Below, piece by piece: positions 1 to 64,000 of a stretch of DNA of 64,000 nt. Positions within the stretch are counted from its first letter, which is position 1, and every line of letters starts with the position of its first letter. The stretch is from Candidatus Peregrinibacteria bacterium HGW-Peregrinibacteria-1 (lineage in GTDB: Bacteria; Patescibacteriota; Gracilibacteria; UBA1369; LOWO2-01-FULL-3): NCBI GenBank assembly GCA_002839505.1, contig PGYE01000001.1:585995-649994 (forward strand). Reading direction: 5' to 3'. The translations under genes were made by a program, and so were the position numbers. The notes under the pieces are model-generated. The model was not told where the DNA came from. It made no database searches and saw only the letters and a program-made list of their open reading frames with translations.

Positions 1-104
1 AGCCGCCGGCGGTACTGCAAAAGCAATGTTATAATTACCAAACAGGCCAACCATAAACGAGAACATTATCGACAGCGCAAACATTTTTTTCTTAAAAATC
101 ATAA
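1..104 (-). CDS. 5' end of a secreted or membrane protein (partial, runs off the left edge)
   Basis: Reverse complement reads MIFKKKMFALSIMFSFMVGLFGNYNIAFAVPPAA..., a typical signal peptide with an AFA-type cleavage site. Absent from the ORF track because it is truncated. Confidence 0.6.
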
Positions 105-220
105 AAGTGAGGTTAATGTGATTAAATTAAAGTGCTTGTATAAGCAGAACACACTATATGGGATCTGGAAAGACTAGTACAGTAAACGAAGTAGACGCGT
201 ACTTTCATTGTTTAATGCCT

Positions 221-261
221 CAAGAACCCCACATTACCGTTAAGTAATAATGGGGTTCTTG
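221..261. repeat. Long inverted repeat / hairpin (CAAGAACCCCA ... TGGGGTTCTTG with an inner ATTAC/GTAAT stem)
   Basis: Direct reading of an 11-bp outer stem plus a 5-bp inner stem. No clear T-tract on either side, so terminator function is uncertain. Confidence 0.6.
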
Positions 262-293
262 TAGAATTGATGACTATATGACTATCCGCACAA

Positions 294-620
294 CTATTGG
301 CTTGAATGCTTATCAATAACCTCCTGAGTGTTTTTCACATGCATCGCAAACTCTTCCACCAATCGCACTGACTCCTCAATAGCTATATCTGAGAGCTTAA
401 TATTGCGATCTGTTAGATATTTATCTGCCGCATCACCTTCCATATCGGTAAACTCCGCGAACTCATCCTCCGACAGCATATCCGCCAGCCGTAGGATCAC
501 GGCCTCATCCACGCTATCGCTAAACTGGGCGGCAATTGACTCCTTTTCTTCAGCCGGCAAATCATCAATGCCCATCGCTTTAAAGAGTTCTTCAAGGTTC
601 AAATTATCAGTATTGCTCAT
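294..620 (-). CDS. Small acidic protein, DUF5663-like
   Basis: 108 aa; LEELFKAMGIDDLPAEEKESIAAQFSDSVDEAVILRLADMLSEDEFAEF resembles DUF5663 proteins of Patescibacteria (recalled, not searched). Confidence 0.6.
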   Translation of the reverse strand: MSNTDNLNLEELFKAMGIDDLPAEEKESIAAQFSDSVDEAVILRLADMLSEDEFAEFTDMEGDAADKYLTDRNIKLSDIAIEESVRLVEEFAMHVKNTQEVIDKHSSQ

Positions 621-668
621 AGTATTTAAATTTTATTTTTGTATAAATTAACTTTTGATTGGTAAATA

Positions 669-3668
669 TTATCTGTTGTTTATCTGACCATTTAACATCT
701 TCCAAGAATACTCAGTGTCAAACAATCTCTTGGCAACCTCACCTGAATCCAGATTAGCACGGCTGGCAATACTTTCAACAGTAGCTTTATCAAACGTTAT
801 TTTGTCGTGATTCCAGAAGCGTTTCAAGGACTCCGTGTTTTCCGACATGTTCAAGAGATCCGACCTGATTGCTACACGATCCGATGCATCCATCTCAGGG
901 AATAACCTGTTAAAGATATCATATAAACCAGGATCCTTATCCATCACTCCACCGGCTTTCAATACCGGCATATCATCATCTGGAATCTCAAAGGTCAATT
1001 TTTCACCCTTATTCAAGGCCTCTAGAAACTCAGAACCCGTCCCCGGCGGAGTAATCACATTATTGATCGCATTATTAGTATCACCAGCGATATCAGCGGG
1101 ATTCAGAGGAACATTTAACCTTGGATCAATGGGTTTCAGCTGCTCATCAAGTAGACTGGTGCCCCCATTACCGACTTTTGTGAACCCTTCTGGCCCAGAA
1201 TCAGGTACTGGTGGCGTAGTGCCAGGCACTGGCCCTGGAGGAGTGATGCCTGGGTCAACTGGGGGAGTGGTGCCAGGCCCTGGATCAGGTCCAGGAGGAG
1301 TGGTACCTGTATCACCTTGTTCCCACCAAAAACCTTCTTCTGTATCAACTCCAGGCCCCGGTGGCGTCGCAGCATCTCCGCCACCAAACACGGCATCCAC
1401 AGCTTGCGAAGCCCCATATCCCAGTGCTAAAGATGCTCCAATTGCAGCACCGTATTCTCCTATGCGCCTCTTCCATAGGTTTTCTTGCTGTTTCTCCAGT
1501 TCTTTTAATTTAGTTTCAAACTCAGCATTAAGCCACTCACTCATTTTTGTAATCCTCTGAGCAGGACTGTCTTCATATAAAAATATTGCACCATCTTGTT
1601 CCAGTTTTCTATTAATGCTTGAAATCATACCAGCCTTAACATTGTCCATATCAAAATTCGCCAGACCCGGAGTTTCAAACAATTGTCCGTTAGCTGATTG
1701 ACCAGCGTCTCTTACCATAGTTTGACGACCAGATTGTCTGACAGCCTTCTGGTGATAACCAGCATATGAATTCCCACCAACCATCTTATAGCCGGCTCTC
1801 TTCGCAGTATCATGAAGTAACATTGTGGAAGCACCTTTTAGACCCATAACCACTCCAAAACCTAATGGTCCACCCAAGGCTCCTCCCGCTACTGCGAGTG
1901 ATACACCTAATGCCGTTCGATATTTCCACTTTATTCTTGACCATTTACCAAGCATCTCTCTCGAACCTTCCAAAGCCTTGCTCAACACTCCTGACTTATC
2001 TTTTTTATATTCAATACGCTTCTTGGTTATCTCTCGACTGGTCTTAAAGAAGGCATCAATTCTGTTAGACATAAACATCAACCTCTGAGTTTTATCAGTG
2101 AGGTCAACACCATTAGCCGCTGCTTCCGTTTCTTGTTTCAGTGTCCCAAGTAGCCCCTCTCTGGCTGGATCTAAAGTTAGCGCCTTCTCCTTCCCCTTTG
2201 ACTCTATCGCTTTCGCATAATCGGAAACAGCCACCTCTGGCGTGAATTCTCGATATCTCACCTCTAGATTTTTGCCATTTTTTACAATCTGCGCTCGATT
2301 TCCGGACCGTGCCATCGCTAAGTTACGAAGGATTGCAATCTGTTCCACAGTCATAGAAGCACCCCCCTGAATATAGACGTATGTCTCTTCAGGAGTACCA
2401 GAAGGAACCATTTGATCTGGACTATCTATATTAATTTCATGAGCACTAAAATACCTAAGCATCTCTTCAGCAAAGTTTGCTTTAGTAATCTCGGGTAAGT
2501 TTTGTTCACGTTCTTCCTCACGTTCTTCCTCACGTTCTTCCTCACGTTCTTCCTCACGTTCTTCTTCACGCTCTTCCTCACGTTCTTCTTCTCGCTCTTC
2601 TTCGGCCAAGTCTAATATTCGCCTTATTCTCTCAGCAGAAGTGCCTAAGCAATTTGCCACATTAGCTATGTTTTGCTCTTCTGTATTTTGATCTTCTGTT
2701 TCATGATTTACTTCCATCTCTGCGGTCATAGCATGTTTCACAAACCCGATTGCATCAGAGTCGTCCGGTATGAGCTCATCTAAAGTAAGGTCAGGATTTT
2801 CATCAAAGAGGCTCAGTAGTTGGGGGTAATCACTATCCGCCAGTAGGCGGTTGGCTTCTCCTAGTACTTCTTCATCGATCGGATTTTTTAACGATTCACT
2901 CATCTTAGGTTTTGTTAAGGAAGGTTTAATTATACCACTATCAGTGCTGGAGTCAAGCTTCGTTGAAGCTTCCTCCTCAGTCTCTTTTTGCTTTGGTCTC
3001 CCACTTTCAGCCAGTTTTTGCATAACAAATTCTCTTCTTTTCTCATCAGTTATAGCCGTTATGTTATCCTCCAAATAATCCTCCGCCCCCTTCTCAATAA
3101 ATACTGATACCGCCGTCTCAAACATTTCGTCCGAAAATGAATTAATACTACCAAAAATTTCATCCGCCAATTTAACAGTCAACTTATTTCTGCTTTTCCG
3201 TATAAAACCAAACATCTCCTCACCTTTACCGCCATCAAGCAGAGACTTCACCATCATAGGTGTCAACACCCTTACGCTCTCAAGATTTTCAGCCAATAAA
3301 TCTACATGTCCTTCTCTAAATAACCTTTCAGCCCTCTTCTTACGCTCCGACCTATTGGCCGCCCTGTCAAGAAAAAGCTTGACAGCAGCACTATCCCATT
3401 TCATTGTTGATGGATCTAGCTTCGGCACACCTTTTATTGTATACACAACTTCACCAGCATCACCCCTATCTACATCTATTGATGTAACACCATCTAATTC
3501 AAGGACAACTCTTTCTACATCCAGCCGAACCTCACCTCTTATTTCATCTATCCGGTGCACCACCTCACGATCAACGCCATCCCCTTTCTCTTGTACGGTA
3601 AGCGTATCAACTGGCTCAGCTCCTTCTAAAGGCTTTCCATTATTTGTAGTTTTATTACCACTAGACAT
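669..3668 (-). CDS. Large multidomain hypothetical protein with (REEE)n repeat, central hydrophobic region and Pro/Gly-rich segment
   Basis: 999-aa ORF; EEEREEEREEER tract, hydrophobic AALGVSLAVAGGALGGPLGFGVVMGL-like segment, TTPPGPDPGPGTTPP tract. Confidence 0.8.
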   Translation of the reverse strand: MSSGNKTTNNGKPLEGAEPVDTLTVQEKGDGVDREVVHRIDEIRGEVRLDVERVVLELDGVTSIDVDRGDAGEVVYTIKGVPKLDPSTMKWDSAAVKLFLDRAANRSERKKRAERLFREGHVDLLAENLESVRVLTPMMVKSLLDGGKGEEMFGFIRKSRNKLTVKLADEIFGSINSFSDEMFETAVSVFIEKGAEDYLEDNITAITDEKRREFVMQKLAESGRPKQKETEEEASTKLDSSTDSGIIKPSLTKPKMSESLKNPIDEEVLGEANRLLADSDYPQLLSLFDENPDLTLDELIPDDSDAIGFVKHAMTAEMEVNHETEDQNTEEQNIANVANCLGTSAERIRRILDLAEEEREEEREEEREEEREEEREEEREEEREEEREQNLPEITKANFAEEMLRYFSAHEINIDSPDQMVPSGTPEETYVYIQGGASMTVEQIAILRNLAMARSGNRAQIVKNGKNLEVRYREFTPEVAVSDYAKAIESKGKEKALTLDPAREGLLGTLKQETEAAANGVDLTDKTQRLMFMSNRIDAFFKTSREITKKRIEYKKDKSGVLSKALEGSREMLGKWSRIKWKYRTALGVSLAVAGGALGGPLGFGVVMGLKGASTMLLHDTAKRAGYKMVGGNSYAGYHQKAVRQSGRQTMVRDAGQSANGQLFETPGLANFDMDNVKAGMISSINRKLEQDGAIFLYEDSPAQRITKMSEWLNAEFETKLKELEKQQENLWKRRIGEYGAAIGASLALGYGASQAVDAVFGGGDAATPPGPGVDTEEGFWWEQGDTGTTPPGPDPGPGTTPPVDPGITPPGPVPGTTPPVPDSGPEGFTKVGNGGTSLLDEQLKPIDPRLNVPLNPADIAGDTNNAINNVITPPGTGSEFLEALNKGEKLTFEIPDDDMPVLKAGGVMDKDPGLYDIFNRLFPEMDASDRVAIRSDLLNMSENTESLKRFWNHDKITFDKATVESIASRANLDSGEVAKRLFDTEYSWKMLNGQINNR
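2506..2604. repeat. 12-bp in-frame tandem repeat (cgttcttcctca)n encoding REEE
   Basis: About 8 copies of cgttcttcctca with minor variants read directly. Confidence 0.85.
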
Positions 3669-3847
3669 CGGTGTTTTTAAAAATAAATCTTGAAATTATA
3701 CATCATAACCGGCCCAATGTCAAAACCACAACTTCCACAAAACCCCTCAGCCCAAGATCCATCCCAAAACGACCCCCCATTACAGCACTTTTATCTCAAA
3801 AGAATTTATGATATAATAAACGGATTAATTTAATTCAAACTTCTCAA

Positions 3848-5836
3848 ATGCGAGATTATAGAAATCACAAATTCCTTTATGGGATCGAGTCCAGGCTCCT
3901 TCGGGAAACACCTGAGTTTAAACTCACACCACCCGATCTCATGTCCGAAAGAACCCCTCAGGATGGAGTTTTGGAGAATGCAAAAATTCAAGAAATGCAT
4001 CAATCTCAGCGAGAACGCCTTAAAGTCGAAATACCTGAGCATCCTACAATTGATGCAACCTCTGAAATTCCTAAGATCATCGCCCCGGCACCTTCCGCGA
4101 AAGAAAATCCGGAAGCTGAAAAGACTGGAGTCACACTACCTGAATCCCGCATGTTGGATCGCGAAAAATATCAAGAATCCGTGAAAAAGCAGAATGTTGA
4201 TGAACTGGTCAAGTATTTTGATGTTTCCAAAATTGTTACCGAAAGTATGAAAAGTCCGGTTATTCCCGAGACTTTTTCTGTCACCAACGAACACAATTTA
4301 AAAACCGCCTACGAGTACTTCATCAGCATCGGAATCAAGGAAGATGACATTTTTAAAGACACCTTTGCAATTCTTCTGCAGGCGATCAACAGCAACCCTT
4401 ACGAAAAAGACCCTGCCCAAATGGCCTTGTTCAAAAATCCCGATGCCAACCTAAACGAAATAAGACTCCTCCAGCCCGGCGACTTCGGCAAAGACTTTGC
4501 CACCGCTTATCAAAATTTCAACCTCATGAGATCCCTCTCCGCGAAAGCCAATAATGGCCTCATCAGCGCCGTCACTCACGCTAAAGAACGCGCTAAAACC
4601 GACGGCACCGGAGCACTCGACGATGTCAAAGAGTTTGGCAAAGACATTGCTGGAGCATTCAGTAAAGCCTGGAGAGAAAAAGACTGGGTAAAACTCGCAC
4701 TCTTCGGTGGGGGAATATTCGCCACCTACAAATTGATTCAGACCATCTTCCCAAAGGGGGAATCCGGTAAAGGAGGAAAATGGTTTAAAGGACTGGCGCT
4801 ATTAGGTGTTGCCGGAGTCGGAGTCGGATACCTCCTCAAAGAATCCGGACACGACCTAATTGGAGACGCCTTTGGCAAAAACACCGACAAAGAGCTCTTC
4901 GGCCCCATGAAGGAAATAGTGGAAAAACACGACCTCTTAAAAAACCGCAACATTGACTTTGAAACCATGGCACGAATATCACAAGTCGATGCCGCCGGAC
5001 TTGACGAGCTGAAAGAAAACGCCCAAGGAAGCCGCAAAATAGCCCCAAAAAAATACCCCAGCATCTTCAAACTCGACGAATTCGATCATCCCGGCAAATC
5101 AGAAAAACTTTATAATGTTGCCAGCGGTCTCGAACAAATATACTACAACATAATTCAAGAAGCCGACAAAGAACGCTACGGCAAATTAACCTACCAACAA
5201 TTTTTAGGCAGACACCCTGGCATAACAGTTGCCGGAATAGTCTCAATCGCAACACTCCTCGAAAATATGCCAAGGCTCCAAGCCCAGGCCGAACAATATC
5301 AGTCCGCCAAAGAGACCCTCGTCAAAGTATTCGGCTCAGAAAATGTCAAATTCAGCCTCGAAAAAGATCTTGGCATCAACGAACAGGGCAATCTAAAAGT
5401 CCGCATCATGGAATTCCCGATTTTACTTGTTCCGACAGCCCGCGGCTACCAACTATCCTTCGGCACCGGCGAAACCCCTGAGCCTTATGAGGTAGGGGAA
5501 GTCATTAATTTAATTACTGAAGTTATTTTATCGCATCCCAATTATGACGGACAAGTACTCTCCCAAGACTCCATAGAAAAAGCCCACGACACCACCACGG
5601 AATTTTTGAAGGCGGTAGTCGAAGAAGCTTACAAGAAAAAATTTGAAATAACTGAAACATCCACCACACAAATAACATCTCAGTACAAATACGGAAAATG
5701 GCAAATCTACAAAGACGGCACCCTCGCCGACAAACTCGTCATAACAATTAACCCACGCGGAAGAGTCGAAATTGAAGACACATCCGAGGATGAAGAGCAG
5801 GAAGAGGAGGCTTCACCGGAAGCAACAGAAGAATAA
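3848..5836 (+). CDS. Hypothetical membrane-associated protein with a double hydrophobic segment
   Basis: 662-aa ORF; WVKLALFGGGIFATYKLIQTIF...WFKGLALLGVAGVGVGYLL. TATAAT at 3812-3817 upstream. Confidence 0.8.
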   Translation: MRDYRNHKFLYGIESRLLRETPEFKLTPPDLMSERTPQDGVLENAKIQEMHQSQRERLKVEIPEHPTIDATSEIPKIIAPAPSAKENPEAEKTGVTLPESRMLDREKYQESVKKQNVDELVKYFDVSKIVTESMKSPVIPETFSVTNEHNLKTAYEYFISIGIKEDDIFKDTFAILLQAINSNPYEKDPAQMALFKNPDANLNEIRLLQPGDFGKDFATAYQNFNLMRSLSAKANNGLISAVTHAKERAKTDGTGALDDVKEFGKDIAGAFSKAWREKDWVKLALFGGGIFATYKLIQTIFPKGESGKGGKWFKGLALLGVAGVGVGYLLKESGHDLIGDAFGKNTDKELFGPMKEIVEKHDLLKNRNIDFETMARISQVDAAGLDELKENAQGSRKIAPKKYPSIFKLDEFDHPGKSEKLYNVASGLEQIYYNIIQEADKERYGKLTYQQFLGRHPGITVAGIVSIATLLENMPRLQAQAEQYQSAKETLVKVFGSENVKFSLEKDLGINEQGNLKVRIMEFPILLVPTARGYQLSFGTGETPEPYEVGEVINLITEVILSHPNYDGQVLSQDSIEKAHDTTTEFLKAVVEEAYKKKFEITETSTTQITSQYKYGKWQIYKDGTLADKLVITINPRGRVEIEDTSEDEEQEEEASPEATEE

Positions 5837-5873
5837 ACATTAATAATAAAAACAAAACCTAAAACAACAATCC

Positions 5874-6041
5874 ATGAATAAAACAACCCTCGAAGAAGAA
5901 AAAAAACTGGACTACCTCATGGCTCTACTCAAGAAACAACAAATTTATAAAAGCCAAGTTGAAGCCAGCCACCTCCGTGAAATGATCAAAGCCAGCGGAA
6001 AAGGCGACCAACTTCTCGAATTTTATTCTCAATTTATTTAA
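5874..6041 (+). CDS. Small hypothetical protein (55 aa)
   Basis: ATG to TAA ORF: MNKTTLEEEKKLDYLMALLKKQQIYKSQVEASHLREMIKASGKGDQLLEFYSQFI. Below the track cutoff; fits cleanly between the 662-aa and 83-aa genes. Confidence 0.65.
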   Translation: MNKTTLEEEKKLDYLMALLKKQQIYKSQVEASHLREMIKASGKGDQLLEFYSQFI

Positions 6042-6058
6042 ATCTCACCTCAAACACT

Positions 6059-6310
6059 ATGTCACAATCAAACATCAAACTAACACCGCAAGAGTTTACC
6101 GAGCTCCTTCACCAGACATCACTTGATGCCGAGCAAAAACAAATGGTAATTGACCTACTACCACTCCTAACTCCCGACCAGATCAATCAAGTCGCCGAAG
6201 AACTCCGCAAAAACGCTCGCGAATTTGACCGCATCCTCACCAACATGGAATCCGAGCAAAACAAAGCAATCCTAGATCACGAAATCAAACAAAAACAAAA
6301 TAATCAATAA
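6059..6310 (+). CDS. Small hypothetical helical protein (83 aa)
   Basis: Intact ORF ending 2 nt before the 1028-aa ORF starts; co-directional. Confidence 0.7.
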   Translation: MSQSNIKLTPQEFTELLHQTSLDAEQKQMVIDLLPLLTPDQINQVAEELRKNAREFDRILTNMESEQNKAILDHEIKQKQNNQ

Positions 6311-6312
6311 CG

Positions 6313-9300
6313 ATGACACCGGAGCCAACCCCAAACACACCACAGGAACAACTTTCTCCTCCAGGAACCGATGAAGTAATAACTCCCAATCCCGAAATTC
6401 AGGCAAACCCTGAGAAATTTGCCGATGCCGCTCAAGAGGAGCTCGACAAAGAGAAAAGCCCTGAAAAAAAACGCGCCCGCGAACGCGTCCGTGAACTGGC
6501 CAAAAAAACCAAAGACAAAGTCGACACAACACTCAAAGTCAGTAGTGGCATGAAAGCCGCTATGGGAGTTGGAGGAGTAATTCTCGGCGCAATCCTCATC
6601 AGCAAAATGTTCAGCAGCAAAAAAGAAACCGAAAGCAGCAACAACTCCACCCTCAAAACCATCCTCGGAATAGGGGCCCTCGGAGCCGGACTTTACGCCC
6701 TCGACAAATACACCGGCCTCCCATTCGGCAAAAAATACTCTCGCTACATCGACAATTTATTAAAAGGCGACGACAAAGAAAAAAAGGCAAAAGAAAAAGC
6801 CGAGAAAAAAGAAGCCGAAAAGCCCAAAGGGCCACCGGAGGGATATATAACATATGGGGCAGGAATCAACGAAACACTTGAAAGCACGGCTCCCGAACTA
6901 CAAAAATCTATACGATCCAATAGAGAGGGGCTTGGTCTTGCCGCATGGTTCACCGGTGCATTTGGTGGACTAGTTGATGCTGTCAAAGGAACAGGCAAGA
7001 TGGGAGGTGGAGCATTCTTGAGTCTAGCTCAAGGCACTGTTGACACAGTAACTGGACACCCAATTGCTTCAGTTTTTGCCGGAGCCGCAATTGTTAGCAA
7101 TATGGACAAAATTAAATTCCCAGAAGACTCTGAGTTTCGATACATGCCGAAAGACCCAACAAAACGTGCAGATCACTTTAAGAGAATGTTCAAGACAGAA
7201 GAAGTACAAGCATGGTTGGACGAGCAAGACCTGCATCTCGACCACGCCCAAATTGACAAAATATCAGGGATTATAGGTAACCCCGATGAACTCAAAAAAT
7301 TTCTCAATGAACATGTAAAAGTGGATAAGCTTGCTGATATGACCGTCGAAGCTATAGCTCTTTCCAATAGAAAAACATTGAATTCGCATAATATTGAATT
7401 TCTTACCAGGCTAAGGATCGATCTCAACAATCAATTTGCCCAAAACCACCAAGCTGAAGAATTAAAAACGCAATACAAGAACGCAATCAAAAACGCGCAA
7501 TATCGACTCCGCCAAAATTCGATAGAGAAGTCAATGACCGAAGAGCAGCTCAATCAACACCGCAAAGAAATCCTAGAACAACTGCTTGCAAACTTAAAAT
7601 CAATAGAAATATTAGACATACAGCTTGGAGAGGACAACATATATCGGTATGCCATCAGAAATGAAGAAGGATTTTTTGGTTGGGACCAATATACTCCTCT
7701 ATTCGTAGACCCCAGCTTATCCTTAGCTGACCAATCGGAAAAAGCCAATGACGCCATGCTCGAAAGTGCCGGTTATCTTGCAGCATTTGGAGACAATGGC
7801 TTCATTGAAGGTATTCGGGAACGCCTCGGATCCGTTAAAGAACGAGTCGATCAAGGAGAATCGGTTATTACCATTGTTGGAGGAGAAGCTCTTGAGATGA
7901 AGCTTGATACTCTTGAAACATTATATATTGGTCCTTTCAAGATCGTTGGGAACCTAGTTGCAGGTGCATGGAATGGGGCGACAGGAGAAGATGGAACGCT
8001 GGAAGTTGCCACAGCTTTTCAAGAATACGGCAAGGGAATAGCTGCAATGGCGATGTTTGGAACATCAGTAGGAATTGCCAAAGCAGTTACTTCATTGGTG
8101 ACCAAAGGTCCAAAAACAACATATCTCAACATTAAAAACCGAGGTCTTTTGGCTCCAGGGAAGGCAATACTTGGATGGGCCGCTTGGCCATATAAGGGTG
8201 CCGTTAAGATAAAAGACTTACTATATCCACCGATCCGAGAAATGGTGCACATGGGAGGGCCAATCAAAGGAATTTCAGAACATGCTGGAAATCTAAATAA
8301 ACTTTATAGGGGACGAATGTCCGTACACCTAGAAGAATTGAAGAACAGTGCAATAGCACGGTTTCTCCGCAATCCGCTTAGCGGCAAAAACTATCGGGGG
8401 AGAATAGGGGATGCCCGTAGAGCGCTTGTTGAACGGCAAAAGGTATATAATGAACTACTTGAGCACAGAATAAAGCATGGCCTAAGTCCAACCGCAGTAC
8501 CACTTAGTGATATTGATAGAACAAGATTAATTAAGGGACTGCACGAGAGAGGTCAAATGACAATGGCTGCGGCAGAAGCGATACTTAAACCTAGAGGAGC
8601 AAGCCGAATCGACATTATAATAAATAAATTTGAATCCCAAGCACTCATTCCACAGCAAGAACATGTGAAAAAATTTCATGCCTTCTTGGAGCTTGAGCAT
8701 ATAAGAAATGAAGTAGCCGTTGCACAGGAATCTAAAGGACCAGCACGTGCTGAAAAAATAAAATATGTAAACGAGAAACTGAAAAAAATAGGTATTACAG
8801 ATTTTGAACTAAATGATAGCAATTTCGATGCCACCCAAAAACGCTTGTCTTCCATCATTGACAACCCCGAAGAATTTAAAAAAGTCACCGGAATTGATCA
8901 TCCTTCGCAAGCCTCCCCCGAAACTCCCTCCCGCCCGCCTCTCGACGCCGAAGCTAGACTCAGAGACACCCGTACCGCCCTCAAGGCATCGCACGAGGCC
9001 GCCGTTCGCGGAGACCTCACCCCCGAGCAATATCGCCAAGCCCTTAAAGAAGCGCAATCAAACCTCCGCTCAGCTGGAATCGAAGTCGACCTTGGAAAAA
9101 TTGATGACATCAAGACTCCACAAGATGTTGCTACCCACGCTACACAACGAAGTACTCAAGTTAACGGAATTATCGAGGCACTCGGCACCCCCGAGGGAAC
9201 CGCAAGAATGCAGGCCGATACCATTAAAGCTGGAAGTGCAAAACCCGCCCCAACACCCGCTGATGTCCCCGGAGCGAAAAGAGTTGGTGGTGACATTGAA

Positions 9301-9399
9301 GCCGGCCGCCAACACCCCGGTGCGACCCCCGACAAACCGACCGGCTCCCCCGACGCACCGCATCGTAGACCCAAAGCACCAGGAAGACTTGGTAGATAA
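6313..9399 (+). CDS. Giant hypothetical membrane-associated protein, N-terminal paralog of the following gene
   Basis: 1028-aa ORF; N-terminus shares TLKxILGIGxxGAGLYALDKYTGxPFGKKY with the 1334-aa product. Confidence 0.85.
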   Translation: MTPEPTPNTPQEQLSPPGTDEVITPNPEIQANPEKFADAAQEELDKEKSPEKKRARERVRELAKKTKDKVDTTLKVSSGMKAAMGVGGVILGAILISKMFSSKKETESSNNSTLKTILGIGALGAGLYALDKYTGLPFGKKYSRYIDNLLKGDDKEKKAKEKAEKKEAEKPKGPPEGYITYGAGINETLESTAPELQKSIRSNREGLGLAAWFTGAFGGLVDAVKGTGKMGGGAFLSLAQGTVDTVTGHPIASVFAGAAIVSNMDKIKFPEDSEFRYMPKDPTKRADHFKRMFKTEEVQAWLDEQDLHLDHAQIDKISGIIGNPDELKKFLNEHVKVDKLADMTVEAIALSNRKTLNSHNIEFLTRLRIDLNNQFAQNHQAEELKTQYKNAIKNAQYRLRQNSIEKSMTEEQLNQHRKEILEQLLANLKSIEILDIQLGEDNIYRYAIRNEEGFFGWDQYTPLFVDPSLSLADQSEKANDAMLESAGYLAAFGDNGFIEGIRERLGSVKERVDQGESVITIVGGEALEMKLDTLETLYIGPFKIVGNLVAGAWNGATGEDGTLEVATAFQEYGKGIAAMAMFGTSVGIAKAVTSLVTKGPKTTYLNIKNRGLLAPGKAILGWAAWPYKGAVKIKDLLYPPIREMVHMGGPIKGISEHAGNLNKLYRGRMSVHLEELKNSAIARFLRNPLSGKNYRGRIGDARRALVERQKVYNELLEHRIKHGLSPTAVPLSDIDRTRLIKGLHERGQMTMAAAEAILKPRGASRIDIIINKFESQALIPQQEHVKKFHAFLELEHIRNEVAVAQESKGPARAEKIKYVNEKLKKIGITDFELNDSNFDATQKRLSSIIDNPEEFKKVTGIDHPSQASPETPSRPPLDAEARLRDTRTALKASHEAAVRGDLTPEQYRQALKEAQSNLRSAGIEVDLGKIDDIKTPQDVATHATQRSTQVNGIIEALGTPEGTARMQADTIKAGSAKPAPTPADVPGAKRVGGDIEAGRQHPGATPDKPTGSPDAPHRRPKAPGRLGR

Positions 9400-9418
9400 T
9401 TATTGAAAGCCCAAAAAC

Positions 9419-12400
9419 ATGTCAGATCCCAATCCACAACCTGAGAAAACTCCCACTTTGGACAGCTCCGAAGAACTGCCTAGTATTCAAGAAAACCCCG
9501 AACAATTCCACAAGGCCGTCCAAGAGCAAAACGAACAAGACAACAAATCCCCCGAAGCCATCAAAGCTCGCGAACGAGCCGCCGAGCTCAGCAGCCAAAC
9601 CAAAGAAAAAGTTGATTCCATCCTCAATCTCAGCAAAGGAGCTAAAATCGCCATCGGCGTAGGCGGTATTGCGTTAACCGCACTTTTAATTAGCAAATTC
9701 CTCGACAGCAAAGATGAAACTGACACCAGCAACAACACAACCCTAAAAGCCATTCTTGGCATCGGCACCGCCGGTGCCGGACTTTACGCCCTGGACAAAT
9801 ATACCGGAGCACCATTTGGCAAAAAATATGCCGGATTCATTGACAAACTTTTCAGCTCCGACGACAAAAAAACTACCGAAAAATTAAAAACACCAAAAAG
9901 TGACACCCCCCAACAAACCACTACACCCCCAGAAAACAAACCAGAAGCCCCAGCTCCAGCCCCAACCAGAAGCCCCGAACAACTAACCCTCACACCGGAA
10001 GAATGGGACAAAATCTGCGAAACATTCCCCGAATATCTTGCAGAATTCCCCACCCACATTGATGCTATAGATGACCTACAGCAAAAACTCCTATCCGGTA
10101 CCCACACCATCGTCATTCGTGACAGCGAAGTCTTTCTCAGCGGAACAACCGAAGTATATCTCGGCCCAATCGAGCTCATCTCTCAAATATTTGCCGATGT
10201 CCTCTCCGACCCAATTCACACCGCCCAGTTTACCGAAGAATCCACCCCCGAGGGAGACATTCCCGTACTTAGAATCGGAACTGTCGCCGCGCTTGGTACC
10301 GCGCTAGTTACCAGTCACACCATCAATACATCATGGGAAGGCCTAAGAAATTGGCGCCAAAGGCAATCGACAGTCCAGCAAACCTCCCCGGCAGAATCCC
10401 TAAACGATGCCGAACTACAGGATGCACACGATAAAATCCGACAAAATCTACCAGAATACGACCTCTTTGACCCCACCGAAACCAAGTTTAAACGAGCCAC
10501 CGCCCTACTAAAGGCCGAAGGCTTCAACACTATTGGCGCCCTCTCGATCCTCTACATGCTCGAAAGCAACAAGAACCCTGAGCAAAAGAAAGGAATGATT
10601 TCATATATCGTTGCGGGATACTCATTATATGAAGCTCAAAATCTCACCAGTAAGGGACTCGGAAAAATTAAAAGAGTCCAATCAGCCGTCAAAACCACCC
10701 CTTTTCTGCGAAGCCCTAAAGCTATGACCTATACAGCACTTGCCTTAGCGGTCTTCATTGGATTTCAATTTGAAGATGGTGTTGCCGCCTTTTTAAGCGA
10801 AGTAATGCCCGACTTTGGAAAATTCAACCACATCGTCTACGGCGAGATGGAAGATCTAATCAATTATTCCGGTGCCACCGAATTCATCAGAATTGCCGGC
10901 CGACAAGCAGAAAGAGTATTACAGCGACGAGCCCCTCAAGCCGTCGCCGAAGCTTTTGCCAAAAAAGTAGCCAAAGATTCACAGCGCCGCATCTCACGAA
11001 AACTTATAACCTGGGCCCCCACAAAAGTAGCCGAATGGATTGCCAGAAGATTTGGTACCCGCGGTGCCATATCAGCAATCTCCAAGGCCATAGCTGCTGG
11101 AGTACCTCCCGTCGGACCAAAAGGTGCTGCAATCAAAGGTGCACTAATGCTTGCGGATGTCGCTCTTACCGTTACTCTTGCGGCGGACATAGTCGAAATT
11201 ATTGATGCTGTAATTACCGCCAGAAAACTCAATGAACTCATGGAAGAACGACAAAAAGCCCCCATCAAAAACTTCACCCCACTTGATAAACAGACCGAGC
11301 AATGGTTTGCCGACTTCATGGGGAGTATGGGCAAATCAACTGATGCCGTCACCCCTGAAGACCTCGAGGAAATACTTAACAGCTCACGAGTACCGCTCAA
11401 ATTTAAAATCGAACGCGAAGGTATCGTCGGACACGAAGAGTATTCATATCAATCCGGCATCATTACCGCCGCAAAAATTGTTTACATGGATTCCGACGGC
11501 CAAATGGACAGCACTGAAATGACCGCCGATGACTTCCAGAACCTCCCCGTTCCAGCCCCCACTGCCCAAGAACTCCAAGAACAGCTTAAAGCATCGCCCT
11601 CTTGGCTCAATTCACCGCAAAAATTCTATGAATTCCAGATAACCCAGATGAGACTTCTTACTCAGTGGAGTGGCATGGCCTATGACATCGTTGACCCCGA
11701 TACCGTACGGATATATCGATTAGACGCCGACGGCTATGTCCTCACCATCAAAAGAATCAGTGAAGACAAATGGCAAATACCAGAATTAAACGACATCCAC
11801 TTTAAAACATTCCTCGAAGCCTCATCAATGGCCAACCTAACCAATAAATTCGTCCAAGACATCGTCAAAGACGGCTCCCGAGTCGGCCACTTCGAAACCG
11901 ACGGTCTATCTATCGACTTCGACCGCACCCAGCACTGGGCGGCCCTCGACACCGAATTCATGTCCGACTACGACAAAGAAGACGCCCACCACGACCTCGA
12001 AGGCGAAAGGGAGCGCTGGTCCTATTTTTACAGCAATGTCCTCGGCATCCCACTGACACGCATGGTTGAAACCCTCAATAGGGGACTACACCTACATGGA
12101 AGACTCGACGACTGGGATTTTGGACAAGAAGCAACAGCCCCCACTCAAGAAGAATTTAACCGCCAACTAGAATACAACGCCCCTAGCCTCGACGAAGACC
12201 CCCAAGCCTTCTACAAACACCAACTCGACCACGCCAAAGGCAGCACCGTCTGGAAAGGAATGAAATACCAAATCCAAGACGACAACAAGGTAACAATCTA
12301 TCGCGAAACTCCCGACAGCAAGCTCCCAAAACTCCAAGAAACCGACCCTTCTCGCTACGCCCTCACAGTCGTGAGAACCAACGACCACTGGATCATCCCC

Positions 12401-13423
12401 GAGCTCCAAAACTTCAAATTCGACAGCTTCATCGCCGCTGCCGCCCTCGCCAACCTCGCCAACGAAGCCATGACCAAAATCGACACCCGTCCTGTAAAAC
12501 AAGGACATTTTGAATACGACAAAGGACACCGTGGCATCGACTTCGACCCACAAAGCGGCCGCGACACCACCTATTACAAAGGCTACGACCCCGTCATCGC
12601 CCAAACCGACCGCAACGAGCAAAACAACTGGCTATACTTCTACAACAATGTCCTCAGCATCGACCACCAAACCATCATCCAAGCCCTAAATCAAAATCTC
12701 GCCCGCTACCAACTACTAGCTGGAATCGACGAAAACTCCGACCCCCTGACCTCCGAAACCAAAGAACTCAACATTGACCACATGTATCGTTTCCTCGGAA
12801 TCAGCTCAAAAGAAGAGCGCTACAGCAATCTCTTGAAAGAGACGCCATCTTGGGAAGATGATTTCAACCGCTTCTATACACACCAGCTCGACGGAACCAA
12901 AGAAATCACTGACTGGAAAGGACTCAAATACCAAGTAAAAGACAAAGACACCGTCATCATCTACCGCGACACAGACAACGGCCTGGAAAAAATCAACGCC
13001 GCCCATCCCGCCCGCTACAGCCTAACCGTCAAAAGAATCGCTGAAAACAAATGGGTCATCGAAGAACTCGACAACATCGAATTCGACAGCTTCATAAAAG
13101 CCGCCCTCGTATCAAACCTCGTCAACGACGCCCTCATATCTGTTGAAAACACGCCCAGCAACCGCACCGGACACTTTGAATACAGCGGCGGCGATATCGA
13201 CTTTGACCAAAAAGGCCCAGGCTACCAGACCTACTACCAAGGGTACGACCCCGTCCTCGCCGCCGCCGGCCACCCCGAAGAAAGAATGCGCCCACTATAC
13301 TTCTACAACCACGCCATCGGCGTCGACTCCGTCAAAATCATCGATGCCCTCAACCGCGGACTCAAATACATCAAGCGCGACCGCCAAAGCGAACCTAACG
13401 ACCCCCGAATCCGCAGGATGTAA
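9419..13423 (+). CDS. Giant hypothetical membrane-associated protein with three C-terminal tandem domain repeats
   Basis: 1334-aa ORF; repeats carry WSGMAYDI / WKGMKYQI / WKGLKYQV, LTxKRxxxxKWxIxEL and GHFExxxxxIDFD motifs. Confidence 0.85.
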   Translation: MSDPNPQPEKTPTLDSSEELPSIQENPEQFHKAVQEQNEQDNKSPEAIKARERAAELSSQTKEKVDSILNLSKGAKIAIGVGGIALTALLISKFLDSKDETDTSNNTTLKAILGIGTAGAGLYALDKYTGAPFGKKYAGFIDKLFSSDDKKTTEKLKTPKSDTPQQTTTPPENKPEAPAPAPTRSPEQLTLTPEEWDKICETFPEYLAEFPTHIDAIDDLQQKLLSGTHTIVIRDSEVFLSGTTEVYLGPIELISQIFADVLSDPIHTAQFTEESTPEGDIPVLRIGTVAALGTALVTSHTINTSWEGLRNWRQRQSTVQQTSPAESLNDAELQDAHDKIRQNLPEYDLFDPTETKFKRATALLKAEGFNTIGALSILYMLESNKNPEQKKGMISYIVAGYSLYEAQNLTSKGLGKIKRVQSAVKTTPFLRSPKAMTYTALALAVFIGFQFEDGVAAFLSEVMPDFGKFNHIVYGEMEDLINYSGATEFIRIAGRQAERVLQRRAPQAVAEAFAKKVAKDSQRRISRKLITWAPTKVAEWIARRFGTRGAISAISKAIAAGVPPVGPKGAAIKGALMLADVALTVTLAADIVEIIDAVITARKLNELMEERQKAPIKNFTPLDKQTEQWFADFMGSMGKSTDAVTPEDLEEILNSSRVPLKFKIEREGIVGHEEYSYQSGIITAAKIVYMDSDGQMDSTEMTADDFQNLPVPAPTAQELQEQLKASPSWLNSPQKFYEFQITQMRLLTQWSGMAYDIVDPDTVRIYRLDADGYVLTIKRISEDKWQIPELNDIHFKTFLEASSMANLTNKFVQDIVKDGSRVGHFETDGLSIDFDRTQHWAALDTEFMSDYDKEDAHHDLEGERERWSYFYSNVLGIPLTRMVETLNRGLHLHGRLDDWDFGQEATAPTQEEFNRQLEYNAPSLDEDPQAFYKHQLDHAKGSTVWKGMKYQIQDDNKVTIYRETPDSKLPKLQETDPSRYALTVVRTNDHWIIPELQNFKFDSFIAAAALANLANEAMTKIDTRPVKQGHFEYDKGHRGIDFDPQSGRDTTYYKGYDPVIAQTDRNEQNNWLYFYNNVLSIDHQTIIQALNQNLARYQLLAGIDENSDPLTSETKELNIDHMYRFLGISSKEERYSNLLKETPSWEDDFNRFYTHQLDGTKEITDWKGLKYQVKDKDTVIIYRDTDNGLEKINAAHPARYSLTVKRIAENKWVIEELDNIEFDSFIKAALVSNLVNDALISVENTPSNRTGHFEYSGGDIDFDQKGPGYQTYYQGYDPVLAAAGHPEERMRPLYFYNHAIGVDSVKIIDALNRGLKYIKRDRQSEPNDPRIRRM

Positions 13424-13496
13424 AACAAGATGGACAAGACTTCCACCAAGCAAATTTTGGAGCTGCTTATTTTTTGAGTGGACCACAATCCGCCCC

Positions 13497-13524
13497 TTGA
13501 CAAAACCACTCAATCCCCTAAGAT
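13497..13524 (+). promoter_or_regulatory. Putative sigma-70 promoter (TTGACA-N16-TAAGAT) for the 714-aa gene
   Basis: TTGACA 13497-13502, TAAGAT 13519-13524, start codon at 13545. Confidence 0.5.
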
Positions 13525-13544
13525 AACAAACCCTTAAACTTTCA

Positions 13545-15689
13545 ATGAACCAACCAAACACGCCACACACCCCACCAAATCGCTGGCAATCATTCCAAGA
13601 ACATACGAAGCAACTCGAACAAAAGCTCTACAGTGAAGACGGACTCAAACCCCTCATTACTCTCGAAGGACTCATCCGCGAGATTCCACACGCCCAAGAA
13701 TGGACCAATCGCGACATCGACCATGTCCTTAAAACTGCCCTCATCGCCACCCTACAATCCGCCACACATCAAGAACTTCTCGATGCCCTCAAGCAAGACG
13801 ACAACACCATCAACACAATCCTCGACTACATATCCCGAGAGATAGACAAACTCAAAAACACCAAAGCCACCGCCCAGGAAATTCTCGAAAAATTTCAGAT
13901 TCAATTCCGTCAATATAAAAACCAGATAGTTGGCACAGACAAACAGGTCCCCATCAATGAAAAAGGAAACAAACAATTTGAGCAAACGGAAATTCCCGTT
14001 AGCAAACTCGGATTACTCATAGAATATCTTCGTAAACAACACATTTATTCTGACGACATTTTTGTCTGCATCGGTGAAAACAAGCCAAAAACACGGAGAG
14101 AGACCACATATTTTCTCATAGAAATACCACGACTGAACCGCGGAATTCTAATCTGTGAAGACTATGGCGAAGCCACATATATCATTGACCTCTCGGAGCA
14201 TCGCGAAACCATTTTCGCCGCTACTAAAAGGCAACTCAAAGAATGTCATGGTGCCATCTCCATAGAACTCAATCTAGATGACCTTGAGAGCTGGTACAGC
14301 AATATCCATCAAGCAATATTTGGTGATAACATCGATAGTAAAGAAAAGCTCGACCTTCAGGATTTTGACGCACTCCGGGCCACAATAAGCCCAAAAATTA
14401 TAACCGAGCATATTCTCAAAAGCGAAGACATCAATACCCCTGAAAAATGGATGAACCTCAAAGGAAATGGCTACAGAGGACAGGGCCTCTCCAAGCCAAC
14501 ACTAAAAGTGCTAGGAATGGGATTACATGCAATCGCCACTATCTTCGGAGTCCAAGGCAATCCCATCGGTAGTCGATACACTATGGCCCAACTTGGAATT
14601 AAAATATTTGGACCACACCCCGCCTTTAACTTATCACCACGAAAAAAACTACCACCTGTAAGCCAAGAGGACATCACCCTTGAAGTATCCCAAAATGAAG
14701 AGATTAACACCCCCGAAAAATGGATGGCACTAATAATTCCAAATGAAGAAATTGAAGCAATCATAGGCGAACGAACCACCTTCAAATCTACAATGAAAAT
14801 CTGTGACAGGGGACTACATGGTGTTGCTAGGATATTTGGTATTCTCGGTAATCCTGAAAAATCCCCAAAGGTAATGGCCGAACTTGGGCGCAAAATGTTT
14901 GGAGAGCACCCAATATTTGAAATTCCCTCCGCCATAGAAAACATAAAAGCCCCCACAACCACAGAGATAATTGAAGCCATCATAACCAACAATAACATCA
15001 ACACTCCCGAAAAATGGATGTCCATTTTACACAGATATAAATACCAGATGCGCCTCAAGGGCCTAACTTTATTCTCAGTTGCCAAATTATTTGGACTCAC
15101 CGAGTCACCAAACCGATCCCAACACGCCATGGCAGAGCTCGGGAAAATAATTTTTAAAAACCCCGATCACCCCGCCTTTCAAGTTCCCGATAAGTCTAAA
15201 ATAACCATCCAAGATATTGAAAGAGCCATTTCTACCTCTTCGGATATTAATACACCCGAAGGCTGGATGCAGTTAACTGCCACTGAACGCAGTACTCATA
15301 AGATTGGAGGACTGACCTTAAGAGACATAGCCAAGCTCTACAACCTACCTCTAAAACCAAACAGATCCCGCTCTGACATGGCAGAGCTCGGCAAAATAAT
15401 ACTTAAAAACCCCGATCACCCTGCTTTTCAGATAGAAGAAACACCAGAAGCTAATCAAGAGGAAATAGTCCAAGAAGTGCTGGCCACAGCATCAATCAAC
15501 ACCTTAGATAAATGGATAGCACTAACGCAGAAAGAAAAATTAAAACTCAAAATTTGCGGTCTCGGCCTCTATGCAATCGCCGGAAAATTTGGGATCAAAG
15601 GAAATCCCTCCACCTCTTCCGCTATAATGAAAGAGCTCGGCGAAATCATCTTCTCAAAAATCATCTTCAGAGAAGACACTCCGTCTTGA
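13545..15689 (+). CDS. Hypothetical repeat protein with five HTH-like domains (INTPEKWM repeats)
   Basis: 714-aa ORF; INTPEKWM...GLxxxAxxFGxxxNPxxSxxxMAELGxxxF repeated five times. Confidence 0.85.
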   Translation: MNQPNTPHTPPNRWQSFQEHTKQLEQKLYSEDGLKPLITLEGLIREIPHAQEWTNRDIDHVLKTALIATLQSATHQELLDALKQDDNTINTILDYISREIDKLKNTKATAQEILEKFQIQFRQYKNQIVGTDKQVPINEKGNKQFEQTEIPVSKLGLLIEYLRKQHIYSDDIFVCIGENKPKTRRETTYFLIEIPRLNRGILICEDYGEATYIIDLSEHRETIFAATKRQLKECHGAISIELNLDDLESWYSNIHQAIFGDNIDSKEKLDLQDFDALRATISPKIITEHILKSEDINTPEKWMNLKGNGYRGQGLSKPTLKVLGMGLHAIATIFGVQGNPIGSRYTMAQLGIKIFGPHPAFNLSPRKKLPPVSQEDITLEVSQNEEINTPEKWMALIIPNEEIEAIIGERTTFKSTMKICDRGLHGVARIFGILGNPEKSPKVMAELGRKMFGEHPIFEIPSAIENIKAPTTTEIIEAIITNNNINTPEKWMSILHRYKYQMRLKGLTLFSVAKLFGLTESPNRSQHAMAELGKIIFKNPDHPAFQVPDKSKITIQDIERAISTSSDINTPEGWMQLTATERSTHKIGGLTLRDIAKLYNLPLKPNRSRSDMAELGKIILKNPDHPAFQIEETPEANQEEIVQEVLATASINTLDKWIALTQKEKLKLKICGLGLYAIAGKFGIKGNPSTSSAIMKELGEIIFSKIIFREDTPS

Positions 15690-15742
15690 ACTTTACCTTC
15701 CCAACAATTACAATCCAGCTACTTTGAATAAACCCATTAAAT

Positions 15743-17026
15743 ATGTCTGATAAAAAACACACCATCAAAAAACTCCCTAAATCCGAAATTGAAATAGTAT
15801 TTGAAATAGCTGACACAGCCGTTGAAGATGCCATGAAGCAGGCCATCTCCGAATACGCTCAAGATGTAAAAATTAAAGGATTTAGGCCCGGTAAGGCTCC
15901 CAGCGACATGATCGAAAAAGTTGTTGGAAAAGAACTACTCGTAGCACGAGCCCAAGACCTTGCTATCCAAAAAACCTATGTCGAAATCGTAATTGCCGAA
16001 GATCTTCAAGTTGTTGGACGCCCTAAAGTTGAAATCGCCAAGGAAACCCCTCTGACAATCAAGGCAACCGTCCCAGTAAAGCCCGAAGTTGACATCAAAG
16101 ACTATGACAAAATCAAAGTCCCTGCTGAAAAAGCTGAAGTTACCGACAAGGAACTGGAAGAAGTCTTCAATGATATGCGCAAAAGCGATACCACCTTCAC
16201 CGATGTTGACCGCGCCGCCCAAAAAGGCGACCGCGTCGAAGTCGATTTTGAAGGTTTTGACGCTAAAACCAAAGAACCCGTTCCCAACACCAACAGCTCA
16301 AATCACCCCGTAGTTCTGGGTGAAGGCAGCCTAATACCAGGATTCGAGGAGCAACTCATCGGACTGAAAAAAGATCAAGAAAAAGAATTTGATATCACCT
16401 TCCCCGAAGATTATCACCAAAAAGACTTTCAAAAGAAAAAACTCACCTTCAAAGCGAAGATTAACCGCATCGAAGAACAAACCCTACCAGAATTAAATGA
16501 TGAGTTTGTTAAAAAATTCAGCGGAAAAGACATGACAGTCGCGGAGTTCACAGCTCACATCAAAAAGAATCTCACAGAACGCAAAGAAGAGGAAAACAAA
16601 CAGAAACGCGAGAACGCCTACATTGAAGCCCTGATCGAAAAAATGACCGTTGAAATTCCACACAGTCTAATCCATGACGAAGCCCACCACATCCTTGAGG
16701 ACATGAAAGCCGAAATATCCCAAAAAGGAGCCAGCTTCGAAGATGTCCTCAAAAGGGCCGGCAACACCGAAGAAGAGCTCGCCACAAAATATGAAAAAGA
16801 GGCTGAGCGTCGTTTAAAGGTTCGCCTAGCAATCGAATTCCTTATTGAAAAGGAAAAAATTCAGGCCACCGAAGATGACATCAAAGCGGAACTCGACAAT
16901 GTGAAATCCTTCTACCCCAAGGAACAGCATTCAAAAATCGACAAAGATTTCAAGAAGGGCAACCTCAAAAACAACATCGCCAACCGCGTCACCCTTCGAA
17001 AATTATTCGAAAAGGTCTTAGCATAG
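15743..17026 (+). CDS. tig: Trigger factor (peptidyl-prolyl isomerase chaperone)
   Basis: KIKGFRPGKAPSDMIEKVVG N-domain and FKBP-like GDRVEVDFEGF...VVLGEGSLIPGFEEQLIGLKKDQEKEFDITFPEDY. Confidence 0.95.
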   Translation: MSDKKHTIKKLPKSEIEIVFEIADTAVEDAMKQAISEYAQDVKIKGFRPGKAPSDMIEKVVGKELLVARAQDLAIQKTYVEIVIAEDLQVVGRPKVEIAKETPLTIKATVPVKPEVDIKDYDKIKVPAEKAEVTDKELEEVFNDMRKSDTTFTDVDRAAQKGDRVEVDFEGFDAKTKEPVPNTNSSNHPVVLGEGSLIPGFEEQLIGLKKDQEKEFDITFPEDYHQKDFQKKKLTFKAKINRIEEQTLPELNDEFVKKFSGKDMTVAEFTAHIKKNLTERKEEENKQKRENAYIEALIEKMTVEIPHSLIHDEAHHILEDMKAEISQKGASFEDVLKRAGNTEEELATKYEKEAERRLKVRLAIEFLIEKEKIQATEDDIKAELDNVKSFYPKEQHSKIDKDFKKGNLKNNIANRVTLRKLFEKVLA

Positions 17027-17079
17027 GCAAAAAAGCCCTGTACAAAAAAATATTGCAAAGAAATTTTAAAAGATGTACC

Positions 17080-17109
17080 TTGATACCGATGTATACATTT
17101 TGTGTACAC
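17080..17109 (+). promoter_or_regulatory. Putative promoter with tandem palindromic operators TGTATACA and GTGTACAC
   Basis: TTGATA at 17080-17085; TGTATACA 17090-17097; GTGTACAC 17102-17109; centres 12 bp apart, 21 nt before the ATG. Confidence 0.45.
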
Positions 17110-17130
17110 GTGGGCACATAACAGGGCACA

Positions 17131-17682
17131 ATGCTAAAAGAGCTTTTTACGTCTAACACGCGTATCAAGTTACTCACCGTATTTCTGATGAATCCTGGGG
17201 AGGAATATTTCATCAGAGAGCTTACGAGGTTACTTGATGAACAGATCAACTCTGTCCGTCGCGAATTGAATAATTTGCATAAAATGGGGCTTCTTAAAGC
17301 ACGCGAAAAGAACCGCAAGAAGTACTACCATGCCAACGAAGGTTTCGTTATTTATGAAGAGCTAAAATCCATCATATCAAAAGCTCAGGCCTCCTCAGAA
17401 ACACTTGTCAAAGACCTAAAGAAAATGGGGGATATCAAGCTCCTGCTCCTATCCGGACAATTCATCGGCAAACCCGAGTCCGACATTGACCTTCTGATTG
17501 TTGGAGACATCGACCGCACCAAATTTATGGACTACATCAAAGAAGAGGTAGCGACCGCCAAGCCCGTCCGTTTCACCATCATGCCAATATCAGACTATCA
17601 ATACCGCCTTAGCATCCACGACAAATTCCTCATTGACCTCATCAACTCACCCGAAAGCCAAGTCCCCATCAAGACTATCTAA
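17131..17682 (+). CDS. Winged-HTH regulator fused to a minimal nucleotidyltransferase-like domain
   Basis: N-terminal RELTRLLDEQINSVRRELNNLHKMGLLKAREKNRKKYYHAN (ArsR/MarR-like wHTH); C-terminal LLLLSGQFIGKPESDIDLLIVG (NTase-like SG...DxD). Confidence 0.8.
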   Translation: MLKELFTSNTRIKLLTVFLMNPGEEYFIRELTRLLDEQINSVRRELNNLHKMGLLKAREKNRKKYYHANEGFVIYEELKSIISKAQASSETLVKDLKKMGDIKLLLLSGQFIGKPESDIDLLIVGDIDRTKFMDYIKEEVATAKPVRFTIMPISDYQYRLSIHDKFLIDLINSPESQVPIKTI

Positions 17683-17694
17683 GGAAATAAGCCA

Positions 17695-18567
17695 CTATTC
17701 ACCCAGCGCCATCTTCCTTCTCAAAGCGCGATAGTAATTATTTCTGTTTTTTACCAGACAAAGACTTCTTTGGCTTTTTCTGACCTTAATTATATCTCCA
17801 TATTTGAGATCAATCAGATCCTGGCCATCAATTGTCAGCCCCAAATATTCCGATTTTTCCGCACGATCTGTCTCAATTAATATCTTAAGTTCACGATTCC
17901 CCGGCATAACCATCGGCCTCATCGAAAGAGTGCTGGGACAAATCGGCGTAACAATAAGAGACTCAATCTCCGGATGCACAATCGGACCTCCCGCCGACAG
18001 CGAATGCGCCGTTGATCCCGTAGGAGTCGACAAAATCACTCCATCCGCCTTAAATCTCACCAACTTTCGACCATCAACCTCCACTTGCAGTTCAATCAAC
18101 CTAGCAAACGCTCCTTGATTTATCACCGCATCATTCAAGGCCAAATGAGTCGAAAACTTTTTCCCATCTCGATAAATCGTAACGCGCAAAAGCATACGCT
18201 TATCCAACATATAACTTCCACTCAAGACGCTATCCAAAGACTCCAACATCCTGTCACGATTAGTTGCTGTTAAAAAACCGACACTCCCAAAATTGACCGC
18301 AAACACCGGCACCCTCCTGCGCCCCAACCTTCTCGCCGTCTTCAAAAGGGTCCCATCGCCCCCCATCACAATTGCCAGATCTACCTTACTCAAAATCTCA
18401 CTCTTGCTCAAACCGCCTTCCACTCCTCTCGCCGCCGCCACATTTCTATCCAGCACAATTTCCATGCCCCTATCCTCCAGAAACTCCACTAAAGACTCTA
18501 GCGACTCAACATATCCAGAAACCGCCTTTTTGGTTATAATGCCCACTTTTTTAATATTCTTCATCAC
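17695..18567 (-). CDS. nadK: NAD(+) kinase
   Basis: GGDGTLLKTAR, NFGSVGFLT, TPTGSTAHSLSAGGPIVHP motifs. Confidence 0.95.
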   Translation of the reverse strand: MMKNIKKVGIITKKAVSGYVESLESLVEFLEDRGMEIVLDRNVAAARGVEGGLSKSEILSKVDLAIVMGGDGTLLKTARRLGRRRVPVFAVNFGSVGFLTATNRDRMLESLDSVLSGSYMLDKRMLLRVTIYRDGKKFSTHLALNDAVINQGAFARLIELQVEVDGRKLVRFKADGVILSTPTGSTAHSLSAGGPIVHPEIESLIVTPICPSTLSMRPMVMPGNRELKILIETDRAEKSEYLGLTIDGQDLIDLKYGDIIKVRKSQRSLCLVKNRNNYYRALRRKMALGE

Positions 18568-18670
18568 TATAATTCAAAGATTTAACTTGTAATTTAAATA
18601 TACAGCAAAAAACCATCTCGCAAAACGGAACCCATCACAGGTATTTTTATCACAAGAACAGTAAATTCTC

Positions 18671-18699
18671 TTGATTTAAAGACATCAAATCTATATATT
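18671..18699 (+). promoter_or_regulatory. Putative sigma-70 promoter for rplS (TTGATT-N17-TATATT)
   Basis: TTGATT 18671-18676, TATATT 18694-18699, start at 18722. Confidence 0.55.
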
Positions 18700-18721
18700 T
18701 CCCAAGCATTAATTCAGTATT

Positions 18722-19279
18722 ATGACAAATTTACTTCAAGACATTCAAAAACTAGCAATAACAAAGGCAGTTCCCGATGTCAAATCAGGTCTCACAGTTC
18801 GTGTTCACCAACGAATTAAAGAAGGTGAAAAAGAAAGAGTCCAAATTTTTGAAGGCCTTGTGATCCGAGTTAACAGTGGACACGGAGCTGACAAAACATT
18901 TACCGTTAGAAAAATAGTTGATGGAATCGGTGTTGAAAAAATATTTCCACTATACTCAACAAACATCGAAAAAATTGAGATTCAAAGAAAATCCAAGATC
19001 CGCCGCGCAAAACTCTACTACATGAGAGACCGTTCTGGAAAATCTGCGCGTCTTAAAGATCGTTTCCTAACTCAGAAAGAGCTTGATGCCGAGATGGATA
19101 AATCTGCAGAAGAACTTGCCAACCTACAAGCTGAACAAGCAAAAAATAATGAGAATGCCTCCGAGCAAGTAACAGACACTCCAGAACTAGAAACTGTCGA
19201 AGCAACTTCAACCACTGAAGAAACAGCTGCCGTTGAACAACCTGAAGAACAGAAAGCAGAAGAACCAAAGAGCGAATAA
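18722..19279 (+). CDS. rplS: 50S ribosomal protein L19 with acidic C-terminal extension
   Basis: GLTVRVHQRIKEGEKERVQIFEGLVIRVNSGHGADKTFTVRKIVDGIGVEKIFPLYSTNIEKIEI is a canonical L19 sequence. Confidence 0.96.
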   Translation: MTNLLQDIQKLAITKAVPDVKSGLTVRVHQRIKEGEKERVQIFEGLVIRVNSGHGADKTFTVRKIVDGIGVEKIFPLYSTNIEKIEIQRKSKIRRAKLYYMRDRSGKSARLKDRFLTQKELDAEMDKSAEELANLQAEQAKNNENASEQVTDTPELETVEATSTTEETAAVEQPEEQKAEEPKSE

Positions 19280-19295
19280 CCCATTTTCAGAACCC

Positions 19296-19327
19296 AAAAT
19301 CCACCTTATACTAAGGTGGATTTTTTT
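19296..19327 (+). terminator. Rho-independent terminator after rplS
   Basis: AAAATCCACCTTA-TAC-TAAGGTGGATTTT followed by T residues; 13-bp perfect stem. Confidence 0.9.
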
Positions 19328-19340
19328 AAATCCCACAAAC

Positions 19341-19937
19341 TTGCGTGCAACCATAGAAAACAAACTGCGAAAAGCTGGCTATCTGACAATCGCTGGCGTC
19401 GATGAAGCCGGGCGCGGCCCCTTGGCGGGGCCAGTCGTATCTGCTGCAGTGATCCTCGCGCCCGGCACCAAACTCCCCGGACTCAACGACAGTAAAAAGC
19501 TCACCGAAAAAGCAAGAGACCGCCTGTTTAAACTAATAATTGACCAAGCACTGGACTTCAGCATCACCTTTATTCCACCTGCAATAATCGACCAAATCAA
19601 CATCCTCCAAGCTACCCTCCACGCCAACCAGCTTTGCATCCAAAACCTTACCATTCAGCCCGACATCATCCTTCTCGACGGCCGCGACAAACAAGAATTT
19701 CCCATTCCTCATCAAATGATCGTCAAAGGCGACACTAAAGTCCGCTCCATCGCCGCCGCCTCTATCCTGGCAAAGGTCACTCGCGACCACCTAATGACAC
19801 ACTACTCTGACCACTACCCCGCCTATAACTTCCGCCAACACAAAGGCTACGGCACCTATTTCCATCGCCAAGCCATCGCCGAACACGGCCCCAGCGAGCT
19901 CCACAGAGAATCATTTTTAAAAAACATCCTAAGCTGA
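19341..19937 (+). CDS. rnhB: Ribonuclease HII
   Basis: IAGVDEAGRGPLAGPVVSAAVIL. The ORF track starts at 19233 inside rplS and upstream of the terminator; TTG at 19341 is the likelier start. Confidence 0.92.
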   Translation: MRATIENKLRKAGYLTIAGVDEAGRGPLAGPVVSAAVILAPGTKLPGLNDSKKLTEKARDRLFKLIIDQALDFSITFIPPAIIDQINILQATLHANQLCIQNLTIQPDIILLDGRDKQEFPIPHQMIVKGDTKVRSIAAASILAKVTRDHLMTHYSDHYPAYNFRQHKGYGTYFHRQAIAEHGPSELHRESFLKNILS

Positions 19938-19978
19938 TAAACTTCCCACAGCCTAGAAATCAGACACTAAAAGGAACA

Positions 19979-20998
19979 ATGAAGTACACAATCTCCGGAA
20001 ACTATGGCGCAGGCAACCTTGGCGACGAGCTGATTCTTAGCGGACTGATCACTGATCTTCGAAGGCGCGACTCCCAAGCCGACATCACAGTTTTAAGCGC
20101 AAACCCTGAGAGCACAACCGCTCAACATCAGGTAAAAGCCACACCTCCATTCCCCTCCGGCCCCAGATCTCTCTTAAAGAACTTTAGAAACAACGCCACA
20201 ACTAATGCCGTCAGACAAAGCGATTATTTCATCCTCGGTGGCGGGGGACTATTCAACAACCTCTCATTTAAAGCAACCATCATTTGGAGCATTCAAGCCT
20301 TTTTTGCCATCAGATTAAAAACACCGCTACTTTGCTTAGGACAAAGCGTCAGCTACATCAAAAACCCCATCGCCCGTTTCTTGGTCCACAAAACATTCAA
20401 AAAAGCTCAACAAATAACTGTTCGCGACCAAAATTCCATTAAAGCTCTTCAAAAAATGGGAATCAAATCCAATATAGAACTTGTCGAAGACTTTGCCTTC
20501 AAATCTCCGCTGCACGATTCCAATGAAAATGACCAGAACAACGATAATAAACTCAACACACCCCCACAAATCCTCATCTGCCTCAGACAAATGCCCAACC
20601 TTCCAAAAAATTTACTTCCCGAAATCGCTAAATTCATCAACAGCCAGCCCGCAGACACCTCAATAAAACTAGTCGACTTCCAACAGAGGGGCTCTGAATG
20701 TGATACAGTCATCCACCAAAAACTCAAAAAACTAATAACAAACCCCAACACCGTCCACCTACAAGACATCACCATCTCCGAACTCACCACACTTTACCGG
20801 CAATCCGCACTAATAATCGGCATGCGCCTGCACGCTATCATCACCGCCATCATCACCCAGCGACCATTCATCGCCCTCAGCTACGCGCCCAAAGTTCGAG
20901 ATTTCCTCGAAACCCACAATTATAATGATCAAATCCTTGACCTTCAAGACACCACACATCAAGAAATTGAGAAACTTGCCAATAAACTCAAAACATAG
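19979..20998 (+). CDS. csaB: Polysaccharide pyruvyl transferase, CsaB-type
   Basis: GNYGAGNLGDELIL N-terminus, FILGGGGLFNN, and IGMRLHAIITAIITQRPFIALSYAPKV. Confidence 0.88.
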   Translation: MKYTISGNYGAGNLGDELILSGLITDLRRRDSQADITVLSANPESTTAQHQVKATPPFPSGPRSLLKNFRNNATTNAVRQSDYFILGGGGLFNNLSFKATIIWSIQAFFAIRLKTPLLCLGQSVSYIKNPIARFLVHKTFKKAQQITVRDQNSIKALQKMGIKSNIELVEDFAFKSPLHDSNENDQNNDNKLNTPPQILICLRQMPNLPKNLLPEIAKFINSQPADTSIKLVDFQQRGSECDTVIHQKLKKLITNPNTVHLQDITISELTTLYRQSALIIGMRLHAIITAIITQRPFIALSYAPKVRDFLETHNYNDQILDLQDTTHQEIEKLANKLKT

Positions 20999-21030
20999 TT
21001 AACTGATTGATGAATTAACCCATTGCCAAC

Positions 21031-21783
21031 ATGAAAGGAATTATTCTCTGCGGCGGCACCGGATCTCGCCTCTACCCGCTCACTAAAATTACCAACAAGC
21101 ATCTGTTGCCGGTTTATAATAAGCCGATGATTTACTACCCTTTATTCACCATGAAGGAAATGGGCATCACCGACATCCTTATCGTGTCAGGCAAAGGACA
21201 CTGCGGAGACTTTTTGGAACTCCTTGGCTCCGGAAAGCAATTTGGCTTAAAACTCAGCTACGAAATTCAAGAAAAAGCCGGAGGAATAGCTGAAGCACTA
21301 GGCCTCGCTGAGCGTTTCGCCAATGGAGAAAAAGTTGTTGCCATTCTCGGCGACAACATTTTTGAGCTTCCCCTAAAGAAAGCCTTTGAGGACTTCAAAA
21401 ATCAAAAGGAAGGCGGCAAAATATTATTAAAACAAGTTGCTAACCCGCGAGCATATGGCGTTGCCACCCTAACCGGCGACAAAGTCACTAAAATCGTTGA
21501 AAAGCCCACAGAACCCGAATCCGATTACGCCGTTGTCGGATGCTACATGTACAACCCCGAGGTTTTTGATGTCGTCAAAAACCTAAAGCCCTCCGATCGT
21601 GGAGAACTTGAAATCACCGATGTCTCCAACTATTTCCTCAACAAAAACCAGCTCACCTACGAAATTCTTGATGGCTTTTGGGGAGACTGCGGAGAAAATT
21701 TTGACACCCTACTGACAGCTGCGCGTCTGGTTCGGGCCTCACGACTCGCCCACATCAATCACGCCCTTGATGCTGATGAATAA
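21031..21783 (+). CDS. rmlA: Glucose-1-phosphate thymidylyltransferase
   Basis: MKGIILCGGTGSRLYPLTKITNKHLLPVYNKPMIYYPL and ILGDNIFE motifs. Confidence 0.93.
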   Translation: MKGIILCGGTGSRLYPLTKITNKHLLPVYNKPMIYYPLFTMKEMGITDILIVSGKGHCGDFLELLGSGKQFGLKLSYEIQEKAGGIAEALGLAERFANGEKVVAILGDNIFELPLKKAFEDFKNQKEGGKILLKQVANPRAYGVATLTGDKVTKIVEKPTEPESDYAVVGCYMYNPEVFDVVKNLKPSDRGELEITDVSNYFLNKNQLTYEILDGFWGDCGENFDTLLTAARLVRASRLAHINHALDADE

Positions 21784-22609
21784 ATCTTAAACGAGGATTT
21801 TTCCGGCCCAAATGTCTCAATCTATACCTAATGGAATCCACTAGATGTTGACGAATAGTCCATTTTTTAAAGAAATCTCGCACTCCTCCACCACTCACTC
21901 TCAAACCATCGGCATACACCGTAACCTCCGGATAAAAGACCACCCTTTTCCCCAACTCCCAAGACCGCCAACATATCTCCGGATCTGACATAAACAAAAA
22001 ATACTTTTCATTCAAACCTCCAATAGTCCTCCACACATCTCCCCTCACAACTATGAATGAAGACTGCAGCCAGTCCACATCTTGAGTCTTGTCATAATCC
22101 AGATGCCTCATCTCATCATACGCAACCTTCTGCTTTAAAAGCGGAACATTCCTCAAAAATGTTCTTCGCGCTATCTGCACATACAATTTTGGAAATGCCC
22201 TTACCGTCATTCCTACACTATCTACCAATTCATCAAACTGCTTTGGACCCATTATCCCGACATCCGGGTTCGCATCCATGAAATCCACCATTTTTTGAAA
22301 ACAATCCTTATCCCTGACCACAATATCCGGATTAACAATAAAAATGTATTTACCAGTAGCCTGGGCCGCCCCTCTATTATTGGCCTTCGTATAACCAAGA
22401 TTTTTCTCGTTAATAATCAGTTTTACATTATCGAACCTCCTCAAAGTCTCTAGCTTCTTCTTATTCTCTTCATTACAAGAATTATCAACAATAATAATCT
22501 CAATCTCAAAATCACATACCTGCTCCTGCAAGTTCGTCACATTTTCAACAACCCTCTTACTCTTCAGAAAGTCCAAAATAATCACCGAAATCTTATCTGT
22601 CTTCTCCAT
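21755..22609 (-). CDS. Family 2 glycosyltransferase (rhamnosyltransferase-like)
   Basis: SVIILDFLKSKRVVENV...IIIVDNSCNEEN...NLGYTKANNRGAAQATGKYIFIVNPDIVV. Confidence 0.88.
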   Translation of the reverse strand: MEKTDKISVIILDFLKSKRVVENVTNLQEQVCDFEIEIIIVDNSCNEENKKKLETLRRFDNVKLIINEKNLGYTKANNRGAAQATGKYIFIVNPDIVVRDKDCFQKMVDFMDANPDVGIMGPKQFDELVDSVGMTVRAFPKLYVQIARRTFLRNVPLLKQKVAYDEMRHLDYDKTQDVDWLQSSFIVVRGDVWRTIGGLNEKYFLFMSDPEICWRSWELGKRVVFYPEVTVYADGLRVSGGGVRDFFKKWTIRQHLVDSIRYRLRHLGRKNPRLRFIHQHQGRD

Positions 22610-23581
22610 TTAATTCATAAAATTTAAAATCTTCTTATCCGCTCCAACTGACCTTGGCATCTGTGCTCGTTTTTGGGCTACAACAACAGCAATCTTCGCA
22701 TAAGCTCTCCAATCTTTCCAAATTCCTGGGAATCTTAACAACAAAAAAGCCCGTTTGCAAACATGGTACATCCAAGTCAAAACCTTCACCTTCCAAGGAA
22801 AACTCTTGCTGAAATTTTTCTCAATCACCACCTTATCACCCCAGACACTTTTTCGGCGTATCGGCGATGACCAAGGAACCGTTTCATTCAGCTGACGATC
22901 ATGCCACACTTTGGCATCCGACACAAAAAGACAACTAAACCCCGCCCACTGCAACCTGTATGACAAATCACAATCATTTTTATAATGAATCAACTCATCA
23001 AAATACTCATTTTCATAGCGAATCTGCTCAAGCGCCTCCTTCTTAAAAACGCATACCGCCCCACTTGCACCAAAAATCTCTGACACACTATCATATTGGC
23101 CATCATCAACCTCACCGTTCCCAATATCATAAAACTTATGCCATTTAGTGATTCCAATACCAACACTATCGATCACATTTGTCCGCTCCTGCTTCTCATA
23201 ATTCCACTGCAAAGACTTACAAGTCGCAAAACCATACTCCGGATGCTGCATCAATCTGTCCATCATCTTACTGACAAAATCTTTTTCATAAAGCATGTCA
23301 TTACTGAGACAAAAATAATACTCTCCCGTCATCTTGCTAATTATCTCGTTGTGACCGCCACTATGCCACTTATTAGCCCCCTTCTCCACCAAGGCCTTCT
23401 CAAAAATACCAGGCATATTGACCTTCAACCAATCATAAGCCGACCATGCTCCCTCCTCCTGATCCCGAAGTATATACTCAACATTTGGGTAATCCTGCTG
23501 TAGCAGACTCACCAACGAATCACCTATATACTTTGTGCCATAGAGCACAACACCGACCGTTACCTTTGGAAGACTATTCAT
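22610..23581 (-). CDS. Family 2 glycosyltransferase
   Basis: TVGVVLYGTKYIGDSLVSLLQQDYPNVEYILRD...YYFCLSNDMLYEKDFVSKMM; abuts the upstream GT2 gene. Confidence 0.85.
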   Translation of the reverse strand: MNSLPKVTVGVVLYGTKYIGDSLVSLLQQDYPNVEYILRDQEEGAWSAYDWLKVNMPGIFEKALVEKGANKWHSGGHNEIISKMTGEYYFCLSNDMLYEKDFVSKMMDRLMQHPEYGFATCKSLQWNYEKQERTNVIDSVGIGITKWHKFYDIGNGEVDDGQYDSVSEIFGASGAVCVFKKEALEQIRYENEYFDELIHYKNDCDLSYRLQWAGFSCLFVSDAKVWHDRQLNETVPWSSPIRRKSVWGDKVVIEKNFSKSFPWKVKVLTWMYHVCKRAFLLLRFPGIWKDWRAYAKIAVVVAQKRAQMPRSVGADKKILNFMN

Positions 23582-23601
23582 GAATTTATATTAACTACTG
23601 A

Positions 23602-24393
23602 CTATTTATTATTAAGTTTAACTGACCTCAATATTGAAACCCTCGGACGCTTTGCCTTAGCACCAAACTCCTCCGCACTTATATCCAAAACCGCTACATC
23701 TTTACCATGATTTTTGAAAATCTCTCTGGCAAACTCCGCCCAACTCATCGCCTTATCGCCCGCCACATGATAAACACCATATTCCAATACCACATCCCGC
23801 GACAGAACATGCTTTTCTACCCACTCCACCACCAGCTTCACATCTGTCGGACAGCCAACCTGATCCGCCACCACCCTCACCTCATTTCTTTCATCTGCCA
23901 ACCTCAGCATCGTTTGCTTAAAGTTTTTACCATGATCAGCATAAAGCCACGAAGTACGAATAACATAAGCCGAAGAACAGTTTTGCAAAGCGGCAATCTC
24001 CCCATGTAACTTTGATTCTCCATAAACATTGATCGGAGAGGGGACATCAGTTTCATCGTAACCATCCTCCTTCTCACCATCAAAAACATAATCCGTACTG
24101 AAATGAATCAAAACAGCACCAACTTTTTCACAAGCATCAGCCAAATATCCTACCGCCTTCGCATTAATATCAAACGCCAACTGTGGCTGATCCTCCGAAC
24201 CATCCACATCAGTATATGCCGCACAATTAATCACAAAATCCGGCGAAAGCTCTCCCACCTTACCTAAAACACTCTCACGCACCGTTAAATCCAACTCCTC
24301 TCTCCCAAGTGATGCAACATCATAACCACTTAATGCTGCCGCAAACTCCTGCCCCAGCATCCCACTACCCCCAGTTATCAATATTTTCTTCAT
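23602..24393 (-). CDS. rmlD: dTDP-4-dehydrorhamnose reductase
   Basis: ILITGGSGMLGQEFAAAL, VINCAAYTDVDGSEDQPQLAFDINA, FSTDYVFDGEK motifs. Confidence 0.93.
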   Translation of the reverse strand: MKKILITGGSGMLGQEFAAALSGYDVASLGREELDLTVRESVLGKVGELSPDFVINCAAYTDVDGSEDQPQLAFDINAKAVGYLADACEKVGAVLIHFSTDYVFDGEKEDGYDETDVPSPINVYGESKLHGEIAALQNCSSAYVIRTSWLYADHGKNFKQTMLRLADERNEVRVVADQVGCPTDVKLVVEWVEKHVLSRDVVLEYGVYHVAGDKAMSWAEFAREIFKNHGKDVAVLDISAEEFGAKAKRPRVSILRSVKLNNK

Positions 24394-24404
24394 AACACAA
24401 GGCG

Positions 24405-25007
24405 TTAGATTCCTCTCTCACTCAAAAACTCCTTAGTAACCTGCCAGACCAGCTTCTCTGTATCCTCTTTAAGAGCTTGTAGCTCAACGGGCTTCCAATT
24501 CCATTCCTCCGCCAGCTTCTCATGAACCACCCTGCAGCGCTCGATCAAATCATCGTTCTGCTCATGCACATGCACCTCTTCTTTTGCCGACAAAGCTCTC
24601 TGACCTCGCATGAAAATCGTAAAATCTTCTTTCCTCAAATACTTATTAATAGAAATCAACCAATCCTGATCGGCACCTTTGGCCGTACCCCAAGCAATAC
24701 CCGTCCCGGAATAATCTTCCGCCACCACGATAACTCCATTATCAATCCATTCATTGACCTGTTTTTCATTTTGATAACGGTTCAGCACATACCACATCTG
24801 AAGCTCTTCCTCACTTATTTTCTGTGCGGCACCACCCCTCAAAACCTCATTGATAAACGGACCCGTAGGCACCAAATCATACACCGGATATTTCACATAT
24901 TCCGCCTGATATCCCGCCGCTCTCAAATTTTTAACCAGCCGCTGGGCATGAGTTGTCTTCCCAATGTTATTAATCCCGTAAATTGCAATCAACACCCCTT
25001 TGTTCAT
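24405..25007 (-). CDS. tmk: Thymidylate kinase-like protein
   Basis: P-loop IAIYGINNIGKTTHAQRL; EDYSGTGIAWG in place of the canonical DRY motif. ATGA overlap with the proS stop. Confidence 0.78.
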   Translation of the reverse strand: MNKGVLIAIYGINNIGKTTHAQRLVKNLRAAGYQAEYVKYPVYDLVPTGPFINEVLRGGAAQKISEEELQMWYVLNRYQNEKQVNEWIDNGVIVVAEDYSGTGIAWGTAKGADQDWLISINKYLRKEDFTIFMRGQRALSAKEEVHVHEQNDDLIERCRVVHEKLAEEWNWKPVELQALKEDTEKLVWQVTKEFLSERGI

Positions 25008-26707
25008 AGTAAATCAGTTACAGTTGCCAGAAAATCATCCACCTTCATCATCTTGCTATCGGCCTCATCTCGCCCCTTAATCTCCACCTCATTGTTTTCC
25101 AAGGAACGACTACTCACCACAACCCTCAAAGGAATCCCAATCAGATCCGCATCACCGAACTTCTTACCAGGACTTTCATTTCGATCGTCATACAAAACCT
25201 CAATTCCCATCTCCTCAAGCTTCAAATAAATTTCCTCTCCCTTCTTAATCGACTCATCATCAGAATTCTTGCCGATACTGATCAAATAAACTTGGAACGG
25301 AGCCACAGATTTTGGCCACACAATACCCTTATCGTCATTGTGCTTTTCAACGATTGTCGCCAAAGTACGCCCGACACCAATTCCATAACACCCCATATAA
25401 AAATCCTCCGACTGCCCCTTATCACTCACATATTGAGCCCCCTTCATCATCTTGGAATAATGATAACCCAGCTGAAAAATATTCCCGACCTCCACACCCT
25501 TGCCTTCCTCTAAAATACCACCGCCAACAGCCTCAAAACCCGACTCCGCCATTGCAAAATCACCCTCCAACGCTGGAGTGAAATCACGATCTATGTTTAC
25601 ATTCACACGATCAACATTCAATTTTCCGCCACCAGTGTACATATTTCTCACCCCTCTCAAAGAATCATCCGCTACCAACAGCACCTCCTTCGGAAGACCA
25701 ACCGGCGAAACAAAACCCGCCACCAAACCTTTCTCAACCAACTCTTCCTCACTAGCCGACCTTAACTCATGCACCTTCAAAAGATGTTTCAGCTTACACT
25801 CGTTAACCTCAAAATCACCTCGAAGCACAGCAACGATCATTCTATTATTTTCATCCATAAACACCACATTCTTAATCTGTTGCCACAAAGGCAGTCCGTG
25901 AAAACTCACACCATCCGCCATAGTCCGTCCCCGGACCGCCCCCACCTCCTTCATCTCCAACACATCTTCCTCAAGATTCATCGGCTTCTTCACAAACACC
26001 GCCACATCCTCATGCGCCGCATATTTCCCATCAGCAGTTTTCAAAAACCTACTTTCTCCGGCCTCCGACACCACCACAAACTCATGACAATACTCACCAC
26101 CGATATATCCATTATCCGCCTCTACGACTAATGCCTCCAGCCCCAGACGCTCAAATATCCTCAAATATACCTCCCACATCTTATGATATTCTTCCTTGAA
26201 ATCCTCCTCATCCTTATGGAAAGAATAAGCATCCTTCATCAAAAACTCCCTCACCCTGAAAAGACCGCCTCTCGCCCTCAACTCATCTCGAAACTTCAGC
26301 GAAAACTGATAGATATTAAAAGGCAAATCCTTATAACTGATCTGAAATTTCCTCACAACATCCACAAACATCTCTTCCGCCGTTCCTCCCAGCGCAAACT
26401 GCGCCCCTCTACGATCTTCAATCTTCATCAGCTCAAATCCCGCCGACTGCGTACGATTGGTCTCCTCCCATAGCGACAGGGGATGCAACACCGGCGACAG
26501 CATCTCTTGCGCTCCGGCCTTATCCATCTCCTCTCGAATCACATCCACCAACTTATTCTGCACCCTCTGGCCCAACGGTAAAAAAAAGTACCTCCCAGCC
26601 ACCGATTCCCTAATAAACCCACCCTTGTGAAGCAACTGATGAGAAACAAACACCGCATCACTTGGGACATCCTTCTGCGTCTTACCAAAAAACTTTGAAT
26701 ATCTCAT
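25004..26707 (-). CDS. proS: Prolyl-tRNA synthetase
   Basis: Class II motifs: GRYFFLPLGQRVQNKLVDVIREEMDKAGAQEMLSPVLHPLSLWEETNR, FRDELRARGGLFRVREFLMKDAYSFH, MGCYGIGVGRTLATIVEKHNDDKGIVWPKSVAPFQVYLI. Confidence 0.95.
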   Translation of the reverse strand: MRYSKFFGKTQKDVPSDAVFVSHQLLHKGGFIRESVAGRYFFLPLGQRVQNKLVDVIREEMDKAGAQEMLSPVLHPLSLWEETNRTQSAGFELMKIEDRRGAQFALGGTAEEMFVDVVRKFQISYKDLPFNIYQFSLKFRDELRARGGLFRVREFLMKDAYSFHKDEEDFKEEYHKMWEVYLRIFERLGLEALVVEADNGYIGGEYCHEFVVVSEAGESRFLKTADGKYAAHEDVAVFVKKPMNLEEDVLEMKEVGAVRGRTMADGVSFHGLPLWQQIKNVVFMDENNRMIVAVLRGDFEVNECKLKHLLKVHELRSASEEELVEKGLVAGFVSPVGLPKEVLLVADDSLRGVRNMYTGGGKLNVDRVNVNIDRDFTPALEGDFAMAESGFEAVGGGILEEGKGVEVGNIFQLGYHYSKMMKGAQYVSDKGQSEDFYMGCYGIGVGRTLATIVEKHNDDKGIVWPKSVAPFQVYLISIGKNSDDESIKKGEEIYLKLEEMGIEVLYDDRNESPGKKFGDADLIGIPLRVVVSSRSLENNEVEIKGRDEADSKMMKVDDFLATVTDLL

Positions 26708-26770
26708 AAAATAAATACATTAAATCTTCGAAACAATATCTATTATAAGCAAAAAACACAACCACACATT

Positions 26771-27802
26771 CTACCTGCTGGCGCTTAAAGGCTCTTTACT
26801 AACCATCTTGTGCTTTCTCTCATCCAAATTTCCTTCCAACTTCTTAACCCACTCCGAATTTTGCTTATACCAATCAAATGTCTTTTGAATACCCTCCGCA
26901 AAAGTTACCGAAGGCTCCCACCCCAGCTCGCGCTTCATCTTCCCGGCATCTATCGCATAGCGGCGATCATGAGCCAGGCGATCATCCACATAAACAATCA
27001 AACTTTCATCACGCCCTAAGAAATTCAATAAGAATTTTGTGATTTCCAAATTGGTCTTCTCGTTATTTCCGCCAATATTATAGACTTCACCGTATTTACC
27101 ATTTTTGACAATCGCATCTATCGCAATACAATGATCCTCAACATAAAGCCAGTCCCTCACATTCAAACCATCTCCATATACCGGTACCTCTCGACCCTCT
27201 GAAATCAACTTGAAGAAATATGGAATTAGCTTTTCCGGAAACTGATATGGCCCGTAGTTATTACTACACCTGCTTATTGTCACCGGCATCGCATAAGTCT
27301 CAAAATAACTCTTCACCAAGAGATCTGCGCTTGCCTTAGATGCCGCATATGGACAATTCGGTGCTAGGGGAGTGGTCTCCAAAAAGAAATCTATGGAATC
27401 AAGACCCAGATCACCATATACCTCATCGGTAGAAACTTGATGATAACGCTTAACAGCGCTATTACGGGCCACCTCCAAAAGATTATGAGTACCCACGATG
27501 TTTGTCTGCACAAATATTCCCGGGCCGGTAATACTTCGATCCACATGAGTTTCCGCCGCAAAGTTAATAACAGTATCAAATTTTTCCTCCTCAAAAAGAG
27601 CCTCCAAAAAAGCCTTATCAGCAATATCACCCTGCACAAATTTGAAGTTATTCCTCTCCATAACCGCAGCCAGATTGTCTAAATTTCCGGCATAAGTAAG
27701 CTTATCCAAAACCACCACCTCATCTTCAGGATATTTTTCCAAATGATAGTGCACATAATTACTCCCAATAAAACCCGCGCCACCTGTAACTAAAACTTTC
27801 AT
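26771..27802 (-). CDS. rmlB: dTDP-glucose 4,6-dehydratase
   Basis: ILVTGGAGFIGSNYVHY-type Rossmann motif, AETHVDRSI, YAASKASADLLVKSY. Confidence 0.95.
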   Translation of the reverse strand: MKVLVTGGAGFIGSNYVHYHLEKYPEDEVVVLDKLTYAGNLDNLAAVMERNNFKFVQGDIADKAFLEALFEEEKFDTVINFAAETHVDRSITGPGIFVQTNIVGTHNLLEVARNSAVKRYHQVSTDEVYGDLGLDSIDFFLETTPLAPNCPYAASKASADLLVKSYFETYAMPVTISRCSNNYGPYQFPEKLIPYFFKLISEGREVPVYGDGLNVRDWLYVEDHCIAIDAIVKNGKYGEVYNIGGNNEKTNLEITKFLLNFLGRDESLIVYVDDRLAHDRRYAIDAGKMKRELGWEPSVTFAEGIQKTFDWYKQNSEWVKKLEGNLDERKHKMVSKEPLSASR

Positions 27803-27917
27803 CTTTTAATATTAAATTGCCCAATCATTCTACTGAAAAAATACTTGCAAAACAACCACGAGAAACTATTGTGAATATGTTCATCGGATCGATTTTACCA
27901 ATTAACGGTTTTCAATC

Positions 27918-28643
27918 ATGAGTAAACTCCCACAAGCATTCCAAGGCCTAGAAAAAGATACTTGCCCAGATGTGGCCTCGCGGAGACTCCAGCAAGAAAA
28001 ACCCGATAACGATGACCAAGAACTCACTTTCAACCCCGACCTGAAACGCTTCATGGACAAGGCCCCTCTTTCAATGAGAAAGCTTACGCCCGAACAAGTT
28101 GAATCAATTTTAACCCAGTTCAAAGCTAGATTTGACGAAATGCCTCACCTCCATGAGGGCTGTGACTGGGAAAGAGTAGAGACAGCACTGAGATCAAACC
28201 ACGAAGCCCTGCGAAGCATTGAAGAAATGGCAAGAATGGGACACGAACCCAATGTCTATAATTTTGATGACGAAGGTTGTGATATTGGAACCTGTAGCCT
28301 GGAAGAACCGATGAGCACCCGAGATTTTGTCTACAACCATCAGGCCGCCAGAATATTACTCGAAGAAGACCCTGACGACACATTTCAAGGGACGGCCGTT
28401 GAAGCCGCCGAGGAAATGGGACTAGAGTTGATCCCCCCTGAAAAGTACAAGAATGTCTTACAAGCCAAGGGCATCTTTGACAAGGATTCATACGGCTGGC
28501 TAGGGCTGGACGACGATACTCCCAGCATGCAGGCCCCCTTTGGACTAAGAGCAGTAGCTGAAGTTCACTGCTTCGCACATCCAATTACCTGTCATGATGA
28601 AAAATGGGGATGGCGCGGCACACTAAGAGTGCCATGGAAATAA
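27918..28643 (+). CDS. DUF4256-like protein
   Basis: 241 aa; FKARFDEMPHLHEGCDWERVETALRSNHEALRSIEEMARMGHEPNVYNFD...GTAVEAAEEMGLELIPPEKYKNVLQ...RGTLRV matches my recollection of the DUF4256 pattern. Confidence 0.75.
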   Translation: MSKLPQAFQGLEKDTCPDVASRRLQQEKPDNDDQELTFNPDLKRFMDKAPLSMRKLTPEQVESILTQFKARFDEMPHLHEGCDWERVETALRSNHEALRSIEEMARMGHEPNVYNFDDEGCDIGTCSLEEPMSTRDFVYNHQAARILLEEDPDDTFQGTAVEAAEEMGLELIPPEKYKNVLQAKGIFDKDSYGWLGLDDDTPSMQAPFGLRAVAEVHCFAHPITCHDEKWGWRGTLRVPWK

Positions 28644-28662
28644 GATTCGTCCTCCGCGCCCC

Positions 28663-29109
28663 CTACCCCTTCGCCTCCTTCAAAAACGCCTCAAAATCAT
28701 AAATATAATCAGCCGTAACGTACTTCTTGCTCGACAAGGCAAGAAGTACAGAGTTATCCGAAAAATCATAAAACTCCCGATAATAATCTCCCTCCATGAC
28801 AATAGCCTCATCGGGACCTTTCAAAACAAACTCTTGCCACTCCTTCCCATCATGAAAACGCGCCTTAATTTCACCTGACAGACAAATATAAAACTTTTTC
28901 TCCCCCCTCACACTGTGTCCACCCCGCTCCAACTTCGTATTCGTACACCAATACGCCCTTTCAACTTTCCACTCCACCTGATCCTCGAGCTCAAAAACAC
29001 TCAAATCTCCTCGAGCATCACTAAAGGTGTTAAACTTCAATTTTTCCAAGCGCCCAAAATTCAGCATAGAAGCCGTTATTAACAAACAATTAAGAGCAAC
29101 ACACAACAT
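28663..29109 (-). CDS. Cupin-fold WxcM/FdtA/QdtA-like sugar isomerase family protein
   Basis: DARGDLSVFELEDQVEWKVERAYWCTNTKLERGGHSVRGEKKFYICLSGEIKARF. A likelier start is the internal ATG near 29067 (MLNFGRLEKLKF). Confidence 0.78.
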   Translation of the reverse strand: MLCVALNCLLITASMLNFGRLEKLKFNTFSDARGDLSVFELEDQVEWKVERAYWCTNTKLERGGHSVRGEKKFYICLSGEIKARFHDGKEWQEFVLKGPDEAIVMEGDYYREFYDFSDNSVLLALSSKKYVTADYIYDFEAFLKEAKG

Positions 29110-29111
29110 CG

Positions 29112-31226
29112 CTACACCACCTCTCTCCTAATCTCTTCTTCCTCGTATGCCTCCAAAATATCACCCTCTTCAAGAGTAACATCTCCAATAAATCTTATTC
29201 CACAATCATTACCCTCTCCTATTTCTTTTACAATATCATCCACCTTTCTTAGTGAATCCAAAATACCCTCACCAATCAACTCTTCTTCACGGTCCTTCAT
29301 TCGGAACACATGCATCTTTGCCCCCATCTTCAATTTTCCGTTCGTCACCTTACACCCCACAATCAACATCTTTTTTTTATGCAAGAAAATTTGTCGTACC
29401 TCAGCACGACCAATCTTTACCTCGCGCTTTTCCGGCTCCAGTAAACCTGTCAGGACACGCTTAATGTCCTCCAAAAGGTCATAAATTATTGTGTATTGTC
29501 TAATCTCGACATTATCTCGTTCAGCCATCTTCTCAACATGTGGAGAATCAAACCCCGCATGAAAAGACATCACCATTCCATTACTGGCAGCAGCCATCAG
29601 AACATCCGACTTAGTCACCCCACCAACCGCACTATGAATTATCTTCACCGCAACCTCATCATCCTTGATCTTAGCAATTGACTGCTTCAAAGCTTCCAGA
29701 GAACCCTTGTTGTCAGCCTTCACTACAATCTTCAGCATCTTTTCGGACTTGATTGTCGACATGATGCTACTCATCGCATCGCCTTTGCTATCATTCTTTG
29801 CATATTCCAGCATCTTAATCTCAGCCGCCTTCTGCTTAGCCGTCTTCTCGTCTTTGACCACCTGCAAAATATCTCCACTCTTTGGAGTCTCGCTCAACCC
29901 AGCAATCAAAACCGGTGTTGATGGTCCGGCAACACGCAGAGCCTTACCGTTATGGTCTTTCATCAGCTTTATACGCCCATATGCGCCACCAACCACAACA
30001 TTATTCATTATCTTCAGCGTCCCGGTATTAACAAGAACCGTCGCCACCGGTCCCAGGCTATGATCCAAATTCGCCTCAACAACCGTTGCGACCGCCTCAC
30101 GATCCGGATTTGCTCTCCAGTTTTCCATTTCTGCTGTCAGCAGAATCATATCTAAAAGATCATCAATTCCAGCACCAGTAATTGCGGAAACCGGCACAAC
30201 CACAGTAGTTCCTCCCCATTCCTCGGGCTGCAATCCATGTTCCGCCAACTCACCCTTCACTTTGTCAGGATTCACATTTGGTTTATCCATTTTATTCATT
30301 GCCACAATAATTGGCACCCCGGCATCTTTGGCATGATTGATTGCCTCAACCGTTTGCTGCTTAATTCCTTCATCAGCTGCCACAACAATAATCGCAATAT
30401 CTGTAACTTTCGCACCTCTCGCACGCATAGCCGTAAAAGCCTCATGTCCAGGCGTATCCAAGAAAGTGATCATCTTCCCTTTCTTCTCAACCTGATAGGC
30501 TCCTATGTGCTGAGTGATGCCTCCAGATTCACCTGCAACCACATCGGCACTTCGAATCGTATCCAAAAGCTTTGTCTTACCATGATCTACATGACCCATC
30601 ACACAAACAACCGGTGGTCTTTCCTCCAGTGTACTGCGATCGTCCTCCTCTAATAATTTTGAAATATCGCCCGCAATCATTTCCTCAGCCGCCGCCGCCT
30701 GGCGAATCCTCTTTACGGTGACGCCCATATCCTCGGCAATTATTTGCGCTGTTTCAAAATCAATTTCCTGATTAATATTTGCCAAAATACCATTCTTCAT
30801 CAACTCACCAATTACTTTCGCAATCTTAATTCCAGTTTTTTCGGCAAACTCCTTTACGCTTATGCTATCTGCTATTTCCACAACATCACTCTTCACTGCA
30901 ACATCCACGCTGGCTCCACTCTTTTTAACTCCTCCTACCTTACCGGCCATCTTCTTTCTCTGACTTTTTACAATTTCTCGTTCTCGCTCTTGTGCGATTA
31001 TCTCATCATATAACTCCACGACATCTCCATCGTGATCATCTTTTGAATCACCATCAACACCGCCCCCTTCATCAGCTGACAACTCCCCACTTATTAACTC
31101 CGCTAACTCATCTTCCACAACTCTTGCCCTCGGTGAAATTTCAAAACCCATTTCCTGAATTTTTTCCCTAAGCTCCTTTGGAGTTAACCCTAGTTTTTCG
31201 GACAGGTCACTGATTTTTATCGACAT
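29112..31226 (-). CDS. infB: Translation initiation factor IF-2
   Basis: [43 protein letters not shown]. Confidence 0.97.
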
Positions 31227-31292
31227 AAATAGACTTTTTAAGCGCTGACAGTCTATTGAAAAAATTGGCTATTGTAAACAGAGAATTGTTAT

Positions 31293-33311
31293 TTACCAAC
31301 TGCTACCTCCACCTCCACCAAATCCACCACCGGAGAACCCGCCCCCACCGGAAAAACTTCCGCCTGAGCTTGACCACGCGCCCCCTGAGCTTGATCCGCC
31401 GCTACGGTATTGCACCGCCGGCTGATAAGCCCTCTCCGCCTTACTTGAAAATCGATCGAAGCTATTTGCAAAAACAACAAAATCCGCGCCTGAAAACCAT
31501 TTTGGCGGCTCAATCATCAACCCCTTGAAAACCTTAACCCATCTCTTCTCAATCCCAAAAATTATTGCGTAAGGCAAAAAGTTCACAAAAACCTCTTCAT
31601 ACTGCTCTGGTCCGTACATTCTCTCAAGCCTCTTTTTTTCCACCCTTTGTAGAAACTTCTTAAAACCCATCGCCCTACTATATGCCTCTGCACCCCTTGA
31701 TGTCTTCTTTGGCATCCACTTTGCAAACATCACATAAACCAACCCAACAGTGATCATCACCGGAAAATACCAGAAAAATCCGGAAATCATCGCAAGAAGA
31801 AACGATATGATCCCTCCAAATATTATGTAAATAGCGCCGTAAACATAATATTTCTCTCTCACCTTATCAGGATCAGTTTTGAAATAGCCATTATCTACCA
31901 CCTGGCCGTAAAGTTTACTCTTAATGATCCGCAGCTTAGTCGAAAAGCTACCCTGTAAGTCTTTCATTTGAACCGTTTTCTTGCTCTGATCCTCACCAAA
32001 AATACCCTTAAACACCTCCCTCTGGTAATCAGCAACCTCATCATTTGCACCAATAGATTTAACCTTCTCAAAAACAAAATCTTTCGATTTTTCTGGTTTC
32101 ACCAATTTCAAATAACCCCGATTAGCCAATTCGATAATTGTCGCAGTAATATCGTGCAAGTGAGCCACTTGATCAATCACCACCCCCAACTCACCGGCCG
32201 ATAAATACTTTTTGTCGACTTTAGGAGCCACATATTCCGGAACAACAATTCGCCGTGCCACCGCATCCTTTCCGTTTCTAAGCCAATCCGTCAAGATACG
32301 ACCCAATAGAAACACCAAAATAAACAGCGGAAGAACGCCATCAAAAAATTTATAGACCAAGCTCTCCTTCAACTCCACCACCAAATCCTTGGACTCCCCA
32401 GCGCCAATATCAACTAGCACCCTCTCATTCTTGTATCCATGTCTGAACGCGCTTAAAGCATGCTCACCGGCCAGCAACCTAAAACTGTGAGGAGGCACAA
32501 AATTCTCACTCTCACCGTCAATAGAAACTAAACCACCAATATACCCCCCGTCATCTTCACCAGTTGGCAACTTCAGTGCGACATTCAATATTCCGGCCGC
32601 CTTTGCCAGAGCTTCATCAAAGCCCACCGCCACAGTCAGTCCCTGCGCCGAAGTAAGCTCCTTGGCCGAAAACAAAAATGCATCACCCTCCTTAGAGGCC
32701 TCACAATAACTAGTCTCTAAGCCATAATAGCCCGAATAACACACATAGCTTTCATATGACGACGGCACCATCGACTCAAAAAAGACCCTCGCACTAGCAC
32801 TATCAATAGGCACTTCCCATTCATTCCCTGTCACATTCCACGCCAACTCATTAAAATCTTCGAAAGTATTTATTGCCCCCTTCACACTATATTTAAGAAC
32901 ATAGTGGTGCTCACCATCAATATAGTAACCTGGAGTACCGATTCTTAAGCCGATTGACCGCAAATTTTCATAGTCATTTTTCAGAATTTCATAATCATAA
33001 GAAACTCCGTTTTCATCAACCACATCAATAATATCAATCGATAAACTGACACTTTCACCGTTATCTATATATGAATAAGGTATTTCCCTGATTATCCCCT
33101 GTCTTTCAAAAGACCCGAAATCATATAGTATCTCCTCAGACACCACAATTTCCCCCGATTCCAATATCTCGATATCGGAATGAAAACTCGAAATTTTCTC
33201 AGAACGATACTCCTCAGAAGCCGCCACCCCAGAACCGCCAACCACCAGAAAGGTCATTGCAACGAACAAGCCAATAAACCCGCTCCACAACCGAAAATTA
33301 GCATTATTCAT
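31293..33311 (-). CDS. DUF2207-type membrane protein with Gly/Ser-rich C-terminus
   Basis: Signal peptide, FHSDIEILESGEIVVSEEILYDFGSFERQGIIREIPY, C-terminal SGGSFSGGGGFSGGGFGGGGGSSW. Confidence 0.85.
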   Translation of the reverse strand: MNNANFRLWSGFIGLFVAMTFLVVGGSGVAASEEYRSEKISSFHSDIEILESGEIVVSEEILYDFGSFERQGIIREIPYSYIDNGESVSLSIDIIDVVDENGVSYDYEILKNDYENLRSIGLRIGTPGYYIDGEHHYVLKYSVKGAINTFEDFNELAWNVTGNEWEVPIDSASARVFFESMVPSSYESYVCYSGYYGLETSYCEASKEGDAFLFSAKELTSAQGLTVAVGFDEALAKAAGILNVALKLPTGEDDGGYIGGLVSIDGESENFVPPHSFRLLAGEHALSAFRHGYKNERVLVDIGAGESKDLVVELKESLVYKFFDGVLPLFILVFLLGRILTDWLRNGKDAVARRIVVPEYVAPKVDKKYLSAGELGVVIDQVAHLHDITATIIELANRGYLKLVKPEKSKDFVFEKVKSIGANDEVADYQREVFKGIFGEDQSKKTVQMKDLQGSFSTKLRIIKSKLYGQVVDNGYFKTDPDKVREKYYVYGAIYIIFGGIISFLLAMISGFFWYFPVMITVGLVYVMFAKWMPKKTSRGAEAYSRAMGFKKFLQRVEKKRLERMYGPEQYEEVFVNFLPYAIIFGIEKRWVKVFKGLMIEPPKWFSGADFVVFANSFDRFSSKAERAYQPAVQYRSGGSSSGGAWSSSGGSFSGGGGFSGGGFGGGGGSSW

Positions 33312-33425
33312 AATCCAAAATAATTAAATTAAGAGACGCCCTCAGAATATCATTAAAAAATAGTCGTTTGCCATAACAATTATTAGAAACTATATTGTTA
33401 GTACATAAAACCTCAATCATCACTC

Positions 33426-33731
33426 ATGCGCATTCATCGTTCGCTTCGTAAACAAATCAATAAAATCGATCCATCGCAAATCGCCGACATCGGAGACGAT
33501 CACCTCGATGAATTAAAAGAAGTCCCGCTATACATCAAAAAGGCCCCCGGAATTGTAAAAGCCCAAGCAATCAGAAAATCCATTTCAAAAATTGATCAGC
33601 TGGAAAAAGAAATTGTCAGACTCGAAACCCGTATTAAGAAATTAGAAGAGCGACGCGCCATCGAAGCTATCAAACTCGAAGAAAAAATTGCCAACAACGA
33701 AGATATTATTTCCGCGCATTTAGACATATAA
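33426..33731 (+). CDS. Small hypothetical coiled-coil protein
   Basis: 101-aa ORF directly upstream of rmuC; heptad-like ISKIDQLEKEIVRLETRIKKLEERRAIEAIKLEEKI. Confidence 0.65.
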   Translation: MRIHRSLRKQINKIDPSQIADIGDDHLDELKEVPLYIKKAPGIVKAQAIRKSISKIDQLEKEIVRLETRIKKLEERRAIEAIKLEEKIANNEDIISAHLDI

Positions 33732-33744
33732 CAAACAATATTAA

Positions 33745-34860
33745 ATGGTTCCAACTTATTTTTACCTGCTCGCAACCGCCCTAGTCATATTAGTCACAGC
33801 GGGCTTCTTCATGCTCTTCAAAAAACTCAAAGCCCTTCAGGCCCCGCAGGACGACAAGGTTCTTCTCGAGCACTTGGAATCCTTAAGGCGAGAACTTCGC
33901 GACACGACCTCTCAAGCTCGCCAGGAAACACAACTCAATATCAACAAAATTGACGAACGGATCGCTAGGGGATTGCAACACTCCTCAGAAACCATTCAAA
34001 AACAGTTTTCCGAAAGCTCAAAACTAATTCAGGCCGTAACCGGACAACTCACCAAACTCGACGAAACCAACAAGCAAGTCCTCAACTTTTCGGAAAAAAT
34101 GCAAAGTCTGGAAAACATCTTAAAAAACCCGAAACAAAGAGGAATACTTGGCGAATATTTCCTCGAAACACTCCTTTCTCAAGTCCTCCAACCCAATCAA
34201 TACCAGATGCAATATAAGTTCTCCAACGGTGAAATTGTCGATGCCATCGTTCATTTTCAAGGCAAAGTTATCCCCATCGATGCCAAATTTTCACTGGAAA
34301 AATACAATAAAATCATGGAAGCGCAGGAACAAACCGAACGCGACCGCCTCGAAAAAAGCTTTAAAATGGATATCAAAAACCGAATTGATGAAACCGCCAA
34401 GTATATCAGACCCAATGAAGACACGACCGATTTTGCCTTCATGTTTATTCCAGCGGAGGGAATCTACTACAACTTGCTGATATACAAAGTCGGATCACTC
34501 GATATCAACAGCAATGACTTAATCGAATATGCCTTCAAGAAGCATGTCATAATAGTTTCCCCGACATCATTTTTTGCCTACTTACAGACAGTCCTTCAAG
34601 GGCTAAAGGCTCTCAAGATGGAAGAATCGATTCGCGACATCGTCAAGAATGTCACCATCCTTCACCAGCATCTTGGCAGTTACGACAGCTACATGCAAAA
34701 GCTTGGAAACAATCTCGGCACCACCGTAAACATGTATAATTCAGCATACAAAGAGTTCAAAAAAATAGACAAGGATGTCCATAGAATAACCGAAGGAGCC
34801 TCCGGGGGAGACATCGAGGCCGCCTATATTGACAAGCCAACCGCCCAGCAACAGGACTAA
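33745..34860 (+). CDS. rmuC: DNA recombination protein RmuC
   Basis: N-terminal TM, coiled coil, KQRGILGEYFLETLLSQVLQPNQYQMQYKFSNGEIVDAIVHFQGKVIPIDAKF. Confidence 0.92.
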   Translation: MVPTYFYLLATALVILVTAGFFMLFKKLKALQAPQDDKVLLEHLESLRRELRDTTSQARQETQLNINKIDERIARGLQHSSETIQKQFSESSKLIQAVTGQLTKLDETNKQVLNFSEKMQSLENILKNPKQRGILGEYFLETLLSQVLQPNQYQMQYKFSNGEIVDAIVHFQGKVIPIDAKFSLEKYNKIMEAQEQTERDRLEKSFKMDIKNRIDETAKYIRPNEDTTDFAFMFIPAEGIYYNLLIYKVGSLDINSNDLIEYAFKKHVIIVSPTSFFAYLQTVLQGLKALKMEESIRDIVKNVTILHQHLGSYDSYMQKLGNNLGTTVNMYNSAYKEFKKIDKDVHRITEGASGGDIEAAYIDKPTAQQQD

Positions 34861-34914
34861 ACATTGGACAATACCTTCATCATTAACTACAATCACAAAA
34901 ACTAACCATACAAT

Positions 34915-35448
34915 ATGTCAAAAGCAACAACAGTCTTAGCTACGGTCTTGATAATCGGCGCAATATCAGGTGGAATCTATTTTTTGCAAGATAGCTTTGG
35001 TGGCAACCTGCAGGGGCAGCTCAGTACTACCAATCTAGAGACCACCAATGCTAGCGACGAACCCACCACTACTCCAAATGAGACAGCCACTGAAACAGAC
35101 AACACATCAACCCCAGATATAACAGGAGAGGTAAAAGTAGAAACCCCTCAGCTTCCAAATGGCGACCTCAAAGTTGAGATTGTCATCAGAAACAACGGAG
35201 AAGGTTATCTTCCTGCGGAAACACCGTTGCAATACGCTATTTTCCTTAACGACCAAGAAGTCTTTTCGAACAGCAGCGCCTACACCAGCCTTGCACCAGG
35301 AGAATCCTTTAGTTTCACATATCCCATAGCGCGAACAATCTACCAATATCCCGATAGCGGAATTGTCAGGCTTGAAATTGACTCCGACAATCTTCTACAA
35401 GAGAGCGACAAAACAAATAACAGCATTGAAATAAACTACTCCTTCTAG
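34915..35448 (+). CDS. Secreted/membrane-anchored CARDB-like domain protein
   Basis: N-terminal TM; GDLKVEIVIRNNGEGYLPAETPLQYAIFLNDQEVF...LAPGESFSFTYPI...VRLEIDSDNLLQESDKTNNSIEI. Confidence 0.75.
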   Translation: MSKATTVLATVLIIGAISGGIYFLQDSFGGNLQGQLSTTNLETTNASDEPTTTPNETATETDNTSTPDITGEVKVETPQLPNGDLKVEIVIRNNGEGYLPAETPLQYAIFLNDQEVFSNSSAYTSLAPGESFSFTYPIARTIYQYPDSGIVRLEIDSDNLLQESDKTNNSIEINYSF

Positions 35449-35475
35449 ACTCTCACTAAATATTTGTTTAGCGAA

Positions 35476-35505
35476 GAAAGCCCCGAGAATATTCTCGGGG
35501 CTTTC
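35476..35505. terminator. Bidirectional terminator-like hairpin between convergent CARDB gene and rpsA
   Basis: GAAAGCCCCGAGAAT/ATTCTCGGGGCTTTC, 30-bp perfect palindrome; only short T-runs follow. Confidence 0.75.
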
Positions 35506-35544
35506 CTGTTTCAACACAATTAAATTTCGGAGAGGTCATCATTA

Positions 35545-36813
35545 CTATTCAGAAGCCTCTTCCTCTACGGCCTCAGCATCTGAATCAGCCTCAGCAGCAG
35601 CAGCTGCCTTTTTAGCTTTCTTCTCTGCGGCATCTGCCTTCGACGCCTGAGAGGTTCCATCCTTCATGGTCAAACCAACTCTGTGGTCATCAGGATCGAT
35701 TGTAATAACCTTCGCTTTAATTGGGTCACCAATCTTAAGAACAGTTGATGGATTCTCACCTTCCGGTAGATCCATTTCACTCACATGAATCAAGCCATTG
35801 ATTTCATCTGCCAGTTTGATAAACGCGCCAAATTGAGTAACTTTGCTTACCTTACCTTCCACCTCGGTTCCAACTGTGAAGTTCTTCGCAGCTTCAACCC
35901 AAGGATCTGGAGTCAATCTCTTCATTGAAAGGCTAATCTTTTGTCCCTCTTTTCCAATAACCAACACATTTACCTTATCACCAAGTTTTCCGTAATCACT
36001 CGGATTCTTCACATGGCCCCATGCGATTTCAGAGATATGAACAAGTCCTTCCAAACCATCAAAGGTAACGAAAATACCAAACTTAACGATACCACTGATC
36101 TTACCTTCAAGCTCCTGTCCGATCGCAAGCTCATTGATTGCCTCCTCACGCATCTCTTTTTCTGCCTCTTTCTCGGAAAGAATAAGTTTTCCTCCCTCAA
36201 GATCCAAGTTCAAAATTCTTACACGCAGATCAATACCGACTAATTTTTTCAATCTATTCAAGATCTCGTTTGCATCAGCACCATTTACACGAGGATAGTG
36301 CAACGGAGCCAATTGAGAAACCGGAATGAACCCCTTAATACCATCGATATTAAGTAGAAGACCTCCCTTGTTGGCCTCACTTGCCTTAACAATAATGGAT
36401 TTTTCGTTTTCATGGGCATCCACGAATTTTTGCCATGTTTTCTGCTGACTTGCTTTACGCAATGACAACACAACCAATCCATCTTCATTTTCTTCTTCAA
36501 GTACATAACTCGTAACATTATCGCCAACCTGAACCTCATCCAGCGTATTAAAGCTATCGCGAGCCTCTTGACCCGTAATAACCCCTGTGTAAATACCACC
36601 AAGGTCAACCAGCAACTTGTTCTTAAACATCGAAATCACACGCCCCTCCACTAATGTTCCCGGAGTCGGAGGACTAAAATCTTGAGCATCTTTTAAAAGC
36701 TCCTCAATGGCTTTATTATCAACATAAGTCTGCATAGACTTTACTGTAAGGGGGATCTTATAAATATAATTTTGCCAAGGTAAATTGGAAACCCCATTAC
36801 TAAAAATAGCCAA
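35545..36813 (-). CDS. rpsA: 30S ribosomal protein S1 (multiple S1 domains)
   Basis: Tandem S1 motifs: GTLVEGRVISMFKNKLLVDLGG, GQELEGKISGIVKFGIFVTFDGLEGLVHISEIAW, GTEVEGKVSKVTQFGAFIKLADEINGLIHVSEM. Start probably at the internal ATG near 36735 (MQTYVDNK). Confidence 0.93.
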   Translation of the reverse strand: MAIFSNGVSNLPWQNYIYKIPLTVKSMQTYVDNKAIEELLKDAQDFSPPTPGTLVEGRVISMFKNKLLVDLGGIYTGVITGQEARDSFNTLDEVQVGDNVTSYVLEEENEDGLVVLSLRKASQQKTWQKFVDAHENEKSIIVKASEANKGGLLLNIDGIKGFIPVSQLAPLHYPRVNGADANEILNRLKKLVGIDLRVRILNLDLEGGKLILSEKEAEKEMREEAINELAIGQELEGKISGIVKFGIFVTFDGLEGLVHISEIAWGHVKNPSDYGKLGDKVNVLVIGKEGQKISLSMKRLTPDPWVEAAKNFTVGTEVEGKVSKVTQFGAFIKLADEINGLIHVSEMDLPEGENPSTVLKIGDPIKAKVITIDPDDHRVGLTMKDGTSQASKADAAEKKAKKAAAAAEADSDAEAVEEEASE

Positions 36814-36860
36814 ACCAAGGCCCGTCGATTCTAAGTTTATTAGTGCATTATGTCAAATCT

Positions 36861-36893
36861 AAAAATGAGCCGCCACACAACCAAGTGGGCAGC
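36861..36893 (-). terminator. Putative terminator after clpC
   Basis: Minus strand reads GCTGCCCAC-TTGGTTGT-GTGGCGGC-TCATTTTT; near-complete stem with a single bulge and a T-run. Confidence 0.5.
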
Positions 36894-36917
36894 CCATTTA
36901 CATTCTAAAGACGCTAT

Positions 36918-39500
36918 CTATTTCGACTTCATAAAATCAACCTCTTTACCCTTCTTAACCAGCTTTATTACATCACCCTCCGTAAATTCTCCCTCCAAAT
37001 ACCTTGTTGTCAACGGATCCTCAACATACTGCTGAATTGCACGACGCAGAGGACGAGCACCATAAGCGGCATCATATCCCAACAGAACCAAAGCATCCAA
37101 TGCCCCACTAGTGGCATCCAGCTTGATACTCTTTTGCGTCAAACGATCTTGCAGATAGTTTAGATTCAATTTCACAATTTCTCGAAGATTTGCATGAGTA
37201 AGAGCATGGAAAACCACTACCTTATCAACGCGATTTAAAAATTCCGGCCTAAAATGTTTTTTCAAATCTTCCAAAATCGCTTCCTTGCTGCGCTCAAAAT
37301 CCTTTTCAGCCTGTTGCTGTTCATCAAAACTCTCCGCAAAACCGATCGGTGCCGCCTTATCAGTAAGGCGTTTTGCCCCGATATTAGATGTCATAATAAT
37401 CACCGTGTTACTAAAGTCCACTTTGCGCCCCTTAGCATCGGTAAGTTCACCATCCTCAAGAATCTGTAGCAACAAATTGAATACATCTGGATGTGCCTTT
37501 TCAATCTCATCAAAAAGGATGACACTATATGGCTTCCTGCGCACCGCCTCCGTAAGCTGACCGCCATCTTCATACCCCACATAACCGGCAGTCGCACCAA
37601 CCAGACGAGAAGTATTGTGACGCTCCATAAATTCACTCATATCGATCTTAATTAGGGCATCTTTGTCATCAAAGACCTCTTCTGCAATTGCTCTTACCAA
37701 CTCTGTTTTACCGACACCCGTAGGCCCCATAAAGATAAAAGAACCAATTGGCCTTCTCTCATCTGCAAAACCAGCCCGTGAACGACGAATAGCATTGGCC
37801 ACAGAGACAATTGCCTCCTCCTGACCAATAATCCTTTTCTTGAGAGTCAACTCAAGATTCTTAAGTTTAGTTATGTCATTTTTCAATAATTTGGACACCG
37901 GAACTCCTGTCATCTTTGAAACCAAATCAGCAATATCATCTGCACCAACATGCTCTCGCTTTTCTCGCGGAATTTTTGTTGTCTTGGCCGCATCAATATC
38001 CTTCATTACCAAAAGCTCCTCATTTCTATACTCTGCCGCTCTCTCATAATCTTGGCGTGATACACAGTCTTCCTTTCTTTTGATAATTGACGCCAACTTT
38101 TTTTGAAGTTTCTTCACCTTATCACTGGTTCCTGTGCTGGTTCTTATTCGTTTATTTGCAGCGGCCTCATCGATCAGATCAATTGCCTTATCTGGCAAGA
38201 AGCGGTCATTCACATATCGGCTCGCAAGAGTCACGGCTGCATCTAATGCCGCATCGGAAAACAGAAGATTATGGTGGTCCTCAAATGACTCACGGATTCC
38301 ATGAAGAATCTCCAAAGTCTGAGCCTGCGTAGGCTCTTTTACAAGAACGGACTGGAATCTTCTCTCCAAAGCTGAATCTTTCTCTATATTTTTGCGATAT
38401 TCGGCAATAGTCGTAGCACCAATTACCTGTACCTTCCCGCGCGATAGCGCCGGTTTTAATATATTCGCAGCATCAAGACTTCCCTCGGCGCTCCCCGCAC
38501 CCATAATGGTGTGAATCTCATCGATAAATAGAATTACATTATCCTGAGATGTGGCCTCTTCAATTATCTGCTTAATTCTCTCCTCAAACTCACCTCGATA
38601 CTTTGTTCCTGCCACGACACTTGCCATCGACAATGACAAAATCTTCTTATCTAGCATATTTTCCGGCACCATATCGTTAGCAATTGCCAGAGCAAGCCCC
38701 TCACAAACAGCCGTTTTACCGACTCCGGACTCACCGATCAATACTGGATTATTTTTTGTCTTACGCGACAAAATACTGATTAATCTATCTATTTCCAAAT
38801 CTCTACCTATTACTCTATCAATTTTTCCCTGTTTAGCCTCATCCACCAAATTTGTTGTAAAGTAGTCCAAAGCTGGAGTAGCACTACCACCACCATTGCC
38901 ACTCTCGCCCTTCTTTTTGTAAGATTTTTCATTTTGAGGCTGAGAACCCATTACGCCTTGCAGGCCATTCAAGAAAAACTCCAGAGGATTAACCATCTGC
39001 GGATTCTTTGGCAAGGTTGCTTCAGCGGTTGAGCCTTTTGTACTAATATCTTTTGCCCGCTCGAAAATTTCTAAAATTTGCTCTTTAACATCGTAAGGTG
39101 ACACCTTCATATTCTCCAATATGACCGTCGCCGCAGTGTTCTCTTGAGAAACCAACGAAAACAATAAGTGCTCCGTCCCGACAAATGCATGCCCAAACTC
39201 ATGAGCTACCTTTACGGCATCCTCAATCACAGACTTGGCAAAACCACTTAGTCCGCTTGAGCTCTGACCGTCTGTCGCCCCAGGATTAACATGGCCTACA
39301 GTCTTGAGGACCAAGTTCACATTATCTATTGAAACGCCAAAATTAAGAAGAATAGAAGCACCAAGTGAATTTTCCTGTGCCAAAATACCCATCAGAAGGT
39401 GTTCTGTGCCGACATAACTCAGCTTGGAATTCTTAGCCTTCTCTTGTGCAATTATTAATGCCCTCTTTGCCTCCTTGGTAAACTTATTAAATTCAGTCAT
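36918..39500 (-). CDS. clpC: ATP-dependent Clp protease ATP-binding subunit ClpC
   Basis: Clp N-domain repeats, GESGVGKTAVCEGLA, GPTGVGKTELVRAIAE, UVR-like RKEDCVSRQDYERAAEYRN. Confidence 0.95.
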   Translation of the reverse strand: MTEFNKFTKEAKRALIIAQEKAKNSKLSYVGTEHLLMGILAQENSLGASILLNFGVSIDNVNLVLKTVGHVNPGATDGQSSSGLSGFAKSVIEDAVKVAHEFGHAFVGTEHLLFSLVSQENTAATVILENMKVSPYDVKEQILEIFERAKDISTKGSTAEATLPKNPQMVNPLEFFLNGLQGVMGSQPQNEKSYKKKGESGNGGGSATPALDYFTTNLVDEAKQGKIDRVIGRDLEIDRLISILSRKTKNNPVLIGESGVGKTAVCEGLALAIANDMVPENMLDKKILSLSMASVVAGTKYRGEFEERIKQIIEEATSQDNVILFIDEIHTIMGAGSAEGSLDAANILKPALSRGKVQVIGATTIAEYRKNIEKDSALERRFQSVLVKEPTQAQTLEILHGIRESFEDHHNLLFSDAALDAAVTLASRYVNDRFLPDKAIDLIDEAAANKRIRTSTGTSDKVKKLQKKLASIIKRKEDCVSRQDYERAAEYRNEELLVMKDIDAAKTTKIPREKREHVGADDIADLVSKMTGVPVSKLLKNDITKLKNLELTLKKRIIGQEEAIVSVANAIRRSRAGFADERRPIGSFIFMGPTGVGKTELVRAIAEEVFDDKDALIKIDMSEFMERHNTSRLVGATAGYVGYEDGGQLTEAVRRKPYSVILFDEIEKAHPDVFNLLLQILEDGELTDAKGRKVDFSNTVIIMTSNIGAKRLTDKAAPIGFAESFDEQQQAEKDFERSKEAILEDLKKHFRPEFLNRVDKVVVFHALTHANLREIVKLNLNYLQDRLTQKSIKLDATSGALDALVLLGYDAAYGARPLRRAIQQYVEDPLTTRYLEGEFTEGDVIKLVKKGKEVDFMKSK

Positions 39501-39632
39501 GCGTGTGTATTTTTATTTAGTTTTAAATCATAGAATTCTACCATAAATCCACCCTAAAATTAACCGACAAAGCAGAAATGGACTTTACTTAGTGCCAAAA
39601 ACTCTTTTAAGTAGGTTTTACACCAGTAAGTG

Positions 39633-39659
39633 TTAGCACTCGGAATTATAGAGTGCTAA
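39633..39659. promoter_or_regulatory. CIRCE operator (HrcA binding site), perfect TTAGCACTC-N9-GAGTGCTAA
   Basis: TTAGCACTC 39633-39641, GGAATTATA 39642-39650, GAGTGCTAA 39651-39659. Confidence 0.95.
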
Positions 39660-39673
39660 CATATGTCCGTCAA
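39645..39673 (-). promoter_or_regulatory. sigma-70 promoter of clpC, TTGACG-N17-TATAAT, with the -10 inside the CIRCE spacer
   Basis: Minus strand: TTGACG (39673-39668), 17-nt spacer, TATAAT (39650-39645). Confidence 0.85.
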
Positions 39674-39675
39674 TA

Positions 39676-40881
39676 TTATTCTTCTTCAACCCTTTTTTCA
39701 ATACTTGAAGCCATTTTCAGGATAACATCCTTGTTCCCAATACTGCCACTCACTTCGTATCTCTGTCCACCCACCTCAGTATAAACGGTTAACGACGCAC
39801 TATTCTCTACGACTTTTGCCGGTCCATTCTTCAAGGTAACCGACTGTCCGGCAGAAGCAGGCTCCCTGGTAACAATCTTAAGCTCAACCAAGATACTTCC
39901 TTCATCAACAGGCTTATCGCTAAATTGATAAACATGCATTACACCACTTTCACTGCTCAAACTGCCTGAATAATACCAACTCGCTGGCAGGTCAGCCTTA
40001 AAGTGATAGGGGAGACTCTGAAAAGTTGTAAACTTTAAACCCGATTCAATCAAAGACATATCCACAGCGCCATCGTTGTCATCTATTTCAGCATCTTCAG
40101 GCGCTATCGGATCAGAATTAAGATCATTTATACCAATAAACTGGAAACTTCTCAGCATTTCCGCAAATATTGCATTACTGGTTTCATTGAAGTTTTCAAC
40201 AGAGGGGATAAAAGAGACTTTATAAACTAGCCCATTTCGATAAAAGAAATAGGTGTCATTATCAAGTTTCAGGGCCGGCATAGCATCTACGCCCACGATA
40301 TTGATATTACTAGACGGATTCTGCAATTCCGGATAAAACTCACGGGCAAAAGCAACTAGGGCCTCCTCCTTAGGATCTCCATCTAAACTCTCCGAAGTGT
40401 AAAGAAATTGGATTTGCTCAGCCCTGATCTCATCTCGGCTCGCCGTCGCATCACCAAATTGTTTTACAGGAGCCAAAAAGGACACTTCATCCTCCTTTGC
40501 ATTTACTTCCCAATCACTGTAGTAGCTCATCTTTAAGCCGAGAGTACTATCATAAAACTCCACTAACTCAGACTTTCCCGTACCATTCAAAAGCTCCAAA
40601 ACGGTAATTCCAACGATCTCCATGCTGCCATCCTCTTGTTCAACTGCAATCACGCTGACCAAATTGCCTAAATAATCAGTACTTGAAAGATTAAATGCTA
40701 CACTAGAGACCTCAACAGTTTCACCTGTGGCCGTAATTACCTCATGTTTTCCAGGGGAGGCGATCTCTAATACCCCTTGAAAAGTTGTTTTTTGTGGCTC
40801 GTCAACGACTCCACTCCCACACCCTACAAACAAAACAGCACTAGATAAAACAGCAAACGCAATCAACTTAATTCTATACAT
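39676..40881 (-). CDS. Predicted lipoprotein of unknown function
   Basis: MYRIKLIAFAVLSSAVLFVGCGSG signal peptide with lipobox-like Cys. Confidence 0.75.
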   Translation of the reverse strand: MYRIKLIAFAVLSSAVLFVGCGSGVVDEPQKTTFQGVLEIASPGKHEVITATGETVEVSSVAFNLSSTDYLGNLVSVIAVEQEDGSMEIVGITVLELLNGTGKSELVEFYDSTLGLKMSYYSDWEVNAKEDEVSFLAPVKQFGDATASRDEIRAEQIQFLYTSESLDGDPKEEALVAFAREFYPELQNPSSNINIVGVDAMPALKLDNDTYFFYRNGLVYKVSFIPSVENFNETSNAIFAEMLRSFQFIGINDLNSDPIAPEDAEIDDNDGAVDMSLIESGLKFTTFQSLPYHFKADLPASWYYSGSLSSESGVMHVYQFSDKPVDEGSILVELKIVTREPASAGQSVTLKNGPAKVVENSASLTVYTEVGGQRYEVSGSIGNKDVILKMASSIEKRVEEE

Positions 40882-40930
40882 GGAACATTATTAAAAAAAT
40901 AGTCGCCGCACCGATTATACTTAAAAGAAA

Positions 40931-41956
40931 CTAACCGATCAACCCATGCCCAAGATGACGATAAGCCATCTTTGTAACTACGCGGCCTCGCGTCGTCCGC
41001 TCCAAAAACCCGGACTTGATTAAAAAAGGCTCATAAATATCCTCAAGTGTGCTCTTGTCCTCACCAATAGCCGCCGCCAGCGTGCTCAAACCCACCGGCC
41101 CGCCCTGAAACTTATTAATTATCAAAGAAATAATTTCTCTATCCACGCCATCCAGCCCCAACTCATCAACCCCTATTCTTTTGAATGTTTCCAGCAAGAT
41201 ATCCTCAGTAATAAACGACTCGTTATGAATATCTGCAAAATCACGAGCTCTCTTCAGGTAGCGGTTTGCAATACGAGGTGTTTGTCTTGCAGCCCTTGCC
41301 AATCTTAATGAAACAAACTCATCAATATGAGCATCTAAAATTTCAGCTGACCGTTTAACGATTTCCCCTAATTCGTCATCAGTATAAAACTGCAGCTTAA
41401 ATATATTCCCAAAACGGCTCCTTAATGGCGACGACAACATACTCAGCTTCGTAGTCGCCCCGATCATCGTAAACTTCGGCAAAGCAATCCTCATACTTCT
41501 TGCGGCGGGTCCTTTGCCGATAACAATATCAATACCATAATCCTCCATGGCAGTATACAAAACCTCTTCCACAACCGGTTTTAGACGATGAATCTCATCA
41601 ATAAACAAAATATCACCTTCGTCCAAATTTGAGATGATTGAAGCCACATCTCCAGGCTTCTCAATTGCCGGCCCGGAAGTAATCTTCAAATTGGCATCCA
41701 TCTCAGTAGCAATCACATTGGCCAGAGTTGTTTTTCCCAGACCCGGTGGTCCATGCAATAGGATGTGATCCAGTGCGTCGCCTCGCTTTTTGGCCGCCTC
41801 TATAGATATTCTTAAATTGGCCTTCACCTCCTTCTGACCGATGTACTCATCAAAAGACCTGGGCCTCAATTTATTGTCGAAGGCATCATTATCTCTTCCT
41901 TTTATGACACTATCCGCCACCGTCAAACTATCCTTATTAAAATTACTCTCAATCAT
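40931..41956 (-). CDS. ruvB: Holliday junction DNA helicase RuvB
   Basis: LRPRSFDEYIGQKEVKANLRI, LHGPPGLGKTTLANVIA, IDEIHRLKPVVEEVLYTAMEDY. Confidence 0.96.
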   Translation of the reverse strand: MIESNFNKDSLTVADSVIKGRDNDAFDNKLRPRSFDEYIGQKEVKANLRISIEAAKKRGDALDHILLHGPPGLGKTTLANVIATEMDANLKITSGPAIEKPGDVASIISNLDEGDILFIDEIHRLKPVVEEVLYTAMEDYGIDIVIGKGPAARSMRIALPKFTMIGATTKLSMLSSPLRSRFGNIFKLQFYTDDELGEIVKRSAEILDAHIDEFVSLRLARAARQTPRIANRYLKRARDFADIHNESFITEDILLETFKRIGVDELGLDGVDREIISLIINKFQGGPVGLSTLAAAIGEDKSTLEDIYEPFLIKSGFLERTTRGRVVTKMAYRHLGHGLIG

Positions 41957-41960
41957 CTCT

Positions 41961-42440
41961 TTATTGTGGTTTTAAACTATATACGAAATTTCTAATTCCT
42001 TCCGGATCGGGAGCGTTATGAAATGTTATAGTTATCTTGGCCGAGGCAGTACTTAACTTAAAAGTACCATAATCAAATATGTAAAAATAAGCTAATAATC
42101 CCTTTTCACTGGTCACTATATCCTGAATATCATCCAATCTCGCCTCATACTCCTTCCTTAAAGTTAAATACTTCCAATAGACGAATATTATTCTCTGGTT
42201 TGTGACAACCAGCTTATCCAGCCAATAAACTAAAAACACATAAATGAAGGCAAAAAGTATTATCATAATCACCAAAACATTAACTAAGAAAAACACCATA
42301 TCCGACATCAGCCCCCTAGCTATATAAAGCAAAAAGAAAGCTGGACCTACCACAAAAAACAGTGCGAACATACGATACAAAAAAGGTGTTGGATGATGGC
42401 GGAAAACTCTAAGAATGCGCTCTTTATGCCTTAAGTCCAT
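41961..42440 (-). CDS. Bacterial PH-domain membrane protein
   Basis: Two TM segments followed by LVVTNQRIIFVYWKYLTLRKEYEARLDDIQDI. Confidence 0.75.
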   Translation of the reverse strand: MDLRHKERILRVFRHHPTPFLYRMFALFFVVGPAFFLLYIARGLMSDMVFFLVNVLVIMIILFAFIYVFLVYWLDKLVVTNQRIIFVYWKYLTLRKEYEARLDDIQDIVTSEKGLLAYFYIFDYGTFKLSTASAKITITFHNAPDPEGIRNFVYSLKPQ

Positions 42441-42509
42441 AGAATTATTTACAAAATCTACATTAGAATAATGATTTAGCCGGATAATGCAACACCAACC
42501 ACCAATAAG

Positions 42510-43832
42510 CTAGCCACTGATCATCTCACGCGCCCTTCTCTTGGCATGTTCTGAAATCCTCTCAATACTAGCTCGATCAAGGGCAAAAATAGGCTTAGTT
42601 ATTTTTTCAGCGGCAACTTCAACCTCTCGTTTCAGAGCTTTACTATCTTGAGTTGGATGCCGCCCATCAACCGCCGGCGCCAAAATATAATGATCATGTA
42701 TTTTATGGAACATATGATTTTTCCCATGCTTCAGCTTATCCTCAATACTATTGAATTCTTTCAGCATGGCCTCAACCATTTCATCATCTACTACTTTTTC
42801 GTCCAATAAAGCCTGCCACGCAATTATTTTTTGTTGCACAGAGTCTGAAGCCAGCCCCTTCTCAAGCGCCCCTCGTATCTTAAAAAGAACATAGTCATCA
42901 GTCCTCACAAAATCCTCATAAGTCAAAATATTATCATCAATCAAATCTCGGAATAGATCTGTAGTAACCATATCAATCATTATCGATCTAGGAGAAAAAA
43001 TATTCTGCAGATTATCCACAATTGAAAGACGAGTCATCTTTTGCGCCATTGCCACACTGTTCTTTTCTTTACCAAAAGACACCAAGCCATCTCTTGAAAT
43101 ATAAATTCTTTGGAGCATCTCCCACGCCAACTCTCTTGTCATTAATCTTTTCGGACCAGGACCACCGAAATATAAATTCCCCATCAAATTCGAGACATGA
43201 TCGACACTGATAAATCTCGCCGCTCTTGGCATAGAAAAGATATTTCCCTTAAATTTTTCTAAAGCAATATCCGCCACTACCTCAGGCTTTTCGCCCGCCT
43301 TCTTTATCAACTTAGAGATGGGGCTATCAACTATCAGTTCTCTACCTCGCTCCTTGTGATCAAACACATCACGATTTACCATCTCCGCCGTATGAGAAAA
43401 CGCATAATGCCCTACATCATGAAGCAAGGCCGCCAGCTTCAATGCCTCTTGAGAATACCCCATGTCAGGGCTTTTCTGACTCAAAATGGACGCTACACAT
43501 GCAGCATTCATCGAGTGTTCACCTCTGGAGTGACTAGGGTAACGCATCCCAAAATGAGCAATTCCATATAGTCTCTTGAACGCGCCGTTTTCAGTAATTT
43601 CTAAACCAACATCACCTAATACTTGGTGATAATTGGCCCTTGCTCCCAGTATTGTGTCATGAACTCGATTCCCGCGGGCCACAACTCCATCCTCCGCAGG
43701 AGTGAAATGCAAAGCATTTTCATTTAAAAAAAAACGACGCAAGCCGTCGTCAGAAACCAAAGGTGAGTCAGAAACTTTCAGGCGACCGGACCCAAGCCCA
43801 TCTTCTAACATTCTTTCTTTTTCTGAGTACAT
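42510..43832 (-). CDS. HD-domain phosphohydrolase (SAMHD1/dGTPase-like)
   Basis: SRGEHSMNAACVASIL...ALKLAALLHDVGHYAFSHTAE. Confidence 0.87.
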   Translation of the reverse strand: MYSEKERMLEDGLGSGRLKVSDSPLVSDDGLRRFFLNENALHFTPAEDGVVARGNRVHDTILGARANYHQVLGDVGLEITENGAFKRLYGIAHFGMRYPSHSRGEHSMNAACVASILSQKSPDMGYSQEALKLAALLHDVGHYAFSHTAEMVNRDVFDHKERGRELIVDSPISKLIKKAGEKPEVVADIALEKFKGNIFSMPRAARFISVDHVSNLMGNLYFGGPGPKRLMTRELAWEMLQRIYISRDGLVSFGKEKNSVAMAQKMTRLSIVDNLQNIFSPRSIMIDMVTTDLFRDLIDDNILTYEDFVRTDDYVLFKIRGALEKGLASDSVQQKIIAWQALLDEKVVDDEMVEAMLKEFNSIEDKLKHGKNHMFHKIHDHYILAPAVDGRHPTQDSKALKREVEVAAEKITKPIFALDRASIERISEHAKRRAREMISG

Positions 43833-43955
43833 ATCAAGATTGATATATGATACTAATTTTCGTCACTATAGTAAAATAACGCCACTCTGTAAATAGCCAT
43901 TTAGGTGTTTCACAAAAAGGTTGGTACAAAATATAGTATGCAGCTTTTAATAAAC

Positions 43956-43984
43956 TTGAAATTAATTTAAAAAATCAGTAAGCT
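43956..43984 (+). promoter_or_regulatory. Putative promoter of tRNA-Arg (TTGAAA-N17-TAAGCT)
   Basis: Spacing and position 22 nt upstream of the tRNA. Confidence 0.4.
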
Positions 43985-44006
43985 CCTGGCGTTACGAAAA
44001 ACACCC

Positions 44007-44083
44007 GCCCGAGTAGCTCAGTTGGATAGAGCAGCGCCCTTCTAAGGCGAAGGTCATAGGTTCAAATCCTGTCTCGGGTACCA
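44007..44083 (+). tRNA. tRNA-Arg (anticodon TCT), CCA encoded
   Basis: GCCCGAG/CTCGGGT acceptor stem, anticodon loop CTTCTAA, GGTTCAAATCC T-arm, ACCA end. Confidence 0.95.
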
Positions 44084-44096
44084 CTTCAAAAACTCT

Positions 44097-45965
44097 TTAT
44101 TCCAAGTTTTTCAAAAGATTGTAGATACCTTGTGCCACATCACCGCGCGTCATGCCAGTTCCGGGATAAACAAATCTCAACTCCCTATCTATGACATTAT
44201 ACTGCTTAGCCTTTTCAAAGTAAGAAGCAAACCAGTCTGTTGTCCGCACATCACTATAAGGTTTTTCAAGCGCTCCACTCGGCACTTCAACCCCCATGCC
44301 GTTGAAAAGCATTTTCAAAAATTCTGCTTTATTCACGGTATCACCAGGACGATAAGAACCATCAGGATGCCCACCAATTACTCCCTTTTGATATCCCGTA
44401 TAAAGGTAATCCGCGTACCACGCACTATTGTCGGTATCGGTAAACGGTAGCCCCTCAGATTTAACCAAATCATCGGAACCAGCAAAAATAAATTTCAACG
44501 CCTCGGCTCGATTAACGGTTTCAGCAGGACGGAATGTTCCATCCGGATGACCAGAAACAATACCGCGCTCCGCCAAATAAACGATTGCCTCATAGTTTGG
44601 GTGCGATGATGAAATGTCACTAAACATCATATCATCCGATTTATTAGTCCCAACAACATCAAACCATTCTGAATAATATTGTGTGCCTTCATATTCTACC
44701 GTCAAACGATCCCGTCCCTCCCTTAGATTTTTCAGACCACTCTCAAGCTTCCCATCCCGAAACTGCATCGCATTGATGATTGAGTTTTGTGAAGTTGCCA
44801 ATGACCTATCAGTTTTAATTATCAAATCACCCCTAAATCCATCATCGTATGTTCCACCATACTGATCTTTTAAATAGATAGTGAAAGGGGAGTCCTTACC
44901 AACATAATATTCTCTCCTTGTTTCAAATTTAAATCTTAACTCCTTAGGTTCATCAGGGATAACAACCGGCGCTTCAGTATAACCGCTATCTTCACTACCG
45001 TAGTCGTCTAACTCATCAGCATAGCTGCCGGAATCAGTTCCCGAATTGTCTTCCCCCGAGTTATTACTGTCATCATAAACCGGATCAACATAACTATCTG
45101 ACGAACCATTCATATATTTTTGAACATAAAGCATCGGATTTACCGTTGATTTCATAGCAAGTTCCTTCCCAAGGCCTGCGTTGACCGCACTAAAGAAATC
45201 CAGACCTTGATTATAAGCCTCTTGAGTCGTGAATGGCCAAAACGGATGCCATGGGGCTTCCGCGTTATCAATCTGAAAATGCAAATGCGGAGTTGTTGCC
45301 GTACCAGAAGCTCCTGAAAGACCTATTTTAGCGCCTTTTTTCACTACAGTCCCTTCACTTACGAGAGTAGAGCTCAGGTGACTATAAGATGAATATAAAA
45401 CTGTTTTAGCGTTGCTGTTTTCCAGAGTTGGAAAATTATTGTGTTGAATTACTATATGTTGTCCAAAACCACTTGTCTGATTAGACACCTTGATCACCGT
45501 ACCATTTGCCATCGCATAGATTGGGGTGCCGGTTGGAATTTTGATATCAACCGCTAAATGTGACCCCGCATATTCCTGCCCGTCCAAACGATAATTACCC
45601 ATATATGGTACCGAGTAGGTGATCTTCGCATTCCTGATTGCATCATGCGCCGAATTTCCCCAAGCCAACGAATCTGTCGACCTCGCCAATTCTGAAGGAT
45701 TATAAGTCGGCAAGACCTCTAGCTTTGAACTCGAAAAGTAGTCATAAAGCTGCTTATACTCAGTGGAATTCAGTTTGGTCCATATCGGTGAATGCTTAAC
45801 CGGATAAGTCGTTCCATCAAAAGGCTCATGAGCTGGAACCGAAACCAGACTTGTCATCGCCCACCTAAAATCTACATTGAAGGCCATCAAAGATAATCCA
45901 AACACAGCTACGGAAGCCAGTAATCTAATGGCCCATACTCTTTTAGTGGAAACTTTTTTGCTCAT
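44097..45965 (-). CDS. M23 metallopeptidase-domain protein with three C-terminal SLH domains
   Basis: SHLAVDIKIPTGTPIYAMANGTVIKVS...SGTATTPHLHFQI (LytM/M23); three SLH repeats (GIVSGHPDGTFRPAETVNRAEALKF...). Confidence 0.92.
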   Translation of the reverse strand: MSKKVSTKRVWAIRLLASVAVFGLSLMAFNVDFRWAMTSLVSVPAHEPFDGTTYPVKHSPIWTKLNSTEYKQLYDYFSSSKLEVLPTYNPSELARSTDSLAWGNSAHDAIRNAKITYSVPYMGNYRLDGQEYAGSHLAVDIKIPTGTPIYAMANGTVIKVSNQTSGFGQHIVIQHNNFPTLENSNAKTVLYSSYSHLSSTLVSEGTVVKKGAKIGLSGASGTATTPHLHFQIDNAEAPWHPFWPFTTQEAYNQGLDFFSAVNAGLGKELAMKSTVNPMLYVQKYMNGSSDSYVDPVYDDSNNSGEDNSGTDSGSYADELDDYGSEDSGYTEAPVVIPDEPKELRFKFETRREYYVGKDSPFTIYLKDQYGGTYDDGFRGDLIIKTDRSLATSQNSIINAMQFRDGKLESGLKNLREGRDRLTVEYEGTQYYSEWFDVVGTNKSDDMMFSDISSSHPNYEAIVYLAERGIVSGHPDGTFRPAETVNRAEALKFIFAGSDDLVKSEGLPFTDTDNSAWYADYLYTGYQKGVIGGHPDGSYRPGDTVNKAEFLKMLFNGMGVEVPSGALEKPYSDVRTTDWFASYFEKAKQYNVIDRELRFVYPGTGMTRGDVAQGIYNLLKNLE

Positions 45966-46029
45966 GATGTAGTTTTATTTTTGTTTTAACATCACATTAT
46001 ACCAAAAAACAGGACTTAAAACAAGTACG

Positions 46030-46464
46030 ATGAACATAAATTCACTCCAAGACACCGAAAAATTAGCCGCCAAAATCGCACCAATGCTAAACGAGACGCC
46101 GATTTTATGCCTGTATGGAGAAATTGGCAGTGGAAAGACCACATTCACCAAGTTTTTAGCTGAAAACCTCGGACTACACGGCTTCAAAATCAAAAGCCCC
46201 ACATACACATACATCAAAAAATACCCCCTAAACGAAAAACACTTCTACCACATCGACCTCTATCGCATTGAAAACATGGATCAACTCATGCGCGAAGAAA
46301 TAACCGAAATAATTAATGATGACAATAATATTGTTGTCATTGAATGGCCCAACCGCTTAACCGAAATTCTCCCTAAAAAAAGAGTCGAATTGCATTTTAA
46401 ATACCTGCAACCCGACTCCCGAAGTATTGACATTATTCTCACTCCAACCCAATCAGAGCATTAA
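46030..46464 (+). CDS. tsaE: tRNA threonylcarbamoyladenosine biosynthesis ATPase TsaE
   Basis: LCLYGEIGSGKTTFTKFLAENLG...SPTYTYIKKYP...FYHIDLYRIE. Confidence 0.93.
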   Translation: MNINSLQDTEKLAAKIAPMLNETPILCLYGEIGSGKTTFTKFLAENLGLHGFKIKSPTYTYIKKYPLNEKHFYHIDLYRIENMDQLMREEITEIINDDNNIVVIEWPNRLTEILPKKRVELHFKYLQPDSRSIDIILTPTQSEH

Positions 46465-47659
46465 GTTTGACTAGCGTAGCCGGACCAACTCTTCCCGCAC
46501 CCAAATCACTGGCCAGGTTAATTATACCGTTGGCCAACTGAAATTTAATTACCGCTTCTCTGGTCTTCTCTCCATAGAAATCAGTTGTATAGGCATTGTC
46601 AAAGAATCCTTCCTCTCTTAGAAGCTCCTGCAAGTTTTTGATATCGTCACCAAATGTACCGGGATCCAACTCCCTTACAAAAGGAGCAAAGGCATATTTT
46701 TTATTCACCACCGGCCCACCAGTACTATCATCTGCTTGGGATCCTTCAGTGATAAGTTGGGATACCCTCATCCGACTTTTAATTATTTCATTAAGTCTTG
46801 TTCGCGTTTTTGGTCCAAAAACTCCAGCTCCAAGATCCTCTTTAGACCCAACTAGACCCTGTGATTGTTGAAATTTAAACACCGCATGCGTCGTAAGATC
46901 TCCATATACTGCGGTCGAATCTATCTTAAAATAGTGAAGTCGTCGCAGCTCATTTTGCAATCGACGCACATCATTGTTAACATCTCCAGTTCTTAAATCT
47001 CTATTAAAAAGATCTTCAATTAAAGGATCGACATTGTTTGCTGATCCGGATGCCGCGTTTGTAGGTGCTGGCTGAGCTGGGGGAGTAACTACCGTAGGAC
47101 TCTTTGGTACAACCGGATTTGCAGCTACAGGGGTTGACCCCCCACAGCTTTTTGGTATTGCCTCCTCTGGTGAAAAGCCCTGGATCTGAAAGTCTTCACG
47201 AATACTAGGATCAACTCCGTATACCGTAATATCTAGAGTTCGCTTACCCCATGTTAGCGCGCGCTTAAGGCCAGGATCTCCATATCCCATCCAGATATCC
47301 AGACGGTCATAGGCCACCCTACCGGAATCCGCACTGACAATTGCCCCACCCCTATCATGCACCGCCACTACTCCTAATCCAGGAATGTGCATTTTAGTAC
47401 CAAAGGCATAGGTCTTTGGAGCTGCAACCATTCCAGCATATACCGGAGTACCGTCCGCACCATTTGTCCCATTTCCATTCAGCCTCTTATCGCCTTCATA
47501 GCTTCCTGTCGCATAGCGATCCTGACAAGGAAGAGGGGAGTAATAGGCCGAAATAATAAAGGTCTTATTGAAGGATTCAGCATGCGCTTTTATCGCACCA
47601 TGCGCACCCACTAAAGTCATAGCCAAAAGGCCAAGAGCTAAATATTTTTTTGTTTTCAT
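46439..47659 (-). CDS. Secreted 3D-domain protein with two peptidoglycan-binding domains
   Basis: Signal peptide; GTKMHIPGLGVVAVHDRGGAIVSADSGRVAYDRLDIWMG (3D domain); VRRLQNELRRLHYF and IKNLQELLREEGFF (PG_binding_1). Confidence 0.85.
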   Translation of the reverse strand: MKTKKYLALGLLAMTLVGAHGAIKAHAESFNKTFIISAYYSPLPCQDRYATGSYEGDKRLNGNGTNGADGTPVYAGMVAAPKTYAFGTKMHIPGLGVVAVHDRGGAIVSADSGRVAYDRLDIWMGYGDPGLKRALTWGKRTLDITVYGVDPSIREDFQIQGFSPEEAIPKSCGGSTPVAANPVVPKSPTVVTPPAQPAPTNAASGSANNVDPLIEDLFNRDLRTGDVNNDVRRLQNELRRLHYFKIDSTAVYGDLTTHAVFKFQQSQGLVGSKEDLGAGVFGPKTRTRLNEIIKSRMRVSQLITEGSQADDSTGGPVVNKKYAFAPFVRELDPGTFGDDIKNLQELLREEGFFDNAYTTDFYGEKTREAVIKFQLANGIINLASDLGAGRVGPATLVKLNALIGLE

Positions 47660-47844
47660 TTTTGTTTTTTTTCTTATGAAATCCGAGCATTATACCACAA
47701 AATGACTGCCAACAATGAGACAAGGGGTTGCCGTAAGAAAGGAAACATTGTGAAATGAGCAAATAATATTTTTGCCTCTTCCTTTTTTAATATATGATGT
47801 CTATCTTGAAACTAACCTAATCATGCAACAAAAAAGCCTATCCT

Positions 47845-49224
47845 ATGAAAAATAATGAACAATTTGAGAAAATAGTCTCCCTCTGCAAAAGAAGAGGTTT
47901 TATCTATCAGTCCAGTGAAATATATGGCGGCCTTGCCAATGTGTATGACTACGGCCCACTGGGAGCTGAAATGCTACGCAACATAAGAAATGCCTGGTGG
48001 AGCCATTTTGTAACCAAAAAGAGAGATGTAGTTGGAATAGAGAGCCAAATTTTCATGCATCCCACCACCTGGGTTGCCAGCGGACATGTCGCTGGATTTG
48101 CCGATCCGATGATTGAAGACCTCAAGAATAAAAAGCGTTACCGCGCCGACCACATCATAGAAGACTGGCAAAGCTCCAATGATATCAGCGATGTTGATCC
48201 TGATGCACTATCTCTCGAAGAACTCGACGCATACATTGAAAAAAACAAGATATTATCACCAGATGGCAACAAGTTGTCCAAAGCTCGCAACTTCAACCTA
48301 CTTTTTGAAACCGAGGTAGGAGTACTGGAAGGCGAAAAAAGCAAACTCTATCTTCGAGGTGAGACCGCTCAAGGAATGTTCGTCCTATTTAAGAACATCA
48401 TGGACTCTACTCGCGTCCAGATTCCTTTCGGAATCGCACAGCAAGGGAAGGCCTTTCGCAACGAAATAACCAAAGGAAAATTCATCTTCCGCACACTCGA
48501 ATTTGAACAAATGGAACTACAGTTTTTCATTAAAGAATCCGACTGGGAAAAGACATTTCAAGAATGGGAGAAAGAAATTGATTATTGGTACGAAACAATT
48601 ATGCAAATCCCGCCCGAAAAACTTCAGTGGAAGCCTCACCACCCCGATAAATTAGCTCACTATGCTAAAAAAGCCTCTGACCTTCAATATAAATTCAGCT
48701 GGGGCTTTGACGAAGTCAGCGGACTGCATTATCGCACCGACTTCGACCTTAAAACCCACGAAGAACACTCCGGGCAAAAAATTCGCACACGCGACCTGCA
48801 AACAAATGAAGAATTCACACCCCACGACATTGAAAGCACATGGGGCCTAAACCGTAACCTCTTCATGCTCCTGGACAACGCTTATACCGAAGAAGGGGAC
48901 CGAACATACCTCAACCTCCCGACGCAATTTGCCCCCTATAAAGTCGCAATATTCCCTCTCGTAAAAAACAAACCTGAACTCGTCACCCTCGCACAAGACC
49001 TCTACGACCGCATCTCTGAAAAACATTCAACATACTGGGACGACCGTGGAAACATTGGTAAAAGATATGCCTACCAAGACGAAATCGGAACCCCTCTTTG
49101 CATTACCGTGGATTACGACACTCTCGACACCGGAAAAGTCACCGTCCGTGATCGCAACACCACGAAACAAGAAGATGTGAATATCGACCAGCTTGAAGAC
49201 TACCTTGCTGAAAAGCTTAAATAG
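47845..49224 (+). CDS. glyQS: Glycyl-tRNA synthetase (dimeric class II type)
   Basis: LCKRRGFIYQSSEIYGGLANVYDYGPLGAEMLRNIRNAWW; LYLRGETAQGMFVLFKNI. Confidence 0.95.
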   Translation: MKNNEQFEKIVSLCKRRGFIYQSSEIYGGLANVYDYGPLGAEMLRNIRNAWWSHFVTKKRDVVGIESQIFMHPTTWVASGHVAGFADPMIEDLKNKKRYRADHIIEDWQSSNDISDVDPDALSLEELDAYIEKNKILSPDGNKLSKARNFNLLFETEVGVLEGEKSKLYLRGETAQGMFVLFKNIMDSTRVQIPFGIAQQGKAFRNEITKGKFIFRTLEFEQMELQFFIKESDWEKTFQEWEKEIDYWYETIMQIPPEKLQWKPHHPDKLAHYAKKASDLQYKFSWGFDEVSGLHYRTDFDLKTHEEHSGQKIRTRDLQTNEEFTPHDIESTWGLNRNLFMLLDNAYTEEGDRTYLNLPTQFAPYKVAIFPLVKNKPELVTLAQDLYDRISEKHSTYWDDRGNIGKRYAYQDEIGTPLCITVDYDTLDTGKVTVRDRNTTKQEDVNIDQLEDYLAEKLK

Positions 49225-51694
49225 CGCCCACCCTTCTCAATATTTCTCTCTCCACAAACTCACGATCCTTACCATACTTCAATCGTGACAGCTGAATATA
49301 AGCTTCCGCCGCCTCCTTATCACCTTTATCCAGATATGGATTAAGCGGCGTGATACTAAAAGGCCGGCTTGGTTGTGTATCAATTGACAGCTTCATAACC
49401 GCCTTGTACTTATCAATGTTAATCAAATCTTGATCACTGAAAACCGGAGCCATTTCCCTAGCCATATCTTCAGCATCTTGCGCACCGATTTTATATGACA
49501 TCATAGTTCCCACATTACCAAACACCGCATCTTTTAAGTTTACACCGCCCTTCTTTCCCTCTCCATCGATCTGCGCCAGGTACTGATGGGCAACATTTAA
49601 TCCCAGACGATATTTTCTCGCCTCTGACAAAATGACCTCAATACTGTCGGTAACATAGTTTTGGAACTCATCTATATAAAGGAAGAAATCTTGACGATCC
49701 TCCTTCGCAACCTTCTGCCTCTTCAATGCCGCCATCTGAATCTTTTGGACGATTATCAGACCCAAAAGCTTGGAGTTAATTTCCCCGACATCACCCTTGG
49801 AAAGATTCATCAAAAGGATCTTTTTATTATTCATAACCTCAGCGAAATCAAATGCTGACTTCGCCTGACCAATAATATTCCTCATCATCGTATTAGTCAC
49901 AAACTGACCAAACTTAGCGGCAAAATAGGGGATCATCTCCTGCTTTTCTCGTGCCCCCGTCTTTGCCATCTGATTATCCCAGAATGATGCCACAATCGGA
50001 TTAGTAACATGCTTTCTCTTCAGCATTGCAAACTCATCATCCGTAAAGAGCCGCACTATATCGGTTAACGCCCCGCCCTCCGGATCAGACATCAAAGTCA
50101 AACAACCATTTCTGAAATAATCCTGAATACGAGGACCAAATATTTCCTCATCAAACAACTTAATCATAATATTCATCGCATCCAAAGCCACCAACTCCTT
50201 CTCCTCCCAAGTACCCCCCTCCAGCAAATTCAACCCTAAAGGACGATCCATATCAGCCGGATTAAAGTACACCACATCATCAGCTCTCTCTCTCGGGATA
50301 AACGGCAAAATATCTTCAATCAACGAACCATGCGGATCAATAACACATAGACCATCACCATTTTTTAAATCCTGCCTGATCATCACCTGCAAAATCGAAG
50401 ATTTTCCGGTACCAGTCTGTCCAATAACATAAAAATGTCGAAAACGATCCTCTCTTTTTATTCTGATCTCCGTCTCCTGACCACGATATAAGTTGTGTCC
50501 GAGCAAAATACCATCCTTCGGAATATTTTTTGGTGGCGGAGATGTCTTATAGTTTTGCCACGCAATCGACGGATATTTGTTAAACCGTATATTAGGAACA
50601 TGGAAAATGCTCGCTAGCTCCTCAGACGACAGAAGCATTGGCTTATGCTTCATAAATCTTCGCGAACCAGAATTGAAATTTCTAAAAATAAAATTCTTCA
50701 CCAAGTTCCTCGTATTATCCCAATTTGTGTAATCCAGGCTATTCCCATTAGAGAGACCATATTGAGCAAATGCACTCTTCATGGCGTTCAGATTCGTCAT
50801 CGCCGCCGGCCTATCATTGGCAACCGACACCAATCTCATCACCACATCAAACCCAACCTTGGAATTTTTAGTCTCTATCGCCTTAACCTCCTCATCCGTA
50901 AGTGGCGTTGTTTTTTCCGGAGCACTTGCCGAATCGCTACTAACTGACTCTCCCTTCACCATTAACTCAAAAAATTTCCCCAACCAGCTGATCGGGTTAT
51001 ACCAAGACATTCCACTACTTTTCTTGTTCTGAAATATACGATTCGCCTCCTTTCTTCCCTTTTCTTGCCAACCATTCTCTCTCGGACGCACCATTAGCTG
51101 AATAGCGGCCCTCTCGTCTCCATCCACCTTAGACAACGAGTTCACAATCGTATTAATAGGATCGGCAGTCATCTGCTCATAAGTCTTAATTGGCAACCAG
51201 TTTTCCTTTTTCATTACAATGTGAGTGGCAACCACCTTTGAATTCGGCTTAAAGAGATTATAATCCACCATCTCCTCTATATGGACATCAGGATAAAACC
51301 CTGTTAACTGCTTTTCCACCAAAGCCACCAACTGTCGCGGGCAAACTATCAAAAAATGTACCTGCCCATCCAAAACAACATATTCAAACGACAAAAAGTC
51401 CTGACCGACAAAATGTCTCGAAAATTCACGATTATAAATACTGTGCAACGACTCAAAAAACTGCTTCATTACACCGCAAGCAGCCTCTTTAAACCCCCTG
51501 TTATCATATTGTTCCCCATCCGTTTCCCGATCCTCCTTCGATTCTTTCTTAGGCACCCTTACATCCAAAAACACCATGCTCATGGCACGACTAGCGTTTG
51601 CCTGACCCCTCAAGTATTTCAGCAACCTCTTGACTGCAAAAAATGCAACCAAACCGACACCAATAGCAATCAACAGTTTTTCCATAGCGACCAA
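49217..51694 (-). CDS. T4SS-type DNA-coupling / VirB4-TraD-like P-loop ATPase
   Basis: N-terminal TM, FYVIGQTGTGKSSILQVMIRQDLKNGDGLCVIDPHGSLIEDILPFIP, FFLYIDEFQNYVTDSIEVILSEARKYRLGLNVAHQYLAQI. The track start is TTG; ATG at 51685 is likelier. Confidence 0.87.
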   Translation of the reverse strand: MVAMEKLLIAIGVGLVAFFAVKRLLKYLRGQANASRAMSMVFLDVRVPKKESKEDRETDGEQYDNRGFKEAACGVMKQFFESLHSIYNREFSRHFVGQDFLSFEYVVLDGQVHFLIVCPRQLVALVEKQLTGFYPDVHIEEMVDYNLFKPNSKVVATHIVMKKENWLPIKTYEQMTADPINTIVNSLSKVDGDERAAIQLMVRPRENGWQEKGRKEANRIFQNKKSSGMSWYNPISWLGKFFELMVKGESVSSDSASAPEKTTPLTDEEVKAIETKNSKVGFDVVMRLVSVANDRPAAMTNLNAMKSAFAQYGLSNGNSLDYTNWDNTRNLVKNFIFRNFNSGSRRFMKHKPMLLSSEELASIFHVPNIRFNKYPSIAWQNYKTSPPPKNIPKDGILLGHNLYRGQETEIRIKREDRFRHFYVIGQTGTGKSSILQVMIRQDLKNGDGLCVIDPHGSLIEDILPFIPRERADDVVYFNPADMDRPLGLNLLEGGTWEEKELVALDAMNIMIKLFDEEIFGPRIQDYFRNGCLTLMSDPEGGALTDIVRLFTDDEFAMLKRKHVTNPIVASFWDNQMAKTGAREKQEMIPYFAAKFGQFVTNTMMRNIIGQAKSAFDFAEVMNNKKILLMNLSKGDVGEINSKLLGLIIVQKIQMAALKRQKVAKEDRQDFFLYIDEFQNYVTDSIEVILSEARKYRLGLNVAHQYLAQIDGEGKKGGVNLKDAVFGNVGTMMSYKIGAQDAEDMAREMAPVFSDQDLINIDKYKAVMKLSIDTQPSRPFSITPLNPYLDKGDKEAAEAYIQLSRLKYGKDREFVEREILRRVGAI

Positions 51695-51749
51695 AGAAAG
51701 TTATTTCCTGTTATTATACCACAAAACGCGCCCTAAAACCTAAACTAGG

Positions 51750-53513
51750 TTATTCCGCAACATCAACTTTAATATGAAGCTCTGCCACCTGTGAGTCCGG
51801 CATCTGAGATGGAGCCCCCAACATCAAGTCCTTTGCCTTCTGATCCTTAGGGAAAGCAATCACCTCTCTAATATTAGGTTCCCCCGCAAACAGCATCACC
51901 AGTCTATCCAGACCCCAAGCAATTCCACCATGAGGAGGAGCACCATATTTGAAAGCCTTCAATATATGCCCAAATCTCTTTTCCGCATCTTCATCAGTGA
52001 TTCCCAACAGATCAAAAATTTTCTTTTGCATAACCGAATCATGTATTCTGATCGAACCACCGCCAATTTCACTTCCATTAAGCACAACATCATACGCCCT
52101 AGCCAGACACTTCATTGGATCCTTCTCCAGGTCTTCAAGCGATAGGGGAGAGGTGAACGGATGATGAACCGCTCCAACTTCACCAGTCTCAGGATCCTGC
52201 TCAAACATCGGAAACTTATCAACCCAACAGAATGCAAACAAATTAGCATCCATAAGATCTAATCTCCTGGCAACCTCCAAACGCACTTGCCCCAAAGATT
52301 CACAAGCAATCTCAAAACGATCCGCTGAGAAGAAAACAATATCTCCAACTTCAACTTCCAAATGCTTTAGCAAAGCCTTTTGTACATCATCAGATAAAAA
52401 CTTCAAAATAGGGGATCGAGGACCATCTTGGTCCATAATAATATATGCCAAACCCTTAGCCTTATAAATTTTTGCCACCTCAGTCAGCTCATCGATATCC
52501 TTTCTCGTAAAACTTGCGCCACCAGGAACCCTCATCGCCTTCACCACCCCTCCAGCATTCAATGCCCCAGTAAACACCCCAAACTCCGAATGCTTCACAA
52601 TATCTCCAACATCAGACAGCTCCAAACCAAAACGCAAATCCGGCTTATCACTACCATATTTGTTCATAGCATCATGATATGACAACACCGGGAACGGCTT
52701 GTTCATAATTTTTTTATCACTCGCAAACTTTTCAGTCAGTCCGATAAGAGCCTCTTCATTAAACTTCATCACATCAACCTCATCCACAAAAGACATCTCT
52801 ATATCAAGCTGCGTAAACTCCGGCTGACGATCACCTCTCTGGTCCTCATCACGAAAACATCTGGCAATCTGAAAATAACGATCCATCCCCGCCACCATTA
52901 GCATCTGCTTCAGTTGCTGTGGCGACTGAGGCAAAACATAAAAACTACCGGCATGCAATCTCGAAGGCACCAAGTACTCTCTACTTCCCTCCGGCGTACC
53001 CTTCACCAAAATAGGCGTCTCAATTTCCAAAAACCCATTATCGGAAAAATAATCTCTCAAATGCTTAATAATCTTATGCCTCAAAATGATATTGTTCTTC
53101 ATTCTCTCGCGCCTCAAATCCAGATATCTATGACTCAAACGAACTTCCTCGCCCACCGGCTTATCTTGATCTATCTCAAAAGGCGGAGTCAGCGATTCAT
53201 TCAAAATATCAACCGCTGTCACGAGTACCTCAATATCACCTGTCTCCATACTATCGTTGGAGTTTCCCTCAGGCCGCTTTCTCACAAACCCCGTCACCTT
53301 AATAACATATTCACTACGAACACTATCCAACTTGGCATGAGCATCTGGGTAATTGTCCGGATCTGAAACCACCTGCGTCACACCATAGCGATCACGAAGA
53401 TCTATGAATATCACACTCCCATGATCCCTTCGCCGATTAACCCATCCCGACAAAACTACCTCGCTCCCCTCATGTGCCCCCCTTAAATCATTACAGGTGT
53501 GTGATCTATACAT
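51750..53513 (-). CDS. aspS: Aspartyl-tRNA synthetase
   Basis: VVLSGWVNRRRDHGSVIFIDLRDRYGVTQVV; QLKQMLMVAGMDRYFQIARCFRDEDQRGDRQPEFTQLDIEMSF. Confidence 0.96.
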   Translation of the reverse strand: MYRSHTCNDLRGAHEGSEVVLSGWVNRRRDHGSVIFIDLRDRYGVTQVVSDPDNYPDAHAKLDSVRSEYVIKVTGFVRKRPEGNSNDSMETGDIEVLVTAVDILNESLTPPFEIDQDKPVGEEVRLSHRYLDLRRERMKNNIILRHKIIKHLRDYFSDNGFLEIETPILVKGTPEGSREYLVPSRLHAGSFYVLPQSPQQLKQMLMVAGMDRYFQIARCFRDEDQRGDRQPEFTQLDIEMSFVDEVDVMKFNEEALIGLTEKFASDKKIMNKPFPVLSYHDAMNKYGSDKPDLRFGLELSDVGDIVKHSEFGVFTGALNAGGVVKAMRVPGGASFTRKDIDELTEVAKIYKAKGLAYIIMDQDGPRSPILKFLSDDVQKALLKHLEVEVGDIVFFSADRFEIACESLGQVRLEVARRLDLMDANLFAFCWVDKFPMFEQDPETGEVGAVHHPFTSPLSLEDLEKDPMKCLARAYDVVLNGSEIGGGSIRIHDSVMQKKIFDLLGITDEDAEKRFGHILKAFKYGAPPHGGIAWGLDRLVMLFAGEPNIREVIAFPKDQKAKDLMLGAPSQMPDSQVAELHIKVDVAE

Positions 53514-53552
53514 ATAGTTTAAATTGAATTAACAAGTATAATAATTTCCTTA

Positions 53553-56500
53553 TCAGCTCACAATTTTTTGCGCCTCGATCATCACCGACTCATCATCGAC
53601 AATACCAAGTGGCAAACGAATTTTTTTGTTAGCTGAAGACATCATCAATTCTACTGGTCTGTCACCTTTATTTTCAACCAAAAATTCTTTTAATCTTTGC
53701 ATTTTATCCGGAGTCACCCCCACCGGCACATTAATCTCAAACACCTCACTATCCGACTCCTTGCTGGCAGGATCCTCCTTCGCATCAGGATCACCCAGGA
53801 TATCATTAAGGTCCCTCACCACCAAAGCCCCCTTATCTTTGTCATCAAACAAACCCTCACTCTTCGCATTCTGAACCAGCGAACTCACCGACAGTACCTT
53901 TATCGACTCCACCATCAGTTGATACTGACCATTTCTGTAATCCAACTTACCAGAAACCGCTACGCCCTTATCCTCTACGAGATCGGCCCCAAACTTCGAA
54001 TACTCTCTTGGAAACAACACAACCCCCACCTTACCCGTAGTGTCTTCCACCACAAATGACGCCATGTGCAAACCTCTTTTGGTCGTAATTCTTCGTAACT
54101 CCGTCACAAGCCCCGTAACCTTAATGGATTTACCGATCTGAGCCTTTGAAATATTCCCAATCAGCTTCCCCCTTTTCACCAGATAACCGGTCAGCCCTTT
54201 CAAAGGATGCCCCGAGATGTACATACCCAAAACTTCCTTCTCCCACTTCAAACACTGCATCTCAGTTGACCTAGGTATGTCTCCCAATTTCAACGAAACC
54301 GATGAAGTCCCATCCTCAATATCCAACATGCCAAAAATATCAGTCTGCCCTTTATCAGCTTGTTCCTGTGTATTTTTCGCAAAACTACTTATCTCCCCAT
54401 AGCTCTCACTGATTTGATTACGATCCCCAAATTCATCGAGTGCCCCCGAGTACGCCAACGACTGTATAACTTTTTTATTCAACACTTTAAGTGGAACCCT
54501 CTTCGCAAAATCATCCAAGGACTTGAAAGGACCGTTAAGATTTCTCTCATTAACAATCTCTCCAACAGGACCATCACCAACTCCTTTAATTGAAGTCAGG
54601 CCAAACCTAATTACTTTATCTCCAACCATCGCAAAGTGCCCCTCAGACTCATTTACCGAAGGTGGCAAAACATCAATGCCCATCTCCGAACACTCCTTCA
54701 TATCCAACACAATTCTATCGGTATTCCCCGAATCACTATACAAAAGAGCAGTCATAAACTCAGTAGGATAACGAGCCTTCAAATAAGCTGTCTGATAAGC
54801 AATTAAACCATAACACACCGCATGAGCCCTATTAAAACCATATCCCGCAAAAGGCTCTACCACCTTTTCAAAAACCTCACTGGCAAACTTTTTATCATGC
54901 CCCTTACCGATGGCGCCCTGCACAAATTTCTCCTTTTGCTCCACCAACAACGCTGGGATTTTTTTGCCCACCGCTTTTCTCAATAAATCGGCCTCCCCCA
55001 AAGAAAAACCGGCAAAATCACGAGCCAATTGTAATATTTGCTCTTGATACACCGCCACACCATATGTTCCCGCCAAGATCTCCTTAAAGGAATCATCTAA
55101 ATACTCAACCCCCTCCGGATTGTGCTTCCCTTTTATGTATGTTGGAATCCATTCCATCGGCCCGGGACGATATAGCGCTCCCATCGCAACAATGTCCTCA
55201 AATTCTGTTGGTTTAAGCTCCTTTAGATACCTTTTCATTCCTGCCGATTCCAGCTGAAAAACACCAATCGTTTCTCCCCTCTGAAGTAACTCAAAGGTCT
55301 CAGTATCATCAAGCGGTAAATTCTCCAGAGCAATCTTTTCTCCGGTATTCTTCTCTACAAGCTCCAGCGTTTTTTCAATGATCGTCAAATTACGCAATCC
55401 CAAGAAATCCATTTTAAGTAAACCCAGCGACTCCAGCGGTCCCGCTGAATATTGCGTCACTATTTCACCGTCACCACTTGCCGAAAACTGCATTGCCGTA
55501 TACTCGGTAAGCGGCTTTTCTGAAATAACAACCGCACAAGCGTGTGTCCCGACCTGACGGACAGTTCCCTCAAGCTTCCTGGCATAGTCCAATAATTTTT
55601 TTGCTCTCTCATTGCCATCATATATTTTTTTCAACTCTCGATCTTCGACAACAGACTTATTCAAAGGCGCATATTTACCTAAAACGGCCGGCGGCACAGC
55701 CTTTGCCAGCTCATCCACCTCCGCATAAGGATAACCCAAAGCCCTACCTACATCTCTAATTGCCGCCTTCGGCGCCATTGTCCCAAAAGTAATTATTTGC
55801 GACACCTTATCGCGACCATATTTATTAATCACATATTTAAGTACCTCATCACGACGGTGATCGGCAAAATCGATATCAATATCCGGCATACTCACTCTCT
55901 CCGGATTCAAAAACCGCTCGAAAAAAAGGCCGCGATATATCGGATCGACATCGGTAATCCCCAACGACCAAGCAATAATTGCCCCCGCCGCCGAACCACG
56001 CCCTGGTCCCACCGCAATTCCTTGATCCTTAGCAAACCTTACAAAGTCCGCCACAATCAAAAAATAGGTATCAAACCCCATCTTATTAACAAGATCCAAC
56101 TCATAATTCAGCCTATCCCAGTACTTTTGCTCGATCGTCTCACCCTTAAACCGCCTCTTAAGTCCTTCCTCGCACAATTGCCTCAAATATTCCTTTGCAC
56201 TCTTCCCCTTTGGGGTATCAAATGAGGGAATCAGATTAGTCCCAAAATCGAAATTGACATCACACATCTCAGCCACCAACAAAGTGTTATCCACCGCCTC
56301 CGGAGTATCAATAAACGACTTTCTAATAGCACCAATATCTCGTATCGAAAAATCTCCTCCATATCTCATCCTATTCTCATCGGTAACATTTGTCTGAGTC
56401 TGAATACAGAGCAAAATATCATGAACCTCTCGATCCTCAGGCCTTGGATAATGTGAATCATTAGTCCCAACCAACCGCAAATCATATTTTTTCGCCAACT

Positions 56501-57074
56501 CTTTAAGCCGCTCATTCACCAAAACCTGTTCCTCAAGCAAAGGGTGATCCTGAATCTCCAAAAAATAATTCTCCTTACCAAATATTTCTAAATACATCTT
56601 GATAACCGCATCCACCTCCTCTTCATCCCCCGACAAAATTGCCTGCGGTAGGTGAGCCGCAAGACACCCACTCAATACCACTAGACCCTCTGAATGTTTT
56701 TTCAGCAAGTCATAATCTACACGCGGCTTATAATAAAACCCCTCCAATTGAGACCTCGTAACCATCTCCAACAAATTTCGATAACCGATATTATTCTTCG
56801 CTAAAGTCGTCAAATGGTAAGACTTCCTATCAAGAGCAACATCCTTGTCAAACCTTGTACGCCGCGCCACATAGAGCTCACAGCCCATAATTGGCTTCAC
56901 CCCATGCTTCTTCCCCGCATTATAAAACTCAACAAGCCCATAGGTCACCCCGTGATCGGTAAGAGCCGCCGCCGGATAACCCAACTCCTTGGACCTCAAA
57001 ATCATTGCCTCCGGACTCCCAAACCCATCCAAAAGGCTATAGTGGGAATGCGCATGTAGATTTACGAAACACAT
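53553..57074 (-). CDS. dnaE: DNA polymerase III alpha subunit
   Basis: PHP motif FVNLHAHSHYSLLDG; GPGRGSAAGAIIAWSLGITDVDP; PDIDIDFADHRRDEVLKYV. Confidence 0.97.
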   Translation of the reverse strand: MCFVNLHAHSHYSLLDGFGSPEAMILRSKELGYPAAALTDHGVTYGLVEFYNAGKKHGVKPIMGCELYVARRTRFDKDVALDRKSYHLTTLAKNNIGYRNLLEMVTRSQLEGFYYKPRVDYDLLKKHSEGLVVLSGCLAAHLPQAILSGDEEEVDAVIKMYLEIFGKENYFLEIQDHPLLEEQVLVNERLKELAKKYDLRLVGTNDSHYPRPEDREVHDILLCIQTQTNVTDENRMRYGGDFSIRDIGAIRKSFIDTPEAVDNTLLVAEMCDVNFDFGTNLIPSFDTPKGKSAKEYLRQLCEEGLKRRFKGETIEQKYWDRLNYELDLVNKMGFDTYFLIVADFVRFAKDQGIAVGPGRGSAAGAIIAWSLGITDVDPIYRGLFFERFLNPERVSMPDIDIDFADHRRDEVLKYVINKYGRDKVSQIITFGTMAPKAAIRDVGRALGYPYAEVDELAKAVPPAVLGKYAPLNKSVVEDRELKKIYDGNERAKKLLDYARKLEGTVRQVGTHACAVVISEKPLTEYTAMQFSASGDGEIVTQYSAGPLESLGLLKMDFLGLRNLTIIEKTLELVEKNTGEKIALENLPLDDTETFELLQRGETIGVFQLESAGMKRYLKELKPTEFEDIVAMGALYRPGPMEWIPTYIKGKHNPEGVEYLDDSFKEILAGTYGVAVYQEQILQLARDFAGFSLGEADLLRKAVGKKIPALLVEQKEKFVQGAIGKGHDKKFASEVFEKVVEPFAGYGFNRAHAVCYGLIAYQTAYLKARYPTEFMTALLYSDSGNTDRIVLDMKECSEMGIDVLPPSVNESEGHFAMVGDKVIRFGLTSIKGVGDGPVGEIVNERNLNGPFKSLDDFAKRVPLKVLNKKVIQSLAYSGALDEFGDRNQISESYGEISSFAKNTQEQADKGQTDIFGMLDIEDGTSSVSLKLGDIPRSTEMQCLKWEKEVLGMYISGHPLKGLTGYLVKRGKLIGNISKAQIGKSIKVTGLVTELRRITTKRGLHMASFVVEDTTGKVGVVLFPREYSKFGADLVEDKGVAVSGKLDYRNGQYQLMVESIKVLSVSSLVQNAKSEGLFDDKDKGALVVRDLNDILGDPDAKEDPASKESDSEVFEINVPVGVTPDKMQRLKEFLVENKGDRPVELMMSSANKKIRLPLGIVDDESVMIEAQKIVS

Positions 57075-57077
57075 AAT

Positions 57078-57404
57078 TTATTTTGCCAACAAATGCATAT
57101 GAACATGATAAACTTCCTGTCCGCCACCTTCTCCGACATTCACCTGAAGTCGATAACCATCAAGATCGATCAACTTAGCCACATTCCTCGCACACAACAT
57201 CATCGCCCCCATCAGCATATCATCATCATCAGACAAATCATCGATCGTCCTGATATGCTTTTTTGGAACGACCAGTAAATGGGTTTTTTCCTTAGGATTA
57301 ACATCTCTAAACACAATACAACTCTCATTCTCATAAACCACACTTGCCGGAATCTCCTTATCCACAATCTGACAAAAAATACATTTATCCATGCCTCTTA
57401 ACAT
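57078..57404 (-). CDS. HIT-family (histidine triad) protein
   Basis: CIFCQIVDKEIPASVVYENE...HLLVVPKKHI...QEVYHVHMHLLA. Likely start at MDKCIFCQIV (57392). Confidence 0.93.
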   Translation of the reverse strand: MLRGMDKCIFCQIVDKEIPASVVYENESCIVFRDVNPKEKTHLLVVPKKHIRTIDDLSDDDDMLMGAMMLCARNVAKLIDLDGYRLQVNVGEGGGQEVYHVHMHLLAK

Positions 57405-57407
57405 TAT

Positions 57408-57443
57408 AAAATAAAAGCCCAGTCACTCTACCGTTGACTGGGC
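57408..57443 (-). terminator. Rho-independent terminator downstream of the sigma4-like gene
   Basis: Minus strand GCCCAGTCA-ACGGTAGAG-TGACTGGGC-TTTTATTTT. Confidence 0.85.
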
Positions 57444-57495
57444 CTTGTGTCAAAAATGATATCCCTAAAATCTTCTTCAAGTTAACTATTCGCAA

Positions 57496-58566
57496 CTAAG
57501 CCTGCAAGCCACCTTCCAGCTTATAAACAGCTCTACCAACTCTGACAAAACATTCATTTTTCTGAAGATTAAGGGAAATTGTTCCCTTCTTCACCTTTCT
57601 CTGCTTCAAAACTCCCTCAATAATCTCGCGCTTAGTCATCTCACCATTTTTCTTCAGTAGCGCCTCTATCACCTCCGCCACCGTACCAGCCACATAACCT
57701 TGTTCCTTCAAGGCATACAACCCTCTTCCGACAAGCACAAACTGCTCATAACGAATAAGCTCATTATGTACCGCCTGCGTCGTCACCACCTTTGAATCAA
57801 AGCCACTATTAGTAATTCTATTCGCTATCTCCACAAAATGTAATGGCTCCTTGGAATTCTTCAAAACAATATAGGCCTTATCCCTAATGCTTTTAGGATT
57901 AATATGTCTCCAGCTAACCAAACCAACTCCCTCCTCAATAATCTTTACTCTTCTATCAACCTCCAAAGCATTCACAAACATCTCATCCCGGAAATTTTCC
58001 ACACGAACTGTCAACTCTTGCCTGATAAGATAAGCCAATTTGACATTTTTAATAACATCTCCCTTCTTCTTCAGTATCTTCACTCCATTGTTAATAATGG
58101 CATTTACTAGCTTACTATCAATATCCTTCTTCTTCCAAAAGGTGTAAAAATGACTACTTTTATCCGTTTTAACTAGCGCAGGATTGATATTTAAAGCCAA
58201 TCTCACAATGTTCCCATCAATATCATCTTCAGACTTAATTCGATTAAGGATTCCGCTAACCATCTTTTTGTCAGTCGCAATACCACCAAATTCATCTATC
58301 AACTCGTTCGCAATCCCATTTAAATCATTAATCTTAGACGCTGAAGCGGTACGCTTTAACTTATTAAGCGCAATTTTCTCAATCTGACGAATACGCTCCC
58401 TTGTAACCGAAAAACTTCTTCCAATGCTCTCCAATGTTCTCTTCGGTTTACTGTCGAGGCTAAAGCGCTGAATGATCACATCCTTCTCCTTACCCGTTAA
58501 AACCAAAAACATTTCCTCCAGTATCTCTGTCAGATCTATATCTTGTTTGCTTCCTAGTACAGCCAT
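57496..58566 (-). CDS. Sigma-70 region 4-like protein fused to HARE-HTH-type winged helices
   Basis: LTGKEKDVIIQRFSLDSKPKRTLESIGRSFSVTRERIRQIEKIALNKLKR (sigma4) plus tandem EVIEALLKKNGEMTKREIIEGVLKQRKVKKGTISLNLQKNECFVRVGRAVYKL-like wHTH. Confidence 0.82.
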   Translation of the reverse strand: MAVLGSKQDIDLTEILEEMFLVLTGKEKDVIIQRFSLDSKPKRTLESIGRSFSVTRERIRQIEKIALNKLKRTASASKINDLNGIANELIDEFGGIATDKKMVSGILNRIKSEDDIDGNIVRLALNINPALVKTDKSSHFYTFWKKKDIDSKLVNAIINNGVKILKKKGDVIKNVKLAYLIRQELTVRVENFRDEMFVNALEVDRRVKIIEEGVGLVSWRHINPKSIRDKAYIVLKNSKEPLHFVEIANRITNSGFDSKVVTTQAVHNELIRYEQFVLVGRGLYALKEQGYVAGTVAEVIEALLKKNGEMTKREIIEGVLKQRKVKKGTISLNLQKNECFVRVGRAVYKLEGGLQA

Positions 58567-58758
58567 ACTAAATTATAGGTTATTAATGATAGTTCATACA
58601 GTGGCAAGAAAAATATTTCTTTCACCAATGTTTGTCAAGCAAGAAACTTGCTTTCAACGCAACGATATTTCATAAATTACAAATATGCAATTCAGAAGGA
58701 GTGAACAATAACGCTAAAACGCCATTAAGTCAAATTCAAAAAAAACTCAAAAATATTA

Positions 58759-58786
58759 TTGCATTTTTACAACACCCCATTAAAAT
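58759..58786 (+). promoter_or_regulatory. Putative promoter of tRNA-Leu (TTGCAT-N16-TAAAAT)
   Basis: Position 20 nt upstream of the tRNA. Confidence 0.45.
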
Positions 58787-58805
58787 AGCCAAGCAAAAAA
58801 CAAAT

Positions 58806-58890
58806 GGGCGAGTGGTGAAATTGGTATACACGCTAGTCTTAGGAACTAGTGGCGCAAGTCGTGAGGGTTCAAGTCCCTCCTCGCCCACCA
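58806..58890 (+). tRNA. tRNA-Leu (anticodon TAG), CCA encoded
   Basis: GGGCGAG/CTCGCCC acceptor, CTAGT-CTTAGGA-ACTAG anticodon arm, variable arm, GGTTCAAGTCC, ACCA. Confidence 0.96.
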
Positions 58891-58898
58891 TACAAAGC

Positions 58899-58927
58899 AA
58901 AAGAGACCCTTGACAGGTCTTTTTTTG
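58899..58927 (+). terminator. Terminator after tRNA-Leu
   Basis: AAAGAGACC-CTTGACA-GGTCTTTTTTT. Confidence 0.75.
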
Positions 58928-58933
58928 CAAAGT

Positions 58934-59479
58934 TTAATTCTGCTTCTTAATGGAACAAGCGCCGCCTGGACACGCCGGCCTAAATTCCGCGCTCTTCAGC
59001 CATCCCTTGCGAAGCATAAATCCGTATATTTTAGACCCTACGCAAATACCACAAGCTGATTCCAACCACATGAAAAGCAAACAAGTTAAACAAATAATAA
59101 AGGGAGCTATACCCCTTATTCCAAATGATATTACGACTATCATCGCTGAAGCCATCAACAAACCCAAACCCCACGCAAATCGTTTTTGAATCGCACCTAC
59201 ATACTCTGGTCGCTGCTTTCTCACCAAAAATCTTCCTAGAATCCCAAATAAGCTCCAAGAAGGCTGAAAAACAGTTTTTAGAAAAAATTCTAACCAGAAA
59301 ATCGACACCACCCACCACACGACAGTAAAGTCTTTGGTCAAAAAGACATACCAAAAAGTGCTCAACCCCACCATAAACATAAGTCCTGCCGTCGCCCTTA
59401 TGGCGCGCTCATTCAGGACTGGATAGGGGGCCGGCTCACCGTTAATTTTGAGATCTGGAATGCATTTACCGTAGCTCAT
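58934..59479 (-). CDS. DUF4395-like membrane protein
   Basis: PVLNERAIRATAGLMFMVGL, several TM segments, CGICVGSKIY, ACPGGAC. Confidence 0.72.
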   Translation of the reverse strand: MSYGKCIPDLKINGEPAPYPVLNERAIRATAGLMFMVGLSTFWYVFLTKDFTVVWWVVSIFWLEFFLKTVFQPSWSLFGILGRFLVRKQRPEYVGAIQKRFAWGLGLLMASAMIVVISFGIRGIAPFIICLTCLLFMWLESACGICVGSKIYGFMLRKGWLKSAEFRPACPGGACSIKKQN

Positions 59480-59547
59480 ACAATTTAGAATTAAAAACTT
59501 TTAAAAAAACACAACCTAATTTACAATAATCTCAAAAATAAAACCAC

Positions 59548-59994
59548 ATGAGATTACTCTTCTTCAAAGCCGTCACACGCATGGGAAACTGGCAAATGAT
59601 AACAGTGTTTGTTGCTTTCTTTACATATTATTTTTGGAAAAACCACAATACGCTTTTTTTCCTTTTACTAGCAGTTGGCGGATCAACCCTTTTAGCAAAT
59701 ATCATTAAAATAATCGTCAAAAAACCCCGACGCCCCGATGCCCTCCTCCAAGAAAGAACCTACGCTTTTCCCAGCGGACACGCAGCCACCTCGACAGCAT
59801 TTTACGGGTTTTTGGCCCTACATGTCCTCAAAGGTCCAATCCACACAAACTCCATTATTCAAATTGCCATATTAGCATCACTAATAATCGCAATTTCATA
59901 TAGCAGAATATACCTAAGGGTTCACGACTGGGCTGATGTAAAAGTAGGCTTCATCATTGGATTGCTGTTCCTCCTACCATACGCGACCGCTTAA
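59548..59994 (+). CDS. PAP2-family phosphatase (undecaprenyl-PP phosphatase-like)
   Basis: KKPRRPDA, YAFPSGHAATSTAF, SRIYLRVHDWADVKVG. Confidence 0.9.
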   Translation: MRLLFFKAVTRMGNWQMITVFVAFFTYYFWKNHNTLFFLLLAVGGSTLLANIIKIIVKKPRRPDALLQERTYAFPSGHAATSTAFYGFLALHVLKGPIHTNSIIQIAILASLIIAISYSRIYLRVHDWADVKVGFIIGLLFLLPYATA

Positions 59995-60003
59995 AAAAGA
60001 CGA

Positions 60004-60528
60004 TTAGATTTGCTCGCCATGAACAATCTTAATCCACAGCTCACGGATCAATTTTATTGGAGCTCGCATAAGTCTCGCAAGCGTACCCTTAATTTGACGC
60101 ATTCTCGCAACCAAATTGGTCATTTCAAAAAAGTTTCCGCCCTTTTGAGCCAACGCAACCTTTTTCTTAATATTTCTAAACTCTACATCAAGCGCCTTTT
60201 TGATTTCAGCCTTCATTACAGATGGCGCTGGAGCCTCCTCCAGGAGTTTTTTAATCCGTAGATCTCTACTCACGGGTGTCGCCGCCTTTGCCTTTCCCCC
60301 AGTAATGCTCGCTCCTTTGTCCTCACTAATACTCTCACCCAAAACCTCCGATACGCGTCCCGTCGTCTCAATTTCACCTTCAACTATGGCAACTTCCTCC
60401 GCCACAGCAGCGCCAACACTTTGTTTTCCACCTTCGAGTTCACGAGATTCGCGTTCATGCCTTTCTTCGCTTTTAGTGACATCAACTCCTCTCAAACCCC
60501 TATTTTTATTTAAATCTACAGAGCTCAT
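60004..60528 (-). CDS. Hypothetical protein with CPR-type C-terminal helical domain
   Basis: 174 aa; C-terminal FFEMTNLVARMRQIKGTLARLMRAPIKLIRELWIKIVHG. Confidence 0.65.
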   Translation of the reverse strand: MSSVDLNKNRGLRGVDVTKSEERHERESRELEGGKQSVGAAVAEEVAIVEGEIETTGRVSEVLGESISEDKGASITGGKAKAATPVSRDLRIKKLLEEAPAPSVMKAEIKKALDVEFRNIKKKVALAQKGGNFFEMTNLVARMRQIKGTLARLMRAPIKLIRELWIKIVHGEQI

Positions 60529-60601
60529 AGGTACAATAAAAAATCATCTAATTTTAGCGCATATTACGGAAAATGTCAAAGTAAGCAAGACTTAAAAGTA
60601 T

Positions 60602-60630
60602 TTGAATACTAAGCAATTGCACTGTAAAAT
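60602..60630 (+). promoter_or_regulatory. Putative sigma-70 promoter of valS (TTGAAT-N17-TAAAAT)
   Basis: TTGAAT 60602-60607, TAAAAT 60625-60630; start at 60660. Confidence 0.5.
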
Positions 60631-60659
60631 TCCACACAAAAGTAACTTATAAATAAAAT

Positions 60660-63377
60660 ATGCCAATTGAATTAGAGAAAGCCTACGAACCGGGGAAGTA
60701 CGAAGACCAAGTATATGCAAAATGGGAAAAATCCGGAAGTTTCTCACCGAAGCCATCAAGCGACAAAGAACCCTTCGTCATATCAATGCCCCCTCCAAAC
60801 GCTACAGGAACGCTACACCTCGGTCACGCCGTAATGATCGCCCTACAAGACATTATGATTCGCTACAACCGCATGCTTGGCAAGCCCACCCTTTGGATCC
60901 CCGGTACCGACCATGCTGCCATAGCCACCCAAAGCGTGGTTGAAAAAAACCTCATGAAACAAGGCGTCAAGAAACCACGCCAAGAGCTCGGACGCGAAAA
61001 ACTCCTCCAGGAGATTCGCGAATTTGTCGCAAACAGCCAAAGCACTATCAAGAACCAAGTCCGCAAAATGGGAGCCAGCTGCGACTGGACGCGCGAAAAA
61101 TATACTCTCGACCCTCAAATGAACACCGCTGTAAACAGAATGTTTAAATACATGAACGAAGACGGACTCATTTATCGCGGTGGCCGAATCGTCAACTGGG
61201 ACCCCAAAATGCAAACTACCGTTGCCGATGACGAAATGGAATATATCAGCGAAAAAACAAAGTTTTACTACTTCCAATTTGGACCAGTAGTAATTGGAAC
61301 CGCCCGACCCGAGACCAAATTTCTCGACAAGGTCATAGTTGTACACCCCGAAGACAAGAGATACCAAGACCTCATCGGCAAAGAATTCGAAATAGAATGG
61401 ATCAACGGTCCCACTAAAGCCCGCGTCATCGCCGACAGCTGCATCGACATGGAAATGGGTACCGGAGCAATGTCAATTACCCCGGCCCACAGCCTTGTTG
61501 ATTTTGAATTGGCCGAGAAATATAACCTTGAATCACCACAGATCATCGACTTTGAAGGAAACATCATGACTGAAGTTTCAGAGGAGTTTGGGGGAATGCC
61601 AATTGAAGAAGCCAGAGAAAAAATTGTTGAAAAGCTTGAAGAAAGGGGACTACTCATCAAAATAGACCATGAATACGAACACAACATCGCAATCAACTAT
61701 CGCGGAAAAGGGCTTATCGAACCACAAATCATGAAACAGTGGTTTATCGATGTTAATAAAAAAGTTATCGACTGGAAAGGCGCAAAACTAAGCATTAAGG
61801 AGGTGCTTCAGGATGCCGTCAACAGCAAAATGATCAACATAATCCCTAGTCGTTTTGAAAAAACATACTTCAACTGGATCGATAATCTTCGCGATTGGTG
61901 TATCTCACGACAAATCTGGTGGGGCCACCAGATTCCAATCTGGTATCAACTCACCGCAGAGCAATACAAGACATTCATCGAATCTGGAGAGCAATCCAGC
62001 ACCCTTCTCAATGTCATGAAGGTCGAGTCCGAGCCGGTATTCAGCGAAAGCAAGCCCGATGGGGATCACTGGATACAAGACCCCGACACCCTGGACACCT
62101 GGTTTTCATCAGCCCTCTGGACATTTTCCACGCTAGGCTGGCCGGAGAATACCGAAGACTTCAAAAACTTCCACCCCACCTCCGTCCTCGAGACCGGATA
62201 TGACATTATATTTTTCTGGGTAGCCAGAATGATCCTAGCCTCCACCTACACCCTCCGACGCGAAGGAATTTCCGAGGAAAAATCCATCCCCTTTAAAAAC
62301 ATTTACCTTCACGGACTCATTCGAGATCGACGAGGCAAAAAAATGAGCAAATCCCACCCTGAAACATGTATCGACCCGCTCGAAATGATTGAAAAATACG
62401 GTACCGATGCTGTGCGTCTAAGTCTGATAATCGGCAACACTCCGGGTAATGACATGCGGCTCTATGAAGAGAAAATTAGCGGCTACCGCAACTTTGCCAA
62501 CAAGCTCTGGAACGCCTCCCGATTTGCCCTAAGCAATATCGACGAAGCCGACCTTCAAAAGGAATTCACCGCCGACCTCATAACAAGCGACGCCGATCGC
62601 TGGATAGTCTCAAAAACCCAGGAACTCATAACGGCAACCCAAGCCGACATCGAAAATTTCCGTTTCTCAGATGCCGGAAACCGCCTCTATGAATTCACTT
62701 GGAACATATTTTGCGACTGGTATTTAGAAATATCAAAAACCCAGTTCAACCCATATGTCCTTGGATATGTCCTCAAAGCATTACTAAAAATGTTGCACCC
62801 GTTCACTCCATTTGTCACCGAGACAATATGGTCACACCTACAGGAAAAAGAATTGTTGATCGCATCCCTTTGGCCAGAACAAAAAGAAGAATACACCTTC
62901 CCCGCATCCGAAGAACTCCTCGAGACCGTCATTAACATAATATCTCTAATCAGAAGCAAGCGCGCCGAACTAAAAGTCCCTCCAGCAAAACTCATCAAAG
63001 CAAACATTGTCGCCACCCCAGGAAGTAAACTTCAAGAACAGAGCGAAATAATCATAAAACTCGCCCGCCTTTCCGCATTAGAATTCATCGCCTCAGACTC
63101 TACCACCACTGACGGTAGTGTCGTAATAATTGAAAACGGCATTGAAATAAGACTGCCAATGGAAGATCTTATCGACAAAGAAACTGAAATAAAACGCTTA
63201 ACCAAAGAAATAGCCAACAAAGAGCAGGCCATTAAAAGTCTTGAAGGAAAACTAGGCAACCCCGGATTCCTCGACAAAGCGCCACCAGAAGTAGTCGACG
63301 GCCAACGGGAAAAACTGAGAGAGGAACAAGAATCCTTAAGTGGACTAATACAAAACCTCGAAAAAATAAAAAACTAA
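60660..63377 (+). CDS. valS: Valyl-tRNA synthetase
   Basis: PPPNATGTLHLGHAVMIALQDIMIRYNRM (HIGH), RRGKKMSKSHPETCIDP (KMSKS). Confidence 0.97.
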   Translation: MPIELEKAYEPGKYEDQVYAKWEKSGSFSPKPSSDKEPFVISMPPPNATGTLHLGHAVMIALQDIMIRYNRMLGKPTLWIPGTDHAAIATQSVVEKNLMKQGVKKPRQELGREKLLQEIREFVANSQSTIKNQVRKMGASCDWTREKYTLDPQMNTAVNRMFKYMNEDGLIYRGGRIVNWDPKMQTTVADDEMEYISEKTKFYYFQFGPVVIGTARPETKFLDKVIVVHPEDKRYQDLIGKEFEIEWINGPTKARVIADSCIDMEMGTGAMSITPAHSLVDFELAEKYNLESPQIIDFEGNIMTEVSEEFGGMPIEEAREKIVEKLEERGLLIKIDHEYEHNIAINYRGKGLIEPQIMKQWFIDVNKKVIDWKGAKLSIKEVLQDAVNSKMINIIPSRFEKTYFNWIDNLRDWCISRQIWWGHQIPIWYQLTAEQYKTFIESGEQSSTLLNVMKVESEPVFSESKPDGDHWIQDPDTLDTWFSSALWTFSTLGWPENTEDFKNFHPTSVLETGYDIIFFWVARMILASTYTLRREGISEEKSIPFKNIYLHGLIRDRRGKKMSKSHPETCIDPLEMIEKYGTDAVRLSLIIGNTPGNDMRLYEEKISGYRNFANKLWNASRFALSNIDEADLQKEFTADLITSDADRWIVSKTQELITATQADIENFRFSDAGNRLYEFTWNIFCDWYLEISKTQFNPYVLGYVLKALLKMLHPFTPFVTETIWSHLQEKELLIASLWPEQKEEYTFPASEELLETVINIISLIRSKRAELKVPPAKLIKANIVATPGSKLQEQSEIIIKLARLSALEFIASDSTTTDGSVVIIENGIEIRLPMEDLIDKETEIKRLTKEIANKEQAIKSLEGKLGNPGFLDKAPPEVVDGQREKLREEQESLSGLIQNLEKIKN

Positions 63378-63378
63378 A

Positions 63379-64000
63379 ATGGACAAAAAGACCTACATCA
63401 AAGAAGCCTCCGAGCAGATCAAAGTGCTTATTGCCAACTCTGAATTCCAAAAAGCCAATATGCTTGCAATGAAAACACTTACATACTTTCCCGATAGCTC
63501 CAAAATCATCTCACTACGAAAGAGGATCATCAAAGAGGTCAAACAACGCAATAAAGATTTGGTTAAATTCAAAATCATCCAGTCCAAAAAGTTGAGCAAA
63601 GAAGAAAATTACCCAGAGGCCATCAAACTCCTCAAAGAAGCTCAGAAGCTCGATTTCACCAACAACAAAATATACCGTCTTCTCTTCAAGAACCAAGAAA
63701 AATACAAAAAATACCTAGAAGATTATTTTGAAACCCATTTTGCCCAGCAGGAACAGAGGCTTGCCCAATTAGCAAAAGAAAACCCCGAAACGATGATAGC
63801 AACCGTTAAAAAAATCGAGCTCAACTCACCTCCAAATAAAAAAATTCAAAAGCTAGTACAAGATTACCAGAATCAATATATCGATTACAAAATCAAACAA
63901 AACAAAGATCTTTTAGCATCTACCAAATACACTTCAATAGAAACATTGGTAAAAACCCTCAAAGGTAAAACCCGGGAAGACAACCTCAAAATCAGAGAAC
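63379..64000 (+). CDS. Hypothetical helical protein (partial, runs off the right edge)
   Basis: ATG at 63379 opens a frame with no stop to 64000: MDKKTYIKEASEQIKVLIANSEFQKANMLAMKTLTYFPDSSKIISLRKRIIKEVKQ... Absent from the track because it is unterminated. Confidence 0.75.
   Translation, partial: MDKKTYIKEASEQIKVLIANSEFQKANMLAMKTLTYFPDSSKIISLRKRIIKEVKQRNKDLVKFKIIQSKKLSKEENYPEAIKLLKEAQKLDFTNNKIYRLLFKNQEKYKKYLEDYFETHFAQQEQRLAQLAKENPETMIATVKKIELNSPPNKKIQKLVQDYQNQYIDYKIKQNKDLLASTKYTSIETLVKTLKGKTREDNLKIRE

Follow-up and report, generated by a model that had tools for sequence, protein, structure and literature searches.

Despite the loss of many pathways, genomes of about 1 Mb reserve 10–18 kb at one fixed site for giant proteins that are named in no reference library. 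If they form one apparatus, it would be a strong candidate for how a barely studied class of bacteria interacts with other cells. The locus analysed here lies in a window of 64,000 nucleotides, part of the single-contig genome (998,424 bp) of Candidatus Peregrinibacteria bacterium HGW-Peregrinibacteria-1. The first-pass annotation had described it as eight open reading frames (108 and 999 aa on the minus strand; 662, 55, 83, 1028, 1334 and 714 aa on the plus strand), and their coordinates and strands were all correct. The features of the locus are:

294–620, minus strand: acidic, helical protein of 108 aa, encoded 48 bp past the end of the 999-aa gene and a candidate for the small 'a' partner
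669–3668, minus strand: 999-aa giant, candidate 'A' subunit judged from position and layout
3669–3847: divergent promoter region of 179 bp between 999/108 and the 662 operon
3848–5836, plus strand: 662-aa protein, homologous to giant 'B' in the tig-linked operon that family relatives carry
5874–6041, plus strand: 55-aa small ORF, operon member after a gap of 37 bp
6059–6310, plus strand: 83-aa helical protein with weak iterated-profile relatives
6313–9399, plus strand: 1028-aa giant, relative of the giants at L084 (valS-linked) and L004
9419–13423, plus strand: 1334-aa giant with an N-terminal module, a middle region conserved among giants of the class and three tandem C-terminal alpha/beta domains
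10883–13357, plus strand: conserved C-terminal part of the 1334-aa giant with three copies of the 'T' domain, a class-specific domain
13545–15689, plus strand: 714-aa protein of a separate family, 121 bp past the 1334-aa gene

The frames had been said to fill 15 kb, and 97% of positions 294–15689 is indeed coding. When 100 sequences of matching composition were generated with a first-order Markov model, stop-free frames ran to 290 codons at most, and the giant reading frames are real genes. Gaps within the plus-strand block 662-55-83-1028-1334 are only 2–37 bp. A perfect TTGACA-17-TATAAT promoter sequence for 999/108 is found at 3723–3695 (minus strand), and an extended −10 sequence, TGATATAAT, lies ahead of the 662 operon at about 3808–3816 (plus strand).

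Searches against known families gave little. None of the eight window proteins matched Pfam or NCBIfam above cut-off, and Pfam domains above cut-off were equally absent from five giants of the wider class and from seven proteins that family relatives encode; adhesion and cell-wall-binding domains were likewise without a Pfam match above cut-off in the window giants and scanned relatives. Matches of the window proteins to PHROGs were weak and partial, none significant. Those to PADLOC were also no more than weak and partial, and a defence system was set aside on that basis. PDB sequences did not match profiles of the 1334 C-terminus or the 662- or 714-aa proteins, the last of which also lacks a Pfam match above cut-off. 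The predicted structure of the 1334 C-terminal region gave no credible Foldseek match, either in PDB (best E 0.06) or in BFVD (best E 0.0075, TM about 0.1), and tblastn of the 1028-aa protein returned zero matches in 50,697 phage records. The initial impression that no enzymatic family could be recognised therefore agrees with the absence of a strong HMM or structure match in Pfam, NCBIfam, PHROGs, PADLOC, PDB and Foldseek of PDB and BFVD. The one exception proposed at that stage, a DUF5663 domain (PF18908) in the 108-aa product, is not supported, as the protein scores 13.7 bits, short of the 23.7-bit cut-off, and the whole genome has no match at E ≤ 1.

The proteins had also been credited with hydrophobic hairpins, charged repeats, Pro/Gly linkers and tandem domains, and each of these was recovered. 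Hairpins occur in 662, 1028 and 1334, while 999 has one hydrophobic stretch above cut-off. The 999-aa protein consists of a helical N-terminal half, a charged stretch of EERE repeats (encoded by a 12-bp unit repeated 7.9 times), Gly-rich hydrophobic stretches, a Pro/Gly linker that is evident in the sequence and corresponds to a 24-bp repeat, and a C-terminal domain. The 662-aa protein has a single hairpin at about residues 281–330; its predicted model is of low confidence (mean pLDDT 58) and contains long helical segments. In the 1028-aa protein an N-terminal hairpin module (about 76–130) is followed by more hydrophobic segments (208–261) and a basic, Pro-rich C-terminus. The tandem domains are three copies of one domain of ~160–190 aa in 1334 and repeats of ~75–80 aa in 714. 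An AlphaFold model of 1334 residues 489–888, within which the first T-domain copy was modelled, has a mean pLDDT of 78, with many T-domain blocks above 90. A Gly-rich hairpin is present in 17 examined giants, with a mean net charge of +0.6 before the hairpin, +2.4 in its loop and −0.2 after it. The hairpins support a predicted insertion into the membrane, while their charges leave the topology unsettled.

Conserved synteny had been suggested as a check on the locus, and it proved to be strong in related genomes. Of 30 family genomes, 27 yielded a gene for trigger factor (tig), and the count covers the 22 relatives of the same family whose assemblies extend 1 kb or more upstream of it. All 22 carry a divergent giant gene there, starting 16–205 bp away. 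These tig-adjacent giants are mostly 850–1461 aa when complete, and some are split or ended by the end of a contig. Longer assemblies continue into further giants of 1–2.7 kaa, so that the operon holds between two and four giants (about 0.9–2.7 kaa). The recurring order is A - a (124–159 aa) - B - b - C - c - d; some genomes lack A and a. The locus is real and conserved, and it is apparently undescribed: the open-licence literature searched held no description of a giant-protein locus of this kind.

The window block is also upstream of tig, but it is co-directional with it, reversed in order and separated from it by the 714-aa gene. One inversion would explain this difference, and the B-to-C block of the window genome has apparently been inverted relative to tig. 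A link to the relatives is the 662-aa protein, which matches a B-family profile built without it (HMM-HMM 99.7% over residues 110–546) and has pairwise matches in nine relatives and profile matches in family relatives. On this profile evidence it is a member of the B giant family, including the conserved hairpin region. A similar array stands elsewhere in a genome of family f24 (locus L179, genome G174), where proteins of 1123, 112 and 584 aa are followed by one of 1668 aa that is matched by the B profile. This is a second giant array in a genome that has the valS-linked giant as well, and it is broken by a short gene that by eye resembles a DUF559-type endonuclease.

The divergent pair is less easily placed. 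Searches of 196 relatives and of 211 genomes from the phylum found no sequence relative of 999. Two matches were treated as chance, one (L006) to a coiled charged stretch and the other, the best in the phylum (L163), to a gene read as PheT (phenylalanyl-tRNA synthetase beta). HMM-HMM comparisons of 999 with the A giants and of 108 with the small 'a' proteins were not significant. The 108-aa protein is weakly similar, in collinear fashion, to the 112-aa protein next to a giant in L179 (phmmer 9.9 bits; HMM-HMM not significant). Position and layout alone make 999/108 candidate counterparts of A/a. Relatives of the 55-aa ORF were looked for and none was found, while the 83-aa protein has weak iterated-profile relatives of 76–136 aa in giant-gene loci across the class.

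The 1028- and 1334-aa giants connect the locus to the class more widely. Residues 489–888 of 1334 correspond to the conserved C-terminal region, some 370 positions long and containing the T domain, of a class-wide giant family. The 1334 C-terminal region is present in 24 of 359 class genomes, with pairwise matches down to E 1.4e-18 and an HMM-HMM value of 98%; among 241 phylum-wide genomes it occurs in three, the window genome and two of the same order, all of the same class. The term 'CPR system' used in the first-pass annotation is accordingly too broad, since this domain was found only inside the Gracilibacteria/Peregrinibacteria class. Some class members read through TGA, in keeping with an assignment to the GTDB class Gracilibacteria. 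In the f24 loci seen, the T-domain giant adjoins valS (the flanking gene cluster was identified as valS by reading its sequence), and in f18 one giant, a relative of 1028, is also near valS. The T-domain giant of the window is not, as its valS (60660–63377) is 47 kb away. The giant is absent beside the window valS and may have moved to the tig locus. The neighbouring 174-aa protein (60004–60528) is weakly like a small gene flanking a valS-linked giant (L077; pairwise E 8e-4).

The N-terminal hairpin modules of 1028 and 1334 are 56% identical over 153 aa. As this mutual identity is far above the likeness of either to outside relatives, duplication of the module is recent, and the pair would have arisen with it. 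One ancestral giant may have been split into 1028 and 1334, for which HMM-HMM comparison gives weak support; no sequence link between these two and the C giants of the family was found.

The giants of the relatives are constrained by purifying selection yet diverging far faster than tig. Across four pairs, dN/dS of A, B and C is 0.13–0.46, compared with 0.05–0.09 for tig. In the congeneric pair L113/L115, identity is 95% for tig, 53% for A, 87% for B and 71% for C, and dS reaches 1.23 (A) and 1.46 (C) against 0.26 for tig, or about five times as high. In this one pair, the values suggest exchange with divergent alleles, as though the replacement had involved entire genes.

What could such proteins do? 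We tentatively favour a reading in which 999/108 and 662-55-83-1028-1334 are subunits of a membrane-anchored complex, a scaffold or contact apparatus, that is specific to this lineage within the Gracilibacteria/Peregrinibacteria class. The giants would be anchored in the membrane through their hairpins and would form a single complex together with the small helical proteins, with T domains acting as interaction modules; the rapid divergence may mirror change in an external partner, either a host or a competitor. The original terms 'dedicated' and 'membrane-associated' are backed by the fixed chromosomal position, the purifying selection and the hairpins. In favour of the complex also stand the synteny beside tig, the homologies of 662, 1028 and 1334, the short intergenic gaps, the divergent promoters, and the cysteine depletion and the two published precedents given below. 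Against it, no signal peptide is apparent and no adhesion, peptidoglycan-binding or enzyme domain was recognised. The loops of the hairpins carry, on average, a more basic charge than their flanks, a misfit with a simple cytoplasm-facing topology, yet it is difficult to see how an N-terminal domain of 280 aa would be exported in the absence of a signal. Further points against it are that 999 and 108 are tied to A and a by position and layout alone, that 1028 and 1334 have no sequence link to the C giants, and that some housekeeping proteins are cysteine-poor as well. It is more doubtful that the locus encodes a class-specific multi-subunit machine that engages other cells, built of giants without relatives in the libraries searched and of small helical partners. 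The B family, the T domain and the hairpin module are defined targets for further work, and the position upstream of tig is a marker for related genomes. Behind the membrane-anchored complex rank, in this order, surface attachment, an internal scaffold and an exported effector.

Placing the giants outside the cell, as a surface-exposed apparatus binding a host or prey bacterium, is unlikely, although several observations point that way. The earlier suggestion of host attachment or a surface complex was a guess, as no signal peptide is apparent in the window giants on inspection, no adhesion domain was found and the hairpin charges are indecisive. Sortase motifs and S-layer domains were not recognised either. 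Fast divergence, with the raised dS of A and C in one congeneric pair, fits surface exposure, as does cysteine depletion: the four window giants contain 2 Cys in 4023 residues, compared with 82 in the 14571 residues of other window proteins (Fisher p 7e-7). In relatives the contrast is milder, with 1.6 Cys per 1000 residues in the giants and 3.4 in flanking genes, and cysteine-poor housekeeping proteins also exist, tig among them. A precedent is Candidatus Vampirococcus lugosii (Absconditabacteria), of the same broad clade, whose ten longest proteins (1392–4163 aa) are, in the available part of the report, inferred to be in the membrane, as are the window giants, and are proposed to act in host recognition and attachment (PMC8080830). 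Those proteins carry WD40, PKD, fibronectin, saposin and alpha-2-macroglobulin domains, none of which was recognised in the window giants, and the same part of the report describes no conserved locus beside tig (PMC8080830). Very large extracellular proteins (1219–3861 aa) are also found in a related lineage, Candidatus Peribacteria (Peregrinibacteria), where they concentrate strain variation (PMC4736985). A 14-gene cluster in that lineage encodes cysteine-rich proteins (about 7%), mostly with signal peptides, quite unlike the window giants (PMC4736985).

A scaffold or cytoskeleton-like assembly on the cytoplasmic face, tethered to the inner membrane and shaping or organising a very small cell, is quite unlikely. 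It would account for the absence of signal peptides, the long helical segments in the low-confidence 662 model, the small acidic helical partners and the fixed position beside tig, but an internal structural protein would not usually diverge so fast, and there is no resemblance to known cytoskeletal proteins.

Loci for LXG/WXG100 effectors of type VII secretion place a large protein with hydrophobic segments beside small helical proteins, a layout that the window shares. Its giants could by this comparison be contact-dependent effectors with membrane-inserting hairpins, delivered with their small partners by dedicated export into neighbouring cells, and fast divergence would suit such a role. 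The 83-aa product gave a weak, non-significant WXG100 match (NCBIfam TIGR03930; 15.1 bits against a cut-off of 44.85), but the window matches neither an LXG domain nor a toxin tip, and immunity genes, variable toxin tips and known toxin domains also went unrecognised. Single-copy synteny is moreover fixed across the family, unlike that of polymorphic toxins, and this role is improbable. A prophage or mobile-element remnant is largely refuted: tape-measure proteins can look similar to proteins that are large, helical and interspersed with hydrophobic stretches, but PHROGs, phage-record tblastn and BFVD gave nothing significant, no phage genes were recognised nearby and the chromosomal position is fixed in 22 relatives.

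The 714-aa gene had been counted as part of the locus but is better removed from it, as its relatives sit in unrelated neighbourhoods and it has its own promoter-like site. The protein has a conserved N-terminal domain with the motif VEIPRLNR...GEATFV, followed by the HTH-like repeats, and is possibly a DNA-binding repeat protein. Repeat copy number differs among relatives, and L098 carries several tandem paralogs. Upstream of the window, at 570.9–580.1 kb of the genome (L066, 4441–13560), a cluster encodes multi-TM proteins of 337 and 329 aa and proteins of 1587 and 742 aa in which TM segments precede repeats that look PKD-like by eye; it is a candidate surface apparatus in the same genome. 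Within the window, a 241-aa protein at 27918–28643 has 25 Cys per 1000 residues, in sharp contrast to the giants.
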